IMG/VR virus record: IMGVR_UViG_3300013286_000018
Span: 1-44,094 of that record
Source: a virus
Reading direction: 5' to 3' (one strand)
DNA: 44,094 nucleotides
The translations under genes were made by a program, and so were the position numbers. Under the pieces are notes generated by a model. It worked only from the letters and a program-made list of their open reading frames with translations. It made no database searches and was not told the DNA's origin. This document shows positions 1 to 44,094 of this stretch, one piece after another; the stretch's first letter is position 1, and every line of letters begins with the position of its first letter.

Positions 1-1
1 T

Positions 2-130
2 AGCGGTTATATTTCTTTTAACAGCGGAAACTGGCGTTCTACTGCTGCAATTACAGCAATCAAAATTTATCCCGATACTGGTAATTTTAAGCAATACTCA
101 TCATTTGCACTCTACGGAATCAAGGGCTGA
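2..130 (+). CDS. Tail fibre/appendage protein, copy 1 (C-terminal fragment)
   Basis: The window opens inside a coding region whose last 42 residues are visible, ending in LYGIKG and TGA at 128-130. The visible part has the motif NWRSTAAITAIKIYP, which matches WRSTAAITSITLLP in the next gene and WSNTAAITGITLYD in the one after. This is the C-terminal beta-rich end of a small family seen in phage tail fibre loci of aquatic phages. The start lies upstream of the window. Family membership is seen directly; the fibre role is inferred from family and location. Confidence 0.75.
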   Translation, partial: SGYISFNSGNWRSTAAITAIKIYPDTGNFKQYSSFALYGIKG

Positions 131-187
131 CCAATGACAAACTTACTCAATCATCTAGCAATCCAATTACGAAAGGCGGTGGCTTAA

Positions 188-682
188 TTGGCAGCGACTT
201 ATACGCCGATACAGACAACTACTTTGGGAAGCGCACAGGCTTCGGTTACATTCAGTTCATTTTCTGGTTACACAGACCTTGTTCTTGTTATGCAAACCTC
301 CATTTCTAGCGGAACTCAACAAAACAAATTGCGCTTTAATGGAGATACAGCGACAAATTACAGCGCTACGATTTTATCAGGCAATGGAACTTCGGCTAAT
401 TCTACAGGTCAAGTTAACAACTCGTCAATGCTGATTGGTTATGATGATTACAACACTTCCGCCTTTGGTCAAATGACCATAGTCAATATCCAGAATTACG
501 CAAACACCACGACATATAAAACTGCAATAACACGTGGAGCAAATGCAAATACAGGCGTAAGCGCAACAGCAGGATTATGGCGCTCAACAGCAGCAATCAC
601 GTCTATCACTTTATTGCCTTCGGGTGGCGCTAACTACACGGCTGGTTCTACCTTTACATTATGGGGGATTCTAAATGCCTAG
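188..682 (+). CDS. Tail fibre/appendage protein, copy 2
   Basis: A 164-residue Ser/Thr/Asn-rich, beta-strand-rich protein without Cys. It starts YTPIQTTTLGSAQASVTFSS, has the block NKLRFNGDTATNYSAT, and ends WRSTAAITSITLLP...FTLWGILNA. It belongs to the same family as its two neighbours, probably a jelly-roll receptor-binding or fibre-decorating domain. The start must be TTG at 188: an in-frame TAA sits at 185-187 and the next ATG is far inside the conserved region. The SD-like AAAGGCGG lies just upstream. It overlaps the next gene by 8 bases, so the two are likely translationally coupled. Function is inferred. Confidence 0.8.
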   Translation: MAATYTPIQTTTLGSAQASVTFSSFSGYTDLVLVMQTSISSGTQQNKLRFNGDTATNYSATILSGNGTSANSTGQVNNSSMLIGYDDYNTSAFGQMTIVNIQNYANTTTYKTAITRGANANTGVSATAGLWRSTAAITSITLLPSGGANYTAGSTFTLWGILNA

Positions 683-1184
683 TCCAACAATGACCCTTAT
701 AGCATCAAGCACAGTCGGAAGCGGCGGGGCTGCAAGTATTGACTTCACAAGTATTCCCAGCACTTACACAGACCTTTGTTTGAAAGTATCTTCTAGATTC
801 TCAAGCACTTCAGGCGATGTTGGAATTAAATTGAATACCTCTAGTGCAAGTTTTAGCCGTAAAGTACTGCGCGGTAATGGTTCTACCGCTTCATCAACTG
901 GGGCATCTGATAACTACATCGGCGGCACAGATATTTCAACCTATACTGCGAGCACATTTAATAATATGGAAATATATATTCCTAATTATGCTGGTAGCAC
1001 CAATAAGTCAATCTCGGCAGATTCAGTTTCAGAAAACAATGCAACAGAAGGTTGGCAGTTTATGGTGGCAAGCCTTTGGTCTAACACCGCTGCCATTACT
1101 GGAATTACGCTTTACGATTTTTCTTCTGGAACCAACTTCGTCCAATTCAGTACCGCCTACCTCTATGGCATCCGCAATTCTTAA
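675..1184 (+). CDS. Tail fibre/appendage protein, copy 3
   Basis: A 169-residue paralogue of the preceding gene. Shared blocks are TMTLIASSTVGSGGAASIDF near the N-terminus, SIPSTYTDLCLKV, a central KVLRGNGS and the C-terminal LWSNTAAITGITLYD...YLYGIRNS. ATG at 675 overlaps the upstream stop by 8 bases. The core family pattern is conserved while surface segments differ strongly, as expected for variable receptor-binding modules. Role in host recognition is inferred from family and from the adjacent adhesin. Confidence 0.8.
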   Translation: MPSPTMTLIASSTVGSGGAASIDFTSIPSTYTDLCLKVSSRFSSTSGDVGIKLNTSSASFSRKVLRGNGSTASSTGASDNYIGGTDISTYTASTFNNMEIYIPNYAGSTNKSISADSVSENNATEGWQFMVASLWSNTAAITGITLYDFSSGTNFVQFSTAYLYGIRNS

Positions 1185-1207
1185 CCAATCTAACTAAGGA
1201 GAAACAA

Positions 1208-1435
1208 ATGAACCCGACAAGAATCGAAATCAACTGCGAGACAGGCGTTGAGTCAATCATTGAATTGACTGACGCAGAAGTTGCTGAACTTGCAGTGCAA
1301 GCAGAAGCAGCAGCAGCACGCAAGGCTGAGGAAGATGCAGCCGCAGCCGCAGTAGCCGCAGCAAAGGAAACAGCACACGCTAAGTTAAAGGCGTTAGGTC
1401 TTTCTGATGCTGAGATTGCCGCCCTATCTAAGTAA
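1208..1435 (+). CDS. Small acidic Ala/Glu-rich coiled-coil protein
   Basis: A 75-residue protein. The N-terminal strand-like part (TRIEINCETGVESIIELT) is followed by an Ala/Glu/Lys helix from about residue 24 to 65, then GLSDAEIAALSK. A good SD (AAGGAG) precedes the ATG. Small proteins with this layout (a 'NCETGE...ELT' start plus a helix) commonly follow fibre genes in phages and may be fibre-associated or assembly factors. No enzymatic motif is visible. Function is not established. Confidence 0.6.
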   Translation: MNPTRIEINCETGVESIIELTDAEVAELAVQAEAAAARKAEEDAAAAAVAAAKETAHAKLKALGLSDAEIAALSK

Positions 1436-1474
1436 GGCCTTTTTTCTCAGTAACAATAAAGGATAATCAACCAT

Positions 1475-2944
1475 ATGTCTGTACGTAGCGCTAATAGCCA
1501 ATCAGTAGATGGCGGCCTTCTTAAAAAGGCTGATGTCCCTATTGCCCCTTCATCTGTTGCGGGCACTGATGTCGGTACTGCTCAGGCCTATAATAATGGT
1601 GCTGTAAGCGTTGCCTTTACACCTGATTCTACCTATTGGCCTGCTACATCTTTTACGGCGATTTCTAGCCCTGGCGGATTTACAGCTACAGGTGCAGGCT
1701 CACCCTTAGTAGTTTCTGGCCTTTCATCAGCTACTGCCTATACATTTACTGTTTCTGGCACTAATAGTGCATCAACTTCTGCAGCTTCTACAGCTTCTTC
1801 TGCTGTTACTGCTACTACTATTCCTCAGACTCCTACTATTGGTACTGTTACTGTTACTAACTCAACTACTGTATCTCTTCCTTTTTCTTGTTTTACTGGC
1901 GGCAAAAATTTAAGCGCCGTAACAATTACTTCTAGCCCTTCATTATCTCTTTCTTACTCAGGTGCATCAAGCCCAGTAACAGTGAGCGGCTCATTTGCTT
2001 CTAACCAGGCTTACACGTTTACAATGACAGCAACAAATGCAAATGGAACTTCAGGAACTTCTACTACAAGTAACTCAGTGACACCTTTAAATACGACCTC
2101 ATCCGTTGATTATCTTGTTGTTGCTGGTGGTGGTGGTGGTGGATGGGCAGGCGGTGGCGGTGGCGCTGGAGGTTTTAGAACAAATACAGGGTTTTCAGTT
2201 TCAGGCGGCTTTAGTTACACGGTAACGGTAGGTGCGGGTGGTACTGGTGGGCCGTTTAGAGCAGCGGGCACCAATGGTAATAACTCTGTTTTTTCAACCA
2301 TTACATCTAATGGTGGTGGTGTAGGAAGTAGCCAAAATCCTAGCGGCAATACCACGGCAGGTTCTGGTGGTAGCGGCGGTGGAAACGTTGGTGGAGGAAC
2401 CTACGGAAATACACTTGGTTTAGGTAACACGCCTTCAACAAGCCCATCACAAGGAAACAACGGTGGTGTAGGTGGTGGCGGCTCTCTTGGTGGTGGTGGA
2501 GGTGGTGCCAGCGCTGTTGGCGGTGCTGTAACAAGAGATAGCACCTACCCATATTCTTACGTATATGGTGGTCCTGGTGGTGCTGGAACAGCGTCTTCTA
2601 TCACTGGGACAACAACATACTATGCTGGTGGTGGTGGTGGCTCTAGCGCGTGGAGTAGCGGTGGTTACTACGCTGCTGGTGGTACTGGCGGTGGAGGAAA
2701 CGGTGCTTTTCCAGGAGGTACTCCACAATGCTCACCAGGAACTGTTAATACAGGTGGCGGTGGCGGTGGTTCGGATGGAAATGCTGATGGAGGACTTGGA
2801 GGTTCTGGCGTAGTCATTATTCGTTATCCAGATACATATGCAGATTTAACAACAATTGGTGCTGGACTTACATATACCAAAACAACTCCAACTGGCTATA
2901 AAGTGTATACATTTACAGCAGGAACAGGTTCGGTAACAATCTAA
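1475..2944 (+). CDS. Fn3-like and polyglycine-rich tail adhesin
   Basis: A 489-residue protein. Residues about 22-115 and 116-207 look like two fibronectin-III-type beta domains (VSVAFTPDSTYWPATSFTAI; GLSSATAYTFTVSGTN; then a second copy with SNQAYTFTMTATNANG). Residues about 210-455 are dominated by Gly runs separated by short variable segments, like the polyglycine-sandwich receptor-binding domains of T-even gp38-type adhesins. It ends with a beta module (VVIIRYPDTYADLT ... GYKVYTFTAGTGSVTI). The layout suggests a tip adhesin that sets host range. The stop overlaps the next start (TAATG). Fold assignment is by pattern only. Confidence 0.75.
   Translation: MSVRSANSQSVDGGLLKKADVPIAPSSVAGTDVGTAQAYNNGAVSVAFTPDSTYWPATSFTAISSPGGFTATGAGSPLVVSGLSSATAYTFTVSGTNSASTSAASTASSAVTATTIPQTPTIGTVTVTNSTTVSLPFSCFTGGKNLSAVTITSSPSLSLSYSGASSPVTVSGSFASNQAYTFTMTATNANGTSGTSTTSNSVTPLNTTSSVDYLVVAGGGGGGWAGGGGGAGGFRTNTGFSVSGGFSYTVTVGAGGTGGPFRAAGTNGNNSVFSTITSNGGGVGSSQNPSGNTTAGSGGSGGGNVGGGTYGNTLGLGNTPSTSPSQGNNGGVGGGGSLGGGGGGASAVGGAVTRDSTYPYSYVYGGPGGAGTASSITGTTTYYAGGGGGSSAWSSGGYYAAGGTGGGGNGAFPGGTPQCSPGTVNTGGGGGGSDGNADGGLGGSGVVIIRYPDTYADLTTIGAGLTYTKTTPTGYKVYTFTAGTGSVTI
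2118..2800 (+). repeat. Low-complexity GGT/GGC glycine-codon tracts
   Basis: Multiple clusters of four to six GGT/GGC/GGA codons recur through this stretch of the adhesin gene (for example around 2128-2170, 2475-2510, 2626-2645 and 2752-2770). They encode the Gly runs of the predicted polyglycine domain. Such tracts could mediate recombination or slippage that alters loop content, but no perfect long repeat was found by eye. Confidence 0.6.
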
Positions 2945-3243
2945 TGGCACATTATGCATTTTTAGACGAAGACAATGTTGTTACTGAAGTTATTACTGGT
3001 AAAGATGAAAATGAACTTCTTGATGGTTTAACTCCAGAAGAATGGTACGGAAATTTCCGTGGGCAACGTTGCGTACGAACATCGTATAACAACAACATTA
3101 GAGTCCGTTATGCGGGAATTGGGTATTCTTACAACGAAAAACTTGACGCTTTTATTGCCCCCAAGTGTCATCCAGAAGCCGTACTCAATGAAACAACATG
3201 TGATTGGGAATGTACTAACGCTGACCACGATGTAACGGTGTAA
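2944..3243 (+). CDS. Small tail-associated protein of a widespread phage family
   Basis: A 99-residue protein beginning MAHYAFLDEDNVVTEVITG, with RCVRTSYNNNIRVRYAGIGY, YNEKLDAFIAPK and CDWECTNADHDVTV. This pattern (an 'xHFA..dd...V..VI' start, a 'TSYN...R.nyAGiGYtYd..ldaFi.PkP' middle and a 'W' end) is common among small proteins of cyanophages and other aquatic phages, usually near fibre or head-completion genes. The start overlaps the adhesin stop by one base, so it is probably co-translated. The precise role is unknown. Confidence 0.65.
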   Translation: MAHYAFLDEDNVVTEVITGKDENELLDGLTPEEWYGNFRGQRCVRTSYNNNIRVRYAGIGYSYNEKLDAFIAPKCHPEAVLNETTCDWECTNADHDVTV

Positions 3244-3244
3244 C

Positions 3245-3790
3245 ATGAGAGCTTATACCCCTGGTGGTCGCTTTGACTCTGATTTTGAAGTTGACTCCAT
3301 ACAAGATGGTATTGACCAGGACTTAAAAAATCCTGTAGGTACTCATGCTCTTTGGTGGGTTTATGACCCTACTACAACTACTGTTGACCCTATCTATGAT
3401 ACTGGTTATATGGATTATGGTAAATCGTGGAGGGGCCCATATAAACTACCTATTGTTCGTGCTATATGGGGGCAGGGTGAGATTCCTCAAAGTGAACGAG
3501 GTTTCTATAGCGCCGATAAATTGCACCTTACTGTAAGCGGTAGAGATTTAGATAAAATTGACCCTAATGTACTTAACAACCCTGACTTAGAAAGCCGTGG
3601 TCGCATTGTATGGAAAGGGCAAGTTTATCGCCCCTCCGCAATTCAACAACGAGCAATTGTTGGTGAACGCTACATGCTTGTAGTCATTGACTGTCAACAG
3701 GTTATGCCAGATGAAATGATTAACGACCATCAGTTCTTAAATTATGCAACTGCTGTCCCAGATACATGGGAGCAACCAAATGCCCTTTAA
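3245..3790 (+). CDS. Putative neck/head-tail connector protein
   Basis: A 181-residue protein, largely beta, starting MRAYTPGGRFDSDFE. It has a mid segment WRGPYKLPIVRAIWGQGE and a C-terminal half with RGRIVWKGQVYRP and GERYMLVVIDCQQV, resembling small beta-barrel head-closure proteins in general character. It follows the fibre block and precedes other neck-type genes and the sheath, which supports a connector role. No decisive motif is present, so the function is inferred from position and size. Confidence 0.45.
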   Translation: MRAYTPGGRFDSDFEVDSIQDGIDQDLKNPVGTHALWWVYDPTTTTVDPIYDTGYMDYGKSWRGPYKLPIVRAIWGQGEIPQSERGFYSADKLHLTVSGRDLDKIDPNVLNNPDLESRGRIVWKGQVYRPSAIQQRAIVGERYMLVVIDCQQVMPDEMINDHQFLNYATAVPDTWEQPNAL

Positions 3791-3923
3791 ATCTCAAGCT
3801 CAACGACAATTTATGTACTCCCAGCACCCAGAAATGGCAAAAGAGTGGGAAGATAAGACACCCAAAGGCAAAAAATTGCCTGATAAACTTAAGAAAAAAT
3901 CCACCTCTACGAAAGGCAAGTAA
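3780..3923 (+). CDS. Short basic phage protein (MPFKSQAQ family)
   Basis: A 47-residue Lys-rich protein starting MPFKSQAQRQFMYSQHP, then MAKEWEDKTPKGKKLPDK. The 'MPFKSkaQ.r.mya..P..A.ew...TPk.kkLP' signature is found in many short proteins of aquatic phages. It overlaps the upstream gene by 11 bases in another frame and its TAA is followed one base later by the next ATG, consistent with translational coupling. Function is unknown; a nucleic-acid or virion-packaged role would fit its charge. Confidence 0.65.
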   Translation: MPFKSQAQRQFMYSQHPEMAKEWEDKTPKGKKLPDKLKKKSTSTKGK

Positions 3924-3924
3924 T

Positions 3925-4092
3925 ATGTGTAAATCATGTGGCTGCGGTTGTTCAAAGCCAAATTGTAATGGGGCTTGTAAGAAAGGCGCTAAGAGCCTTT
4001 CGCCAAAGCAAAAGAAAATTGCTAGCAAAGCTGGCGACCCAAAGAAAATTGATGCAGCAGACTTAGCTGCCCTACGAAAGAAAAAGAAGTAA
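3925..4092 (+). CDS. Cys-rich basic miniprotein A
   Basis: A 55-residue protein. The first 20 residues carry six Cys in the pattern MCKSCGCGCSKPNCNGAC; the rest is a Lys-rich tail ending LRKKKK. The N-terminal cluster resembles a metallothionein-like or zinc-knuckle metal site, while the tail could bind nucleic acid. ATG at 3925 is chosen because the Cys motif begins there and matches the start of its paralogue at 4226. A longer in-frame reading back to 3766 only re-reads the two upstream genes in another frame. Function is unknown. Confidence 0.7.
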   Translation: MCKSCGCGCSKPNCNGACKKGAKSLSPKQKKIASKAGDPKKIDAADLAALRKKKK

Positions 4093-4226
4093 TGTGTGCT
4101 ACATGTGGTTGCATGGGCAACATGAAGAAAAATAAAGCTAAAAAAACAAAACCTGCAAAGAGAGCGCAGCAAGCGGCAATTGCAATATCAAAAAAATCTT
4201 CAATGAATAGAAAAAAGGGTATGTAA
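4092..4226 (+). CDS. Cys-containing basic miniprotein B
   Basis: A 44-residue protein starting MCATCGCMGNMKKNKAKKTK, followed by Lys/Arg-rich sequence. Its ATG overlaps the previous stop by one base (TAATG) and its own stop overlaps the next ATG in the same way. The Met-Cys-x2-Cys-Gly-Cys start relates it to the flanking miniproteins A and C, but it has only three Cys. The unbroken chain of one-base overlaps is the strongest evidence that this short frame is a gene. Function is unknown. Confidence 0.65.
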   Translation: MCATCGCMGNMKKNKAKKTKPAKRAQQAAIAISKKSSMNRKKGM

Positions 4227-4444
4227 TGTGTAAATCATGTGGATGTGGCTGTTCAAAGCCCAACTGTAAAGGTGCCTGTAAGAAGGCTGACAAGAAGCAA
4301 GATGCCAAGGTTATGAAGGGCATGTCACCTGCTCAAAAGGGCAAGTTCAAAGCTGAAGATAAAAAAATGGACGCTAAGAAGCCATCTGCTAAGGCGGATA
4401 TGAAGATGGACAAGGCGTTAGCCAAAAAGATTAAGAAGAAGTAA
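4226..4444 (+). CDS. Cys-rich basic miniprotein C
   Basis: A 72-residue protein whose first 20 residues (MCKSCGCGCSKPNCKGACKK) are nearly identical to those of miniprotein A. The remainder is Lys/Ala/Met-rich and highly charged. It closes the three-gene set and is followed by an intrinsic terminator. The conserved Cys head with divergent basic tails suggests a shared metal site with different tails or partners. Function is unknown; virion packaging or metal buffering are possibilities. Confidence 0.7.
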   Translation: MCKSCGCGCSKPNCKGACKKADKKQDAKVMKGMSPAQKGKFKAEDKKMDAKKPSAKADMKMDKALAKKIKKK

Positions 4445-4459
4445 AACTACTTAGTAGTT

Positions 4460-4490
4460 AGGGCCTCCTAGAAATAGGGGGCCCTTTATA
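4460..4490 (+). terminator. Intrinsic terminator after the miniprotein set
   Basis: A 10-bp stem with a 6-base loop spans 4460-4485 (left arm AGGGCCTCCT, right arm AGGGGGCCCT, one G-T pair) and is followed by TTATA. The T tract is weak but the stem is GC-rich. It separates the fibre/miniprotein transcript from the neck and tail genes. Confidence 0.65.
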
Positions 4491-4552
4491 CTTATATTGA
4501 ATCCGTGCGGGTTCACAGCTTTACCCCTGCGAAGTATCCTTGGAGTTCTGCC

Positions 4553-4684
4553 ATGGCTGAAATTGATAAGCCCTCTGAAAAAGAGTTTGTGCATGGAGCG
4601 TTTTCTGCCCCTGATGCGCCAAACAACCATCTCCTGGCTAAAGGAATACTTGCAGCAGCCCTGTGGCGATTGTGGCGTAAATGA
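4553..4684 (+). CDS. Short protein upstream of neck genes
   Basis: A 43-residue protein starting MAEIDKPSEKEFVHGAFSAP, ending AALWRLWRK. GGAG lies 7 bases before the ATG. The stop overlaps the next start as ATGA at 4681-4684, which strongly supports translation. The N-terminal half is polar and the C-terminal half could form a short amphipathic helix. No family was recognised. Confidence 0.6.
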   Translation: MAEIDKPSEKEFVHGAFSAPDAPNNHLLAKGILAAALWRLWRK

Positions 4685-5007
4685 ACGCTGCATTAAAGAA
4701 CGCGGCTATAGCCGTTACCAAAAACGTTGAGGGACCCCTCACAGCCTCTTTAAGAGATAAAGCATATAAAGCTGAGTGGCCCCCTGAAATTATTATTCAG
4801 CTTAGTGTCAAAGCAAAAGATGGCGCTTTATATATTGATTATCCAGAAGATTTAGATGAGCAAATAAATACTCTTGAATATGGTTCAGAGGGTATATCAC
4901 CTCAAGCAGTTTTTCGCCCTTTTATGTCCAGATATGCCTCCACTATGGAAAACGATTTTTCAAATAGCGTAGTAGATGTGCTTGCAGAGATAGGAGCTCT
5001 TGGATGA
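4681..5007 (+). CDS. Putative neck / minor virion protein
   Basis: A 108-residue alpha/beta protein starting MNAALKNAAIAVTKNVEG, with PPEIIIQLSVKAKDGALYID and a C-terminal helix. Size and position, between a short start gene and the tail-terminator candidate, suggest a head-tail joining role comparable to HK97 gp10-type proteins. The ATGA overlaps on both sides place it in one translational unit with its neighbours. No diagnostic residue pattern was found, so the role is inference. Confidence 0.5.
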   Translation: MNAALKNAAIAVTKNVEGPLTASLRDKAYKAEWPPEIIIQLSVKAKDGALYIDYPEDLDEQINTLEYGSEGISPQAVFRPFMSRYASTMENDFSNSVVDVLAEIGALG

Positions 5008-5636
5008 GCTTTATCCTTGCTGAAGATGCGGCCCTTAAAAACTACCTACAAGGAATGGTTGTTGCTGACGAAAAAGCGCCCGTACGTCCCGTTAAAGTGT
5101 GGTTTGGATATCCTGACGTAGAAATACGTACACAGTCATATCCTTATGTGGTTGTAGAATTAATAGATATTAGAGCGGCAAATGAACGCCAGATTTCAGG
5201 TATGAACTATGATTCTGATAATCGTGGAACTGTAGCCGTCAACACAAACATAACCTATAGATATCAGATACCTCTTCCTTACGACCTTGTGTATCAAATT
5301 TCTGCTTACTCTCGTCACCCACGACATGACAGAGCTATTCTTTTTCAAATGCAAGAGAAGTTTCCAAGTCAATATGGAAGTCTTTTAATCCCCAATGCGC
5401 TTAATACAGAAAGCGCATATCGGCATATGTTTCTTGATGGGTTCCTTAAAAGAGAACAAATCGAGGACGGTAGACGCCTATTTAGAAGCGTTTACACCGT
5501 AAGAATTGTTAGCGAAATGACACCAATAGCCGCTAGCAACGCCCTATCCACCGTACAAACTGTTGAAATCAATCGGGTTACTACGAATATACCAACTGGC
5601 TTAAAACCTGTTAAACACCTAACTAAAGGACATTAA
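5004..5636 (+). CDS. Putative tail terminator / neck protein
   Basis: A 210-residue protein immediately before the sheath gene. It has a mixed alpha/beta N-terminal part (VRPVKVWFGYPDVEIRTQSYP, then YVVVELIDIRA) and a central YRYQIPLPYDLVYQISAYSR typical of T4 gp15-like or other tail-completion proteins, which sit beside sheath genes in myoviruses. It starts 4 bases inside the upstream gene. The assignment rests on gene order and general sequence character. Confidence 0.5.
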   Translation: MSFILAEDAALKNYLQGMVVADEKAPVRPVKVWFGYPDVEIRTQSYPYVVVELIDIRAANERQISGMNYDSDNRGTVAVNTNITYRYQIPLPYDLVYQISAYSRHPRHDRAILFQMQEKFPSQYGSLLIPNALNTESAYRHMFLDGFLKREQIEDGRRLFRSVYTVRIVSEMTPIAASNALSTVQTVEINRVTTNIPTGLKPVKHLTKGH

Positions 5637-5638
5637 TA

Positions 5639-7135
5639 ATGACTGCATATCTACGCCCAGGAGTCTACGTTCAGGAAACCCTGAATCCAGTAGCGCCTGT
5701 TGTTGGAGCGAACTCAGACTCAATAGCGGCTTTTATTGGCGCTAATGCTCGTGGACCGCTTGCACCAACACTTGTTACATCATGGAGTGACTACCTTAAT
5801 CAATACGGTAGCTGGGGTACAAATAATAACCTTGCTATCGCTGTATTTTTATACTTTTCTAACGGGGGAAGCGCTGCCTATGTACAGCGTGTAGTTAAAG
5901 GCACATACGCCGCAGCTAACCGTACGCTCAAAGACCGCCAAGGTTCACCAGCGGATACCCTCAAACTTACAGCCTCTAACCCAGGAACATGGGGAAATGG
6001 CGTAAACATTACAATTCAAGATTCTCCTGGAGCAACTGGTTACTTTGACCTTGTTGTCTACTCTGGCGGAACATCGCCGTCCAATAAGGTTGAATCTTTT
6101 CCTAACCTAAGCATGGCATCAACTGATGCTCGTTATGCGCTTAGTGTTATTAATTCACAATCAGCATACCTAGTAGCAGAGGACAAAGGCTCAGTTGCTA
6201 CTGGTGTTACACGTAATCCATCTACTGTTACAAATCAAGCTCTAGCTTCTGGTGCGGACGGTACAACACCAGCTTCTACAGATATTGCATCGGGTGTTAC
6301 AGGGTTTGATACCATTCTTCAATCTCTTATTTTAAACGCACCAGGAGTTACTGATGCAACATCAGTTAATACTCTTCTCTCATATGCATTAAATCGCAAT
6401 GATATCTTTGTAGTAATTGACCCAACAAATGACACAGTAGCTAACCAACTTGCTTTGGCAGCTTCTTATACACAGACCTCTTTTGGCGCAGTTTATTACC
6501 CAGCAATTACAATCAATGACCCAACAAATACAACACCAGGAACGGTAATTACTGCTGCTAACCCAGGTGGAGCAATTGTTGGAAAATACGCTGCAACAGA
6601 TAAATCCCGTGGAGTTTTTAAAGCGCCTGCTGGATTATCGGTGCGTCTTGCTGGAGCGGTATCAGTCCCCTCTCTTACAAACGCAAATCTTGACAGCATG
6701 AACTCTGCCTCAGCGCCAGTCAACGCAATTCGTTTTATCAGTGGTTCTGGAATTGTTGTTATGGGAGCTCGTACTCTTCAAACTGGATACGCGTCAATGT
6801 ACGTACCAGTTCGTCGTTCACTCATTTACTTAGAAAAAGCTTTAGTAGACATTACTAATTTTGCTATTTTTGAGCCAAATGATACTGTTTTGTATCGTCG
6901 ACTTACCGCTATTGTTGGAAGTTTTCTCAATAACTTCTGGCGTCAAGGCGGTCTTCGTGGCGCTACAGCAGACCAAGCATTTTTTGTTCTCTGCGATACC
7001 ACTAACAACACCCTTCAAAGTGTTGAAGCGGGACAAGTTAATATTCAGGTAGGAATTGCATTGCAACGCCCAGCTGAGTTTGTAGTAATCAATATCGGTC
7101 AATTCGATGGCGGCGCAACCGTCACTGTGGCGTAA
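5639..7135 (+). CDS. Contractile tail sheath protein
   Basis: A 498-residue protein with sheath hallmarks: the N-terminal YLRPGVYVQETLNPVAPVVG, then SIAAFIGANARGPLAPTLVTSW, and the C-terminal polymerisation domain with NNFWRQGGLRGATADQAFFV, LCDTTNN and RPAEFVVINIGQFDGG. The N- and C-terminal arms hook neighbouring subunits, and the sheath contracts to drive the tube through the cell envelope. It is followed directly by the tube gene, the canonical order. Length is normal for the family. Confidence 0.95.
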   Translation: MTAYLRPGVYVQETLNPVAPVVGANSDSIAAFIGANARGPLAPTLVTSWSDYLNQYGSWGTNNNLAIAVFLYFSNGGSAAYVQRVVKGTYAAANRTLKDRQGSPADTLKLTASNPGTWGNGVNITIQDSPGATGYFDLVVYSGGTSPSNKVESFPNLSMASTDARYALSVINSQSAYLVAEDKGSVATGVTRNPSTVTNQALASGADGTTPASTDIASGVTGFDTILQSLILNAPGVTDATSVNTLLSYALNRNDIFVVIDPTNDTVANQLALAASYTQTSFGAVYYPAITINDPTNTTPGTVITAANPGGAIVGKYAATDKSRGVFKAPAGLSVRLAGAVSVPSLTNANLDSMNSASAPVNAIRFISGSGIVVMGARTLQTGYASMYVPVRRSLIYLEKALVDITNFAIFEPNDTVLYRRLTAIVGSFLNNFWRQGGLRGATADQAFFVLCDTTNNTLQSVEAGQVNIQVGIALQRPAEFVVINIGQFDGGATVTVA

Positions 7136-7146
7136 GGAGCCCAACT

Positions 7147-7749
7147 ATGGCAGCAACAAATATCAGTCGGTTCTCGTCAATTGTGACAGACCCACTTCGC
7201 AATTTTAAATTTTTTGCGGAATTCACACCATCAAATACAGCTGTATTTGATAACGATATTGCCCCTACCGTGTCTGCGGGTTTTACCAGCATTACGGGTT
7301 TAGGCATTAACACTCAATCAATTCCATACCGTGAAGGTGGTTATAACACCACAATTCACCAAATTCCTGGAATGACAACTTTTACACCTATTACATTTCA
7401 GCATGGAACTTTAAATTCTAACTATCAGGGTATTAAATGGATGCGTGGTCTCTTTGCGGCAGCATCTGGAGAAGGACTTGCAATAACACCAGGGTCTAAT
7501 GACTTTCGTTGCAATGTCAAGATTTTTATTCTTGACCATCCTTCAACGGTTGATGGAGATTTGCATCAAATTGCAAAAATGCGTTTTGATGTTCACAACG
7601 CATGGATTACAACGCTACAATACTCAGACCTCAACGCAGGCGACCAAAACATCTTATTTGAACAAATGACTCTTGTTCACGAAGGATTGTCTGTTGGTTA
7701 CATGAAAAATGGAGCAGTAGATACAAATACAAAGTTAGGTCTTGCTTAA
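7147..7749 (+). CDS. Tail tube protein (T4 gp19-like)
   Basis: A 200-residue protein with the gp19-type pattern: DPLRNFKFFAEFTPSN, then AGFTSITGLGINTQSIPYRE, GGYNTTIHQIPGMTTFTPIT and KWMRGLF. Hexameric rings of this protein stack to form the inner tube enclosed by the sheath. It has an SD (AAGGAG at 7135-7140) just before the ATG and lies between the sheath and the chaperone/tape-measure genes, the conserved order in contractile systems. Confidence 0.92.
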   Translation: MAATNISRFSSIVTDPLRNFKFFAEFTPSNTAVFDNDIAPTVSAGFTSITGLGINTQSIPYREGGYNTTIHQIPGMTTFTPITFQHGTLNSNYQGIKWMRGLFAAASGEGLAITPGSNDFRCNVKIFILDHPSTVDGDLHQIAKMRFDVHNAWITTLQYSDLNAGDQNILFEQMTLVHEGLSVGYMKNGAVDTNTKLGLA

Positions 7750-7771
7750 TCAAATATAAGGAGCATTAATC

Positions 7772-8563
7772 GTGGAAACAACATCTAATCCAAGAGCAGT
7801 TAGCGCTGCTATTGAAGAGGCATTAAAAGAAACACCAATTGAAATAAAAACAATTGCGCCATCAAATAATGACGTGAACCTTCCTGGGGGATATATCTCC
7901 CAGGATGGTTCTCTCATTAAATATGCGGAGGTGCGTGAACTTAACGGCTCTGATGAAGAAGCTATCGCTAAAGCGGGTTCATTAGGAAAAGTACTCAATA
8001 CAATTTTGCAAAGAGGGCTTGTAAGTTTAGGGCAAGAAAAAGTAACTAAAGATACTTTTGAAGACCTTTTAGCTGCTGATAGAGAAGCAATTCTCTTAGG
8101 TATTAGAAAGGTAACATTTGGAGAAAAAGCGGACTATAACCTTTTTTGCCCTAAATGCGGAGAAGAATCTGTAGTTACTATTGATTTAAATGAAGACATT
8201 CCAGTATCGGAGTTGGCAGACCCAATTATTGATAGAAAATGGGATGTAGAAATTAAAGCTGGAATAGCTAAGGTAACTCTTCCTAACGGTCGTACTCAAC
8301 GACTACTTATGGAAAGCACTGAAAAAACTTCTGCGGAGCTTAATACAGTTCTTTTAGAAGGTTGTTTAATTGGAATTAATGGACAGGGTTCTCTTGGAAC
8401 ATCTACCGTGCTTAAGCTTGGTATGGGAGATAGAGAAAAGCTTGTTGAAGAAATTTTGACTAAAAATCCAGGACCACGCCTTGGGGATGTGATGAAGACA
8501 TGTGAGGCATGCGGTACAGAGGTAAATACTCCGCTCAGTCTTATGTCTTTGTTTCGCCTATAG
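7772..8563 (+). CDS. Tail assembly chaperone / T4_baseplate-like (PF12322) protein
   Basis: A 263-residue GTG-start protein (AAGGAG upstream). It carries two CxxC zinc-type pairs, FCPKCG and CEACG, separated by about 120 residues, as in T4 gp26-like proteins grouped under PF12322. It sits between tube and tape measure, exactly where tail assembly chaperones lie. The stop at 8561-8563 is followed by an open frame, shifted +1, that lacks a start codon and runs to 8705, so a longer frameshift product of about 310 residues is likely. The chaperone role is inferred from position and the frameshift. Confidence 0.75.
   Translation: METTSNPRAVSAAIEEALKETPIEIKTIAPSNNDVNLPGGYISQDGSLIKYAEVRELNGSDEEAIAKAGSLGKVLNTILQRGLVSLGQEKVTKDTFEDLLAADREAILLGIRKVTFGEKADYNLFCPKCGEESVVTIDLNEDIPVSELADPIIDRKWDVEIKAGIAKVTLPNGRTQRLLMESTEKTSAELNTVLLEGCLIGINGQGSLGTSTVLKLGMGDREKLVEEILTKNPGPRLGDVMKTCEACGTEVNTPLSLMSLFRL
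8552..8556 (+). other. Candidate +1 ribosomal frameshift site
   Basis: Near the end of the upstream frame the codons are ATG TCT TTG TTT CGC CTA TAG. A P-site tRNA-Phe on TTT could slip forward one base to TTC, after which GCC TAT AGT GAG is read and translation continues to 8705. This is the slip that best fits the sequence, but a -2 shift reaches the same frame and cannot be excluded. Confidence 0.5.
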
Positions 8564-8705
8564 TGAGAAAGATTACGAAAGCTTACTAGACCAATACGAG
8601 GCTCTTACCCGAGCGTTTACTGGTTGGACATTAGAAGATATACGTTCCTTGTCTTTTAGGGAACGTGGAAACTGGCTTGCAAGAGCCTTAAAGAGAAGAG
8701 GATAA
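8556..8705 (+). CDS. Frameshift extension of the tail assembly chaperone
   Basis: An open frame from the proposed shift to TAA at 8703-8705 encodes AYSEKDYESLLDQYEALTRA, then TGWTLEDIRSLSFRERGNWL and a basic end. It has no ATG, GTG or TTG start in its first part and has strong coding character. It fills the 143 bases between the upstream stop and the tape measure start, where all other genes abut. The C-terminal 'TGWTLEeIr.LSvRER..W' pattern is typical of chaperone second halves. It should be annotated as the joined product 7772-8554 plus 8556-8705. Confidence 0.65.
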   Translation, partial: AYSEKDYESLLDQYEALTRAFTGWTLEDIRSLSFRERGNWLARALKRRG

Positions 8706-8706
8706 C

Positions 8707-10911
8707 GTGGCTGGAGAGTTTAACTCCGATGCGGGCTCTAAGACTAAGATGCTCAATGACGTCTACTCTTTACTGCAAAAAATTTCACCTGAGTTTGACA
8801 AAATTGATAACCGTTCCAAAAGCATCGGTAGCAGCATTAAATCGTGGCTCAGCGGTCTTGGTGGGGTGGGCGGCGGAACTAGCCCTGGTATGGCTATTGC
8901 CAATTCTCAAGGCACATACAGCGCTGGTTTTGGTAGCGGCGGTGGAGCAGCAAACCTTGTAGGAAGTATTGCTAGTGCTGGAGTAACTGCCGCTGTCGGT
9001 GTTGCAAGCTCTGTAACGTCTGCAATGCCTACAGTGCAACAAGCAGTTTCTTCTCAACTTCTTACCTCTCAAGCCAAATTTTCTGGCATGCAGGGAAACG
9101 TTAATGCTAATGTAAGAAGTCTTATGGGCATGGGAACAACAGCCAGCTCAACTGATGTTCAACAAGCGATTGCCCAGGGAACAGCTAATGGTCTTCTTCC
9201 AGGGCTTCCTGGATATAACAATCAAATTATGCCTGGAGTCATGCAGCTTTCTAACCTTACTGGAAGTGCTACTAGCGCTATGCAAGCAGCTACCGCACTC
9301 AACTCAGGTAATTCTGTTAATACTCTTCGTATGATGGGTATTCAAGTTCGTGGCTCTAATGGCGCTGAAAGAAACCCAGCAGCAATTTTTAAAGATATTT
9401 ATAATTTTGCCGTTTCGCAATCAGGGGGGCGCCTTAATGCTAGCAATATAGCGATTGCTCTCCAGCCAGGAAACGGTCTTGCTAATCTTCTTGATGCGGC
9501 TTCTGCTGGTGACCCAGTTCTTCGTAATGCTCTTCAAACAGCCGCCATTCAATTTTCTAAAGGTGGAGATTTAAGTAAATCAAGCCTTACTCAAACAGAA
9601 CAATTAACTTCCGCTATTAATTCACAAAGCACTCTTAACCAAAAAGAATTTGGTTTATTAGCGGCATCTCAAAAACCAGAAGCAGCTGGATTTACAGAAG
9701 CTAATAGACTTTTAGGCAGAGCTACCGATGCCCTTACTAAGTTGGTGGGAAGTAATGCCGTAGCCGCTGCAGCCCTTAAACAACTTGCTAAGGGCGAGAC
9801 TATTCTTAATAACCCTGTAGGTAAAGGTGCGGCAGGTGCGCTTTCTAACATTGCTGGTTTTGGTATTAAAGCTGCTGGGGCTATCCTTGGTTTTATTGCT
9901 GGTGAAGCGGTAGACCCGTTGGGTGGTGGAATTGTTGGTGCTGGTCTTGGTTTTACGGGAGCATCTGCTCTTGTTAATGGTTCTGGTCTTGGGCAAAAAA
10001 GTAGCTATGGGTTGGGACAAGGCGCTACGGTAAAACCGCAAGCAACAAGTATTCAAAGTTCTGGCGCTGCAAATCTTGTAATTTCTACGGGGCTTTCTCT
10101 TCAAGGCACTCCTTATTCATGGGGTGGCGGAAATATTGGCGGTCCAACAACGGGAACTAATCAAGGAAATGGCACTGTTGGTTTTGACTGTTCTTCATTT
10201 GTTCAGTATGCGTTTGCACGAGTTGGTGTTATGTTGCCTAGAACAACCAACGCACAAATAAATTGCGGAACACCTATTGTTCCCGTTACAGATGCTCAGC
10301 CTGGTGATTTGTTGTTTTTTGGTAACGCACAAGTTCCCGACCACGTAGGCATTTATATTGGAAATAATCGTATGGTTGAATCTCCCCATACTGGAGATGT
10401 TATTAAAACAACTAGCGTAAACCTTAATGGTGTTGCTGCGGTACGACGTGTCATTAACGGTGCTACTGGAACAGCTATTAATGGAAACCTCCTTAAAAGA
10501 GGAGGGCATAGAAGCGCTACGACTATGGCTGGAAACCTTAGCGGACTTCTTCAAGGAATGGTTGGAAACTCTTTTAGCGGCGGCTCACTTAGTAAAAATG
10601 ACCTTTTAGGCTATGACGCAAACCAGGCAATGAGTGGTGGAGTGTCTGTTGGAGGCGGCGGCATTGGTCAAGGAGCATCTTTACCAAATTCTCATGCAGC
10701 GTCTATGGCTCAATCATACTTATCTTTTAATAGGAACACTGGTATGCTTGAGTCTGGAAATAACGCCTCTGGAAATGTATTTAATTACGGGGGAGTTTCA
10801 GTAGAAGTTAAGGTCCCCCACGGAGCACAAGTCACACCACAAGAACTTAGCAAGGCTATTAAAGCCGAACTTAAATCTCTTCCTATCTCCGTTAGGGTGG
10901 CATCAACATGA
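8707..10911 (+). CDS. Tape measure protein with NlpC/P60 peptidase domain
   Basis: A 734-residue GTG-start protein. Residues 1-450 are helical and rich in Ala/Ser/Gly with hydrophobic stretches near residues 85-105 and 380-430, as in tape measures. Residues about 455-590 form an NlpC/P60 domain: GTPYSWGGGN, then FDCSSFVQYAF with catalytic Cys495, PDHVGIYIG with His546 and a third polar residue at His561 (ESPHTGD). This domain would cut cell-wall stem peptides during DNA entry. The last 140 residues are Gly/Asn-rich and end in a beta segment. At the usual 1.5 A per residue a tube of roughly 110 nm is expected. It overlaps the next gene by 4 bases. Confidence 0.88.
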   Translation: MAGEFNSDAGSKTKMLNDVYSLLQKISPEFDKIDNRSKSIGSSIKSWLSGLGGVGGGTSPGMAIANSQGTYSAGFGSGGGAANLVGSIASAGVTAAVGVASSVTSAMPTVQQAVSSQLLTSQAKFSGMQGNVNANVRSLMGMGTTASSTDVQQAIAQGTANGLLPGLPGYNNQIMPGVMQLSNLTGSATSAMQAATALNSGNSVNTLRMMGIQVRGSNGAERNPAAIFKDIYNFAVSQSGGRLNASNIAIALQPGNGLANLLDAASAGDPVLRNALQTAAIQFSKGGDLSKSSLTQTEQLTSAINSQSTLNQKEFGLLAASQKPEAAGFTEANRLLGRATDALTKLVGSNAVAAAALKQLAKGETILNNPVGKGAAGALSNIAGFGIKAAGAILGFIAGEAVDPLGGGIVGAGLGFTGASALVNGSGLGQKSSYGLGQGATVKPQATSIQSSGAANLVISTGLSLQGTPYSWGGGNIGGPTTGTNQGNGTVGFDCSSFVQYAFARVGVMLPRTTNAQINCGTPIVPVTDAQPGDLLFFGNAQVPDHVGIYIGNNRMVESPHTGDVIKTTSVNLNGVAAVRRVINGATGTAINGNLLKRGGHRSATTMAGNLSGLLQGMVGNSFSGGSLSKNDLLGYDANQAMSGGVSVGGGGIGQGASLPNSHAASMAQSYLSFNRNTGMLESGNNASGNVFNYGGVSVEVKVPHGAQVTPQELSKAIKAELKSLPISVRVAST

Positions 10912-12119
10912 GCAATGTAACAAGCAGGGCTAGTAAAAGGACTTCCAACAGCTCAAGCAATGTTAAATATACACCTGTTCCTACAAGGGGCACTCACTTT
11001 CAAAATGCAATTGGACACATTGAAAATCTTTTAGGCGGAGTTTATAACGCAACTTTTGGAAACGATAAACTTAGCGACCAAGCAATCGGCACTGACATTA
11101 AAAATGCTTTTAAATCAGCTATTAAATATGCCAACACAAACCCAACATTAGGACAAGGTTACTCTGTAACCAATCAATCTCCAAATACAAAATTTAAAAA
11201 TTTTGGAAAACAAACTGGTGGCGCTGGAGGAACAAAAACTTCAGCAAAACCTCCAGTATTAAGTGCCCCTCCTTTAAATCCATCAGGAGATTATAAATTT
11301 AATCTTCCTCCACATCAATGGAGCCTTCCTTTAGACCCAAATGCAGTTTCACCAAATACTGTTGCTTCGCGTTCTGATGATTATCACAGTACGCGTCGAG
11401 GAAAAATTTGGTATTACAACGGCTATGTAGGGCCATCAAGTGCGCCTGATTATCAAAGCACTGGTATTTATACTCCACCTGCTAATGCAAAAGGTACTGT
11501 TAATAAATACGGATTTCAATTTATTTGGAACCCAGAAACATTTAGTCAAAATACTGCGGTTAATATGAGTATTACACCTTCTGCTTCTGACCCAACTATT
11601 GCACTTACTGGTTTTGCTGCAGCTAATTCAACTATGTCTTTTACATTACGTCTTGATAGAACTAACGATTTTGCTTGCGCAAAAACTTTTGTATTTAAAG
11701 ACGGTACTTTTACTGTTCCTGGTGGTGGACTTACTGTAAACAATGGTAATTTTCAAGAGGTAGGCAAATATTATAATTTTGGAAATAAATACGTAGATGG
11801 ATTTACTGTAGAACAAAACATTAAAGACCTCTTAACTTACGGCACTGAAGCGGATTTAGAATTTCTTTACAGAACAATTAACGGAACTGGTTGGAAGGGA
11901 ATTGGAGGAAGAGAAACTTCTAATATTGGTTACCTTATGCCATCCCTTATTCGTCTTGATTTAGGAAATCAAAAATTTGTAGGCGTAGTTTCTGATATAC
12001 AAGTAAACCACCTTGCTTTTACACGTGATTTAGTACCCATTCGTACAGATGTTAATATAACAGTTGACCTTCGCGCAAACATTCAACCAACCACTAATAA
12101 TGGGGTTGTAGGTAGATGA
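10908..12119 (+). CDS. Baseplate hub / tube-initiator protein (CIS tube-like)
   Basis: A 403-residue protein. Residues 1-130 are polar and low complexity (SNVTSRASKRTSNSSSNVKY). From about residue 195 it is beta-rich: VNKYGFQFIWNPETFSQNTA, then STMSFTLRLDRTNDFA and a C-terminal VVSDIQVNHLAFTRDLVPIR plus TDVNITVDLRANI, the pattern of Afp7/CIS_tube-type proteins ('F.fNP...' and 'V..v.i.y..f......P.ra.v.v.l'). These join the tube to the hub. The LysM/gp53-like gene follows directly, as in contractile injection systems. Confidence 0.65.
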   Translation: MSNVTSRASKRTSNSSSNVKYTPVPTRGTHFQNAIGHIENLLGGVYNATFGNDKLSDQAIGTDIKNAFKSAIKYANTNPTLGQGYSVTNQSPNTKFKNFGKQTGGAGGTKTSAKPPVLSAPPLNPSGDYKFNLPPHQWSLPLDPNAVSPNTVASRSDDYHSTRRGKIWYYNGYVGPSSAPDYQSTGIYTPPANAKGTVNKYGFQFIWNPETFSQNTAVNMSITPSASDPTIALTGFAAANSTMSFTLRLDRTNDFACAKTFVFKDGTFTVPGGGLTVNNGNFQEVGKYYNFGNKYVDGFTVEQNIKDLLTYGTEADLEFLYRTINGTGWKGIGGRETSNIGYLMPSLIRLDLGNQKFVGVVSDIQVNHLAFTRDLVPIRTDVNITVDLRANIQPTTNNGVVGR

Positions 12120-12394
12120 TTTATCAAAACTCTCGTTATTACACACAATTAATTGATTATGTATCTTTTGTTCCAAATGGTAATTCTTTTCCTATTGTTT
12201 TTTATCAATTTGACGACCCTGGAACAATTAAATGGCAAGAACATATTTATTCACAGGGGGAACGTTTAGACCAAATTTCACAAATGTACTATGAACGTCC
12301 CGATTACTGGTGGTTAATACCTGAGTATAACCCTCAAATTTCTGATTTTGATAACATTTTTCCTGGAATTGTTTTAAGGATACCTAATGTTTAG
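12116..12394 (+). CDS. LysM / gp53-like baseplate protein
   Basis: A 92-residue protein. The C-terminal half HIYSQGERLDQISQMYYERP, then YWWLIPEYNPQISDFDNIFP, IVLRIP, matches the 'v..Ge.ld.IA...ygd...ww.Ia..N.i.d...l.pG..l.iP' signature of gp53/LysM-type baseplate proteins. In T4, gp53 clamps adjacent wedges; in injection systems the LysM part belongs to the hub-associated protein. It overlaps both neighbours by a few bases (ATGA at 12116-12119). Confidence 0.75.
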   Translation: MIYQNSRYYTQLIDYVSFVPNGNSFPIVFYQFDDPGTIKWQEHIYSQGERLDQISQMYYERPDYWWLIPEYNPQISDFDNIFPGIVLRIPNV

Positions 12395-13709
12395 TCATAT
12401 GAATGTTTCATTTCCTACACTTAGTTTGCCTTTAACTAGGGCATATAGCCTTACATCTAGCCACGTTAAATATGAACATGAAATTCATATTATTAGATTT
12501 ATTGATTGGAGCGTGTCTTACGATTCTATATCTGGTGGAACCCCTATAACTATAACTATTAACGGTATTGGAAGCACTAGAACTTTTAATGGCTATGTTC
12601 ATCATATTGAACCTGACCTTTCGCCAGACAAACATTATGTAGATGTTCACGTAATTGGTGCTTCTTATGTTTTTAAACAACAATCACAAAAAGTATTTTT
12701 TGAAGCGACGGCTGACCAAATAGTTTCAGATATTGCAATTTCAAATGGATTTTCGTATATAGCAGTGCCTTCTCCACGTATATATGACCAGGTAGCTCAA
12801 GCTGGTATGACGGATTGGCAACTTATGGTAAAACTTGCAAAACAGAATGGATATTCTCTTAAAGCTAATAACACAAGCCTTATTTTTCAACCACTTACAC
12901 AAGATTTTACAGACATTAGACAGGAAGCACCTTATTATGCAATGCGAGGTTTAGAAACAAGAACAACGGGAATTTACTCTTTTAATCCTCTTATTGGAGA
13001 ATCAATTCCTTATGAAGATGCACAAAAAGCCACTGTAGCAATTAATGGAACTGATAGGGTAAATGCTGTCTCCCATTCTCAAGTAAACCAAACTCCTATT
13101 GTAAAAACAAGAAAAAAATCTGCTAATCCAATATTTGATACTTATCATACAAGAACTGTTGCGCCAACGTATGAAATTGCTCAGTATGAAGCTGCCGCAG
13201 CAGACGAAATAAATCGCTATGCTTACAGAGGTGAAGTTGTAATTCAAGGTAATCCAACAATTCTTCCAGATTCGCCAATTTATTTAGACGGTATTGGAAA
13301 AGATTACTCGGGCTATTGGATTGTTTTGGCTGTTTCTCACGACATTACGGGAAATGAAAAATACTCAACAACTTTATTGGTAGGTTCAGACTCTCTTGGA
13401 TTATCTTCGCAATGGACCGATAACAAAAATGTCACGTCTCCAAGCCAAATTATTAAAAGAGTTATTACTCCTGGAATTAGACAAAAAATAGTGGTGCCAA
13501 AAACAACTTTAAAAACTACGGGCAGAAGTCCCAAAGAGTCTGTTAAAACTTCTGTTTCAAAAACAGTTAACGTGCCAAAAATTGCCGCGAAAGCATCTCC
13601 ATCTCACAAATGGGTAGGGTCTGGTGGTAATTTAAAGGCCCCCCTAATTGTTGAAAAGAAGATGCCCCCAGTCGTATTAGATAAGTTGAGTAAATCACGT
13701 GTTAGATAA
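12387..13709 (+). CDS. Baseplate hub protein, gp27 / late control D-like
   Basis: A 440-residue protein with the layout of gpD/gp27 hubs: an N-terminal beta domain with ISGGTPITITINGIGSTRTF, NGYVHHIEP; a middle segment ADQIVSDIAISNGFSYIAV, then AQAGMTDWQLMVKLAKQNGY, SLKANNTSLIF; and a C-terminal domain with VVIQGNPTILPDSPIYLDGI, GYWIVLAVSH. A trimer of this protein caps the tube and carries the spike. Residues beyond about 365 are Lys/Thr/Ser-rich and may be a flexible linker. It overlaps the spike gene by 11 bases. Confidence 0.85.
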   Translation: MFSHMNVSFPTLSLPLTRAYSLTSSHVKYEHEIHIIRFIDWSVSYDSISGGTPITITINGIGSTRTFNGYVHHIEPDLSPDKHYVDVHVIGASYVFKQQSQKVFFEATADQIVSDIAISNGFSYIAVPSPRIYDQVAQAGMTDWQLMVKLAKQNGYSLKANNTSLIFQPLTQDFTDIRQEAPYYAMRGLETRTTGIYSFNPLIGESIPYEDAQKATVAINGTDRVNAVSHSQVNQTPIVKTRKKSANPIFDTYHTRTVAPTYEIAQYEAAAADEINRYAYRGEVVIQGNPTILPDSPIYLDGIGKDYSGYWIVLAVSHDITGNEKYSTTLLVGSDSLGLSSQWTDNKNVTSPSQIIKRVITPGIRQKIVVPKTTLKTTGRSPKESVKTSVSKTVNVPKIAAKASPSHKWVGSGGNLKAPLIVEKKMPPVVLDKLSKSRVR

Positions 13710-14202
13710 TATGTACTACGGAATATATCGTGGGGTTTGTCAAGATAACCAAGACCCAGAAAACACTAATAAAATTAAATTTACTTGTCCTCAAATTTTG
13801 CATACAAATTGGTCTAACTGGGCTTATCCAGTAAATCCAATAACTGGAAATGCTAATCATTTAGACCACATCCCTCATTTAGCTTCAGAAGTTGCCAACT
13901 TATTAAATACGCACGCAACTCATACAATTAGTGGAACTACTGCAAGCGCTCTTTCTGGACCGCAAGCGCATACGCATACTTTTAGTACAACTGCTGCGCA
14001 CGCCGCCCACACTGGAAATAGCGGAAATCTTACACATGCGCATGTAGAATCAACAGATTCTTTAGATAAAGATGGTTCTGAAAATGGTCAATTGGCAGCA
14101 GAACACACGTATCATAGAAAAGTTCCTAATATAGGTCAAGGAGTATGGGTTATGTTTGAAGGCGGAGACGTTAATTTTCCTCTATGGGTAGGAGTATTTT
14201 AA
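13699..14202 (+). CDS. Spike protein, gp5-like OB fold with His-rich insertion
   Basis: A 167-residue protein. Both halves of a gp5-type OB fold are visible: residues 6-46 (YYGIYRGVCQDNQDPENTNK, IKFTCPQI, WAYPV) and residues 143-167 (PNIGQGVWVMFEGGDVNFPL, WVGVF). Between them, residues 54-139 hold 13 His, including HTH at 91-93 and HAH at 113-115. HxH pairs in phage spike and fibre tips coordinate iron. This suggests a metal-binding needle segment within the OB domain. No lysozyme domain is present. The metal role is inference. Confidence 0.8.
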   Translation: MLDNMYYGIYRGVCQDNQDPENTNKIKFTCPQILHTNWSNWAYPVNPITGNANHLDHIPHLASEVANLLNTHATHTISGTTASALSGPQAHTHTFSTTAAHAAHTGNSGNLTHAHVESTDSLDKDGSENGQLAAEHTYHRKVPNIGQGVWVMFEGGDVNFPLWVGVF

Positions 14203-14598
14203 ATGGAGAGAGCAATAATTCTTCCTTTTTCTGTAAACGCATCTGGGTCAATTTTGTCGTCTAGTGACCAAAAACAAATTTTTCAAAGTCGAGTTGTTTC
14301 CGCTGTTATGACGGAGATTGGTGAACGAATTTTTAGGCCCACATACGGGGGCACTGTAAAAACCGCGTTATTTGAAAGTGAAGCTGATGCCTCTAGCATT
14401 GTCTCCAACAGCATAAAAGATGTTTTTAATAAATACCTTGGCAACCTGTCTTTACTTAATGTTTTGACCTCTATTGACCAACAACAAGGCATTTTAAGCG
14501 TTACAATTGACTACGCCTTGCCTAATAAAGATAAAGCTCAAGTATCTTTTAAGACAGGCACCCTTGACCGTACTGGCAAAGTTATTCAGGAGTATTAA
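14203..14598 (+). CDS. Baseplate wedge protein gp25-like
   Basis: A 131-residue protein of the gpW/gp25 family. The N-terminal strand region is followed by SRVVSAVMTEIGERIFRPTY, GG, equivalent to the conserved 'L.T..GER...P.YG' segment, and a C-terminal NVLTSIDQQQGILSVTIDYA, L. gp25 subunits nucleate the sheath on the baseplate wedge. It starts directly after the spike stop and overlaps the next start as TAATG. Confidence 0.9.
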   Translation: MERAIILPFSVNASGSILSSSDQKQIFQSRVVSAVMTEIGERIFRPTYGGTVKTALFESEADASSIVSNSIKDVFNKYLGNLSLLNVLTSIDQQQGILSVTIDYALPNKDKAQVSFKTGTLDRTGKVIQEY

Positions 14599-16325
14599 TG
14601 GCGTCTAATTATATTCCGTCCGTAGACTATACCTCACGTGACTACGCGGCAATTCGTGATGACATGATTGCCCTTATTCCCTACCTTTTGCCAGAATGGA
14701 CAACTACAGACGCTTCAGATTTTGGCATCACGCTTATTGAACTTTTTGCTTATGAGGGCGATAAACAAAATTATTACATTGATAGAGCCGCAAATGAAGG
14801 TTTTATTGCCACGGCAACTCAAAGAAGTTCAGTGTTGTCTATTGCAAATATGTTGGGGTATACACCAAGCACTGGTAACCCAGCAAAAGTAACGCTTACA
14901 TTTTCTAATTCAACGGTTTCTTCTATAACAGTGCCTGCTCTTACTCAAGTATCAACTACTACAACTGTAAATGGAATAAATACGCAAATTATTTTTGAAA
15001 CAGACTCCTCGGTTATTGTCTCTGCAAATAGCTCAAATACAATATCGGCAACTCAAGGAAAAACAATTTTTTACGAACATGTGGGCGATTCAGACGGAAC
15101 AGCTAATCAAAGTTTTGTTTTAGCTAACCATCCACTTATTTCAAAAACAAGTAGCGTTATTGTAGGAACAATTGTTGGAGGAATTCCAACGGGAACGGCG
15201 TATACAGAAGTCCCTTATCTTATTGACGCTGGATATAACGACCCTTCGTACATTATATCTACAGATGCTGACGGTATTTCTTATATTAATTTTGGTGATG
15301 GTATTAGCGGAAGAATTCCTCCTACCAACGGTATTTACGTAACATACCGTGTTGGTGGCGGGGCTTCAGGAAATGTTGGGCCAGGAACATTGACCTATCA
15401 ACTTAACAATGTGGTTGCTGGTCTTAGAGCTAATAACTTAGCTGGTGCTACAGGCGGTGCTGACCCAGAAACTACTGACAGTATTAGGTTTAATACTCCG
15501 CATTCTTTAACAGCTTTAAACCGAGCTGTTTCCCTTGCAGATTATGCAGCGCTTTCTGTTCAAGTGCCGTCTATTGCTAAAGCAATTGCTGATTCTGGTT
15601 CCTCTTATAACAGTATTATTTTATACATAGCTCCCTTTGGAGATAGCAGTTTAGGTACTCCTGGAATTGATGCTCTTGGAGCTCCCACAGACACTTTTAC
15701 AAATGCTTCTAATGATTTAATTACATATTTAACGGATAAAGCACCCGCAACTACCACTGTAACAATAAATCCTCCAGTATATGTTCCTATTAATATTACT
15801 TTAACAGTTTATTTACTTCCTCAATATAAACAAAAAGACGTTACATCTGCAATTAATCAAGTTCTTAACAATTTATTTGATTATACAAACGTTATTTTTG
15901 CGGAACAAGTAGTCCTTCAATACGTACATACAGCAATAAGTTCAGTCTCTGGCATTGATTATGTAGATATTACCCTTCTTACTCGTGCAGACACAACTTT
16001 TACGGGTAATATAGCCGCTAGTAGCCCGACTATTAGCAATGTATCTTCTTTTAACAATGTAGCAGTGGGTCAACAAGTAGCGCTTACGGCAGGGTCATCT
16101 GGAACAGTGACTATTGCCTCTGGGACAACAATTCAATCTTTTAATGTTGGCGCAAAAACCATCACTCTCTCCGCTAATGCTGGTGGGAGTAGTTCTACAA
16201 CAGGCGCCAATATTTGGACATCTTCTATAGCAACAACTGGAATTAATAAAATTCCTTGTGCTACATATGAGATTCCTAAAGCTGGAGTCTTTACCATTGT
16301 CCCTTCAGGCGGAATAGTAGGCTAA
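14598..16325 (+). CDS. Baseplate wedge protein gp6 / baseplate J-like
   Basis: A 575-residue protein with the family start IPSVDYTSRDYAAIRDDMIA, then DASDFGITLIELFAYEGDKQ, NYYIDRAANEGFI and QRSSVLSIANMLGYTPS. A middle beta domain has INFGDGISGRIPPTNGIYVT, YRVGGGASGNVG, the usual 'v.FGdG..G..p..G..i.v.Y..g.G..GN' block of baseplate J proteins. Gp6 dimers form the wedge ring. The C-terminal part, residues about 470-560, contains a Thr/Ser-rich beta insertion before the end. Confidence 0.92.
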   Translation: MASNYIPSVDYTSRDYAAIRDDMIALIPYLLPEWTTTDASDFGITLIELFAYEGDKQNYYIDRAANEGFIATATQRSSVLSIANMLGYTPSTGNPAKVTLTFSNSTVSSITVPALTQVSTTTTVNGINTQIIFETDSSVIVSANSSNTISATQGKTIFYEHVGDSDGTANQSFVLANHPLISKTSSVIVGTIVGGIPTGTAYTEVPYLIDAGYNDPSYIISTDADGISYINFGDGISGRIPPTNGIYVTYRVGGGASGNVGPGTLTYQLNNVVAGLRANNLAGATGGADPETTDSIRFNTPHSLTALNRAVSLADYAALSVQVPSIAKAIADSGSSYNSIILYIAPFGDSSLGTPGIDALGAPTDTFTNASNDLITYLTDKAPATTTVTINPPVYVPINITLTVYLLPQYKQKDVTSAINQVLNNLFDYTNVIFAEQVVLQYVHTAISSVSGIDYVDITLLTRADTTFTGNIAASSPTISNVSSFNNVAVGQQVALTAGSSGTVTIASGTTIQSFNVGAKTITLSANAGGSSSTTGANIWTSSIATTGINKIPCATYEIPKAGVFTIVPSGGIVG

Positions 16326-16327
16326 AC

Positions 16328-16828
16328 ATGACACTAACAGCATCTTACCCAAACAACGTTGTTAACTTTGGTCCCGATAAAGTTAATACAACAGACCTTG
16401 TTGTTGCCAATGACCCTAACACACTTCGCGCTGAAGTTGTTGCAATTGAAACAACTTTAGGTACTACCCCGTCTCTTTCAACCGCCCCGTTATCATCTGC
16501 TGCTTGGTATAACGATGGCAGGGATTACAACACAATAACCGTTCGCCTTGCAAACATTGAAGCTGGGATTGTTGCAGATACACATACTCAATACGTAAAA
16601 ATTGCTGGTGGCAGCATAATTACTGCAGCCTCTTCCTCTACAAAAGGTCTTGTGGTTAAAGGTGCTGCAAGTCAAAGTTCAAATTTGCAAGAATGGCAAA
16701 ATTCAACGGGTACTGTAGTTGCATACGTTGATGCAGCTGGTAATTTTAACGCTACTAATATTACTGGTGGAAATACTGACAATGCTGCAGGAGGCGTAGT
16801 TACTAACTTTTTATTGGGTGGTATGTAG
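16328..16828 (+). CDS. Baseplate-associated short fibre-like protein
   Basis: A 166-residue protein. The start VNFGPDKVNTTDLVVANDPN, then LRAEVVAIETTLG, followed by DYNTITVRLANIE, is typical of attachment domains in actinophage baseplate-linked proteins. Residues about 95-145 (GLVVKGAASQSSNLQEWQNS, GTVVAYVDAAGNF) look like a beta-helical fibre repeat found in many tail fibres. It lies between gp6-like and gp7-like genes. A small baseplate fibre is the best guess. Confidence 0.6.
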   Translation: MTLTASYPNNVVNFGPDKVNTTDLVVANDPNTLRAEVVAIETTLGTTPSLSTAPLSSAAWYNDGRDYNTITVRLANIEAGIVADTHTQYVKIAGGSIITAASSSTKGLVVKGAASQSSNLQEWQNSTGTVVAYVDAAGNFNATNITGGNTDNAAGGVVTNFLLGGM

Positions 16829-18832
16829 TTGGCAACATACGGCATTGATTACTACGGCGCAGCGTATTATGGTTCTACTAACGCCGTACAATTTACTGCT
16901 GTCAATTTTATAGCAAAGCCTCATGATTACTCAACTATTTGGCTTACTTGGGGCAGCCCATCAGGTGATTGGAGTTATATTCGCCTTGTAAGAAATTCTT
17001 ATGGTTTTGCGGTAACTGCCGATGATGGTGACGTTCTTTTTGAAAAAACTAATGCTCAAGACCCTGGATTTTATCCAGATACTGGTGAAACACCTAATTA
17101 CATTGGGCTTAAAGCAGGACATGCGTATTACTACACTATTTTTGTAAAAGAAAATACTTACAATACTTGGCAAATAGCTGGAAATACTATTGGTATTTCT
17201 GTTAAAAATTATGGTTCAGCTAAAAGAATGTATGAGAGTATTCCAGAAATTACAAGAAGTAATATTCCATATGATACTTCTTTAGAATCTACAAATGATT
17301 TTCTTTATAGATTTATTAAACTTTTTGCTTTTCAATTAGATTTGTACAAAACACAAGCAGAGAACGTATTAAATCGTTTTGATATTACAAATTTAGATGG
17401 TCGTCTTATACCTGTTTTTATGCAAGAGTTTGGGCTTCAATATGAACCAAGTCTTGGACTTAAACAATCGCGCATATTTTTAAGAAATGCGGTGCGTTTG
17501 TATAAAAATAAAGGAACTAAAGCTGGACTTAATGAATTTTTAAAAGCATACGCTGGGTACGACAATGTAATTTCTATGGGTAAAAACCTTATGCTTGATT
17601 TTAACGACTCTTCTTTTGAACAGTCTATTGGTTCTTGGTCATCTGTATCTAACGCTATATTGGCAAGGCATCTAGCAACTGATAGTCCTACTATTGCTCC
17701 ATATCATGAATTATCTTCTCAGCCAGATTTTCCTAATAGCCAAAAAGCTACATTACAAATAACTTCTGTAAGTAGTGGAAATATAATTATTGGATTATCT
17801 GGGGATAGCCCACTTCATTATGGAATTCCTGTAAAACCATCTACCTCATATACTTTTACTGGCTATGCGCAAGCGGGAACAACTGGACGCTCAGTTAGCG
17901 CACAAATTTATTGGTATGACCGCTATGGAAAAGCCTTGACTCCATCAACTGCTGGCTCAACATCATCTAATTCAACATCTAATTGGACCAGGTTTACATC
18001 TTCAGTTACTTCACCAAGCGGTGCTTTTTTTGCTGTTCCTAATATAAAAATTGCTAGCGCATCTTCTGGTGAAGTTCACTATATTGATGCTCTTCAATTT
18101 GAAAAAAGTTCTTCTGCAACATATTTTCAAGATGCTCGTCAACTTGAAATTAATTTAATTGCTACCCGTATTAATGAAGTTATTAACCCTAATTTTGAAA
18201 CAAATACAAATAACTGGACTGCAAGCAATGCAACATTGGTTCTTTCTTCAACCGAAGTTGAATCAGATTATGACGCACCATCTGTATCTATAAGCGGTGG
18301 TTCTGTAGAAATGTATCCTGTTGCTTCTGGTCTTGTATCTTTGACTTCAAGTGCTATGTCAATATTTGCTGGTAATGATTACGCATTTAGTATGTACTTT
18401 AATGAATCTGCTATGTCACATGCGGTAACGCCATTTATCTCTTGGTACAACAGTTCAAATACTATAATTTCAACAGTAAACGGAACAGCGTTAATATCTT
18501 CTGGCGGGTGGACACGGGTATCTGTAGTAGGAATTGCGCCAATTACCGCTTCAACCGCAAAAGTTGGAATTAAATGGACGGCAACCAGCACATCAAACGA
18601 AATGTATGCTGACGCCGCTTTGTTTGAAAAATCTTCTTTTGTTAACTCCTTTTTTGATGGAAGCAACGGCGTTGCTCAACTTAGCGACCTTTTTTGGGAA
18701 GGAACGCCAAATGCTTCTCGAAGCCATTATTACAAAAACCGTTTTGCAGTACAAAGCCGACTTATCTCTAAAATCTTTGATTGGATTAATTACGGAAGCA
18801 CTTTTGAGCTTTTGTTTGCTCAACCTTTTTAG
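16829..18832 (+). CDS. gp7-like / tail protein I with two carbohydrate-binding-like modules
   Basis: A 667-residue TTG-start protein. Residues about 125-250 resemble tail protein I/gp7: YRFIKLFAFQLDLYKTQAEN, then LIPVFMQEFGLQYEPSLGLK, RIFLRNAVRLYKNKGTKAGL, EFLKAYAGY. Residues 255-450 and about 453-615 are two CBM-like beta modules, each beginning with a residue pattern such as 'FEQSIGSW' or 'NPNFETNTNNW' and closing with 'ALQFEKSSSATYFQD' or 'ALFEKSSFVNSFFDG'. The C-terminal FDWINYGSTFELLF returns to the baseplate part. The modules probably bind surface glycans. Confidence 0.7.
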   Translation: MATYGIDYYGAAYYGSTNAVQFTAVNFIAKPHDYSTIWLTWGSPSGDWSYIRLVRNSYGFAVTADDGDVLFEKTNAQDPGFYPDTGETPNYIGLKAGHAYYYTIFVKENTYNTWQIAGNTIGISVKNYGSAKRMYESIPEITRSNIPYDTSLESTNDFLYRFIKLFAFQLDLYKTQAENVLNRFDITNLDGRLIPVFMQEFGLQYEPSLGLKQSRIFLRNAVRLYKNKGTKAGLNEFLKAYAGYDNVISMGKNLMLDFNDSSFEQSIGSWSSVSNAILARHLATDSPTIAPYHELSSQPDFPNSQKATLQITSVSSGNIIIGLSGDSPLHYGIPVKPSTSYTFTGYAQAGTTGRSVSAQIYWYDRYGKALTPSTAGSTSSNSTSNWTRFTSSVTSPSGAFFAVPNIKIASASSGEVHYIDALQFEKSSSATYFQDARQLEINLIATRINEVINPNFETNTNNWTASNATLVLSSTEVESDYDAPSVSISGGSVEMYPVASGLVSLTSSAMSIFAGNDYAFSMYFNESAMSHAVTPFISWYNSSNTIISTVNGTALISSGGWTRVSVVGIAPITASTAKVGIKWTATSTSNEMYADAALFEKSSFVNSFFDGSNGVAQLSDLFWEGTPNASRSHYYKNRFAVQSRLISKIFDWINYGSTFELLFAQPF

Positions 18833-18841
18833 TAGTAGGAT
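18812..18841 (+). promoter_or_regulatory. Candidate promoter for the holin gene (leaderless type)
   Basis: TAGGAT at 18836-18841 ends 6 bases before the ATG at 18848, and TTGTTT lies 18 bases upstream. AGGGG abuts the ATG too closely to act well as an SD, so a leaderless transcript beginning at or next to the ATG is plausible. The -35 match is poor. Confidence 0.3.
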
Positions 18842-18847
18842 AGGGGA

Positions 18848-19132
18848 ATGTTAACTCTTCTCCTTATCTCAGGTTTTACCGCGTTTATTTTTGCGGTAGT
18901 AAACCAACTTATATCTATATTAGATTCATTTATAGATATGCGTTTAATTCGCGCTTTTGCAACCCTTCTTGTCTCAGCAGGTGGAACAGGGCTTATGGGA
19001 ATACCTTCAATTAAACTATTTATCGTCTATACCGTAGCAAGTGCTTTCTTTGGCTCTGCTTTAGTAATAGTTGTAGAGCGCTTTAATTCCTATCAACCCG
19101 CCGTAGTTCACGCAGTTAGCAGGGAACGCTAG
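18848..19132 (+). CDS. Putative holin
   Basis: A 94-residue membrane protein with three hydrophobic segments at about residues 2-22, 37-54 and 57-78, ending in a polar, charged tail (NSYQPAVVHAVSRER). Size, topology and location directly after the tail genes fit a holin, which permeabilises the membrane to release a lysin. No endolysin gene lies next to it. Another small membrane protein function cannot be excluded. Confidence 0.55.
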   Translation: MLTLLLISGFTAFIFAVVNQLISILDSFIDMRLIRAFATLLVSAGGTGLMGIPSIKLFIVYTVASAFFGSALVIVVERFNSYQPAVVHAVSRER

Positions 19133-19145
19133 CCCTGTGTATGCT
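19116..19145 (+). promoter_or_regulatory. Candidate promoter at the lysis/replication junction
   Basis: TTAGCA at 19116-19121 and TATGCT at 19140-19145 are 18 bases apart. Transcription would start near 19152, giving a 20-base leader that contains the strong SD. Each hexamer matches four of six consensus positions. It is supported mainly by its place between functional modules. Confidence 0.35.
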
Positions 19146-19151
19146 AGCCCT
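19128..19151 (+). repeat. 9-bp direct repeat GCTAGCCCT
   Basis: GCTAGCCCT occurs at 19128-19136 and again at 19143-19151, 15 bases apart centre to centre. The pair flanks the TATGCT -10 candidate, so it could be a regulator-binding pair. It may also be chance. Confidence 0.4.
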
Positions 19152-19159
19152 CCGTCTAC

Positions 19160-19168
19160 AAAGGAGGT
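19160..19168 (+). promoter_or_regulatory. Near-complete Shine-Dalgarno AAAGGAGGT
   Basis: AAAGGAGGT is the longest anti-SD match noticed in the window and sits 3 bases before the ATG at 19172. It suggests strong initiation of the first gene of the replication block. Confidence 0.7.
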
Positions 19169-19171
19169 CCT

Positions 19172-19753
19172 ATGGCTAACGAGTATTTTGTTTTAGTTAC
19201 AGGTAATGGCGAGAGTAGTAGGGCAAATATTGAAGCTCTTATGGAAGACCATTACTACGCAAAAGGTGCTGGTGGCACTTTAGTTTTGGCGTATGAAACA
19301 TCTCCTACTAAAAGCCAGACGCTTGCTGCACAATACGCAAAGGTATGCGATAAAGATATTATGGTTTTTTGTTGTGAAGATGCTCAAACCGCAGGAATTC
19401 CTGGAGCCTCACAGTACACAAGCGCAGAGCCCATAAAAGATTCAGTTTCTTTCATTGAAGGTAAAGACTCCACTGCATTTTTTCTGTGGGATGAACAAGA
19501 TGACCAATGTTTTTCGGCGCTTAAATATTGCTTAGACCAAAAAATTCAAGCTTTTAACCTATGCGATGGTTTAGTGCCCTTAAACAGCGTTATAAGAGCC
19601 CCCATACAAGAACCCAAAGTATATGAACCTGTAGTGGTAATTAAAGCCGCTATAGACCCTGTAGAGGCGCTGACAGAGGAATTAGCAACAGTCCTTACAA
19701 GAGCGCAACACCTTGTTAAAGAAATTGCATTGTGTCAAAGCCCCTCTCATTAA
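19172..19753 (+). CDS. Hypothetical alpha/beta protein at the head of the replication block
   Basis: A 193-residue protein. Residues 1-130 alternate hydrophobic strands and helices (YFVLVTGNGESSRANIEALM; GTLVLAYETSPTKSQTLAAQ; DIMVFCCED; STAFFLWDEQDDQCFSALKY), a Rossmann-like layout. Residues 150-193 form a likely helix. It starts the block containing the helicase loader and helicase and has a very strong SD. No catalytic motif was recognised, and the nucleotide-binding-like fold is a guess. Confidence 0.6.
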   Translation: MANEYFVLVTGNGESSRANIEALMEDHYYAKGAGGTLVLAYETSPTKSQTLAAQYAKVCDKDIMVFCCEDAQTAGIPGASQYTSAEPIKDSVSFIEGKDSTAFFLWDEQDDQCFSALKYCLDQKIQAFNLCDGLVPLNSVIRAPIQEPKVYEPVVVIKAAIDPVEALTEELATVLTRAQHLVKEIALCQSPSH

Positions 19754-20598
19754 GAGCAAGAGCTGCTCTTCATTACTTTGTTAATAGCCCTATGTCCATC
19801 AGTGCTGACCGTTTGGCTGAGGTGGTAGCAGAAAATAGAAAAGCAATACAAGCCGCACTTCGAGAGTTGCGAGACGCTGAACTGATAATCACTCGTAAAG
19901 AGAGAACACCCAGAGGCGTGGCTACAGTCAGTTATGTAACAGAAAAAGGATTCCTGGAGGCTAATTCGTGGGGGTCACAAAACGTCCTTCAGATACAACA
20001 CACTGTGCAGAATAGCACAATACAAGTATTAGCTTATTCAGCTAGTAATATAAATAAAGTAACAATCGACGAGCGATTGGAGGAAAAAGTGGGTTATGAA
20101 TTTTTTGAGGGCGCCTCTACCAGTGATGTTGATGAGCAAGAGTCCGAGCGCTTAAAGGCTGAAGCCCGTCGCAAGCAGGAGTATCAAGAAGCTAAAGCTG
20201 CTGAGCACGCCAAGAAACAAGCCGTCATTGAAGGGCGCACACCAGAAGCTTTTACCGTTAAGCAGTCGCTTTTTGAGTTTGCTGACCGTATGAGTTCTAC
20301 ATGGAATATTGCGCCTTGGAGCATGTCAGGTTCTAGATTCTTTGAAGCGTATGGTTTTAATCGCAAAAAATATGAAACCAATGGTCGCATTGAGCAGGTC
20401 ATGATGGATATATTTTTTGGAAGCCTGACCGATAAGGAAATTGATGGCAACAAAGTATGGAAACTTTTTATAGCTCGTTACTCAGAACTTTCTGCACAAG
20501 CCAAGATTCGGCTTAATTCGCCAACTGACATGGCTAACGCTATTGTTCAAGCAAAAGAGCAGTGGAAGAAAGAATTTGGGGAGGATTTCAGTGTTTGA
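19732..20598 (+). CDS. Winged-helix replication protein (DnaD/initiator-like)
   Basis: A 288-residue GTG-start protein overlapping the upstream gene by 22 bases. Residues 6-75 look like a winged helix: LRARAALHYFVNSPMSISAD, LAEVVAENRKAIQAALRELR, AELIITRKER. Residues 130-170 are a charged helix (SERLKAEARRKQEYQEAKAA). The C-terminal helical domain, about 175-288, is reminiscent of DnaD-type partners. It sits just before the AAA+ loader and helicase, so an origin-recognition or loader-partner role is likely. Confidence 0.6.
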   Translation: MSKPLSLRARAALHYFVNSPMSISADRLAEVVAENRKAIQAALRELRDAELIITRKERTPRGVATVSYVTEKGFLEANSWGSQNVLQIQHTVQNSTIQVLAYSASNINKVTIDERLEEKVGYEFFEGASTSDVDEQESERLKAEARRKQEYQEAKAAEHAKKQAVIEGRTPEAFTVKQSLFEFADRMSSTWNIAPWSMSGSRFFEAYGFNRKKYETNGRIEQVMMDIFFGSLTDKEIDGNKVWKLFIARYSELSAQAKIRLNSPTDMANAIVQAKEQWKKEFGEDFSV

Positions 20599-21274
20599 TG
20601 TATCAGCCCTTAAAGTCAGGCGCCGTACATGGGTGCAGACCGCCTCCATTCCTAAAGCTCGTCTTGGCTGGGTCTTAGATGACTGCTCAGATGCCCCTGA
20701 TTCGGCTTTAGCGCCGATTAGAGGCTGGTTGAGGCTTGCACTTAAGGGTGAATACATTTTAAAGGTTGGAGGGCCTAAATGCGGTCGTGGAGTCCTTTTA
20801 TACGGGGAGCCAGGTAGAGGAAAAACCACCCTTGCCCTAGCAATTATTCAAGAGATGATGACCACCTTCCCAATTGAGGCATTTGTCCCATCAGAGAATA
20901 AAGTTCTTGTTCGCCCTTGTTATTTTACGACTTTTAACGGCGTTCTTGATTTAAAAGGAAAATTGATGGAAGAGCCAACAGAGTCAGAGGAAACTCTCTA
21001 CGCAGGAATGTTGGGAGAGTGTAGCGATGACGCGTACAACATTAGAGTGCTTGTTATTGATGATGTAGGTAAAGAGCACGCCAGCCTTTCAGGTTGGCAA
21101 AAAAATATGCTTCACCACGTTTTAAGAACACGATTTAATAACGGATTGCCTACGATTGTCACAAGTAATATTCAGCGCGGTAATTGGGCTGACGTTTATG
21201 GGGATGCAACAGGCAGTTTTATCAAAGAAGCTTTTGTTTATATTCCCGTTGACGGGGAAAAGGACCTACGATAA
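20591..21274 (+). CDS. AAA+ ATPase, DnaC-like helicase loader
   Basis: A 227-residue protein. Walker A GEPGRGKTT is at residues 72-80 and Walker B VLVIDDVGKE near 154, followed by a sensor-like TIVTSN. The size and order match DnaC/IstB-type loaders that place the replicative helicase on DNA. GTG at 20591 is chosen because GGGGAGG lies 6 bases upstream; an in-frame ATG at 20543 would read far into the preceding gene. It overlaps the upstream gene by 8 bases and the next by one. Confidence 0.85.
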   Translation: MFDVSALKVRRRTWVQTASIPKARLGWVLDDCSDAPDSALAPIRGWLRLALKGEYILKVGGPKCGRGVLLYGEPGRGKTTLALAIIQEMMTTFPIEAFVPSENKVLVRPCYFTTFNGVLDLKGKLMEEPTESEETLYAGMLGECSDDAYNIRVLVIDDVGKEHASLSGWQKNMLHHVLRTRFNNGLPTIVTSNIQRGNWADVYGDATGSFIKEAFVYIPVDGEKDLR

Positions 21275-21585
21275 TGGAGGCTTTTGTGGATGATGAGGTA
21301 AGGTTGGTTCAACTTTTCCTTACCGACAATCAAATTCCTGGACCAAGTGTTTATGAAGTTGGGGTTAATTATTCAGGAAAAGCAATTTGTAATTGTTCAA
21401 GTTTTAAAGGCAGAAACTCCTGCAAACATTCTAAATTTGTACAAGGTCGTTTAGATACCAATAGCGGTTTGTACACAATGGAACTTACAGAAAAACCTAC
21501 AGCAGAAGATGCTGAGAGGGCGCGTCGTTCTGAAAGAGATAACAGAGATTTTATTATAAGGTTTGGAAAAGTTGAGGTAGTTTAA
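21274..21585 (+). CDS. SWIM-type zinc-finger protein
   Basis: A 103-residue protein with Cys39, Cys41, Cys50 and His52 in ICNCSSFKGRNSCKHSKF, the CxC-x(n)-CxH pattern of SWIM zinc domains. The C-terminal third is charged and helical (TAEDAERARRSERDNRDF). SWIM domains bind DNA or proteins and occur in recombination-associated factors. It is coupled to the helicase loader by a TAATG overlap, which suggests a function at the replication fork. That role is inference. Confidence 0.7.
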   Translation: MEAFVDDEVRLVQLFLTDNQIPGPSVYEVGVNYSGKAICNCSSFKGRNSCKHSKFVQGRLDTNSGLYTMELTEKPTAEDAERARRSERDNRDFIIRFGKVEVV

Positions 21586-21587
21586 AA

Positions 21588-21995
21588 ATGCGCAAAGGGG
21601 ACATCAGCAATGAGTTGCCAAAGCGCGTAATTGTTACCGCAGATACTTTTCTTGACGTTGAAGTGACCGTAAAAAAAATCTTAAAATTTTTCCCAATTGC
21701 AACAAAAGACATGAAAATTAATCGGTCTTTACTTAGCCGACTTTACATGTTTTCTCAAAATATTGGATACACTTTAGAATTAGCTTCGTTTACATTGGAT
21801 TATGAAGCATTAGAGAAATTAACCGACCATCTTGACCATATGGGAACTAACCCATTTAGGTACTTTACTCATTACGAATCTATTGAGCATTTAGTCCAAG
21901 AACTCCCCTACAGACCAGAAGTTGTTGGTGTCTTAGATTTACCAATTCGCCTGCTACGGTACGGTCACTGGGGATTGGACTTCACTCAAATATGA
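21588..21995 (+). CDS. Hypothetical protein between helicase loader and helicase
   Basis: A 135-residue protein with MRKGDISNELPKRVIVTADT at the start, then a helical middle (LLSRLYMFSQNIGYTLELAS) and YRPEVVGVLDLPIRLLRYGH near the end. No motif was recognised. It overlaps the helicase start as ATGA and so belongs to the replication operon. It could be a structural partner of the helicase or loader; this is inferred only from position. Confidence 0.55.
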   Translation: MRKGDISNELPKRVIVTADTFLDVEVTVKKILKFFPIATKDMKINRSLLSRLYMFSQNIGYTLELASFTLDYEALEKLTDHLDHMGTNPFRYFTHYESIEHLVQELPYRPEVVGVLDLPIRLLRYGHWGLDFTQI

Positions 21996-23218
21996 ATAAA
22001 GAAACGCTATTACTTAGCAAGGTTATTCAAGACCGCGATTTAACAAGATTGTTTGAACGCGGTGTTAATGACTCTTGGTTTGTTGATAATGAAGACCGTA
22101 AAGTTTGGTCGCTTCTTAAATCACACTTTACCAAATACGGTGAGTGCCCCAGCATTGACGTTATTAACGAGAACTTCCCCTCCTATCGAGTAGTAGATGT
22201 AAACGATTCTGTTGATTATTTACTTGATGGGTTAGTTTCTACACGTCGTAAATCTGCAACCGTTGCCATGATTGGCGACGCTATTGAACAGATTGAAAAA
22301 CATCAAAGCCATGAAGCTGCTTTGGTTACCCTTCAAAGAGGAATCATTCAGTTAGAAGAAGATGGTTTAAGTAAGTCTACAGATGTTGATATTACAGAAG
22401 ACCCATTAAAGTTATGGGATGAATATTTATTTCGCAAGAACAATCCAGGACTTTTAGGAGTTACTACTGGTTTTCCAACCATTGATGCTGCAACCAACGG
22501 TTTGCAAAATGGTCAGCTGGTAATCATTGTTGCGCCACCAAAGACTGGTAAGTCAACATTAGCTTTACAGATTGCTCAGAACGTTCATCTAAAAGGAAAC
22601 ACTCCAATGTTTCAATCTTTTGAAATGACAAACCAAGAACAACTTTCTCGTTACGTTGCTATGAAGGCGCGTGTATCCCACACTCGTTATCAAAAGGGTG
22701 CTTTAACTGATGAAGAGGAATCTCGCGTTAAAGCAAAGCTTCAAGGGATTAGTCAGATGAGGGAAAAGTTTTGGCTTATTGGCGCATCAGAAGGGGCAAC
22801 CGTATCTGCCGTTGCTAGCAAGATTCAGATTCATCAACCCGATATTGTTTTTATTGATGGTATGTATTTGATGATTGATGAAAATGGTGAAAAACCAGGA
22901 AGCCCACAAGCGTTGACTAACATTACTCGCTCACTTAAACGATTAGCACAACGAGTTAACAAGCCAATTGTTATATCAACACAGGTGTTAGAAAACAAGA
23001 TGCGTAACGGTCAAGTCACCACCGATGCAATTGGTTATTCATCTTCTTTTCATCAAGATGCGGATGTTATTTTTGGTCTTCAACGTGAGGATGCGAATGT
23101 AGATGACACTCGTATCCTTAAAGTTATTGCCTCTCGTAATTCAGGACCAGCAGAGGTGTCAATGCTTTGGGATTGGAACACAGGTGATTTTAGAGAGATG
23201 GACGCAAACGACCTATGA
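21992..23218 (+). CDS. Replicative DNA helicase, DnaB-like
   Basis: A 408-residue RecA-fold helicase. Residues 1-125 form a DnaB-like N-terminal helical domain (LLSKVIQDRDLTRLFERGVN). Walker A APPKTGKST is at 181-189, followed by FQSFEMTNQEQLSRYVAMKA (H1a-like), Walker B IVFIDGMYLM and a QVLENKMRNGQ...SSSFHQDADVIFGLQRE motif resembling the H3/H4 region. It unwinds the fork 5' to 3' as a hexamer and pairs with the adjacent loader and primase. Confidence 0.9.
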   Translation: MNKETLLLSKVIQDRDLTRLFERGVNDSWFVDNEDRKVWSLLKSHFTKYGECPSIDVINENFPSYRVVDVNDSVDYLLDGLVSTRRKSATVAMIGDAIEQIEKHQSHEAALVTLQRGIIQLEEDGLSKSTDVDITEDPLKLWDEYLFRKNNPGLLGVTTGFPTIDAATNGLQNGQLVIIVAPPKTGKSTLALQIAQNVHLKGNTPMFQSFEMTNQEQLSRYVAMKARVSHTRYQKGALTDEEESRVKAKLQGISQMREKFWLIGASEGATVSAVASKIQIHQPDIVFIDGMYLMIDENGEKPGSPQALTNITRSLKRLAQRVNKPIVISTQVLENKMRNGQVTTDAIGYSSSFHQDADVIFGLQREDANVDDTRILKVIASRNSGPAEVSMLWDWNTGDFREMDANDL

Positions 23219-24144
23219 CAGTAGAGGATATGGAAGACCTGCTAGATAGGCTTGGTATAGAAGTTATCTCAGTACATGGTGATGAAATAAAAGCTAGATG
23301 TCCAGCTCACTTAGAACGCAAAGGTAGAGAAGATGCCAATCCATCTTGGTACATTAATGCAGATACTGGCGTTCACAATTGTTTTTCATGTCATTTTAAA
23401 GGCAGCGTTAATTCTCTTGTTGAATATGTGCAAGGAGTTGATTCAAAGTTAGCTAAACAATGGGTTAATAGCGGAGAACGCAATCTCACCAAAGCTTTTG
23501 AAAGGTTAACCACGCCCGTTCCTATTCAAGAACAAACACAACCAATGACTGAATCTATGCTTAGCGCTTTTGTTGCGCCCCCAGCAGAAGCTTTAAAGAG
23601 CAGAGGTCTTACACCTATTGCTGCTGATTATTACGAAATTTTATGGAACGTTTCTAATTCAAGTTGGATTCTTCCAATGCGAGACCCATACACCAATAAG
23701 CTTATTGGTTGGCAGGAGAAGTGGTTTAAAGAACGGCGTTTTAATAATTTTCCACCAAAGATTAGCAAGTCATCTACGCTCTTTGGTTATCAACGATATG
23801 AAGGACCAAATATGGTTGTGGTTGAGTCGCCGTTAGATGTGGCTCGCCTTGCTTCCGTAGGCGTACTTGGTGGAGTTGCCGTATGTGGTTCTGCCGTATC
23901 TAAAGACCAGATTAACCTTATTAGAGGCGCAAGCCATATTACATTTGCTATGGATAATGACCAAGCTGGACTTAGCTCATCAATGGCTTTATTTGAATAT
24001 TCAAAAGCAATGGGGTTTGATTGCTGGTTTTTCAACTACGACAATACAGATATGAAAGATGTTGGCGGTATGAGCAAAGCTGAGATAATGTTTGGCCTTG
24101 AAAACGCACGCCATTCAATACACGGGAAAAGAGCATTTTTATGA
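23215..24144 (+). CDS. DNA primase (CHC2 zinc finger and TOPRIM)
   Basis: A 309-residue primase. The zinc site is Cys29, His32, Cys56 and Cys59 (CPAH ... CFSC) with ANPSWYINADTGVHNCFSCH. A TOPRIM domain follows: NMVVVESPLDVARLASVGVL, then GAVCGSAVS-type loop and ITFAMDNDQAGL, carrying the Glu and DxD metal residues. It is shorter than DnaG and lacks an obvious helicase-binding C-terminus. It makes RNA primers at the fork and overlaps the helicase stop by 4 bases. Confidence 0.88.
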   Translation: MTVEDMEDLLDRLGIEVISVHGDEIKARCPAHLERKGREDANPSWYINADTGVHNCFSCHFKGSVNSLVEYVQGVDSKLAKQWVNSGERNLTKAFERLTTPVPIQEQTQPMTESMLSAFVAPPAEALKSRGLTPIAADYYEILWNVSNSSWILPMRDPYTNKLIGWQEKWFKERRFNNFPPKISKSSTLFGYQRYEGPNMVVVESPLDVARLASVGVLGGVAVCGSAVSKDQINLIRGASHITFAMDNDQAGLSSSMALFEYSKAMGFDCWFFNYDNTDMKDVGGMSKAEIMFGLENARHSIHGKRAFL

Positions 24145-24680
24145 TTATTGGTCTATCAGGATATGGTCGCAGCGGAAAAGACACTGTTGCAGGAATGCTT
24201 ATTGGTTTGCACGGGTATGAACGTGTAGCTTTTGCCAGTAACATCCGTAAACTTTTATATGACATGGACCCATTCATTAATGATGGACAACCAGTGTTTA
24301 GACTTCAAGATTTAGTTGACTCCCAAGGGTGGGAAGGGGCAAAAACAACCGCTCCAGAAGTAAGACGACTATTACAGGATTTGGGCGTTGGGGCAAGAAA
24401 TATATTTGGAGAAGATTTTTGGATTAAACAAACGTTAGGTAAGTACAAACCAACGGATAAAATTGTGGTTACTGACGTTCGGTTTGAAAATGAAGCCGAG
24501 TTTATTAAAGGGTTTCCTGGTGCTAAAATTTGGCGCGTTAATCGACCAGGAGTAGGACCAGTTAATGACCACATATCAGAGACAGGTTTAGATTTATGGG
24601 ATTGGGATGCCATTATCACTAATAATAACGATAACGATATGCAATCCCTCATTAACCAGATTAAGAGCCTGCTAGGGTAA
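24141..24680 (+). CDS. Deoxynucleoside monophosphate kinase
   Basis: A 179-residue P-loop kinase. MIIGLSGYGRSGKDTVAGML contains the Walker A loop at residues 7-15 with the SGKDT signature common to phage dNMP kinases. Further motifs are RKLLYDMDPFIND, EVRRLLQDLGVGARNIFGED and VVTDVRFENEAEFIK. It phosphorylates dNMPs from degraded host DNA to dNDPs. It overlaps the primase by 4 bases. Confidence 0.85.
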   Translation: MIIGLSGYGRSGKDTVAGMLIGLHGYERVAFASNIRKLLYDMDPFINDGQPVFRLQDLVDSQGWEGAKTTAPEVRRLLQDLGVGARNIFGEDFWIKQTLGKYKPTDKIVVTDVRFENEAEFIKGFPGAKIWRVNRPGVGPVNDHISETGLDLWDWDAIITNNNDNDMQSLINQIKSLLG

Positions 24681-24684
24681 CTTC

Positions 24685-26274
24685 ATGACTTTCACGGGAA
24701 CATTGCTTCCTTACCAACCAGAGGCTGTCGACCGTATGTGCGAACGACAGAAAATGTTGGTTGCTTACGATTTGGGTCTAGGAAAAACTGTTTTGACAAT
24801 TGCAGCGGTTGAACGTCTCATGGATTCACGTCAAATTGCAGAGCCAGGTTTGATAGTCTGTTTATCCTCACTTAAATATCAGTGGGCAAACCAAATTAGA
24901 AAGTTTACAGATGATACTTCAAACGCTTTGGTTATTGATGGAACGCCAGCAAAACGAGCAAAACAATACGAAAAAGCATACGACTGGCGCGCTTCAAAGG
25001 TTGATTACATCATCCTTAACTACGAGCAAGTTGTTAACGACTGGGATAAAGTCAAAAAACTTCCACGAGGATTTGTAGTACTAGACGAAGCGACTGCTAT
25101 TAAATCGTTTAGGTCTAAACGTTCTAAACAAGTAAAAAAACTTAGTAACGCTCCGTTTAAGTTTGCCCTTACGGGAACACCCATTGAAAACGGTAAGCCA
25201 GAAGAGCTGTACAGCATTATGCAGTTTGTTGACAATGACGTTCTTGGTTCTTTTGAAAATTTTGACCGCACTTTTATTGTGCGTAATAACTGGGGTGGCG
25301 TAGAGCGCTACATTAATTTACCCACACTTCATCAAGTTATGAAAGAGGCTTCAGTTCGTAAAGCACAAAAAGACCCAGACGTTGCCCCTTTTCTTCCCGA
25401 ATCAATTCACAAAGACCCAATAAAAGTTATTTTTGATAGAAAATCTGCAAAACTTTATAACCGTATACAAAAAGATTTAATGCAAGATTTAAATGACGCA
25501 CAAGCAATGTTTGGTAATTCTTTTAATATTTTGGCGCATTATGGGGTCGAGAATCGTCGTAGCGGACCAGAGGATGAGATGCGTGGAAAAATTATGTCTA
25601 AAATTGGGTGCCTTAAAATGCTTTGTTCTCACCCAGACTTACTCCGTACTAGCGCCAAAAAATATTTAAACATAAATGGAGAAGGTTCTGCTTACGCTAA
25701 TGAGCTTGTTATTGATGGCGCTTTAGACGGCGTTGAGAATTCAATAAAACTTAATACCCTTATTGAATACGTAACTAACTTTTTAGACCAAAATGAAGAA
25801 AATAAAGTAGTAATTTTTGCCACTTATGTAGACATGCTCGACAAAATAGCCGATGCTTTAGGTAACGAACGGTGCCGCCTATATTCAGGTAAGTTAGACG
25901 CTAAGGCTAAAGAGGAGAACAAAATTGCCTTTAACAATTTACCTGAAATTCGCGTCCTTATATCTTCTGACGCTGGTGGTTACGGCGTGGATTTGCCCGC
26001 CGCAAATCTCCTTATTAATTACGACTTACCTTGGAGTTCAGGCTCTGCAACTCAACGAAACGGACGTATTGTAAGAGCGTCTTCTACATGGAAGACAATT
26101 GTTATTCAAGATTTAATTGTTGATGGTTCCGTAGAAGAGCGCCAATATGACGCCCTACAGCAGAAAACATCTGTTGCTAATGCAATTATTGATGGTGAAG
26201 GTATAGATGACAAGGGCGGAGTACCACTTACAGTAGGAAGCCTCAAGCAGTTCTTAACCTTTGCCTCTGTCTAG
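24685..26274 (+). CDS. SNF2-family helicase
   Basis: A 529-residue SF2 protein. Motif I is DLGLGKT (GLGKT at 31-35), motif II DEAT at 134-137 and motif III ALTGTPIENG at 161-170. The C-terminal half has VVIFATYVDMLDKIADAL, VLISSDAGGYGVDLPAANLL, INYDLPWSSGSATQRNGRIV, RASS (motifs IV-VI). Phage SNF2 proteins probably remodel protein-DNA complexes or act in recombination. It ends the replication block before a small regulator gene. Confidence 0.88.
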   Translation: MTFTGTLLPYQPEAVDRMCERQKMLVAYDLGLGKTVLTIAAVERLMDSRQIAEPGLIVCLSSLKYQWANQIRKFTDDTSNALVIDGTPAKRAKQYEKAYDWRASKVDYIILNYEQVVNDWDKVKKLPRGFVVLDEATAIKSFRSKRSKQVKKLSNAPFKFALTGTPIENGKPEELYSIMQFVDNDVLGSFENFDRTFIVRNNWGGVERYINLPTLHQVMKEASVRKAQKDPDVAPFLPESIHKDPIKVIFDRKSAKLYNRIQKDLMQDLNDAQAMFGNSFNILAHYGVENRRSGPEDEMRGKIMSKIGCLKMLCSHPDLLRTSAKKYLNINGEGSAYANELVIDGALDGVENSIKLNTLIEYVTNFLDQNEENKVVIFATYVDMLDKIADALGNERCRLYSGKLDAKAKEENKIAFNNLPEIRVLISSDAGGYGVDLPAANLLINYDLPWSSGSATQRNGRIVRASSTWKTIVIQDLIVDGSVEERQYDALQQKTSVANAIIDGEGIDDKGGVPLTVGSLKQFLTFASV

Positions 26275-26279
26275 ACTGG

Positions 26280-26285
26280 TAGAAT
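26280..26285 (+). promoter_or_regulatory. -10 element for a leaderless RHH gene
   Basis: TAGAAT matches five of six positions of TATAAT and ends 6 bases before the ATG at 26292. There is no SD before that ATG. No clear -35 is seen. This fits a leaderless transcript. Confidence 0.45.
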
Positions 26286-26291
26286 TATTCA

Positions 26292-26441
26292 ATGCCTAAC
26301 GCACCTAAGACCCCCACACGTACCATACGAGTTCCTGATGACTTATGGAAAGCTGTGCAAAGGAAGGCGCTCTCAGAAGGCGTAACCGTAACAAGCGTGA
26401 TTATTAATGCGCTTGAAACATACCTAGTTGACAAGAAGTAG
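26292..26441 (+). CDS. Ribbon-helix-helix (CopG/Arc-like) regulator
   Basis: A 49-residue protein. The strand TRTIRVPDDLWKAVQRKALS is followed by EGVTVTSVIINALETYLVDK, the standard RHH arrangement (strand, helix, turn, helix). Dimers would insert the strand into the DNA major groove. It has no SD but an apparent -10 six bases upstream, suggesting a leaderless mRNA. It is likely a phage transcription regulator, possibly acting on the promoter just after it. Confidence 0.8.
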   Translation: MPNAPKTPTRTIRVPDDLWKAVQRKALSEGVTVTSVIINALETYLVDKK

Positions 26442-26456
26442 CTAAGTCAATAATGT
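26428..26456 (+). promoter_or_regulatory. Candidate promoter for the SSB/regulator operon
   Basis: A perfect TTGACA at 26428-26433 is followed 17 bases later by TAATGT at 26451-26456, which fits the actinobacterial TANNNT -10. The start would be near 26463, leaving a short leader with AAAGGGG before the ATG at 26479. The -35 lies inside the RHH gene end. Confidence 0.45.
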
Positions 26457-26478
26457 AGCCCTATAACAAAGGGGATAC

Positions 26479-26868
26479 ATGGACAACAACGAACTTAGTT
26501 CTACAGTCAAACAATACCTTGCTCTTAAGCAAGAGATGAAGCTCATGTCAGAGCGAGAAACAGAGTTAAAAAAACGCCTTCTTGAAACAGTTGATGCTGT
26601 TGGAGAAGTAAACGGTAGCGGACATTTTATTTTAGAAGTTGATGGCGTAACACTTACCAAGCAACGCAAAGCATCCAACCCACTTGACCCAGAAGTTGCA
26701 GAACGCATTATTACGGAAAAAGGGTTGAAAAAAACTTGCATGCCAGATAAGCCCACATTAGATTCACAAGCAATTATGGCTGCCCTATACAAAAAGGAGT
26801 TAACAGAAGAGGACATTGAATTAATGTTTCCGCTTAAAGTTTCGTATGCATTCTTGGTTAAAGAATGA
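26479..26868 (+). CDS. Hypothetical coiled-coil protein
   Basis: A 129-residue protein with an N-terminal helix (VKQYLALKQEMKLMSERETE), a beta part (GSGHFILEVDGVTLTKQRKA) and a helical end (TEEDIELMFPLKVSYAFLVK). AAAGGGG precedes the ATG. Similar small proteins occur in replication regions of actinophages without a known function. It is coupled to the MerR-like gene by an ATGA overlap. Confidence 0.55.
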   Translation: MDNNELSSTVKQYLALKQEMKLMSERETELKKRLLETVDAVGEVNGSGHFILEVDGVTLTKQRKASNPLDPEVAERIITEKGLKKTCMPDKPTLDSQAIMAALYKKELTEEDIELMFPLKVSYAFLVKE

Positions 26869-27350
26869 CAGACGATTATATTGATAATGCTTTTGCAGAT
26901 TTGGACGTTTTTTATCCAGGAAGCAAAAGAAAGCGACGCGATAGTGCTGCTCCAAAAACTGTTGACCACGTGCCGATACAGCAATGGGATGCAAAACCTC
27001 AGGTAAAGACACTTCCTAACGGAAAGGATGTTGAACTTTTCACTGTAGGTGCGCTAGCTCAAGCTCTAGGAAGACCTTTTGTTTCAATAAGGGTTTGGAA
27101 CGAAAAAGGATATTTACCTAAAGCCCCTTACCGACTACCCACTAAAAAGAACGTTCATGGAGAAGACCATAAAGGAAGACGACTTTATAGCCGAGCCATG
27201 ATTGAAGCGGCGGTACAGCTCTTTGATAAAGCTGGACTTTTACAAGTCAAGCGTATAGACTGGGCAGTACACCGTAATCTCAGTATTGAGATAGCCGAGG
27301 CTTGGAGTAATATCCTGGCTACAGAAACACAAAATGCAGGTCAAAACTAG
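26865..27350 (+). CDS. MerR-like helix-turn-helix protein
   Basis: A 161-residue protein. Residues about 57-80 (LFTVGALAQALGRPFVSIRV, WNEKGYLPKAPYR) form a MerR-like HTH and wing, and residues 97-125 (HKGRRLYSRAMIEAAVQLFD) continue the family pattern. The N-terminal 50 residues are polar and basic (PGSKRKRRDS). No effector domain is visible. It is probably a phage transcription or excision-type DNA-binding factor. Confidence 0.7.
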   Translation: MTDDYIDNAFADLDVFYPGSKRKRRDSAAPKTVDHVPIQQWDAKPQVKTLPNGKDVELFTVGALAQALGRPFVSIRVWNEKGYLPKAPYRLPTKKNVHGEDHKGRRLYSRAMIEAAVQLFDKAGLLQVKRIDWAVHRNLSIEIAEAWSNILATETQNAGQN

Positions 27351-27381
27351 CAGTTCAAACAAATTAAAAGGAGTAGTACAA

Positions 27382-28041
27382 ATGTCAGTTCAAACAACAG
27401 AAGAGTTCGTACCAGCAGTTGATGAGTTTTCAATGGAAAACGCAGACGTTGATGGTCGCCCAGATAACGCAGCAGATGCAATCAAATCTGGTTGGGATGC
27501 AGCAGAAGAAGCTGTAAGACCAAAAGAATATGTAAAAGACTTTAAAATTTCTGAAGTCCTTCAAGTTATTAAGTTTTTGGACCCAGACGGTCCATACGCT
27601 ATTTATAGCCAACACTTCCTTACACAAAAAACAGAAGGTCAGCGTTCATACGTTTGTTTAGGAAACGGTTGCCCTTTGTGCGTAAAGCTTTCTCATAAAC
27701 CAGAGAAAAAATACGCATTTTCTGTTGCTGTTTTAACGCCCACAGAAACAACAATGACAAAGCTTATTGTTTCTCCATTATTCTTTAGGTCACTTCATGC
27801 AGCACATCACTCACCTGCAGGTCCGCTTTCAAAAAATTACTGGGCTGTAGCGCGTCGTGGTCAAATGATGAATACCGTCTATACGCTTAATCCAGTCAAA
27901 GGACGCGATTTAAGTGACGACTATGGTATTGAAGAGGATAAGGTTGAAGCTGTTATTGCAGAGATGGTTCCATTTGAAGCATCGTCACTTCGACGACTTT
28001 CACTTGATGAGCTTACTGAAGTTGCAAACGCTTTAATCTAA
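27382..28041 (+). CDS. gp32-like single-stranded DNA-binding protein
   Basis: A 219-residue protein. ATG at 27382 is chosen because AAAAGGAG lies just upstream; an in-frame ATG at 27334 overlaps the previous gene. His78 followed by Cys92, Cys97 and Cys100 (VCLGNGCPLC) gives H-x13-C-x4-C-x2-C, close to the zinc site of T4 gp32 (H-x12-C-x9-C-x2-C). The body is OB-fold-like (KISEVLQVIKFLDPDGPYAI; KYAFSVAVLTP). An acidic N-terminus and the neighbouring polymerase support an SSB role. A strong terminator follows. Confidence 0.65.
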   Translation: MSVQTTEEFVPAVDEFSMENADVDGRPDNAADAIKSGWDAAEEAVRPKEYVKDFKISEVLQVIKFLDPDGPYAIYSQHFLTQKTEGQRSYVCLGNGCPLCVKLSHKPEKKYAFSVAVLTPTETTMTKLIVSPLFFRSLHAAHHSPAGPLSKNYWAVARRGQMMNTVYTLNPVKGRDLSDDYGIEEDKVEAVIAEMVPFEASSLRRLSLDELTEVANALI

Positions 28042-28051
28042 CATCGGTTGT

Positions 28052-28095
28052 AGAAGGGTTAGGCTGTCACCCCTTGGCCTAGCCCTTCTGCTTTT
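28052..28095 (+). terminator. Strong intrinsic terminator after the SSB gene
   Basis: A 13-bp stem spans 28052-28089 with arms AGAAGGGTTAGGC and GCCTAGCCCTTCT (one T-G pair) and a 12-base loop. GCTTTT follows. It ends or attenuates the SSB transcript 10 bases before the polymerase gene. Confidence 0.85.
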
Positions 28096-28105
28096 AAGGG
28101 GATAC

Positions 28106-30106
28106 ATGAATATTATTACCACTAAAGAACAGCTTAATGAGATGGTTGCGCATTATTTACAACAAGATTCGTTTGCTTATGATTTAGAAACTGTTGGCCC
28201 ACAACGTGGAGTTACAGTTGTTAACGAAGTTTTATGGATTTCATTAGCCACACACGGACGCGGTGATGTCATTGCTTTGGGGCACCCTAACGGTGATTTT
28301 CTTACAGAAGAATTTCCTTTGACAGGTCAAGGTCAAAAACGTGTAGATGCTGGTCTTAACGCACGAGAGTCTGATTATTCTAGAGACAAGAAAAAAGCCA
28401 CAGTTACATTTGGTCCACCACCAGTACAGCTTTTACCAGCCGAAGTATTTATTGCACTAAAACCACTTATGTTTGGTGAAAACCGCACGCTTGTGGGTCA
28501 CAATTTAGTTTTTGATTTAACTTCTATTGCTAAATATTACGACGGAGATATTCCTAAAGGCCCATACTTTGACACCATGATTGCTTCGTTTTTATATGAT
28601 AATCGTAATAAGAACAAATGCGGTCTTGATGATTGTTTAGCCCGAGAATTTGGCTATCACATGGTTAAGGACATCGGTAAAGAGGTTGAGAAGTATTCGT
28701 TCCAAGATGTAGCCAAGTATGCTTATTTAGATGCTAAATACACATTTTTGCTTTATAAAAACGTTTTACAAAAAAAGTTAGAAGAAGGACAGCTTATTAA
28801 CGTAATGAATTTAGAGATGGGCGTTCTTAAAGTGTTATGCCATATGAAATTAACAGGTGCTCCCATTGACACCAGTCAATTAGAAGTGCTACACGCACAG
28901 TTAGAGATTAATATTGAAAAAGCGCGTTCTGATATTTACCGTATTGCTGGCAAGGTGTTTAACATTAATTCCAACCCAGAAAAACAAGAGCTTTTATACG
29001 GTAAGAAAGAAAACGGCGGTCAAGGTCTTAAACCTAAAATTCTTACTCCCAAAGGCAAATCAAAAGATATGGATGGGCAACTTTTAGAGTTATCTGATTA
29101 TTCCGTTGCTGCCGATGCATTAGAGCCTTACCGTAATACAAACCCACTTGTAAAAGCAATGCTTGAATACGCTGATTTAAATAAGATGTTGACTACTTAT
29201 GTTATTCCTTATTTAGGTGGAGATGTAACTCGTACAACCGCAGGAAAAATAAAGGTTGAGCACAAAGAAAGCCTTTTGATAAACGGAAGGGTTCACGGAG
29301 ATTTTGTTCAGCACGGAGCTGAAACAGGAAGGTTTTCAAGTAGAAATCCAAATTTGCAAAACATTCCAGCACCAGAAGACCCTGAAAAAGTTCCTGAAGA
29401 TAAGCAGTACGGGCGCATGTTGCGTAACCTTTTTTACGCCCCCGAAGGATACAAACTTATAGTGGCTGATTATTCACAAATTGAGCCACGAGTTATTGCT
29501 TCCATGGCTAAAGACCCAATTATGATGAATAATTATTTAAATAACGATGATATTTATACAACCATAGGAAATACCATGGGAGTAAACCGTAAAGCGGGTA
29601 AGGTTCTTGTACTTGCTATGGCATATGGCGTAGGTCCTGACAAAATTGCGGCTTCTATTGGATGTACGGTTACAGAGGCAAAAACGCTTCTTAATGATTT
29701 TTCTAAAAAATTTAACGCGGTTAACAAGTATCGAATTATGGTTGTTAATAGCACACGCAAAAGAGGTTACGTATCTACCTTGTTAGGGCGCCGTAGATAT
29801 TTGCCTGATATCAACTCTTCTAATTTTGGTATTAAATCAGGTGCAGAACGCCAAGCCTTCAACACTCGTATACAAGGTTCAGCAGCAGACATTATTAAAC
29901 TTGCCATGATTCGCGCCCAGGACATGATTCCAAAAGAAGCTAAACTGCTACTTACGGTTCACGATGAACTTGTAACCCTTACCCCCGACAATAAAGCAGA
30001 AGATACTGCAGAGGCAATTCGTAGCGCAATGGAGGGAATTCAGCTTTTGGATGTTCCCCTAATTGCTGACATCACTACAGTACAACGTTGGGGAGAAGCC
30101 AAATGA
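28106..30106 (+). CDS. DNA polymerase, family A, with 3'-5' exonuclease
   Basis: A 666-residue enzyme. The exonuclease domain has FAYDLETV (Asp26, Glu28), LVGHNLVFDLTSI and YAYLDAKYT. The polymerase domain has motif A LIVADYSQIEPR (Asp455, Glu460), the O-helix RKAGKVLVLAMAYG (495-508) and motif C TVHDELV (His619, Asp620). In the O-helix the residue matching E. coli Phe762 is Leu503, a substitution noted for many environmental phage polymerases. It replicates the phage genome. AGGGG is the SD, directly after a terminator. Confidence 0.95.
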   Translation: MNIITTKEQLNEMVAHYLQQDSFAYDLETVGPQRGVTVVNEVLWISLATHGRGDVIALGHPNGDFLTEEFPLTGQGQKRVDAGLNARESDYSRDKKKATVTFGPPPVQLLPAEVFIALKPLMFGENRTLVGHNLVFDLTSIAKYYDGDIPKGPYFDTMIASFLYDNRNKNKCGLDDCLAREFGYHMVKDIGKEVEKYSFQDVAKYAYLDAKYTFLLYKNVLQKKLEEGQLINVMNLEMGVLKVLCHMKLTGAPIDTSQLEVLHAQLEINIEKARSDIYRIAGKVFNINSNPEKQELLYGKKENGGQGLKPKILTPKGKSKDMDGQLLELSDYSVAADALEPYRNTNPLVKAMLEYADLNKMLTTYVIPYLGGDVTRTTAGKIKVEHKESLLINGRVHGDFVQHGAETGRFSSRNPNLQNIPAPEDPEKVPEDKQYGRMLRNLFYAPEGYKLIVADYSQIEPRVIASMAKDPIMMNNYLNNDDIYTTIGNTMGVNRKAGKVLVLAMAYGVGPDKIAASIGCTVTEAKTLLNDFSKKFNAVNKYRIMVVNSTRKRGYVSTLLGRRRYLPDINSSNFGIKSGAERQAFNTRIQGSAADIIKLAMIRAQDMIPKEAKLLLTVHDELVTLTPDNKAEDTAEAIRSAMEGIQLLDVPLIADITTVQRWGEAK

Positions 30107-30564
30107 ACTTTTTTGACAGATTATTTCGTCGTTCTACCCATGAACATACCAACGTGGAAGTGCCCTTTAGTACAATTACTCGTTGGGGATTATACGATTT
30201 AAGTATTACTAATCCTAATGAAATTGCTGTTTTGCTTGGTTTAACACCAGTCAGTGAAGAAGGAAACAAAAAAGAAATAGAAGACAGCCATATAAGATTA
30301 GCCGCCCTTGATGACCTACTTCCATATATAGATATTGTTAGTGAACTTAATGCAAAAGTTATTGTTGCCACGCAAATGCGAGAATTTGCAGACGATTTTG
30401 AAGAGCATGTTGATGAAGAAGAACTTGATAGTATGAATGAGTTTTATAAAGCAGTTAGCTTTTCTGCTCTTGTTACCGCATTTTCAGTAGGTATAGAACT
30501 TGATATTTTTCATACCCATGCGCTAAGTTTGGGTTCTGTATATAAGGAGGAAAATGAGCAGTAA
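30103..30564 (+). CDS. Hypothetical acidic protein after polymerase
   Basis: A 153-residue protein. ATG at 30103 overlaps the polymerase stop as ATGA and has GGGGAGAAG upstream. An alternative TTG at 30088 is less likely. The N-terminus is basic (MNFFDRLFRRSTHEHTN), the middle acidic and helical (DDFEEHVDEEELDSMNEFYK), and residues 125-148 are moderately hydrophobic. No motif was recognised. Confidence 0.55.
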   Translation: MNFFDRLFRRSTHEHTNVEVPFSTITRWGLYDLSITNPNEIAVLLGLTPVSEEGNKKEIEDSHIRLAALDDLLPYIDIVSELNAKVIVATQMREFADDFEEHVDEEELDSMNEFYKAVSFSALVTAFSVGIELDIFHTHALSLGSVYKEENEQ

Positions 30565-30931
30565 CTGGTGGGCAGATAAATTAGGAGCGCAACAACAGCC
30601 CGCAGCTCCACGTTCCGTAACACCACAACAACCTACTTCATACCCACCCACACAGCAGCAACCCCCGTATCTGCCACCAGAGGTAAGAAACCATCAGTTG
30701 CCGATAAGTGCAACTACAGCTTCTCGTTGTCCAGGTTGCGGTAGTGGAAACTACACGGGTGGGGGAGAAAATAAACCACGTTGTTATGATTGCGGTTACC
30801 CAATACAACAATCAGGTTCAGGTATTGGTAAAGGCATTATGGGAGGCCCACAAGCTTCGGGCCCAGCCCAACCAGCACGACAAGTAGCAACAGGTGGATT
30901 TAATCCTCAGACAATCATTGGACACATTTAA
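30554..30931 (+). CDS. Pro/Gln-rich zinc-ribbon protein
   Basis: A 125-residue protein. Residues 1-55 are Pro/Gln-rich and probably disordered. A zinc ribbon follows (CPGCGSGNY ... CYDCGYPIQ), then a Gly-rich end. An AAGGAGG SD precedes the ATG, which lies 11 bases before the upstream stop. Its location before recA suggests a recombination or replication accessory role. The stop overlaps recA as TAATG. Confidence 0.6.
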   Translation: MSSNWWADKLGAQQQPAAPRSVTPQQPTSYPPTQQQPPYLPPEVRNHQLPISATTASRCPGCGSGNYTGGGENKPRCYDCGYPIQQSGSGIGKGIMGGPQASGPAQPARQVATGGFNPQTIIGHI

Positions 30932-32007
30932 TGGCAATTAACCCAGAGTTAGCAAAAATTATTAATAAGATTAACAAGAAACTTGGCGCAGATACAATCG
31001 TTCTTGGAGAAGATATTAGAGACGATGTAATGTCTCGTATTACCACAGGCTCTATTGCATTTGATGTTGCTTTAGGTGGGGGTTGGCCCGTTAATCAATG
31101 GCATGAAATTGTTGGAGAAGCCTCTAACGGTAAAACCGCAATTGCTTTAAAAACTATTGCAGCAAATCAAGCAAAAAATCCAGAGTTCACCACAGTGTGG
31201 GTTGCAGCAGAACAATGGGTTCCAGAGTATGCAGAGATGTGCGGTGTTGATTTATCGCGCCTTTATGTAGTTTCAACTAATATTATGGAGGAAGCATATG
31301 AAGCGATTATTGAGTTGGTCGAAAGCAAAGCTGTTGATTGTGTTGTTATTGACTCCCTTCCTGCCTTGGTTCCTAGTGCAGAAGACGAGAAACAAATGGA
31401 AGAATTCACGGTAGGCAGAGGCGCAATGTTAACCAACAAATTTTTTCGCAAAGTAGGGATTGCTTCTAAACGCTCCCTTATTGATTATGAACGCCCATTT
31501 ATTGGCATCATGATTAATCAGTGGCGTGACAAAGTTGGAGTTATGTACGGAGACCCACGCACTACCCCAGGGGGTAAAGGCAAGGATTATGCGTTCTTTA
31601 CCCGTATTGAAATTAAGCGTGATGAATGGATTGACGCTGGAACAGGTCAAGAAAAACACCGTGTAGGTCAGACCATCAAGATTCGTACCCTTAAAAACAA
31701 ATCAGCCCCACCCTCACAGACAGCTTTTGTAGACTTTTATTTTGCCCCTGGAGGGCCTGTAGACCGTGGAAATTATGATTTTGCTAAAGAAGTAGTGGCT
31801 ATGGGAATTATTAATAAAGTCATTGTTAGAGCGGGTGCTTATTACCGTTACGACATCAATGGTGAGACTCGCCAGTGGATGGGCGCAGATGCTATGCTAG
31901 GTTCTATACGGGAAGAGTTGGACTTAAAAGAAACCTTAGAACGCGATGTACTAGACTCAATTAAAGCTGGGTCTAAGTTTGTGGCAGACGACTCCGATGA
32001 GGAGTGA
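30931..32007 (+). CDS. RecA-like recombinase
   Basis: A 358-residue protein with a RecA core: RITTGSIAFDVALGGGWPVN, WHEIVGEASNGKTA with Walker A at 62-69, Walker B-like DCVVIDSLPALVP, and MINQWRDKVGVMYGDPRTTP, GG in the L2/ATP-cap region. It lacks the long C-terminal domain of bacterial RecA but ends in an acidic tail (VADDSDEE). It catalyses strand exchange in phage recombination-dependent replication and repair. Nuclease genes follow it. Confidence 0.9.
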   Translation: MAINPELAKIINKINKKLGADTIVLGEDIRDDVMSRITTGSIAFDVALGGGWPVNQWHEIVGEASNGKTAIALKTIAANQAKNPEFTTVWVAAEQWVPEYAEMCGVDLSRLYVVSTNIMEEAYEAIIELVESKAVDCVVIDSLPALVPSAEDEKQMEEFTVGRGAMLTNKFFRKVGIASKRSLIDYERPFIGIMINQWRDKVGVMYGDPRTTPGGKGKDYAFFTRIEIKRDEWIDAGTGQEKHRVGQTIKIRTLKNKSAPPSQTAFVDFYFAPGGPVDRGNYDFAKEVVAMGIINKVIVRAGAYYRYDINGETRQWMGADAMLGSIREELDLKETLERDVLDSIKAGSKFVADDSDEE

Positions 32008-32356
32008 AGGTCAAAAACAGTCTAGGAAACACGAGGTACGACTAGCCAAAAAAGTCGATGGTAAGCGAACAGCTGCCAGCGGAGCTTTTTGGAATCGTAA
32101 AGGTGATGTCCGCAGTAGCGACCTTCTTATTGAACATAAGTGGACGGGCAAAGCCTCCTTTACTGTTAAAGCCGCAGTTCTGGAGAAAATTGTCAACGAA
32201 GCAATTCTTGATAGCCGAATGCCCGTATTAGGTATTAGTCTTAACGAGAATAATTATGTAATGCTTATTGAAGATGATTTCCTAGAGATGCGCCAAAATC
32301 TTCAGGAGTGCACTTGTCATATGAACGTTCCACCGACGCAGAGTGGTGGCACTTAG
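31997..32356 (+). CDS. Hjc-like PD-(D/E)XK nuclease
   Basis: A 119-residue protein. SRKHEVRLAKKVDGKRTAAS, GAFWNRKGDVRSSDLLIEHK, WTGKASF carries Glu13, Asp37 and Glu46-x-Lys48, the E...D...ExK layout of small resolvase-type nucleases such as Hjc. It probably cuts branched DNA made by the adjacent RecA. ATG at 31997 is preferred to the in-frame TTG at 31979; neither has a strong SD. It overlaps recA by 11 bases and WhiB by 43. Confidence 0.7.
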   Translation: MRSEGQKQSRKHEVRLAKKVDGKRTAASGAFWNRKGDVRSSDLLIEHKWTGKASFTVKAAVLEKIVNEAILDSRMPVLGISLNENNYVMLIEDDFLEMRQNLQECTCHMNVPPTQSGGT

Positions 32357-32646
32357 CTAAATGCCGTGGCATGGATACCGAATTATGGTTTCCACCGCGA
32401 GATAAAACTAAATACAAAAAGATAGCCGATAAATCAAAAGCTGTTTGTTTTGGTAAAGATGGCGCACCCGAATGCCCCGTACGATTTCAATGCTTGTTCT
32501 ACTCAGAAGAGATGGATGAACAGCACGGTATATGGGGTGGCATGAGCCACCGTGAGCGCAATGCGTTGAAAAGAAAAGCTGCTAAAGTAGGGCTTACATT
32601 AGAGGAGTGGGTGCTTAAGAATGACAGCAAAGGAAGAAAAGTTTAA
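32314..32646 (+). CDS. WhiB-family iron-sulfur transcription factor
   Basis: A 110-residue protein. Cys17, Cys45, Cys54 and Cys60 (AKCRGMD; KAVCFGKDGAPECPVRFQC) are the 4Fe-4S ligands, followed by GIWGGMSHRERNALKRK with the family's GIWGG turn and basic tail. The usual CxxC is expanded to C-x8-C. WhiB proteins bind the primary sigma factor and occur only in Actinobacteria and their phages. TTG at 32314 is chosen because AGGAG lies 5 bases upstream; GTG at 32308 overlaps that SD. It probably redirects host transcription. Confidence 0.92.
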   Translation: MSYERSTDAEWWHLAKCRGMDTELWFPPRDKTKYKKIADKSKAVCFGKDGAPECPVRFQCLFYSEEMDEQHGIWGGMSHRERNALKRKAAKVGLTLEEWVLKNDSKGRKV

Positions 32647-33508
32647 GGCAACAGGAAGTCTTAAACGATTCATTGACGCAGGTAAGAAAGAGTCTCGCGT
32701 CCTCACAACCGTAGAACGTCACCTTATTGCAAGACCTGCACCCAGTGACAGACGTTCTGATGTTCTTCATCCATCGGCAATGGTTAAAGATGATTGGTGC
32801 CATAAAAGTTCTTACTTTCAACTTCTTGGGTTTCCACCCCCACCAAGCAAATATCGCGTAACACTTAGTCAAAAACGTGTTTTTCAAGTGGGTCACGATA
32901 TTCACGCAGGATGGCAAAACATTTTTAAAGAGATGGACATGCTTTGGGGCAAGTTTAGATGTAATGAATGTGGAGAAACATTCACTGGACTTCCATCAGA
33001 CCATAACACTAGGGTTGAGCCTAAACATTTTGATTACCTAGAGGTTCCTTTGGTTTATGAACCGCTACGCATTGCTGGGCACGCAGATGGAATTTTGCTT
33101 GGTTTTGGTGAACCGTTGATGCTTGAAATTAAATCCATTGGTGCAGGAACATTTAGATTTGAAGCCCCAAACCTTACGGCAGAGCATAATGGTAATCTTG
33201 ATGATATGTGGAAAGCGTTAAACGCTCCTTTTATGAGCCATATAAAGCAAGCACAGATGTACATGAAATTAGCTGAGTTGATAGACCTTCCCATACAACC
33301 ACAGGAAGCGTTGTTTCTTTATGAGAACAAAGCTAATCAACAAGCTAGAGAATTTGTTGTTCCTAAAAGCGATTTTGGTATTAGCCATATTTTAGAGGCC
33401 GCTGAGAATATTGTTGCAGCGGTTGACAGCAAAGAACCCCTTACCTGTAATATTGACCCCAACGAGGGTTGTTACCAATGTAAGGGGTATGACGATGTTC
33501 AAGCTTGA
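32621..33508 (+). CDS. Cas4/RecB-like PD-(D/E)XK exonuclease with Fe-S cluster
   Basis: A 295-residue protein. The nuclease core is seen at GHDIHAGWQN (His92), IAGHADGILL (Asp156) and LMLEIKSIG (Glu169, Lys171), with QAQMYMKLAELI as the motif-IV-like Gln region. Cys60 (DDWCHKSSYF) with Cys276, Cys284 and Cys287 (CNIDPNEGCYQC) gives the Cas4/AddB arrangement for a 4Fe-4S cluster. An extra CNEC pair is at 114-117. It probably resects DNA ends for RecA-mediated recombination. Confidence 0.82.
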   Translation: MTAKEEKFKATGSLKRFIDAGKKESRVLTTVERHLIARPAPSDRRSDVLHPSAMVKDDWCHKSSYFQLLGFPPPPSKYRVTLSQKRVFQVGHDIHAGWQNIFKEMDMLWGKFRCNECGETFTGLPSDHNTRVEPKHFDYLEVPLVYEPLRIAGHADGILLGFGEPLMLEIKSIGAGTFRFEAPNLTAEHNGNLDDMWKALNAPFMSHIKQAQMYMKLAELIDLPIQPQEALFLYENKANQQAREFVVPKSDFGISHILEAAENIVAAVDSKEPLTCNIDPNEGCYQCKGYDDVQA

Positions 33509-33992
33509 GGCTACGGGAGTTAGCGAAGAGATTATTGTCGTTTTAGAACGCCAAGGTTTACTGGTACGAAAAACTTTAAATATTGAAATGCCAGATTTTC
33601 CAGAAGATATTACTTTGGTAGATGACCAAGACCTGATGGTAATGGCGTCTAAGTACATGGAGAACTACAACATGATGCGTACACAGACTGCGTGTGCTCA
33701 AATAGCGGAGTTAGAGGCAGAAAACGATTACGACCTAACAGAGGCTCATGCGCTACTAGCCACATCTACAGGTAAGACCACAGAAAAAGCGGGCCTTTTA
33801 AAAGCCGCTGTACTTGCCCAAACAGATATTCAAGATAAGCTTAAAGCAAAGAATTACACGTATGCATACCGCAAGTTAATGGAGACCACGCAAGACAACA
33901 TGGAGCGCTACTACAGTTTAGTAAGCCGTGAATTAACTCGTCGTACCTCAGGTGACCGTGACCGATTGCGAGGCACTCGCTACAATGCCTAG
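33495..33992 (+). CDS. Hypothetical helical protein coupled to the exonuclease
   Basis: A 165-residue protein. ATG at 33495 has AAGGGG 7 bases upstream and lies 14 bases before the upstream stop; an ATG at 33489 is too close to that SD. The sequence has a beta start (FKLEATGVSEEIIVVLERQG) and long charged helices (ACAQIAELEAENDYDLTEAH; DKLKAKNYTYAYRKLMETTQ). No motif was recognised. Its place between two nucleases suggests an exonuclease partner. Confidence 0.55.
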   Translation: MFKLEATGVSEEIIVVLERQGLLVRKTLNIEMPDFPEDITLVDDQDLMVMASKYMENYNMMRTQTACAQIAELEAENDYDLTEAHALLATSTGKTTEKAGLLKAAVLAQTDIQDKLKAKNYTYAYRKLMETTQDNMERYYSLVSRELTRRTSGDRDRLRGTRYNA

Positions 33993-34344
33993 TCAGTCAA
34001 GAAAACATAGAGGATATCGTTCGCAAAAAGTAGTAGCTATGTATTTAGCCGAGCACGGATTCCCTTTTGCTGAAAGTACAGGGGCGGGACGCAGTGGAAC
34101 AGATATTACTGGCACTATTGGAATTGACTGGGAAGTTAAAGCCCGCAAAGATTTTTCGCCTAGCGCCACCATCAAACAGCTTAAAGACAGGCACAATGGT
34201 AAAGATTTACCCGTAGCAGTTTTGCGCCTTAACGGACAAGGAGAGGTTAGTATTACTGAATGGGTTACACTTGTGAGGTTAGAAGATTTTGTTAATTTAT
34301 TGCGAGCTGCAGGATACGGAGAATCAGATGAGGATAAAAAATGA
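33985..34344 (+). CDS. Second resolvase-like PD-(D/E)XK nuclease
   Basis: A 119-residue protein. SQSRKHRGYRSQKVVAMYLA, then STGAGRSGTDITGTIGIDWE, VKARKDFSPS gives Asp40 and Glu50-x-Lys52, the GxD...ExK core of PD-(D/E)XK nucleases. It differs in sequence from the one at 31997, so the two are not recent duplicates. It may resolve Holliday junctions or process ends. ATG at 33985 overlaps the upstream stop by 8 bases. Confidence 0.7.
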   Translation: MPSQSRKHRGYRSQKVVAMYLAEHGFPFAESTGAGRSGTDITGTIGIDWEVKARKDFSPSATIKQLKDRHNGKDLPVAVLRLNGQGEVSITEWVTLVRLEDFVNLLRAAGYGESDEDKK

Positions 34345-34544
34345 CTAAAGAATCACATAAGTTTTTAACAAATTTGCTTCAAGCCAAAGAAGAAGTTAAA
34401 CGTTTAGAAACAGAATACAGAAAAATTTGCGAATGCAATGAAAAACTTCCAGGAGTAGATAAGATATCCGATAAGTCATTTTATTATCGCAAGTTGTATA
34501 AAACTTGTTCATATCACGAAGTTAGGCTTACACGTAGTGCCTAA
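34341..34544 (+). CDS. Hypothetical short helical protein
   Basis: A 67-residue protein, mostly one charged helix (LLQAKEEVKRLETEYRKICE) followed by a polar C-terminal part with two further Cys/His residues. It overlaps the nuclease as ATGA and the FmdB-like gene by 8 bases. No family was recognised. Confidence 0.5.
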   Translation: MTKESHKFLTNLLQAKEEVKRLETEYRKICECNEKLPGVDKISDKSFYYRKLYKTCSYHEVRLTRSA

Positions 34545-34704
34545 TTACGATTTTACTTGTTTACCGTGCGATGTTACAGTTGAGAAATTTTTAGCATTTG
34601 ATGAAAACGGTCGTCCAACATGCGATAAATGCGGAGAGTTTATGAACAAAGTATTTAATTCTACACCAACACATTTTAAAGGCGGAGGGTGGGGCGGTAA
34701 ATGA
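34537..34704 (+). CDS. FmdB-family zinc-ribbon protein
   Basis: A 55-residue protein with MPNYDFTCLPCDVTVEKFLA, then PTCDKCGEFMNKVFNSTPTH and FKGGGWGGK. This matches the FmdB pattern: an N-terminal strand, two CxxC pairs (Cys8/11 and Cys29/32), a 'v.rvfs.....F.G.GW' segment and a Gly-rich end. GTG is the only suitable start and its frame runs without stop to TGA at 34702. It overlaps both neighbours. It is probably regulatory or involved in protein contacts. Confidence 0.78.
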   Translation: MPNYDFTCLPCDVTVEKFLAFDENGRPTCDKCGEFMNKVFNSTPTHFKGGGWGGK

Positions 34705-34943
34705 AGTTTGTTATTAATGATGAAAAGTGGGCAGAAGTCCTTCAAGAAGGCGTTAATGAGTACGTAGATAGTTTGCAAAATTATTACATTTATGGTGATG
34801 AAGATGTAGAAGAGCCTGAGGTTTTATCTGGGCTACCCTATTGCGGTTGCGAAACTTGTTACACCCGCGAGTTTCTTTTTTATGTTTCCCCCATCATTAT
34901 GCAAGGTCAAAAAGATGGAAAGATTGAGCTAGATGCCTCTTGA
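34701..34943 (+). CDS. Hypothetical acidic protein with Cys cluster
   Basis: An 80-residue protein. It has an acidic segment (YIYGDEDVEEPEVL) followed by GLPYCGCETCYTREF, a CxCxxC cluster. It overlaps FmdB as ATGA and the next gene by 11 bases, so it belongs to the same translational chain. Function is unknown. Confidence 0.55.
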   Translation: MKFVINDEKWAEVLQEGVNEYVDSLQNYYIYGDEDVEEPEVLSGLPYCGCETCYTREFLFYVSPIIMQGQKDGKIELDAS

Positions 34944-35115
34944 CCTTAGAGATAAAGAAGCGCCCCTTCACGTTTGCCCTTGCGGTTCTTTTTTATGGAA
35001 AGTAAAAGCCACTTTTGAAGATGGTGAAATTTCGCTTTATATGCTTGATATGGAGTGCGAATTATGTGGGACTTGGGCTACAGCGCCAACCCCAATTGAT
35101 TACCGAACCGTTTAA
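34933..35115 (+). CDS. Hypothetical zinc-ribbon miniprotein
   Basis: A 60-residue protein with two Cys pairs (HVCPCGSFLWKVKATFEDGE; MECELCGTWA), a layout typical of a small zinc ribbon with a beta hairpin between the pairs. It is the last gene of the operon before the promoter at 35117. No function can be assigned. Confidence 0.6.
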   Translation: MPLDLRDKEAPLHVCPCGSFLWKVKATFEDGEISLYMLDMECELCGTWATAPTPIDYRTV

Positions 35116-35116
35116 C

Positions 35117-35146
35117 CTGACATACACCTCTTAGTTCCCCCATAAT
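35117..35146 (+). promoter_or_regulatory. Promoter for the SpoVS-like gene
   Basis: CTGACA at 35117-35122 and CATAAT at 35141-35146 are 18 bases apart; each matches five of six consensus bases. Transcription would start near 35153 and give a leader of about 30 bases with AGAGG as SD before the ATG at 35183. Confidence 0.6.
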
Positions 35147-35178
35147 TTAAGGGTAATACTAATTCGAGCATAAGAGGT
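35126..35178 (+). repeat. 8-bp inverted repeat spanning promoter and SD
   Basis: ACCTCTTA at 35126-35133 is the exact reverse complement of TAAGAGGT at 35171-35178. The left arm lies between the -35 and -10 and the right arm contains the SD. In a read-through transcript the arms could pair and hide the SD; as DNA they could be an operator pair. Confidence 0.5.
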
Positions 35179-35182
35179 AATA

Positions 35183-35473
35183 ATGACTGACGTAGTAAAA
35201 GAAGAAGAAGAAGGCATCCTTCGCGTAGGCGCAGGAAGCAATCCACAAGCCGTAGCATCAGCAATCGCCCACAGTATCTATGAGACTCGTGGCTGCAAGA
35301 TTCGCGCTGTAGGCGCAGGAGCTGTCAATCAGGCAGTTAAGGCAATTGCAATCGCACGAGGCTACACAGCCCCACGAGGTTTAGACCTCACTTGTATTCC
35401 TGGCTTTGCAAGCATTGAAAGCCACGATGGACAGATTTCTGCCATTGTATTTGTTGTTTCAGCAGCAGGTTAA
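35183..35473 (+). CDS. spoVS: SpoVS-like protein
   Basis: A 96-residue protein with ILRVGAGSNPQAVASAIAHS, then CKIRAVGAGAVNQAVKAIAI, ARGYTAPRGLDLTCIPGFAS. This matches SpoVS almost motif for motif (K/RVgA.S.p..VAgAia......r.i.IRaIGAGAvNQAvKAiAiArgyvap.G.dL.ciPaF). SpoVS is a small Alba-like protein that affects sporulation and cell division in Firmicutes. A phage copy with its own promoter and terminated transcript may bind nucleic acid or alter host development. The last idea is inference. Confidence 0.9.
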   Translation: MTDVVKEEEEGILRVGAGSNPQAVASAIAHSIYETRGCKIRAVGAGAVNQAVKAIAIARGYTAPRGLDLTCIPGFASIESHDGQISAIVFVVSAAG

Positions 35474-35514
35474 GCAGTTATTTTGCGCTCAAATGCCTTA
35501 TCGTTATTTAACCA

Positions 35515-35526
35515 CCTTTGCAAAGG
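35515..35526 (+). promoter_or_regulatory. 12-bp perfect palindrome overlapping the SD
   Basis: CCTTTGCAAAGG is its own reverse complement. Its right half contributes the AAAGGA SD of the gene at 35534. It may be a small RNA fold that limits initiation or a regulator site; chance is possible. Confidence 0.4.
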
Positions 35527-35533
35527 AAACTAA

Positions 35534-35869
35534 ATGAAGACAAATTCTAAGAAGAACCCAGCTCCGCTGGCACCCACTTCTGCTGAGCCAAGTAACGCTA
35601 CAGGTTCAAAGCCACGCGTTGCTATGCCTGAAAAAGGCAAGCTTATGAAGAAGAAGAACACAGCAGCGGGAGACCCAACTAAGATGGCTAAGCCATCTCG
35701 TACATTTGTTAAAGCTGATGGACATCGTGCAGGCGCACGTTATGGGGTACGCGTTGGATTTCAAAAGCAGGAAGCACCAGAGGCAGGTGCCACACAAAGC
35801 AATGGTTATTTAATTCCAGCTGCCATTAACCGTAGCAAACCAAACTTTACAGCGGGTATGGCTGAATAA
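35534..35869 (+). CDS. Hypothetical basic protein
   Basis: A 111-residue Lys/Ala/Pro-rich protein, basic and low-complexity over residues 1-60 (MKTNSKKNPAPLAPTSAEPS; KGKLMKKKNTAAGDPTKMAK), with a more ordered GHRAGARYGVRVGFQKQEAP part. It lies between the SpoVS gene and a strong terminator and is probably on the same transcript. Nucleic-acid binding is possible from charge. No family was recognised. Confidence 0.6.
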   Translation: MKTNSKKNPAPLAPTSAEPSNATGSKPRVAMPEKGKLMKKKNTAAGDPTKMAKPSRTFVKADGHRAGARYGVRVGFQKQEAPEAGATQSNGYLIPAAINRSKPNFTAGMAE

Positions 35870-35880
35870 TTAGATTAATA

Positions 35881-35909
35881 AAAAACCCCCGAGAAATCGG
35901 GGGTTTTTT
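35881..35909 (+). terminator. Perfect intrinsic terminator with GAAA tetraloop
   Basis: CCCCCGA at 35886-35892 pairs with TCGGGGG at 35897-35903 around a GAAA tetraloop. A five-A run precedes it and TTTTTT (35904-35909) follows, so it can act in both directions. It ends the SpoVS unit. Confidence 0.95.
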
Positions 35910-35923
35910 CTTTGCGCGATTTA

Positions 35924-35953
35924 TTGTCATGTTTAGCTATTTATGGTTAAATT
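35924..35953 (+). promoter_or_regulatory. Promoter for the HTH/phosphoesterase operon (leaderless type)
   Basis: TTGTCA at 35924-35929 and TAAATT at 35948-35953 are 18 bases apart. The -10 ends 6 bases before GTG at 35960, so transcription could begin at the start codon. There is no SD before this GTG. Confidence 0.5.
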
Positions 35954-35959
35954 ACACCC

Positions 35960-36211
35960 GTGTCATTAAAAGAAGAGCTAGAGAATTTATCGCCTCGTGC
36001 AAAAACAGGCACCTATTCAAAAGGTCGTTGTGGCATAAACGAGTGGTTAAAAACGCAAACTGATGAGTTTATATTGGATTTTAGAGACCTGATTGCCTCC
36101 CCTTCATCAACTATGGAATTACACAGATTTTTACAAACAAAGTTTTCTGATTTGCCTTTCAGTTTAACAACTTTTCGTACTCATAGAAACAAGTGGTGCT
36201 CATGTCCATAA
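35960..36211 (+). CDS. Small HTH-like protein upstream of phosphoesterase
   Basis: An 83-residue GTG-start protein. SLKEELENLSPRAKTGT, then CGINEWLKTQTDEFILDFRD, and a C-terminal FSLTTFRTHRNKWCSC suggest a compact helical DNA-binding domain with a final Cys pair. Short proteins of this type precede metallophosphoesterase genes in several phages. It overlaps the next gene by 10 bases. It lacks an SD and appears leaderless. Confidence 0.6.
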   Translation: MSLKEELENLSPRAKTGTYSKGRCGINEWLKTQTDEFILDFRDLIASPSSTMELHRFLQTKFSDLPFSLTTFRTHRNKWCSCP

Positions 36212-37374
36212 AAGACGAATTTAATAAATTTATAACAGCTGGAAAAGAAGGTTCTGACAATGTTCTTAAAGATGTTCCAGAGAATTGGCGCCCCCGTTCA
36301 GAACTTGACCAGACAACAGGCGGGTTCGCTATTACTGGCCCCCGTACAGATGGAAATACTCCAGGAGCCGAAGAATTATTACGAGAAGCAAATCTTGACC
36401 CAACAGAATGGGTATTAGTAAATAGCCGTAAAGGTAGTTGGCAAAAATGGGACGGAGAATGGCTTCACTCTTGGCGCATTAATGTTATTCCAGCTTCTTC
36501 ATCAGTTCACGCTTATGATGCGCAAAAACTTATTGAAGAAATTTCCAATTGGAAACCAAAATCATCAAATGATTTTGAAGGTGACCTCACCGCTATATAT
36601 AGTTTAGGTGACACTCAGTACGGCAAAGATGATACGCCAGCTATTGTTGACCGTGTATTGCGTTCCTTTGATGAATCCGTAGACCATCATAAGTTTTTAC
36701 AAAAAAAATATAAAATTGGGCAGATTGCATTACCTCAGCTTGGTGACTGTATTGAGGGTATGACAAGCCAAAAAGGTAAAGTTATGGGCCGTCACGATAT
36801 TGGAGTAGCACAGCAAGTTCAAGTTGGTCGCCGTGTTCTTATGGCACAAATTAAAGCAATGTCGCAGCTTGCTTCAAAGATTATTGTTCCCGTAGTTCCA
36901 GGAAACCATGATGAGGTTCAACGTTTTCTTGTGGGTCGCCCAGAGGATTCATGGCAAATTGAGATTGTTCGCGCCGTAGAAGATGCGTGTATGGAAAATG
37001 ATTTTCTTAAAGACCGCGTTGAGTTTCGTTACCCAGCAAAAGATGACAGCACACTTGCTGTCAATCTAAGCGGAACTTTATACGGTATGGCTCATGGACA
37101 TCAAAAGACAGATATGGTCAAATGGTGGTCAGGTCAAGTTATGGGTAATTGCGCTGTTGCAAATGCGGATATTCTTAATGTTGGTCATCTTCACCATTAT
37201 GATGTACAAAGCATTGGTACACGTTTGTTTATCCAAAACCCAGCTATGGATAATGGTTCGGGTTGGTTTAGAGATAAATCGGGCCTTGAATCCCACCCAG
37301 GAATTGTTTCATTGGTAGTAGGTGCAGGCTTTGATGCCCGTAGAGAGTTAGTGGTGCTAGGTGGCTTTCGCTAA
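36202..37374 (+). CDS. Calcineurin-like metallophosphoesterase
   Basis: A 390-residue protein. Metal-site motifs are YSLGDTQYG (137, with Gln where the first motif usually has His), LGDCIEG (181-186), VPGNHDE (234-238), and C-terminal AHGHQK and VGHLHHYD. Residues 1-125 form a separate N-terminal domain. It may be a DNA nuclease like SbcD or a phosphodiesterase. ATG at 36202 is preferred to GTG at 36193 since both lie in the upstream gene and ATG is the stronger codon. Confidence 0.82.
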   Translation: MSIKDEFNKFITAGKEGSDNVLKDVPENWRPRSELDQTTGGFAITGPRTDGNTPGAEELLREANLDPTEWVLVNSRKGSWQKWDGEWLHSWRINVIPASSSVHAYDAQKLIEEISNWKPKSSNDFEGDLTAIYSLGDTQYGKDDTPAIVDRVLRSFDESVDHHKFLQKKYKIGQIALPQLGDCIEGMTSQKGKVMGRHDIGVAQQVQVGRRVLMAQIKAMSQLASKIIVPVVPGNHDEVQRFLVGRPEDSWQIEIVRAVEDACMENDFLKDRVEFRYPAKDDSTLAVNLSGTLYGMAHGHQKTDMVKWWSGQVMGNCAVANADILNVGHLHHYDVQSIGTRLFIQNPAMDNGSGWFRDKSGLESHPGIVSLVVGAGFDARRELVVLGGFR

Positions 37375-37376
37375 CC

Positions 37377-37382
37377 TATAAT
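37377..37382 (+). promoter_or_regulatory. Perfect TATAAT -10 seven bases before ATG
   Basis: TATAAT at 37377-37382 is followed by seven bases (AAAGGTT) and then ATG at 37390. No convincing -35 is seen. The position predicts a leaderless or nearly leaderless transcript for the long run of small genes that follows. Confidence 0.6.
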
Positions 37383-37389
37383 AAAGGTT

Positions 37390-37929
37390 ATGCCAGGTCC
37401 ACATCAAAATACGCAAAATCTCGGCGCTGCTGGGATGTATGGAACCAACACTACTTATGGTGGTGGCGGTGTTCCTGTTGCGCGTTCTGAACTTGACTTC
37501 CTTCGTTTAGGTGTTGGTCGTCAACCCTCTGCAGAGTATCCTGACGGCTACCTAGGAACAATTCGCACGCGTCGTGATGACCGTGGTCGTCCAGGTTCAA
37601 CTTCAGAAAATGTTTTAGATTCACTTAAAGTTCGCATCACACAACGTGGTTATCAACGCGGTGTGCACAAAGGTGAGCGCATTGATGCTGCGGGCTATTA
37701 CTATCCAGAAGGATTAGATAACACTCGCGGAATTCGCCGCCAAATGCAAGGTGTTCGTGATGGCAATGTCATTATGACAAAGAAGAATTCAGATAATCAA
37801 AAACTTGCACCAGCTCCGCACTTACCTAATGATGGTAAAGCAGGGCCTGCTGCAAAGAGTGACGCACCTATGGGTGTTAATATGAACAGAGCTAAGAGAC
37901 TCAGTTCCCTATCACCAAATTGGAAATAA
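37390..37929 (+). CDS. Hypothetical Gly/Arg-rich protein
   Basis: A 179-residue hydrophilic protein starting MPGPHQNTQNLGAAGMYGTN, with GYLGTIRTRRDDRGRPGSTS and QRGYQRGVHKGERIDAAGYY, and a basic disordered C-terminus. It has few hydrophobic residues and no Cys. It is the first gene after a perfect -10 and starts the array of small genes. It could be a minor virion or DNA-condensing protein, but nothing in the sequence proves it. Confidence 0.6.
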   Translation: MPGPHQNTQNLGAAGMYGTNTTYGGGGVPVARSELDFLRLGVGRQPSAEYPDGYLGTIRTRRDDRGRPGSTSENVLDSLKVRITQRGYQRGVHKGERIDAAGYYYPEGLDNTRGIRRQMQGVRDGNVIMTKKNSDNQKLAPAPHLPNDGKAGPAAKSDAPMGVNMNRAKRLSSLSPNWK

Positions 37930-38286
37930 ATGTCAGGCAGAATGTCAGACGGTGTTTACTCCCGCAAACCGTGGCAAGCACCACCTGAGGCTGCCTACCC
38001 ACCTCAAGCATATATTGGGCCCTTTGCGTCCAACCAAGAGCGTTTACTTAGCCAATCATTAGCAGCTAACATGATGACAGGTGCAGAACTACAAGAATAT
38101 GTGCGCCCCCCACTACCTCAAGTCAAACTATTCCCAGAACGCTATGGTTACACCCAGACTGAGATTAGTATTGAAGACATAATTGATTTGCCTGGTCGCG
38201 CTCAACAGCGTGTAGAGTCTGACTTTAGTAACACTCCAAATACTCAGGAAAGCACAAGCACTAATTCACTAGGAGGTACCATCTAA
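37930..38286 (+). CDS. Hypothetical Pro-rich protein
   Basis: A 118-residue protein starting MSGRMSDGVYSRKPWQAPPE, with several Pro-rich stretches (PPEAAYPPQAYIGP; RPPLPQVKLFPERYG) and a Ser/Thr/Asn-rich end. The ATG follows the upstream stop directly. It is probably extended or disordered. No function is recognised. Confidence 0.55.
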   Translation: MSGRMSDGVYSRKPWQAPPEAAYPPQAYIGPFASNQERLLSQSLAANMMTGAELQEYVRPPLPQVKLFPERYGYTQTEISIEDIIDLPGRAQQRVESDFSNTPNTQESTSTNSLGGTI

Positions 38287-38462
38287 TGGGACGCAATAAC
38301 GAAGACTTTCAAGACGGAAAAGATACAAATGCTGCTTTTAGTGGAATACTTAAAGCCAGTTATCCAGAAGACATTCCTGGATTTGAAGGTACGACGGACT
38401 CACTTAATAGTTTAGTTAATATCCGAAAAAACACAGCTAATAAGAACAAAAAAAATAACTAA
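38286..38462 (+). CDS. Hypothetical 58-residue protein
   Basis: A short hydrophilic protein starting MGRNNEDFQDGKDTNAAFSG, with ASYPEDIPGFEGTTDSLN and a Lys/Asn-rich end. Its ATG overlaps the upstream stop (TAATG) and its stop overlaps the next start in the same way, which supports it as a gene despite its length. Function is unknown. Confidence 0.6.
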   Translation: MGRNNEDFQDGKDTNAAFSGILKASYPEDIPGFEGTTDSLNSLVNIRKNTANKNKKNN

Positions 38463-38695
38463 TGCCTATCAACGACCCAGGTTTATTTACAGATAGCACA
38501 GGCGAAGGCATGGCTGGAGCTGAAGATGTTAAATTGGGCACCCAGCGTGACCTTAAAAAGACCTATTACAATGGTTCTAAGCCTTGTATTGAATGTGGAT
38601 TGATGCTAAACCCAGTACAATCATTACATACAGACACCTGCAGCGGATGTACCCGTCGCAAGCAGTCTAAGCTACTTAAAGGACGGATGGCATAA
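38462..38695 (+). CDS. Zinc-finger miniprotein of the small-gene array
   Basis: A 77-residue protein with KPCIECGLMLNPVQSLHTDT, CSGCTRRKQSKLLKGR, a CxxC-x(16)-CxxC zinc site followed by a basic tail suited to nucleic-acid binding. The N-terminal 35 residues are polar. TAATG overlaps link it to both neighbours. Confidence 0.65.
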   Translation: MPINDPGLFTDSTGEGMAGAEDVKLGTQRDLKKTYYNGSKPCIECGLMLNPVQSLHTDTCSGCTRRKQSKLLKGRMA

Positions 38696-38901
38696 TGACC
38701 GTAAATAACTCACGTTCACAGAACGAGTCACTCAACGAGGGCGCAACAGATGGTAAGTACCGTAAGCGCCGTCCAAATACTGAGGTTATTCCAGGACTTG
38801 GAGACCAGACAGTAGTTCAGAACCGTGCAGATTTGCACCCATACATGAACTACGGATTTATTAACTCTGAAGAGCCTTCAAAGGTAAACCCAGGTAAGTA
38901 G
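38695..38901 (+). CDS. Hypothetical 68-residue protein
   Basis: A hydrophilic protein: SRSQNESLNEGATDGKYRKR, RPNTEVIPGLGDQTVVQNRA, then DLHPYMNYGFIN. No Cys. It is coupled to the zinc-finger gene by a one-base overlap. The sequence is typical of disordered virion-associated or host-interaction peptides, but its role is unknown. Confidence 0.55.
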   Translation: MTVNNSRSQNESLNEGATDGKYRKRRPNTEVIPGLGDQTVVQNRADLHPYMNYGFINSEEPSKVNPGK

Positions 38902-38903
38902 TC

Positions 38904-39116
38904 ATGGGAAAAGCTAAGCGCCAACAAAAGTACACATCTGCACAAGGCAAACTTCAGTCAGCAACTAGCGACGTACTACGAGCAGGGTTACGCCGTCAAC
39001 GTACTGGTACAGAAGGTCGTGCGGAAGCGCTATCAAATTTTTCTGATGCTTCAAACACTTTTAATCAAGCTTCAAATAAAGAACAGAACTTACGCGTTAA
39101 TAAAGGTAATATGTAA
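38904..39116 (+). CDS. Hypothetical basic 70-residue protein
   Basis: Starts MGKAKRQQKYTSAQGKLQSA, with LRAGLRRQRTGTEGRAEALS and a Ser/Asn-rich end. Net positive charge and helix-friendly composition suggest nucleic-acid or membrane contacts. It begins two bases after the upstream stop. No family was recognised. Confidence 0.55.
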   Translation: MGKAKRQQKYTSAQGKLQSATSDVLRAGLRRQRTGTEGRAEALSNFSDASNTFNQASNKEQNLRVNKGNM

Positions 39117-39118
39117 TT

Positions 39119-39391
39119 ATGAATCCAACTTCATCACAGTTTCCTATTAGCCATGTAAAAATGCATTCTGACCTATCAAAGAGCCCAGAAACATACGAAC
39201 GCGTTAAACTTCGTGGTGCAAAGCACGGAAAAACAAAGCTTGATGCATTTGGTTCGTCTAAAGAATCTGGTTATAAGGGCAAGTATGGTATTGAACCACA
39301 AGCAGAAATTGGCGTAGCTGACGAGAACCGTAACGGTACTTATATTATTAGTGATAATCCAGATAAGAATCCAACGAGGTTTAAGCAATGA
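39119..39391 (+). CDS. Hypothetical 90-residue protein
   Basis: Starts MNPTSSQFPISHVKMHSDLS, with a Lys/Gly-rich middle (GAKHGKTKLDAFGSSKESGY) and ADENRNGTYIISDNPDKNPT near the end. Polar throughout and without Cys. It overlaps the next gene as ATGA. Function is unknown. Confidence 0.55.
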   Translation: MNPTSSQFPISHVKMHSDLSKSPETYERVKLRGAKHGKTKLDAFGSSKESGYKGKYGIEPQAEIGVADENRNGTYIISDNPDKNPTRFKQ

Positions 39392-39579
39392 ACCCACAAG
39401 ATAGAAGCGGTGATGCACGCCGTCAAGCTAATTATGAAAAGACTTTAGGCAAATATGCTGATGAACTTATGAACCCTAAAAAATATGACCACGAGATGAG
39501 CAAAGACGAAGCCATGCGTAATGATGAGTCTATGTACGCTACAGAAGGTCAGATTCCAGAGAGCTGGACAGAGAAGTAA
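39388..39579 (+). CDS. Hypothetical 63-residue charged protein
   Basis: Starts MNPQDRSGDARRQANYEKTL, continues GKYADELMNPKKYDHEMSKD and ends SWTEK. It is helical and strongly charged. Both ends overlap neighbouring genes by one to four bases. It begins with the same MNP as its upstream neighbour but is otherwise different. Function is unknown. Confidence 0.55.
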   Translation: MNPQDRSGDARRQANYEKTLGKYADELMNPKKYDHEMSKDEAMRNDESMYATEGQIPESWTEK

Positions 39580-39773
39580 TGAAGCCTACAGAGCCACAGT
39601 TTCCAGATATTAATAAGGAAACTGACGTACCAGAAGGCTTTGGCTATATGACCCCTGAGACAGAGAACGAAATAGCTGAAGCTGAAGAGCGCAAGCGCAC
39701 TCAAATACCTTATTTATCACGTAACGCAGAGGATATTTTAAACTCTAAGCGTTCACGTGGAGAACGTCTATAA
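39579..39773 (+). CDS. Hypothetical 64-residue acidic protein
   Basis: Starts MKPTEPQFPDINKETDVPEG, then FGYMTPETENEIAEAEERKR and SRNAEDILNSKRSRGERL. An acidic helix precedes a basic end. TAATG overlap with the upstream gene. No recognisable family. Confidence 0.55.
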   Translation: MKPTEPQFPDINKETDVPEGFGYMTPETENEIAEAEERKRTQIPYLSRNAEDILNSKRSRGERL

Positions 39774-39784
39774 AAGGATAAGTA

Positions 39785-40255
39785 ATGGCTGATACTCCTG
39801 AGGACAGAGGTCCCGATAGTATGCGCGTTGTTAAATACAACCCAAAAAACCCTATTCATGAGGGATTAATGCGCTCTAGAATAAGAGAAGACAATGTACT
39901 TGGTCAATCAACCAGTACTAATCCTAATATTCAACTTCCAAATTACAATGACAAGAAACCAGTTATTAAAATGCCAGTTAAACTTGGCATGGAAAAAGAA
40001 CCAGAGTTGTCAGAAAAATACTATGAACTTATACAAAACAAGCCGTATGTGCTTCCAGAAGAGCATCAAATAAAACTACCTAAGCCTAAGCCTGTTATTA
40101 AAACTGATGCTCCTTCAATGAAAGAGGTTAAAAACGTTGGAGACATCTACAAAAAAACCGATACCGTAGCTTCCAAGAAAAACCGAGCAGAAGAACAAGC
40201 TGCAATTCAAAAGAAAATTGCAGCTCGTTTGGCGAAAAATCGTAAGCCCAAGTAA
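39785..40255 (+). CDS. Hypothetical Pro/Lys-rich protein
   Basis: A 156-residue protein with an SD (AAAGGA) before the ATG. Residues 1-70 are polar. A stretch of repeated Lys-Pro elements follows (KKPVIKMPVKLG; IKLPKPKPVIKTDAPS), then a basic helix (KKNRAEEQAAIQKKIAARLA). It looks extended or disordered with a nucleic-acid-binding C-terminus. It ends before a likely separate promoter. Confidence 0.6.
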   Translation: MADTPEDRGPDSMRVVKYNPKNPIHEGLMRSRIREDNVLGQSTSTNPNIQLPNYNDKKPVIKMPVKLGMEKEPELSEKYYELIQNKPYVLPEEHQIKLPKPKPVIKTDAPSMKEVKNVGDIYKKTDTVASKKNRAEEQAAIQKKIAARLAKNRKPK

Positions 40256-40262
40256 CTTGTGG

Positions 40263-40268
40263 TAGGCT
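40263..40268 (+). promoter_or_regulatory. -10-like TAGGCT for a leaderless gene
   Basis: TAGGCT fits TANNNT and ends 7 bases before ATG at 40276. No SD precedes the ATG and no clear -35 is seen. Confidence 0.35.
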
Positions 40269-40275
40269 TTTGCCC

Positions 40276-40827
40276 ATGGCAGATGACTTTGAGACCGAAC
40301 GGTTCAACTTATTAATTTGTAAGACTTGTCAAACCATTGAAGAAGTTCCCTATACAAAAACAGGGGAATATCTTGGCGATGGAAAGTACAGTCAATCCGA
40401 TAATCCATTTGTTGAAGCAGCTGCTGCACAACATGGTCCAGAACATATTGCTGCCCCGCTTGTAGATATTTTGCAGGGTTATTGGATGACACCTAAGGTT
40501 AAAGAGGGTGTTGTTAAACAGTTACGCGAAACATTTTTTGAAGGTAAGGGTTCATCATCAGGTCTTGATGTATTTGGTACCAACTTTTACGGTCTTAAAG
40601 ACCAATATTCACAAGATGCTATGAGTTGTTACAAGATTCATCTTAGTCCTAAAGGTCAATGTCCAGATTATAAGAGCGACCGTAAGATTCTTAGCGCAGG
40701 CACAGAGGCAGAACGCCGTGTTGAAGGTCTTGGAAAATCTACAATTAAAGTTCACCTATGCGATTTTTGCCCTGTAAAAATGTACAACCAACAAAAGGCG
40801 TATAAAGAACGAGGATTATACGACTAA
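40276..40827 (+). CDS. Hypothetical Cys-rich protein with Zn or Fe-S potential
   Basis: A 183-residue protein. Cys pairs are LLICKTCQTIEE near residue 15, then CYKIHLSPKGQCPDYKSD about residue 125 and HLCDFCPVKMYNQQKAY near the C-terminus: six Cys able to make one or two metal sites. ATG at 40276 is chosen over the in-frame TTG at 40270 because a -10-like element fits the ATG. It overlaps the next gene by one base. Function is unknown. Confidence 0.6.
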   Translation: MADDFETERFNLLICKTCQTIEEVPYTKTGEYLGDGKYSQSDNPFVEAAAAQHGPEHIAAPLVDILQGYWMTPKVKEGVVKQLRETFFEGKGSSSGLDVFGTNFYGLKDQYSQDAMSCYKIHLSPKGQCPDYKSDRKILSAGTEAERRVEGLGKSTIKVHLCDFCPVKMYNQQKAYKERGLYD

Positions 40828-41102
40828 TGGATAAAGTTCCAGATGCTGAGACAGCGTTTATAGTATTTAAAACTTTAGAAGGTAACTACGTTGCTACCCC
40901 AGACCTTAGCCTCAATATGTTGGTAGAACGGGAGGCTAACCGCCAGGATATCAAGGTGGCTTGCCGTGAACTTCTAGATTCCGCTTTTAAACAAGAACTA
41001 TCCACCGAAATTATGGCAAATATCGGAAAGCCTGTACTCTCAGAGTCTGAGAAAGCGGCGGGTTCAATACGCCAAGCGCTGTATGACAAAGGTATACTGT
41101 AG
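40827..41102 (+). CDS. Hypothetical helical 91-residue protein
   Basis: Starts MDKVPDAETAFIVFKTLEGN, then VEREANRQDIKVACRELLDS and SEKAAGSIRQALYDKGIL. Mostly helical. Small proteins of this kind are common next to the Cys-rich neighbour type in actinophages. A -10 element lies in its last codons. Function is unknown. Confidence 0.55.
   Translation: MDKVPDAETAFIVFKTLEGNYVATPDLSLNMLVEREANRQDIKVACRELLDSAFKQELSTEIMANIGKPVLSESEKAAGSIRQALYDKGIL
41093..41098 (+). promoter_or_regulatory. TATACT -10 candidate
   Basis: TATACT at 41093-41098, followed by GT, is repeated as TATACTGT at 41387-41394. Transcription from here would start near 41105 and give a leader of about 24 bases with GGTAGGG as SD before ATG at 41129. 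Confidence 0.4.
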
Positions 41103-41128
41103 TTACACTAACCTAGGTAGGGATGACC

Positions 41129-41383
41129 ATGGAAGCTCCTAAGAAAAAGCAAGTAAAGAAAACAATTGCGCCTAAAAGACTTCCCAAATCACAGTCAGAT
41201 GATTTAACACCGCTTGATGTGCACGCAATTCAAATTCACGAATTATACAAATCATTTCGTAAAGCAGGGTTCCCAATAGATATTTCAATGGCGTTAGCTA
41301 TTGATGATATGGCGCATCCTCGTTGGTTCTACACTATGGTTCCTGATTTAGAACTATTAGAAGACGAAGAAGACGAAGACTAG
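41129..41383 (+). CDS. Hypothetical small protein with acidic tail
   Basis: An 84-residue protein: a basic N-terminus (EAPKKKQVKKTIAPKRLPKS), a helical centre (HAIQIHELYKSFRKAGFPID) and an acidic C-terminus (LELLEDEEDED). ATG at 41129 has GGTAGGG at a normal distance; ATG at 41123 abuts it. Proteins with a 'HE.y.s...aGF....Al.l' pattern occur in actinophages without known function. Confidence 0.6.
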   Translation: MEAPKKKQVKKTIAPKRLPKSQSDDLTPLDVHAIQIHELYKSFRKAGFPIDISMALAIDDMAHPRWFYTMVPDLELLEDEEDED

Positions 41384-41386
41384 AGA

Positions 41387-41392
41387 TATACT
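41387..41392 (+). promoter_or_regulatory. TATACT -10 six bases before ATG
   Basis: TATACT at 41387-41392 ends exactly 6 bases before ATG at 41399, where no SD is present. This is a strong candidate for a leaderless start. No clear -35 is seen. Confidence 0.55.
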
Positions 41393-41398
41393 GTCCTA

Positions 41399-42331
41399 AT
41401 GGACTTTAATGCGGCACTGGTTAAGCAAGCAACACCAGTTTCTATAGAGCCGTCAGAAACATCATATTTTAGCGCCCCAAATGCTGGTTTAGACCCACGT
41501 CTATTTCGTGATAATAAGATAATCGGTAGCGTTCGTAATGGAATCCTAAGTATTTTGTTTGACCATTTGCGACGTCACTATTATAACCCTGAAGCTTACA
41601 TTCATGTGTGGCTAGCAGGGTCAGGGGTTTCATACCAATGGGCAGCAAACCGCAGCCCAGCAGATTTAGATTGTTTAGTTGGTGTGGACTATGTAGCGTT
41701 CCGCAAATCCAACACAAAATTTGTAGGGCTAAGTGACCAAGAAATTGCCTCAATGTTTAACGAAGATTTTCGCGCTGAGTTATACCCCCATACAGAGAAC
41801 TACCTTGATTCATTTGAGCTAACCTTCTATGTCAATGTGGCAACAGATATTCGCACTATCAAACCTTACGCAGCTTATTCATTAACAGATGATGATTGGA
41901 CTGTAGAACCCTCAGAACCTAGCATTAATCCTAAGAGAGATTGGGAACGCAAGGTTGCTCGTGATGAGAATATGGCTGTAGAAATCCTTGACAGATACTC
42001 AACTGCGCTCGCTAACATTGGCACGGCAACTACAGCAACAGCTCGTATTAATGCTGAAGCCGCGTTGAAGTTAGCTGTAGAACAAGGTGCAGCTTTGTTT
42101 GAAAACATCCATTATGGACGTGGGGCTGCGTTTAGCCCTAGCGGTATGGGTTACGCAGACTATGCTAACTACCGTTGGCAAGCTGGCAAAAAGGCTGGTC
42201 TTGTACAAGCACTAAAACAATTAAAAGATATTTCTACGAAGACACGTCAAGAATTTGAAGCTCAAACTTATGGTATGGAGCTACCAAGTGCTAAGGTGTT
42301 AGTCCGTAGAGCTGCGCTTTACAAGCGCTAA
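41399..42331 (+). CDS. Nucleotidyltransferase-like protein
   Basis: A 310-residue protein. AYIHVWLAGSGVSYQWAANR, SPADLDCLVGVDY resembles the NTase core: a Gly-Ser turn followed about 13 residues later by DLD, with a possible third acidic residue on the strand FELTFYVNVATD. The C-terminal half is helical (ATARINAEAALKLAVEQGAA; KAGLVQALKQLKDISTKTRQ). It may transfer nucleotides to a protein or nucleic acid. The start has no SD but a good -10 six bases upstream. Confidence 0.6.
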   Translation: MDFNAALVKQATPVSIEPSETSYFSAPNAGLDPRLFRDNKIIGSVRNGILSILFDHLRRHYYNPEAYIHVWLAGSGVSYQWAANRSPADLDCLVGVDYVAFRKSNTKFVGLSDQEIASMFNEDFRAELYPHTENYLDSFELTFYVNVATDIRTIKPYAAYSLTDDDWTVEPSEPSINPKRDWERKVARDENMAVEILDRYSTALANIGTATTATARINAEAALKLAVEQGAALFENIHYGRGAAFSPSGMGYADYANYRWQAGKKAGLVQALKQLKDISTKTRQEFEAQTYGMELPSAKVLVRRAALYKR

Positions 42332-42355
42332 CAACTTAACTAATCGGAGCACATC

Positions 42356-42811
42356 TTGTCTATAGTAATGTTCGTCGACGGAGTTTTACGCTCCGAAACT
42401 GGTAGCCCTATATATCAGGGTCTTGCCCTTTATCGTATGTTTAACGAAGATGTACGAGTTGTACTGCTATGTGATGACTATGCCAAGACTAACCGTTGGT
42501 TACTAGAGCATAAGATTAATAAGATGGACGACCTGATTGACTATAACGTCCCAGGAATTTTGCATGACCCAGAATTTGAACAGGTTAAGTACTGTCGCTC
42601 ACAGGGCAAGGTAGAGGTTATTGTCACAGCTAATACTGAGCTGGCTAAAAAGCTATTAGAAATCGGGCTTGACACCCTTTTATTTTTGCACCCAAGTTAC
42701 CTACGTCCAGAGTTTAGACCAGACGGTCGCCAAGGCATGAAGAGTTGGGCGTCTATTGAAGAAGAGATTGATAAACAGATTGAGATGATAAAGGAAGACC
42801 CACGGGCTTGA
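42356..42811 (+). CDS. HAD-like protein lacking the nucleophile Asp
   Basis: A 151-residue TTG-start protein with GGAG 7 bases upstream. IVMFVDGVLR resembles HAD motif I (DxDGT/V) with Phe in place of the first Asp. VRVVLLCDDYAKTNRWLLEH looks like motif II with the following cap helix, and VIVTANTELAKKLLEIGLDT, LLFLHPSYLRPEF like a later strand-helix pair. Loss of the nucleophile suggests a binding or regulatory role. It overlaps the next gene by 4 bases. Confidence 0.6.
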   Translation: MSIVMFVDGVLRSETGSPIYQGLALYRMFNEDVRVVLLCDDYAKTNRWLLEHKINKMDDLIDYNVPGILHDPEFEQVKYCRSQGKVEVIVTANTELAKKLLEIGLDTLLFLHPSYLRPEFRPDGRQGMKSWASIEEEIDKQIEMIKEDPRA

Positions 42812-44094
42812 AATTAATCTATCTCGGTGCTGAAGTCCCTTCTAATCGCACACTATTAGAGACCACCACAGCTAACCATGTAGGTGTAAGTTTTTGGCGC
42901 CTTACAAAGCGTGGTTTACCTAAGACCAAGGCGTATTTACTAGAGAATTATTTCAGTCCAGATACCCATATTTATGTCCACGCAGGTATTCCAAAAACTG
43001 AGAACTTAAGCCAAGAAGAGCTGGAAGACTTCCACGTCATGTACGAGGAGTTCATAGCCAACAACATTGACCGCCTCACAGTATTTAATGAGGTAGTCAG
43101 TACTCAGCTAAGCCCAGAGTTCATAGAGTCCCAACGTAAGACTTGTTGGGCTGAAGTTCCGCCCTCCAAGTTCCAACCCGTATGGCAGTCCCAGACGGGC
43201 ATAGACGGGCTTAAGAAGATGGTTGAGCATTACCTAGACATTGGGCTGATGGGCGAGAATATCGAGCATGAGACCAAGCTGGCAGCCATTACACGGGGTT
43301 TCACAGCCAAGGGCACCCGCTTCCACGCAATCAACACCGCCAAGCCAGATAATCTACGTCAGGTTAAGGTAGAGTCTGCCAGCACCTTATCGTGGTTGGC
43401 TCCAATGCTCCATGGTGAGACTATCGTTTGGGACGGCAATCGCTTGGTGCGATACAACAAGAAAATGAAAGAGCAATCCCGCGTTAGGTACGGCAACATT
43501 TATAAAAAAGCTGGGCTTGATTACGATTTGATTATGGAAGATGACCCACAAGAAGTGTGTCGTTTAGCTGTATGGTCATACGAGCAGTTTGAGGCGAGGT
43601 TAAATATGAGCGGAAATGACAGCTTCTTATACGATAACAGTGAAGGGAGTGAAGTGGAGGAAAGTGGGGAAACACTACCTGCACATAGCGATAACAAGGG
43701 GGTAGGGATGCGGAAAGTTGAGCCCCGAAATCCAGAAGAAATGGGTACTTTACCCGTCCTTGGATACACCTCAAAGACTGTTGTAGAACAAGATGCAGAT
43801 GGTAATGATATCGTCAAAGAGCGCGTACTTTTAACCTCACAGGAAACTTCACTTCGTACATGCGATACATGTTTTGTTGCCTCTAATTGTCCCGCTTTTA
43901 AACCCCAATCCGTATGCGCATTTAAGCTTCCAGTAGAAGTAAAGACTAAAGAACAACGTGAAGCTTTGGTCAATGCATTAATTGAAATGCAGACACAACG
44001 CGTACTTTTCATGCGTTTTACTGAAGAAATGAACGGTGGATATGCAGACCCTAACGTATCACAAGAGATTGATAGGCTCACAAAAATGTTTAAA
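42808..44094 (+). CDS. Large composite ORF, incomplete at the window end
   Basis: At least 429 residues open to the edge. TTG at 42808 overlaps the upstream TGA as TTGA. Residues 1-285 look like an alpha/beta barrel: KLIYLGAEVPSNRTLLETTT; THIYVHAGIP; TKLAAITRGFTAKGTRFHAI; VKVESASTLSWLAPMLHGET. That last segment recalls TIM-barrel proteins such as TGT/DpdA-type transglycosylases, but no diagnostic residues were confirmed. Residues 290-345 are a polar linker. Cys352, 355, 361 and 370 (CDTCFVASNCPAFKPQSVC) form a metal or Fe-S site, followed by a helical end. Bases 43141-43380 are about 54% GC by hand count, above the surroundings. Confidence 0.6.
   Translation, partial: MKLIYLGAEVPSNRTLLETTTANHVGVSFWRLTKRGLPKTKAYLLENYFSPDTHIYVHAGIPKTENLSQEELEDFHVMYEEFIANNIDRLTVFNEVVSTQLSPEFIESQRKTCWAEVPPSKFQPVWQSQTGIDGLKKMVEHYLDIGLMGENIEHETKLAAITRGFTAKGTRFHAINTAKPDNLRQVKVESASTLSWLAPMLHGETIVWDGNRLVRYNKKMKEQSRVRYGNIYKKAGLDYDLIMEDDPQEVCRLAVWSYEQFEARLNMSGNDSFLYDNSEGSEVEESGETLPAHSDNKGVGMRKVEPRNPEEMGTLPVLGYTSKTVVEQDADGNDIVKERVLLTSQETSLRTCDTCFVASNCPAFKPQSVCAFKLPVEVKTKEQREALVNALIEMQTQRVLFMRFTEEMNGGYADPNVSQEIDRLTKMFK

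Follow-up and report, generated by a model that had tools for sequence, protein, structure and literature searches.

The 44,094-bp IMG/VR record IMGVR_UViG_3300013286_000018, referred to here in its entirety as the window, is a partial sequence of a tailed phage that carries, among others, a tail sheath gene, a DNA polymerase I-like gene, a whiB gene and recombination genes (Table 1). Close relatives have contigs of up to 95-98 kb, and the window is therefore probably about half a genome. The nearest relatives of its DNA polymerase and tail sheath were found in the Streptomyces phages BRock, LuckySocke, and GiJojo (39-41%), and both these best backbone matches and the synteny of a gene block place the window in the lineage of BRock-type actinophages. 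WhiB is the customary marker of actinophages (PMC6802176, PMC10202952), and its presence in the window bears out the actinobacterial signature that the initial annotation had proposed. The GC content of 41% fits the 42% quoted for the Nanopelagicales (PMC6802176). The host of this phage is taken to be actinobacterial, an assignment made at the level of the phylum. The close relatives are termed aquatic groups below, since from the IMG sample numbers we take them to be mainly of freshwater origin.

Table 1. Features at and around the spoVS unit of the window
Feature	Position	Strand	Basis or remarks
WhiB-like protein, actinobacterial-host marker	32308..32646	+	PHROG 472; in 80/80 loci of close relatives
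RusA-like Holliday-junction resolvase	33952/33982..34344	+	PHROG 244
Small Cys-rich zinc-ribbon-like ORF, 60 aa	34933..35115	+	Just 5' of the unit; conserved in the window's clade only
Promoter-like element CTGACA-18-CATAAT	35117..35146	+	10/12 match; first gene starts 36 nt on
spoVS homologue of 96 aa; PF04232, actinophage subfamily	35183..35473	+	Pfam, PHROG, PDB, tree, AlphaFold model
Basic, probably disordered partner, 111 aa, pI 10.5	35534..35869	+	Homologues behind spoVS throughout the lineage (BRock gp49)
Intrinsic-terminator hairpin AAAACCCCCGA-GAAA-TCGGGGGTTTT, 11-bp stem, GAAA loop, then TTCTTT	35882..35907	+	Sequence; recurrence in relatives
Metallophosphoesterase/exonuclease	36193..37374	+	PHROG 284; near spoVS in 28/68 clade loci
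o179, conserved basic protein, 179 aa	37390..37929	+	3' of the unit; same order in BRock-type phages
o118, 118 aa, same conserved block	37930..38286	+	BRock gp47
o68, 68 aa, same conserved block	38695..38901	+	BRock gp45

A promoter, spoVS, the gene of a basic protein, and a terminator make up a unit that is conserved across the window's clade. Consensus matches of promoter quality occur at chance level over 20 kb (36 found versus 40.6 expected), so that the match upstream of spoVS is by itself no proof. A -10-like hexamer is located 27-51 nt 5' of the spoVS start in 51 of 58 distinct relatives, which are not independent of each other, against 6.3 expected from shuffled sequences, and on these grounds the proposal that spoVS has its own promoter was upheld. 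The same search in a second viral set, namely, the relatives found with the BRock SpoVS, revealed no enrichment (8 of 50 versus 8.4 expected), and the sigma-70-like box is therefore not general. BRock-type phages possess a terminator followed by a TATAAT/TACAAT-like box 5' of spoVS, and a second aquatic clade (loci L210-L272) was observed to have a conserved non-sigma70 motif, AGGTGGGC ... AAAGGACTAC, 5' of the gene. Downstream of the second gene, 33 of 59 distinct relatives have a hairpin with a T tail that passes a strict terminator test, as compared to approximately none among shuffles, and many of the relatives that fail this test still have a GC-rich hairpin at the same position; a terminator between spoVS and the partner gene was seen in none of 76 loci. 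The GAAA loop is not universal among the terminators of the relatives, and the claim that the unit ends, with one basic protein, at a GAAA-loop terminator is correct for the window. The 5' region of the unit also contains a perfect 8-bp inverted repeat, ACCTCTTA/TAAGAGGT, at 35126-35133 and 35171-35178, the right arm of which spans the ribosome-binding site of spoVS. This 5'-UTR hairpin was rejected as a conserved control element, as, apart from the window, only three near relatives (L002, L003, and L006) have it.

The unit marks the border of the recombination genes with a block of small proteins, most of which are basic, and whiB is about 2.9 kb away from spoVS. In the window's clade the resolvase does not adjoin spoVS, and four small ORFs intervene. 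In the window's clade, the 60-residue zinc-ribbon-like one among these ORFs occurs at 70 of 81 distinct loci, and in the second set at 1 of 61. A cluster of very small ORFs that contain Cys (34537-35115) thus separates the resolvase from spoVS in this clade; one of them resembles Zn_ribbon_8 with 30.9 bits, below the cut-off of 34.4. The window contains two different Holliday-junction-resolvase-like genes less than 2 kb apart, one at 31979-32356 (PHROG 2002) and the RusA-like gene of PHROG 244. The partner proteins are strongly basic, with a median pI of 10.3, and single-sequence folding modelled the partner without structure. Further 3', at 37390-40255, about nine small, hydrophilic, and mostly basic proteins are encoded for which no convincing family matches were obtained. 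Three of them keep their order down to the BRock-type phages, and a role in the virion or in DNA condensation is possible for the proteins of this run.

It is beyond reasonable doubt that the first gene of the unit encodes SpoVS. The protein matches PF04232 with 97.6 bits (cut-off of 24; E 3.6e-28) over the full domain, with residues 12-92 corresponding to profile positions 2-82/83, and also matches PHROG 35646, "sporulation protein," and, in the PDB, T. thermophilus SpoVS (2eh1). Its AlphaFold (AF2) model has a pLDDT of 89.5 and was found to be closest in fold to a chain of 9a7h, an integrative crosslinking model of YunD-SpoVS (TM 0.94), followed by 2EH1/2EK0 with TM values of 0.90-0.91 (rmsd of 1.0 for 2EH1); Z scores with solved SpoVS structures are 17.5-17.8. 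The description of the protein as a clear SpoVS homologue was therefore confirmed by profile and fold, and the same Pfam, PHROG, PDB, and model data rule out a generic Alba-like protein that has no relation to SpoVS. Cellular SpoVS, such as those of B. subtilis and T. thermophilus (2EH1/2EK0), share with the window copy the full-length family match, the fold, and a GAGxVNQAxKAIAIA core, whereas the window copy belongs to a separate phage clade, has an acidic N-terminal tail, and is 43-58% identical to them. Of the 157 phage copies of the clade, 154 have Gly in place of the Lys of the cellular SSKS motif, which is present in 85 of 98 cellular SpoVS.

SpoVS has been assigned to the Alba superfamily (PMC11621453). 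The model of the window protein indeed has the predicted fold of this superfamily, with matches to Alba of TM ~0.65 and a Foldseek E of 1.8e-4 that are weaker than those to SpoVS, and its fold neighbours comprise Alba, IF3-C, and other nucleic-acid binders. The Z scores of 10-11 with Alba (10.6 to 1H0X and 11.3 to 1UDV) represent a match of the fold alone. Window SpoVS appears to share its fold with the archaeal DNA/RNA-binding Alba proteins (1H0X, 2BKY) but is only ~16-18% identical to them and near-neutral. DNA binding by Alba is carried by the residues K16, K17, R42, and R44. In a MAFFT sequence alignment with verified Sso10b, as distinct from a structural superposition, these positions are occupied by A, G, V, and A in window SpoVS, so that neither the Lys16/Lys17 pair nor the Arg42/Arg44 pair of Alba proper is kept. 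The net charge of SpoVS is ~0 in the window's clade and +2 in the second viral set. The initial annotation had proposed nucleoid binding from an Alba-like fold; the fold stands, whereas the binding had been deduced from the fold only, and the missing DNA-binding residues and the charge of ~0 speak against it. We do not commit to an Alba-like chromatin binding of phage SpoVS.

At least 590 IMG/VR contigs encode SpoVS relatives. Of the best 80 of these loci, all encode WhiB, 79 the zinc-ribbon-like ORF, and 75 the basic partner. When the count is confined to distinct loci of that clade to which the window belongs and in which the sequence extends far enough, the partner (75/75), o179 (63/63), and WhiB (78/78) are always present; as all loci were gathered through spoVS, these presence counts refer to the members of the lineage that carry the gene, and members without it are invisible to them. 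In the second viral set, the partner is found behind spoVS in 43 of 57 cases, and a RusA-like resolvase is located directly 5' of spoVS in 35 of 56, usually 45-60 nt away. In BRock, LuckySocke, and GiJojo, a RuvC-like resolvase precedes SpoVS, which is followed, after one or two small ORFs, by a homologue of the partner (gp49 in BRock; HMM E 2e-7) and then by homologues of o179, o118, and o68. The SpoVS proteins of these three phages (gp51, gp174, and gp164, respectively) belong to the same clade as that of the window, have the partner, o179, o118, and o68 as neighbours, and possess their own transcription start region; they differ from the window in the RuvC-like resolvase directly 5' of spoVS, in lacking the zinc-ribbon cluster, and in that no WhiB is encoded within the 3 kb examined upstream of spoVS. 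The place directly 5' of spoVS is hence taken by a RuvC-like resolvase in Streptomyces phages (L083, 2401-2892) and by a RusA-like one in aquatic phages (L210-L272).

Median conservation is 86% for SpoVS, 74% for WhiB, and 58% for the partner, the SpoVS value being the highest among the widely shared genes checked nearby. Window SpoVS and the SpoVS of the Streptomyces phages match at 44-46%, and the values for polymerase and sheath given above are in line with this figure, which is consistent with joint inheritance. Judged from sequence comparison, spoVS appears to be an old core gene that is passed on vertically in a large lineage of actinophages with contractile tails, comprising the aquatic groups and the Streptomyces BRock group. 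With the SpoVS of a Lysinibacillus phage as query, no relatives were found among the viral contigs searched.

The phylogeny of SpoVS including the phage copies, a step that the initial annotation had suggested, was established from 68 sequences. The actinophage SpoVS all lie on one side of a branch with 100/100 support and the cellular SpoVS all on the other, and in this tree, which is unrooted, is based on 93 columns, and has many open forks and some long branches, window SpoVS does not nest within the cellular group. The cellular side also holds the copies of Lysinibacillus, Stenotrophomonas, Bacillus, and gut phages. Neither of two characteristics of a host-derived auxiliary gene, namely, cellular nesting in the tree and patchiness within the lineage as judged from the loci found through spoVS, was observed. 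The restriction of the family to Firmicutes, which the initial annotation had implied, does not hold, since SpoVS scored above the cut-off in 126 of 396 sampled Actinomycetota genomes; in one class of this phylum, which holds the genome of a Coriobacteriia bacterium, it was present in 89 of 99. A further class, called Streptomyces-like here because one of its genomes (9.2 Mb) has six SsgA genes, was found to contain SpoVS in only 1 of 394 genomes. This sole copy is located on a contig of 110,447 bp, the size of BRock-type phages, on which 9 out of 26 tested phage proteins of the window have homologues and a RuvC-like protein and the partner are encoded as well, and it is therefore phage-borne. 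The contig (L348, G699:C44) corresponds to a phage of the BRock lineage or a phage-plasmid that was assembled within a Streptomyces-like genome record.

The reading that we favour, albeit with less than even confidence, is that phage SpoVS fulfills a role in nucleic-acid biology that serves the phage itself, probably together with the basic partner. The gene is the first of its own short transcription unit, and its product, a small protein of predicted Alba-type fold, probably forms a homodimer, by analogy with its relatives. Its target would be the phage's own nucleic acid, either phage RNA or DNA intermediates that arise from the recombination genes nearby, and it would probably act together with the basic, disordered partner rather than as a switch of host sporulation. 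The family, the fold prediction, the conserved unit and neighbourhood, the separate clade, and the near-absence of SpoVS from the Streptomyces-like class are directly supported; the nucleic-acid target, the dimer, the partnership, and the timing are inferred. This reading draws on the family and fold, the conserved unit, the gene order shared with the Streptomyces phages, the polymerase and sheath matches, the separate clade, the high conservation of SpoVS, and the location of spoVS directly behind two different kinds of Holliday-junction resolvase, RusA-like and RuvC-like, in related lineages. The missing Alba DNA-binding residues, Alba scores that reflect the fold alone, the near-neutral charge of SpoVS, a partner modelled as disordered from a single sequence, and a resolvase that does not adjoin the gene in the window's own clade argue against it. 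That SpoVS and the basic partner form a two-protein nucleic-acid machine, nucleoid-like or an RNA chaperone, with an Alba-type fold and ancestral to the lineage, is conceivable but rather doubtful.

Modulation of host development, as suggested initially, would imply a gene that was borrowed from, or is aimed at, a host pathway. We consider it unlikely that phage SpoVS takes over host division or development, notably septation, possibly in concert with the WhiB of the phage and despite a host that has no SpoVS. The slow polar septum formation of B. subtilis and B. thuringiensis spoVS mutants (PMC8510167), the altered host septation caused by the WhiB-like protein of phage TM4, as cited in a passage of PMC6172770, the presence of WhiB on every locus, and the PHROGs category of the SpoVS family, "moron, auxiliary metabolic gene and host takeover," all agree with such a function; it is weakened by the core status of the gene in the lineage, its own unit, its phage-only partner, its distance from whiB, its separation from cellular SpoVS in the tree, and the absence of SpoVS from the Streptomyces-like host class, in which the single case is on a phage-like contig. 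If the host class of the window phage has SpoVS, the argument from host absence is restricted to the Streptomyces branch. A related proposal, that the gene is an auxiliary one acquired either from the host or from a Firmicute that forms spores, is largely contradicted for the actinophage lineage and thus highly improbable: virome papers class spoVS as a sporulation auxiliary metabolic gene (AMG) (PMC6172770, PMC8940887) and the Lysinibacillus and Stenotrophomonas phage copies do nest among cellular SpoVS, but the actinophage copies are united in a single clade to which no cellular copy belongs, and synteny links spoVS to the phage backbone.

SpoVS and the basic protein might also coat or condense phage DNA or be located in the head, along with the block of small proteins. 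The small, mostly basic proteins co-conserved 3' of the unit in all lineages would be in accordance with this, and strong expression would be suited by a promoter and terminator of the unit's own; given that Pfam and PHROGs provide no structural annotation for these proteins and that SpoVS is not basic in the window's clade, such a virion or packaging function seems improbable. Very unlikely, finally, is that SpoVS is the regulatory partner of the metallophosphoesterase, a nucleotide or nucleic-acid phosphatase, as has been suggested for SpoVS and YunD of B. subtilis. The top fold match is the YunD-SpoVS model (PDB 9a7h), and the metallophosphoesterase gene is located 0.7 kb 3' of spoVS; it is, however, near spoVS at just 28 of 68 and 14 of 48 loci, and none was seen near spoVS in the Streptomyces phages. 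The metallophosphoesterase was rejected as an obligate partner on these counts.

The overall interpretation made initially stood as far as the SpoVS homologue, the actinophage, the unit of its own, and the Alba-like fold are concerned, and not for the restriction to Firmicutes, the modulation of host development, and nucleoid binding. The window protein belongs to a known family, within which it is part of a separate phage subfamily whose genetic setting is conserved. Virome studies have taken spoVS as a sign of viral control over host sporulation (PMC6172770, PMC8940887). In the actinophage lineage, this AMG reading is weakened by a spoVS that is placed in the phage backbone next to a phage-only partner, and by a class of Streptomyces hosts that is nearly devoid of SpoVS. 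If the two-protein nucleic-acid machine proves true, counts of "sporulation" AMGs in viromes that are based on spoVS would in part count a core phage gene. BRock, LuckySocke, and GiJojo, which grow on Streptomyces, provide a culturable system for the biochemical function of SpoVS.
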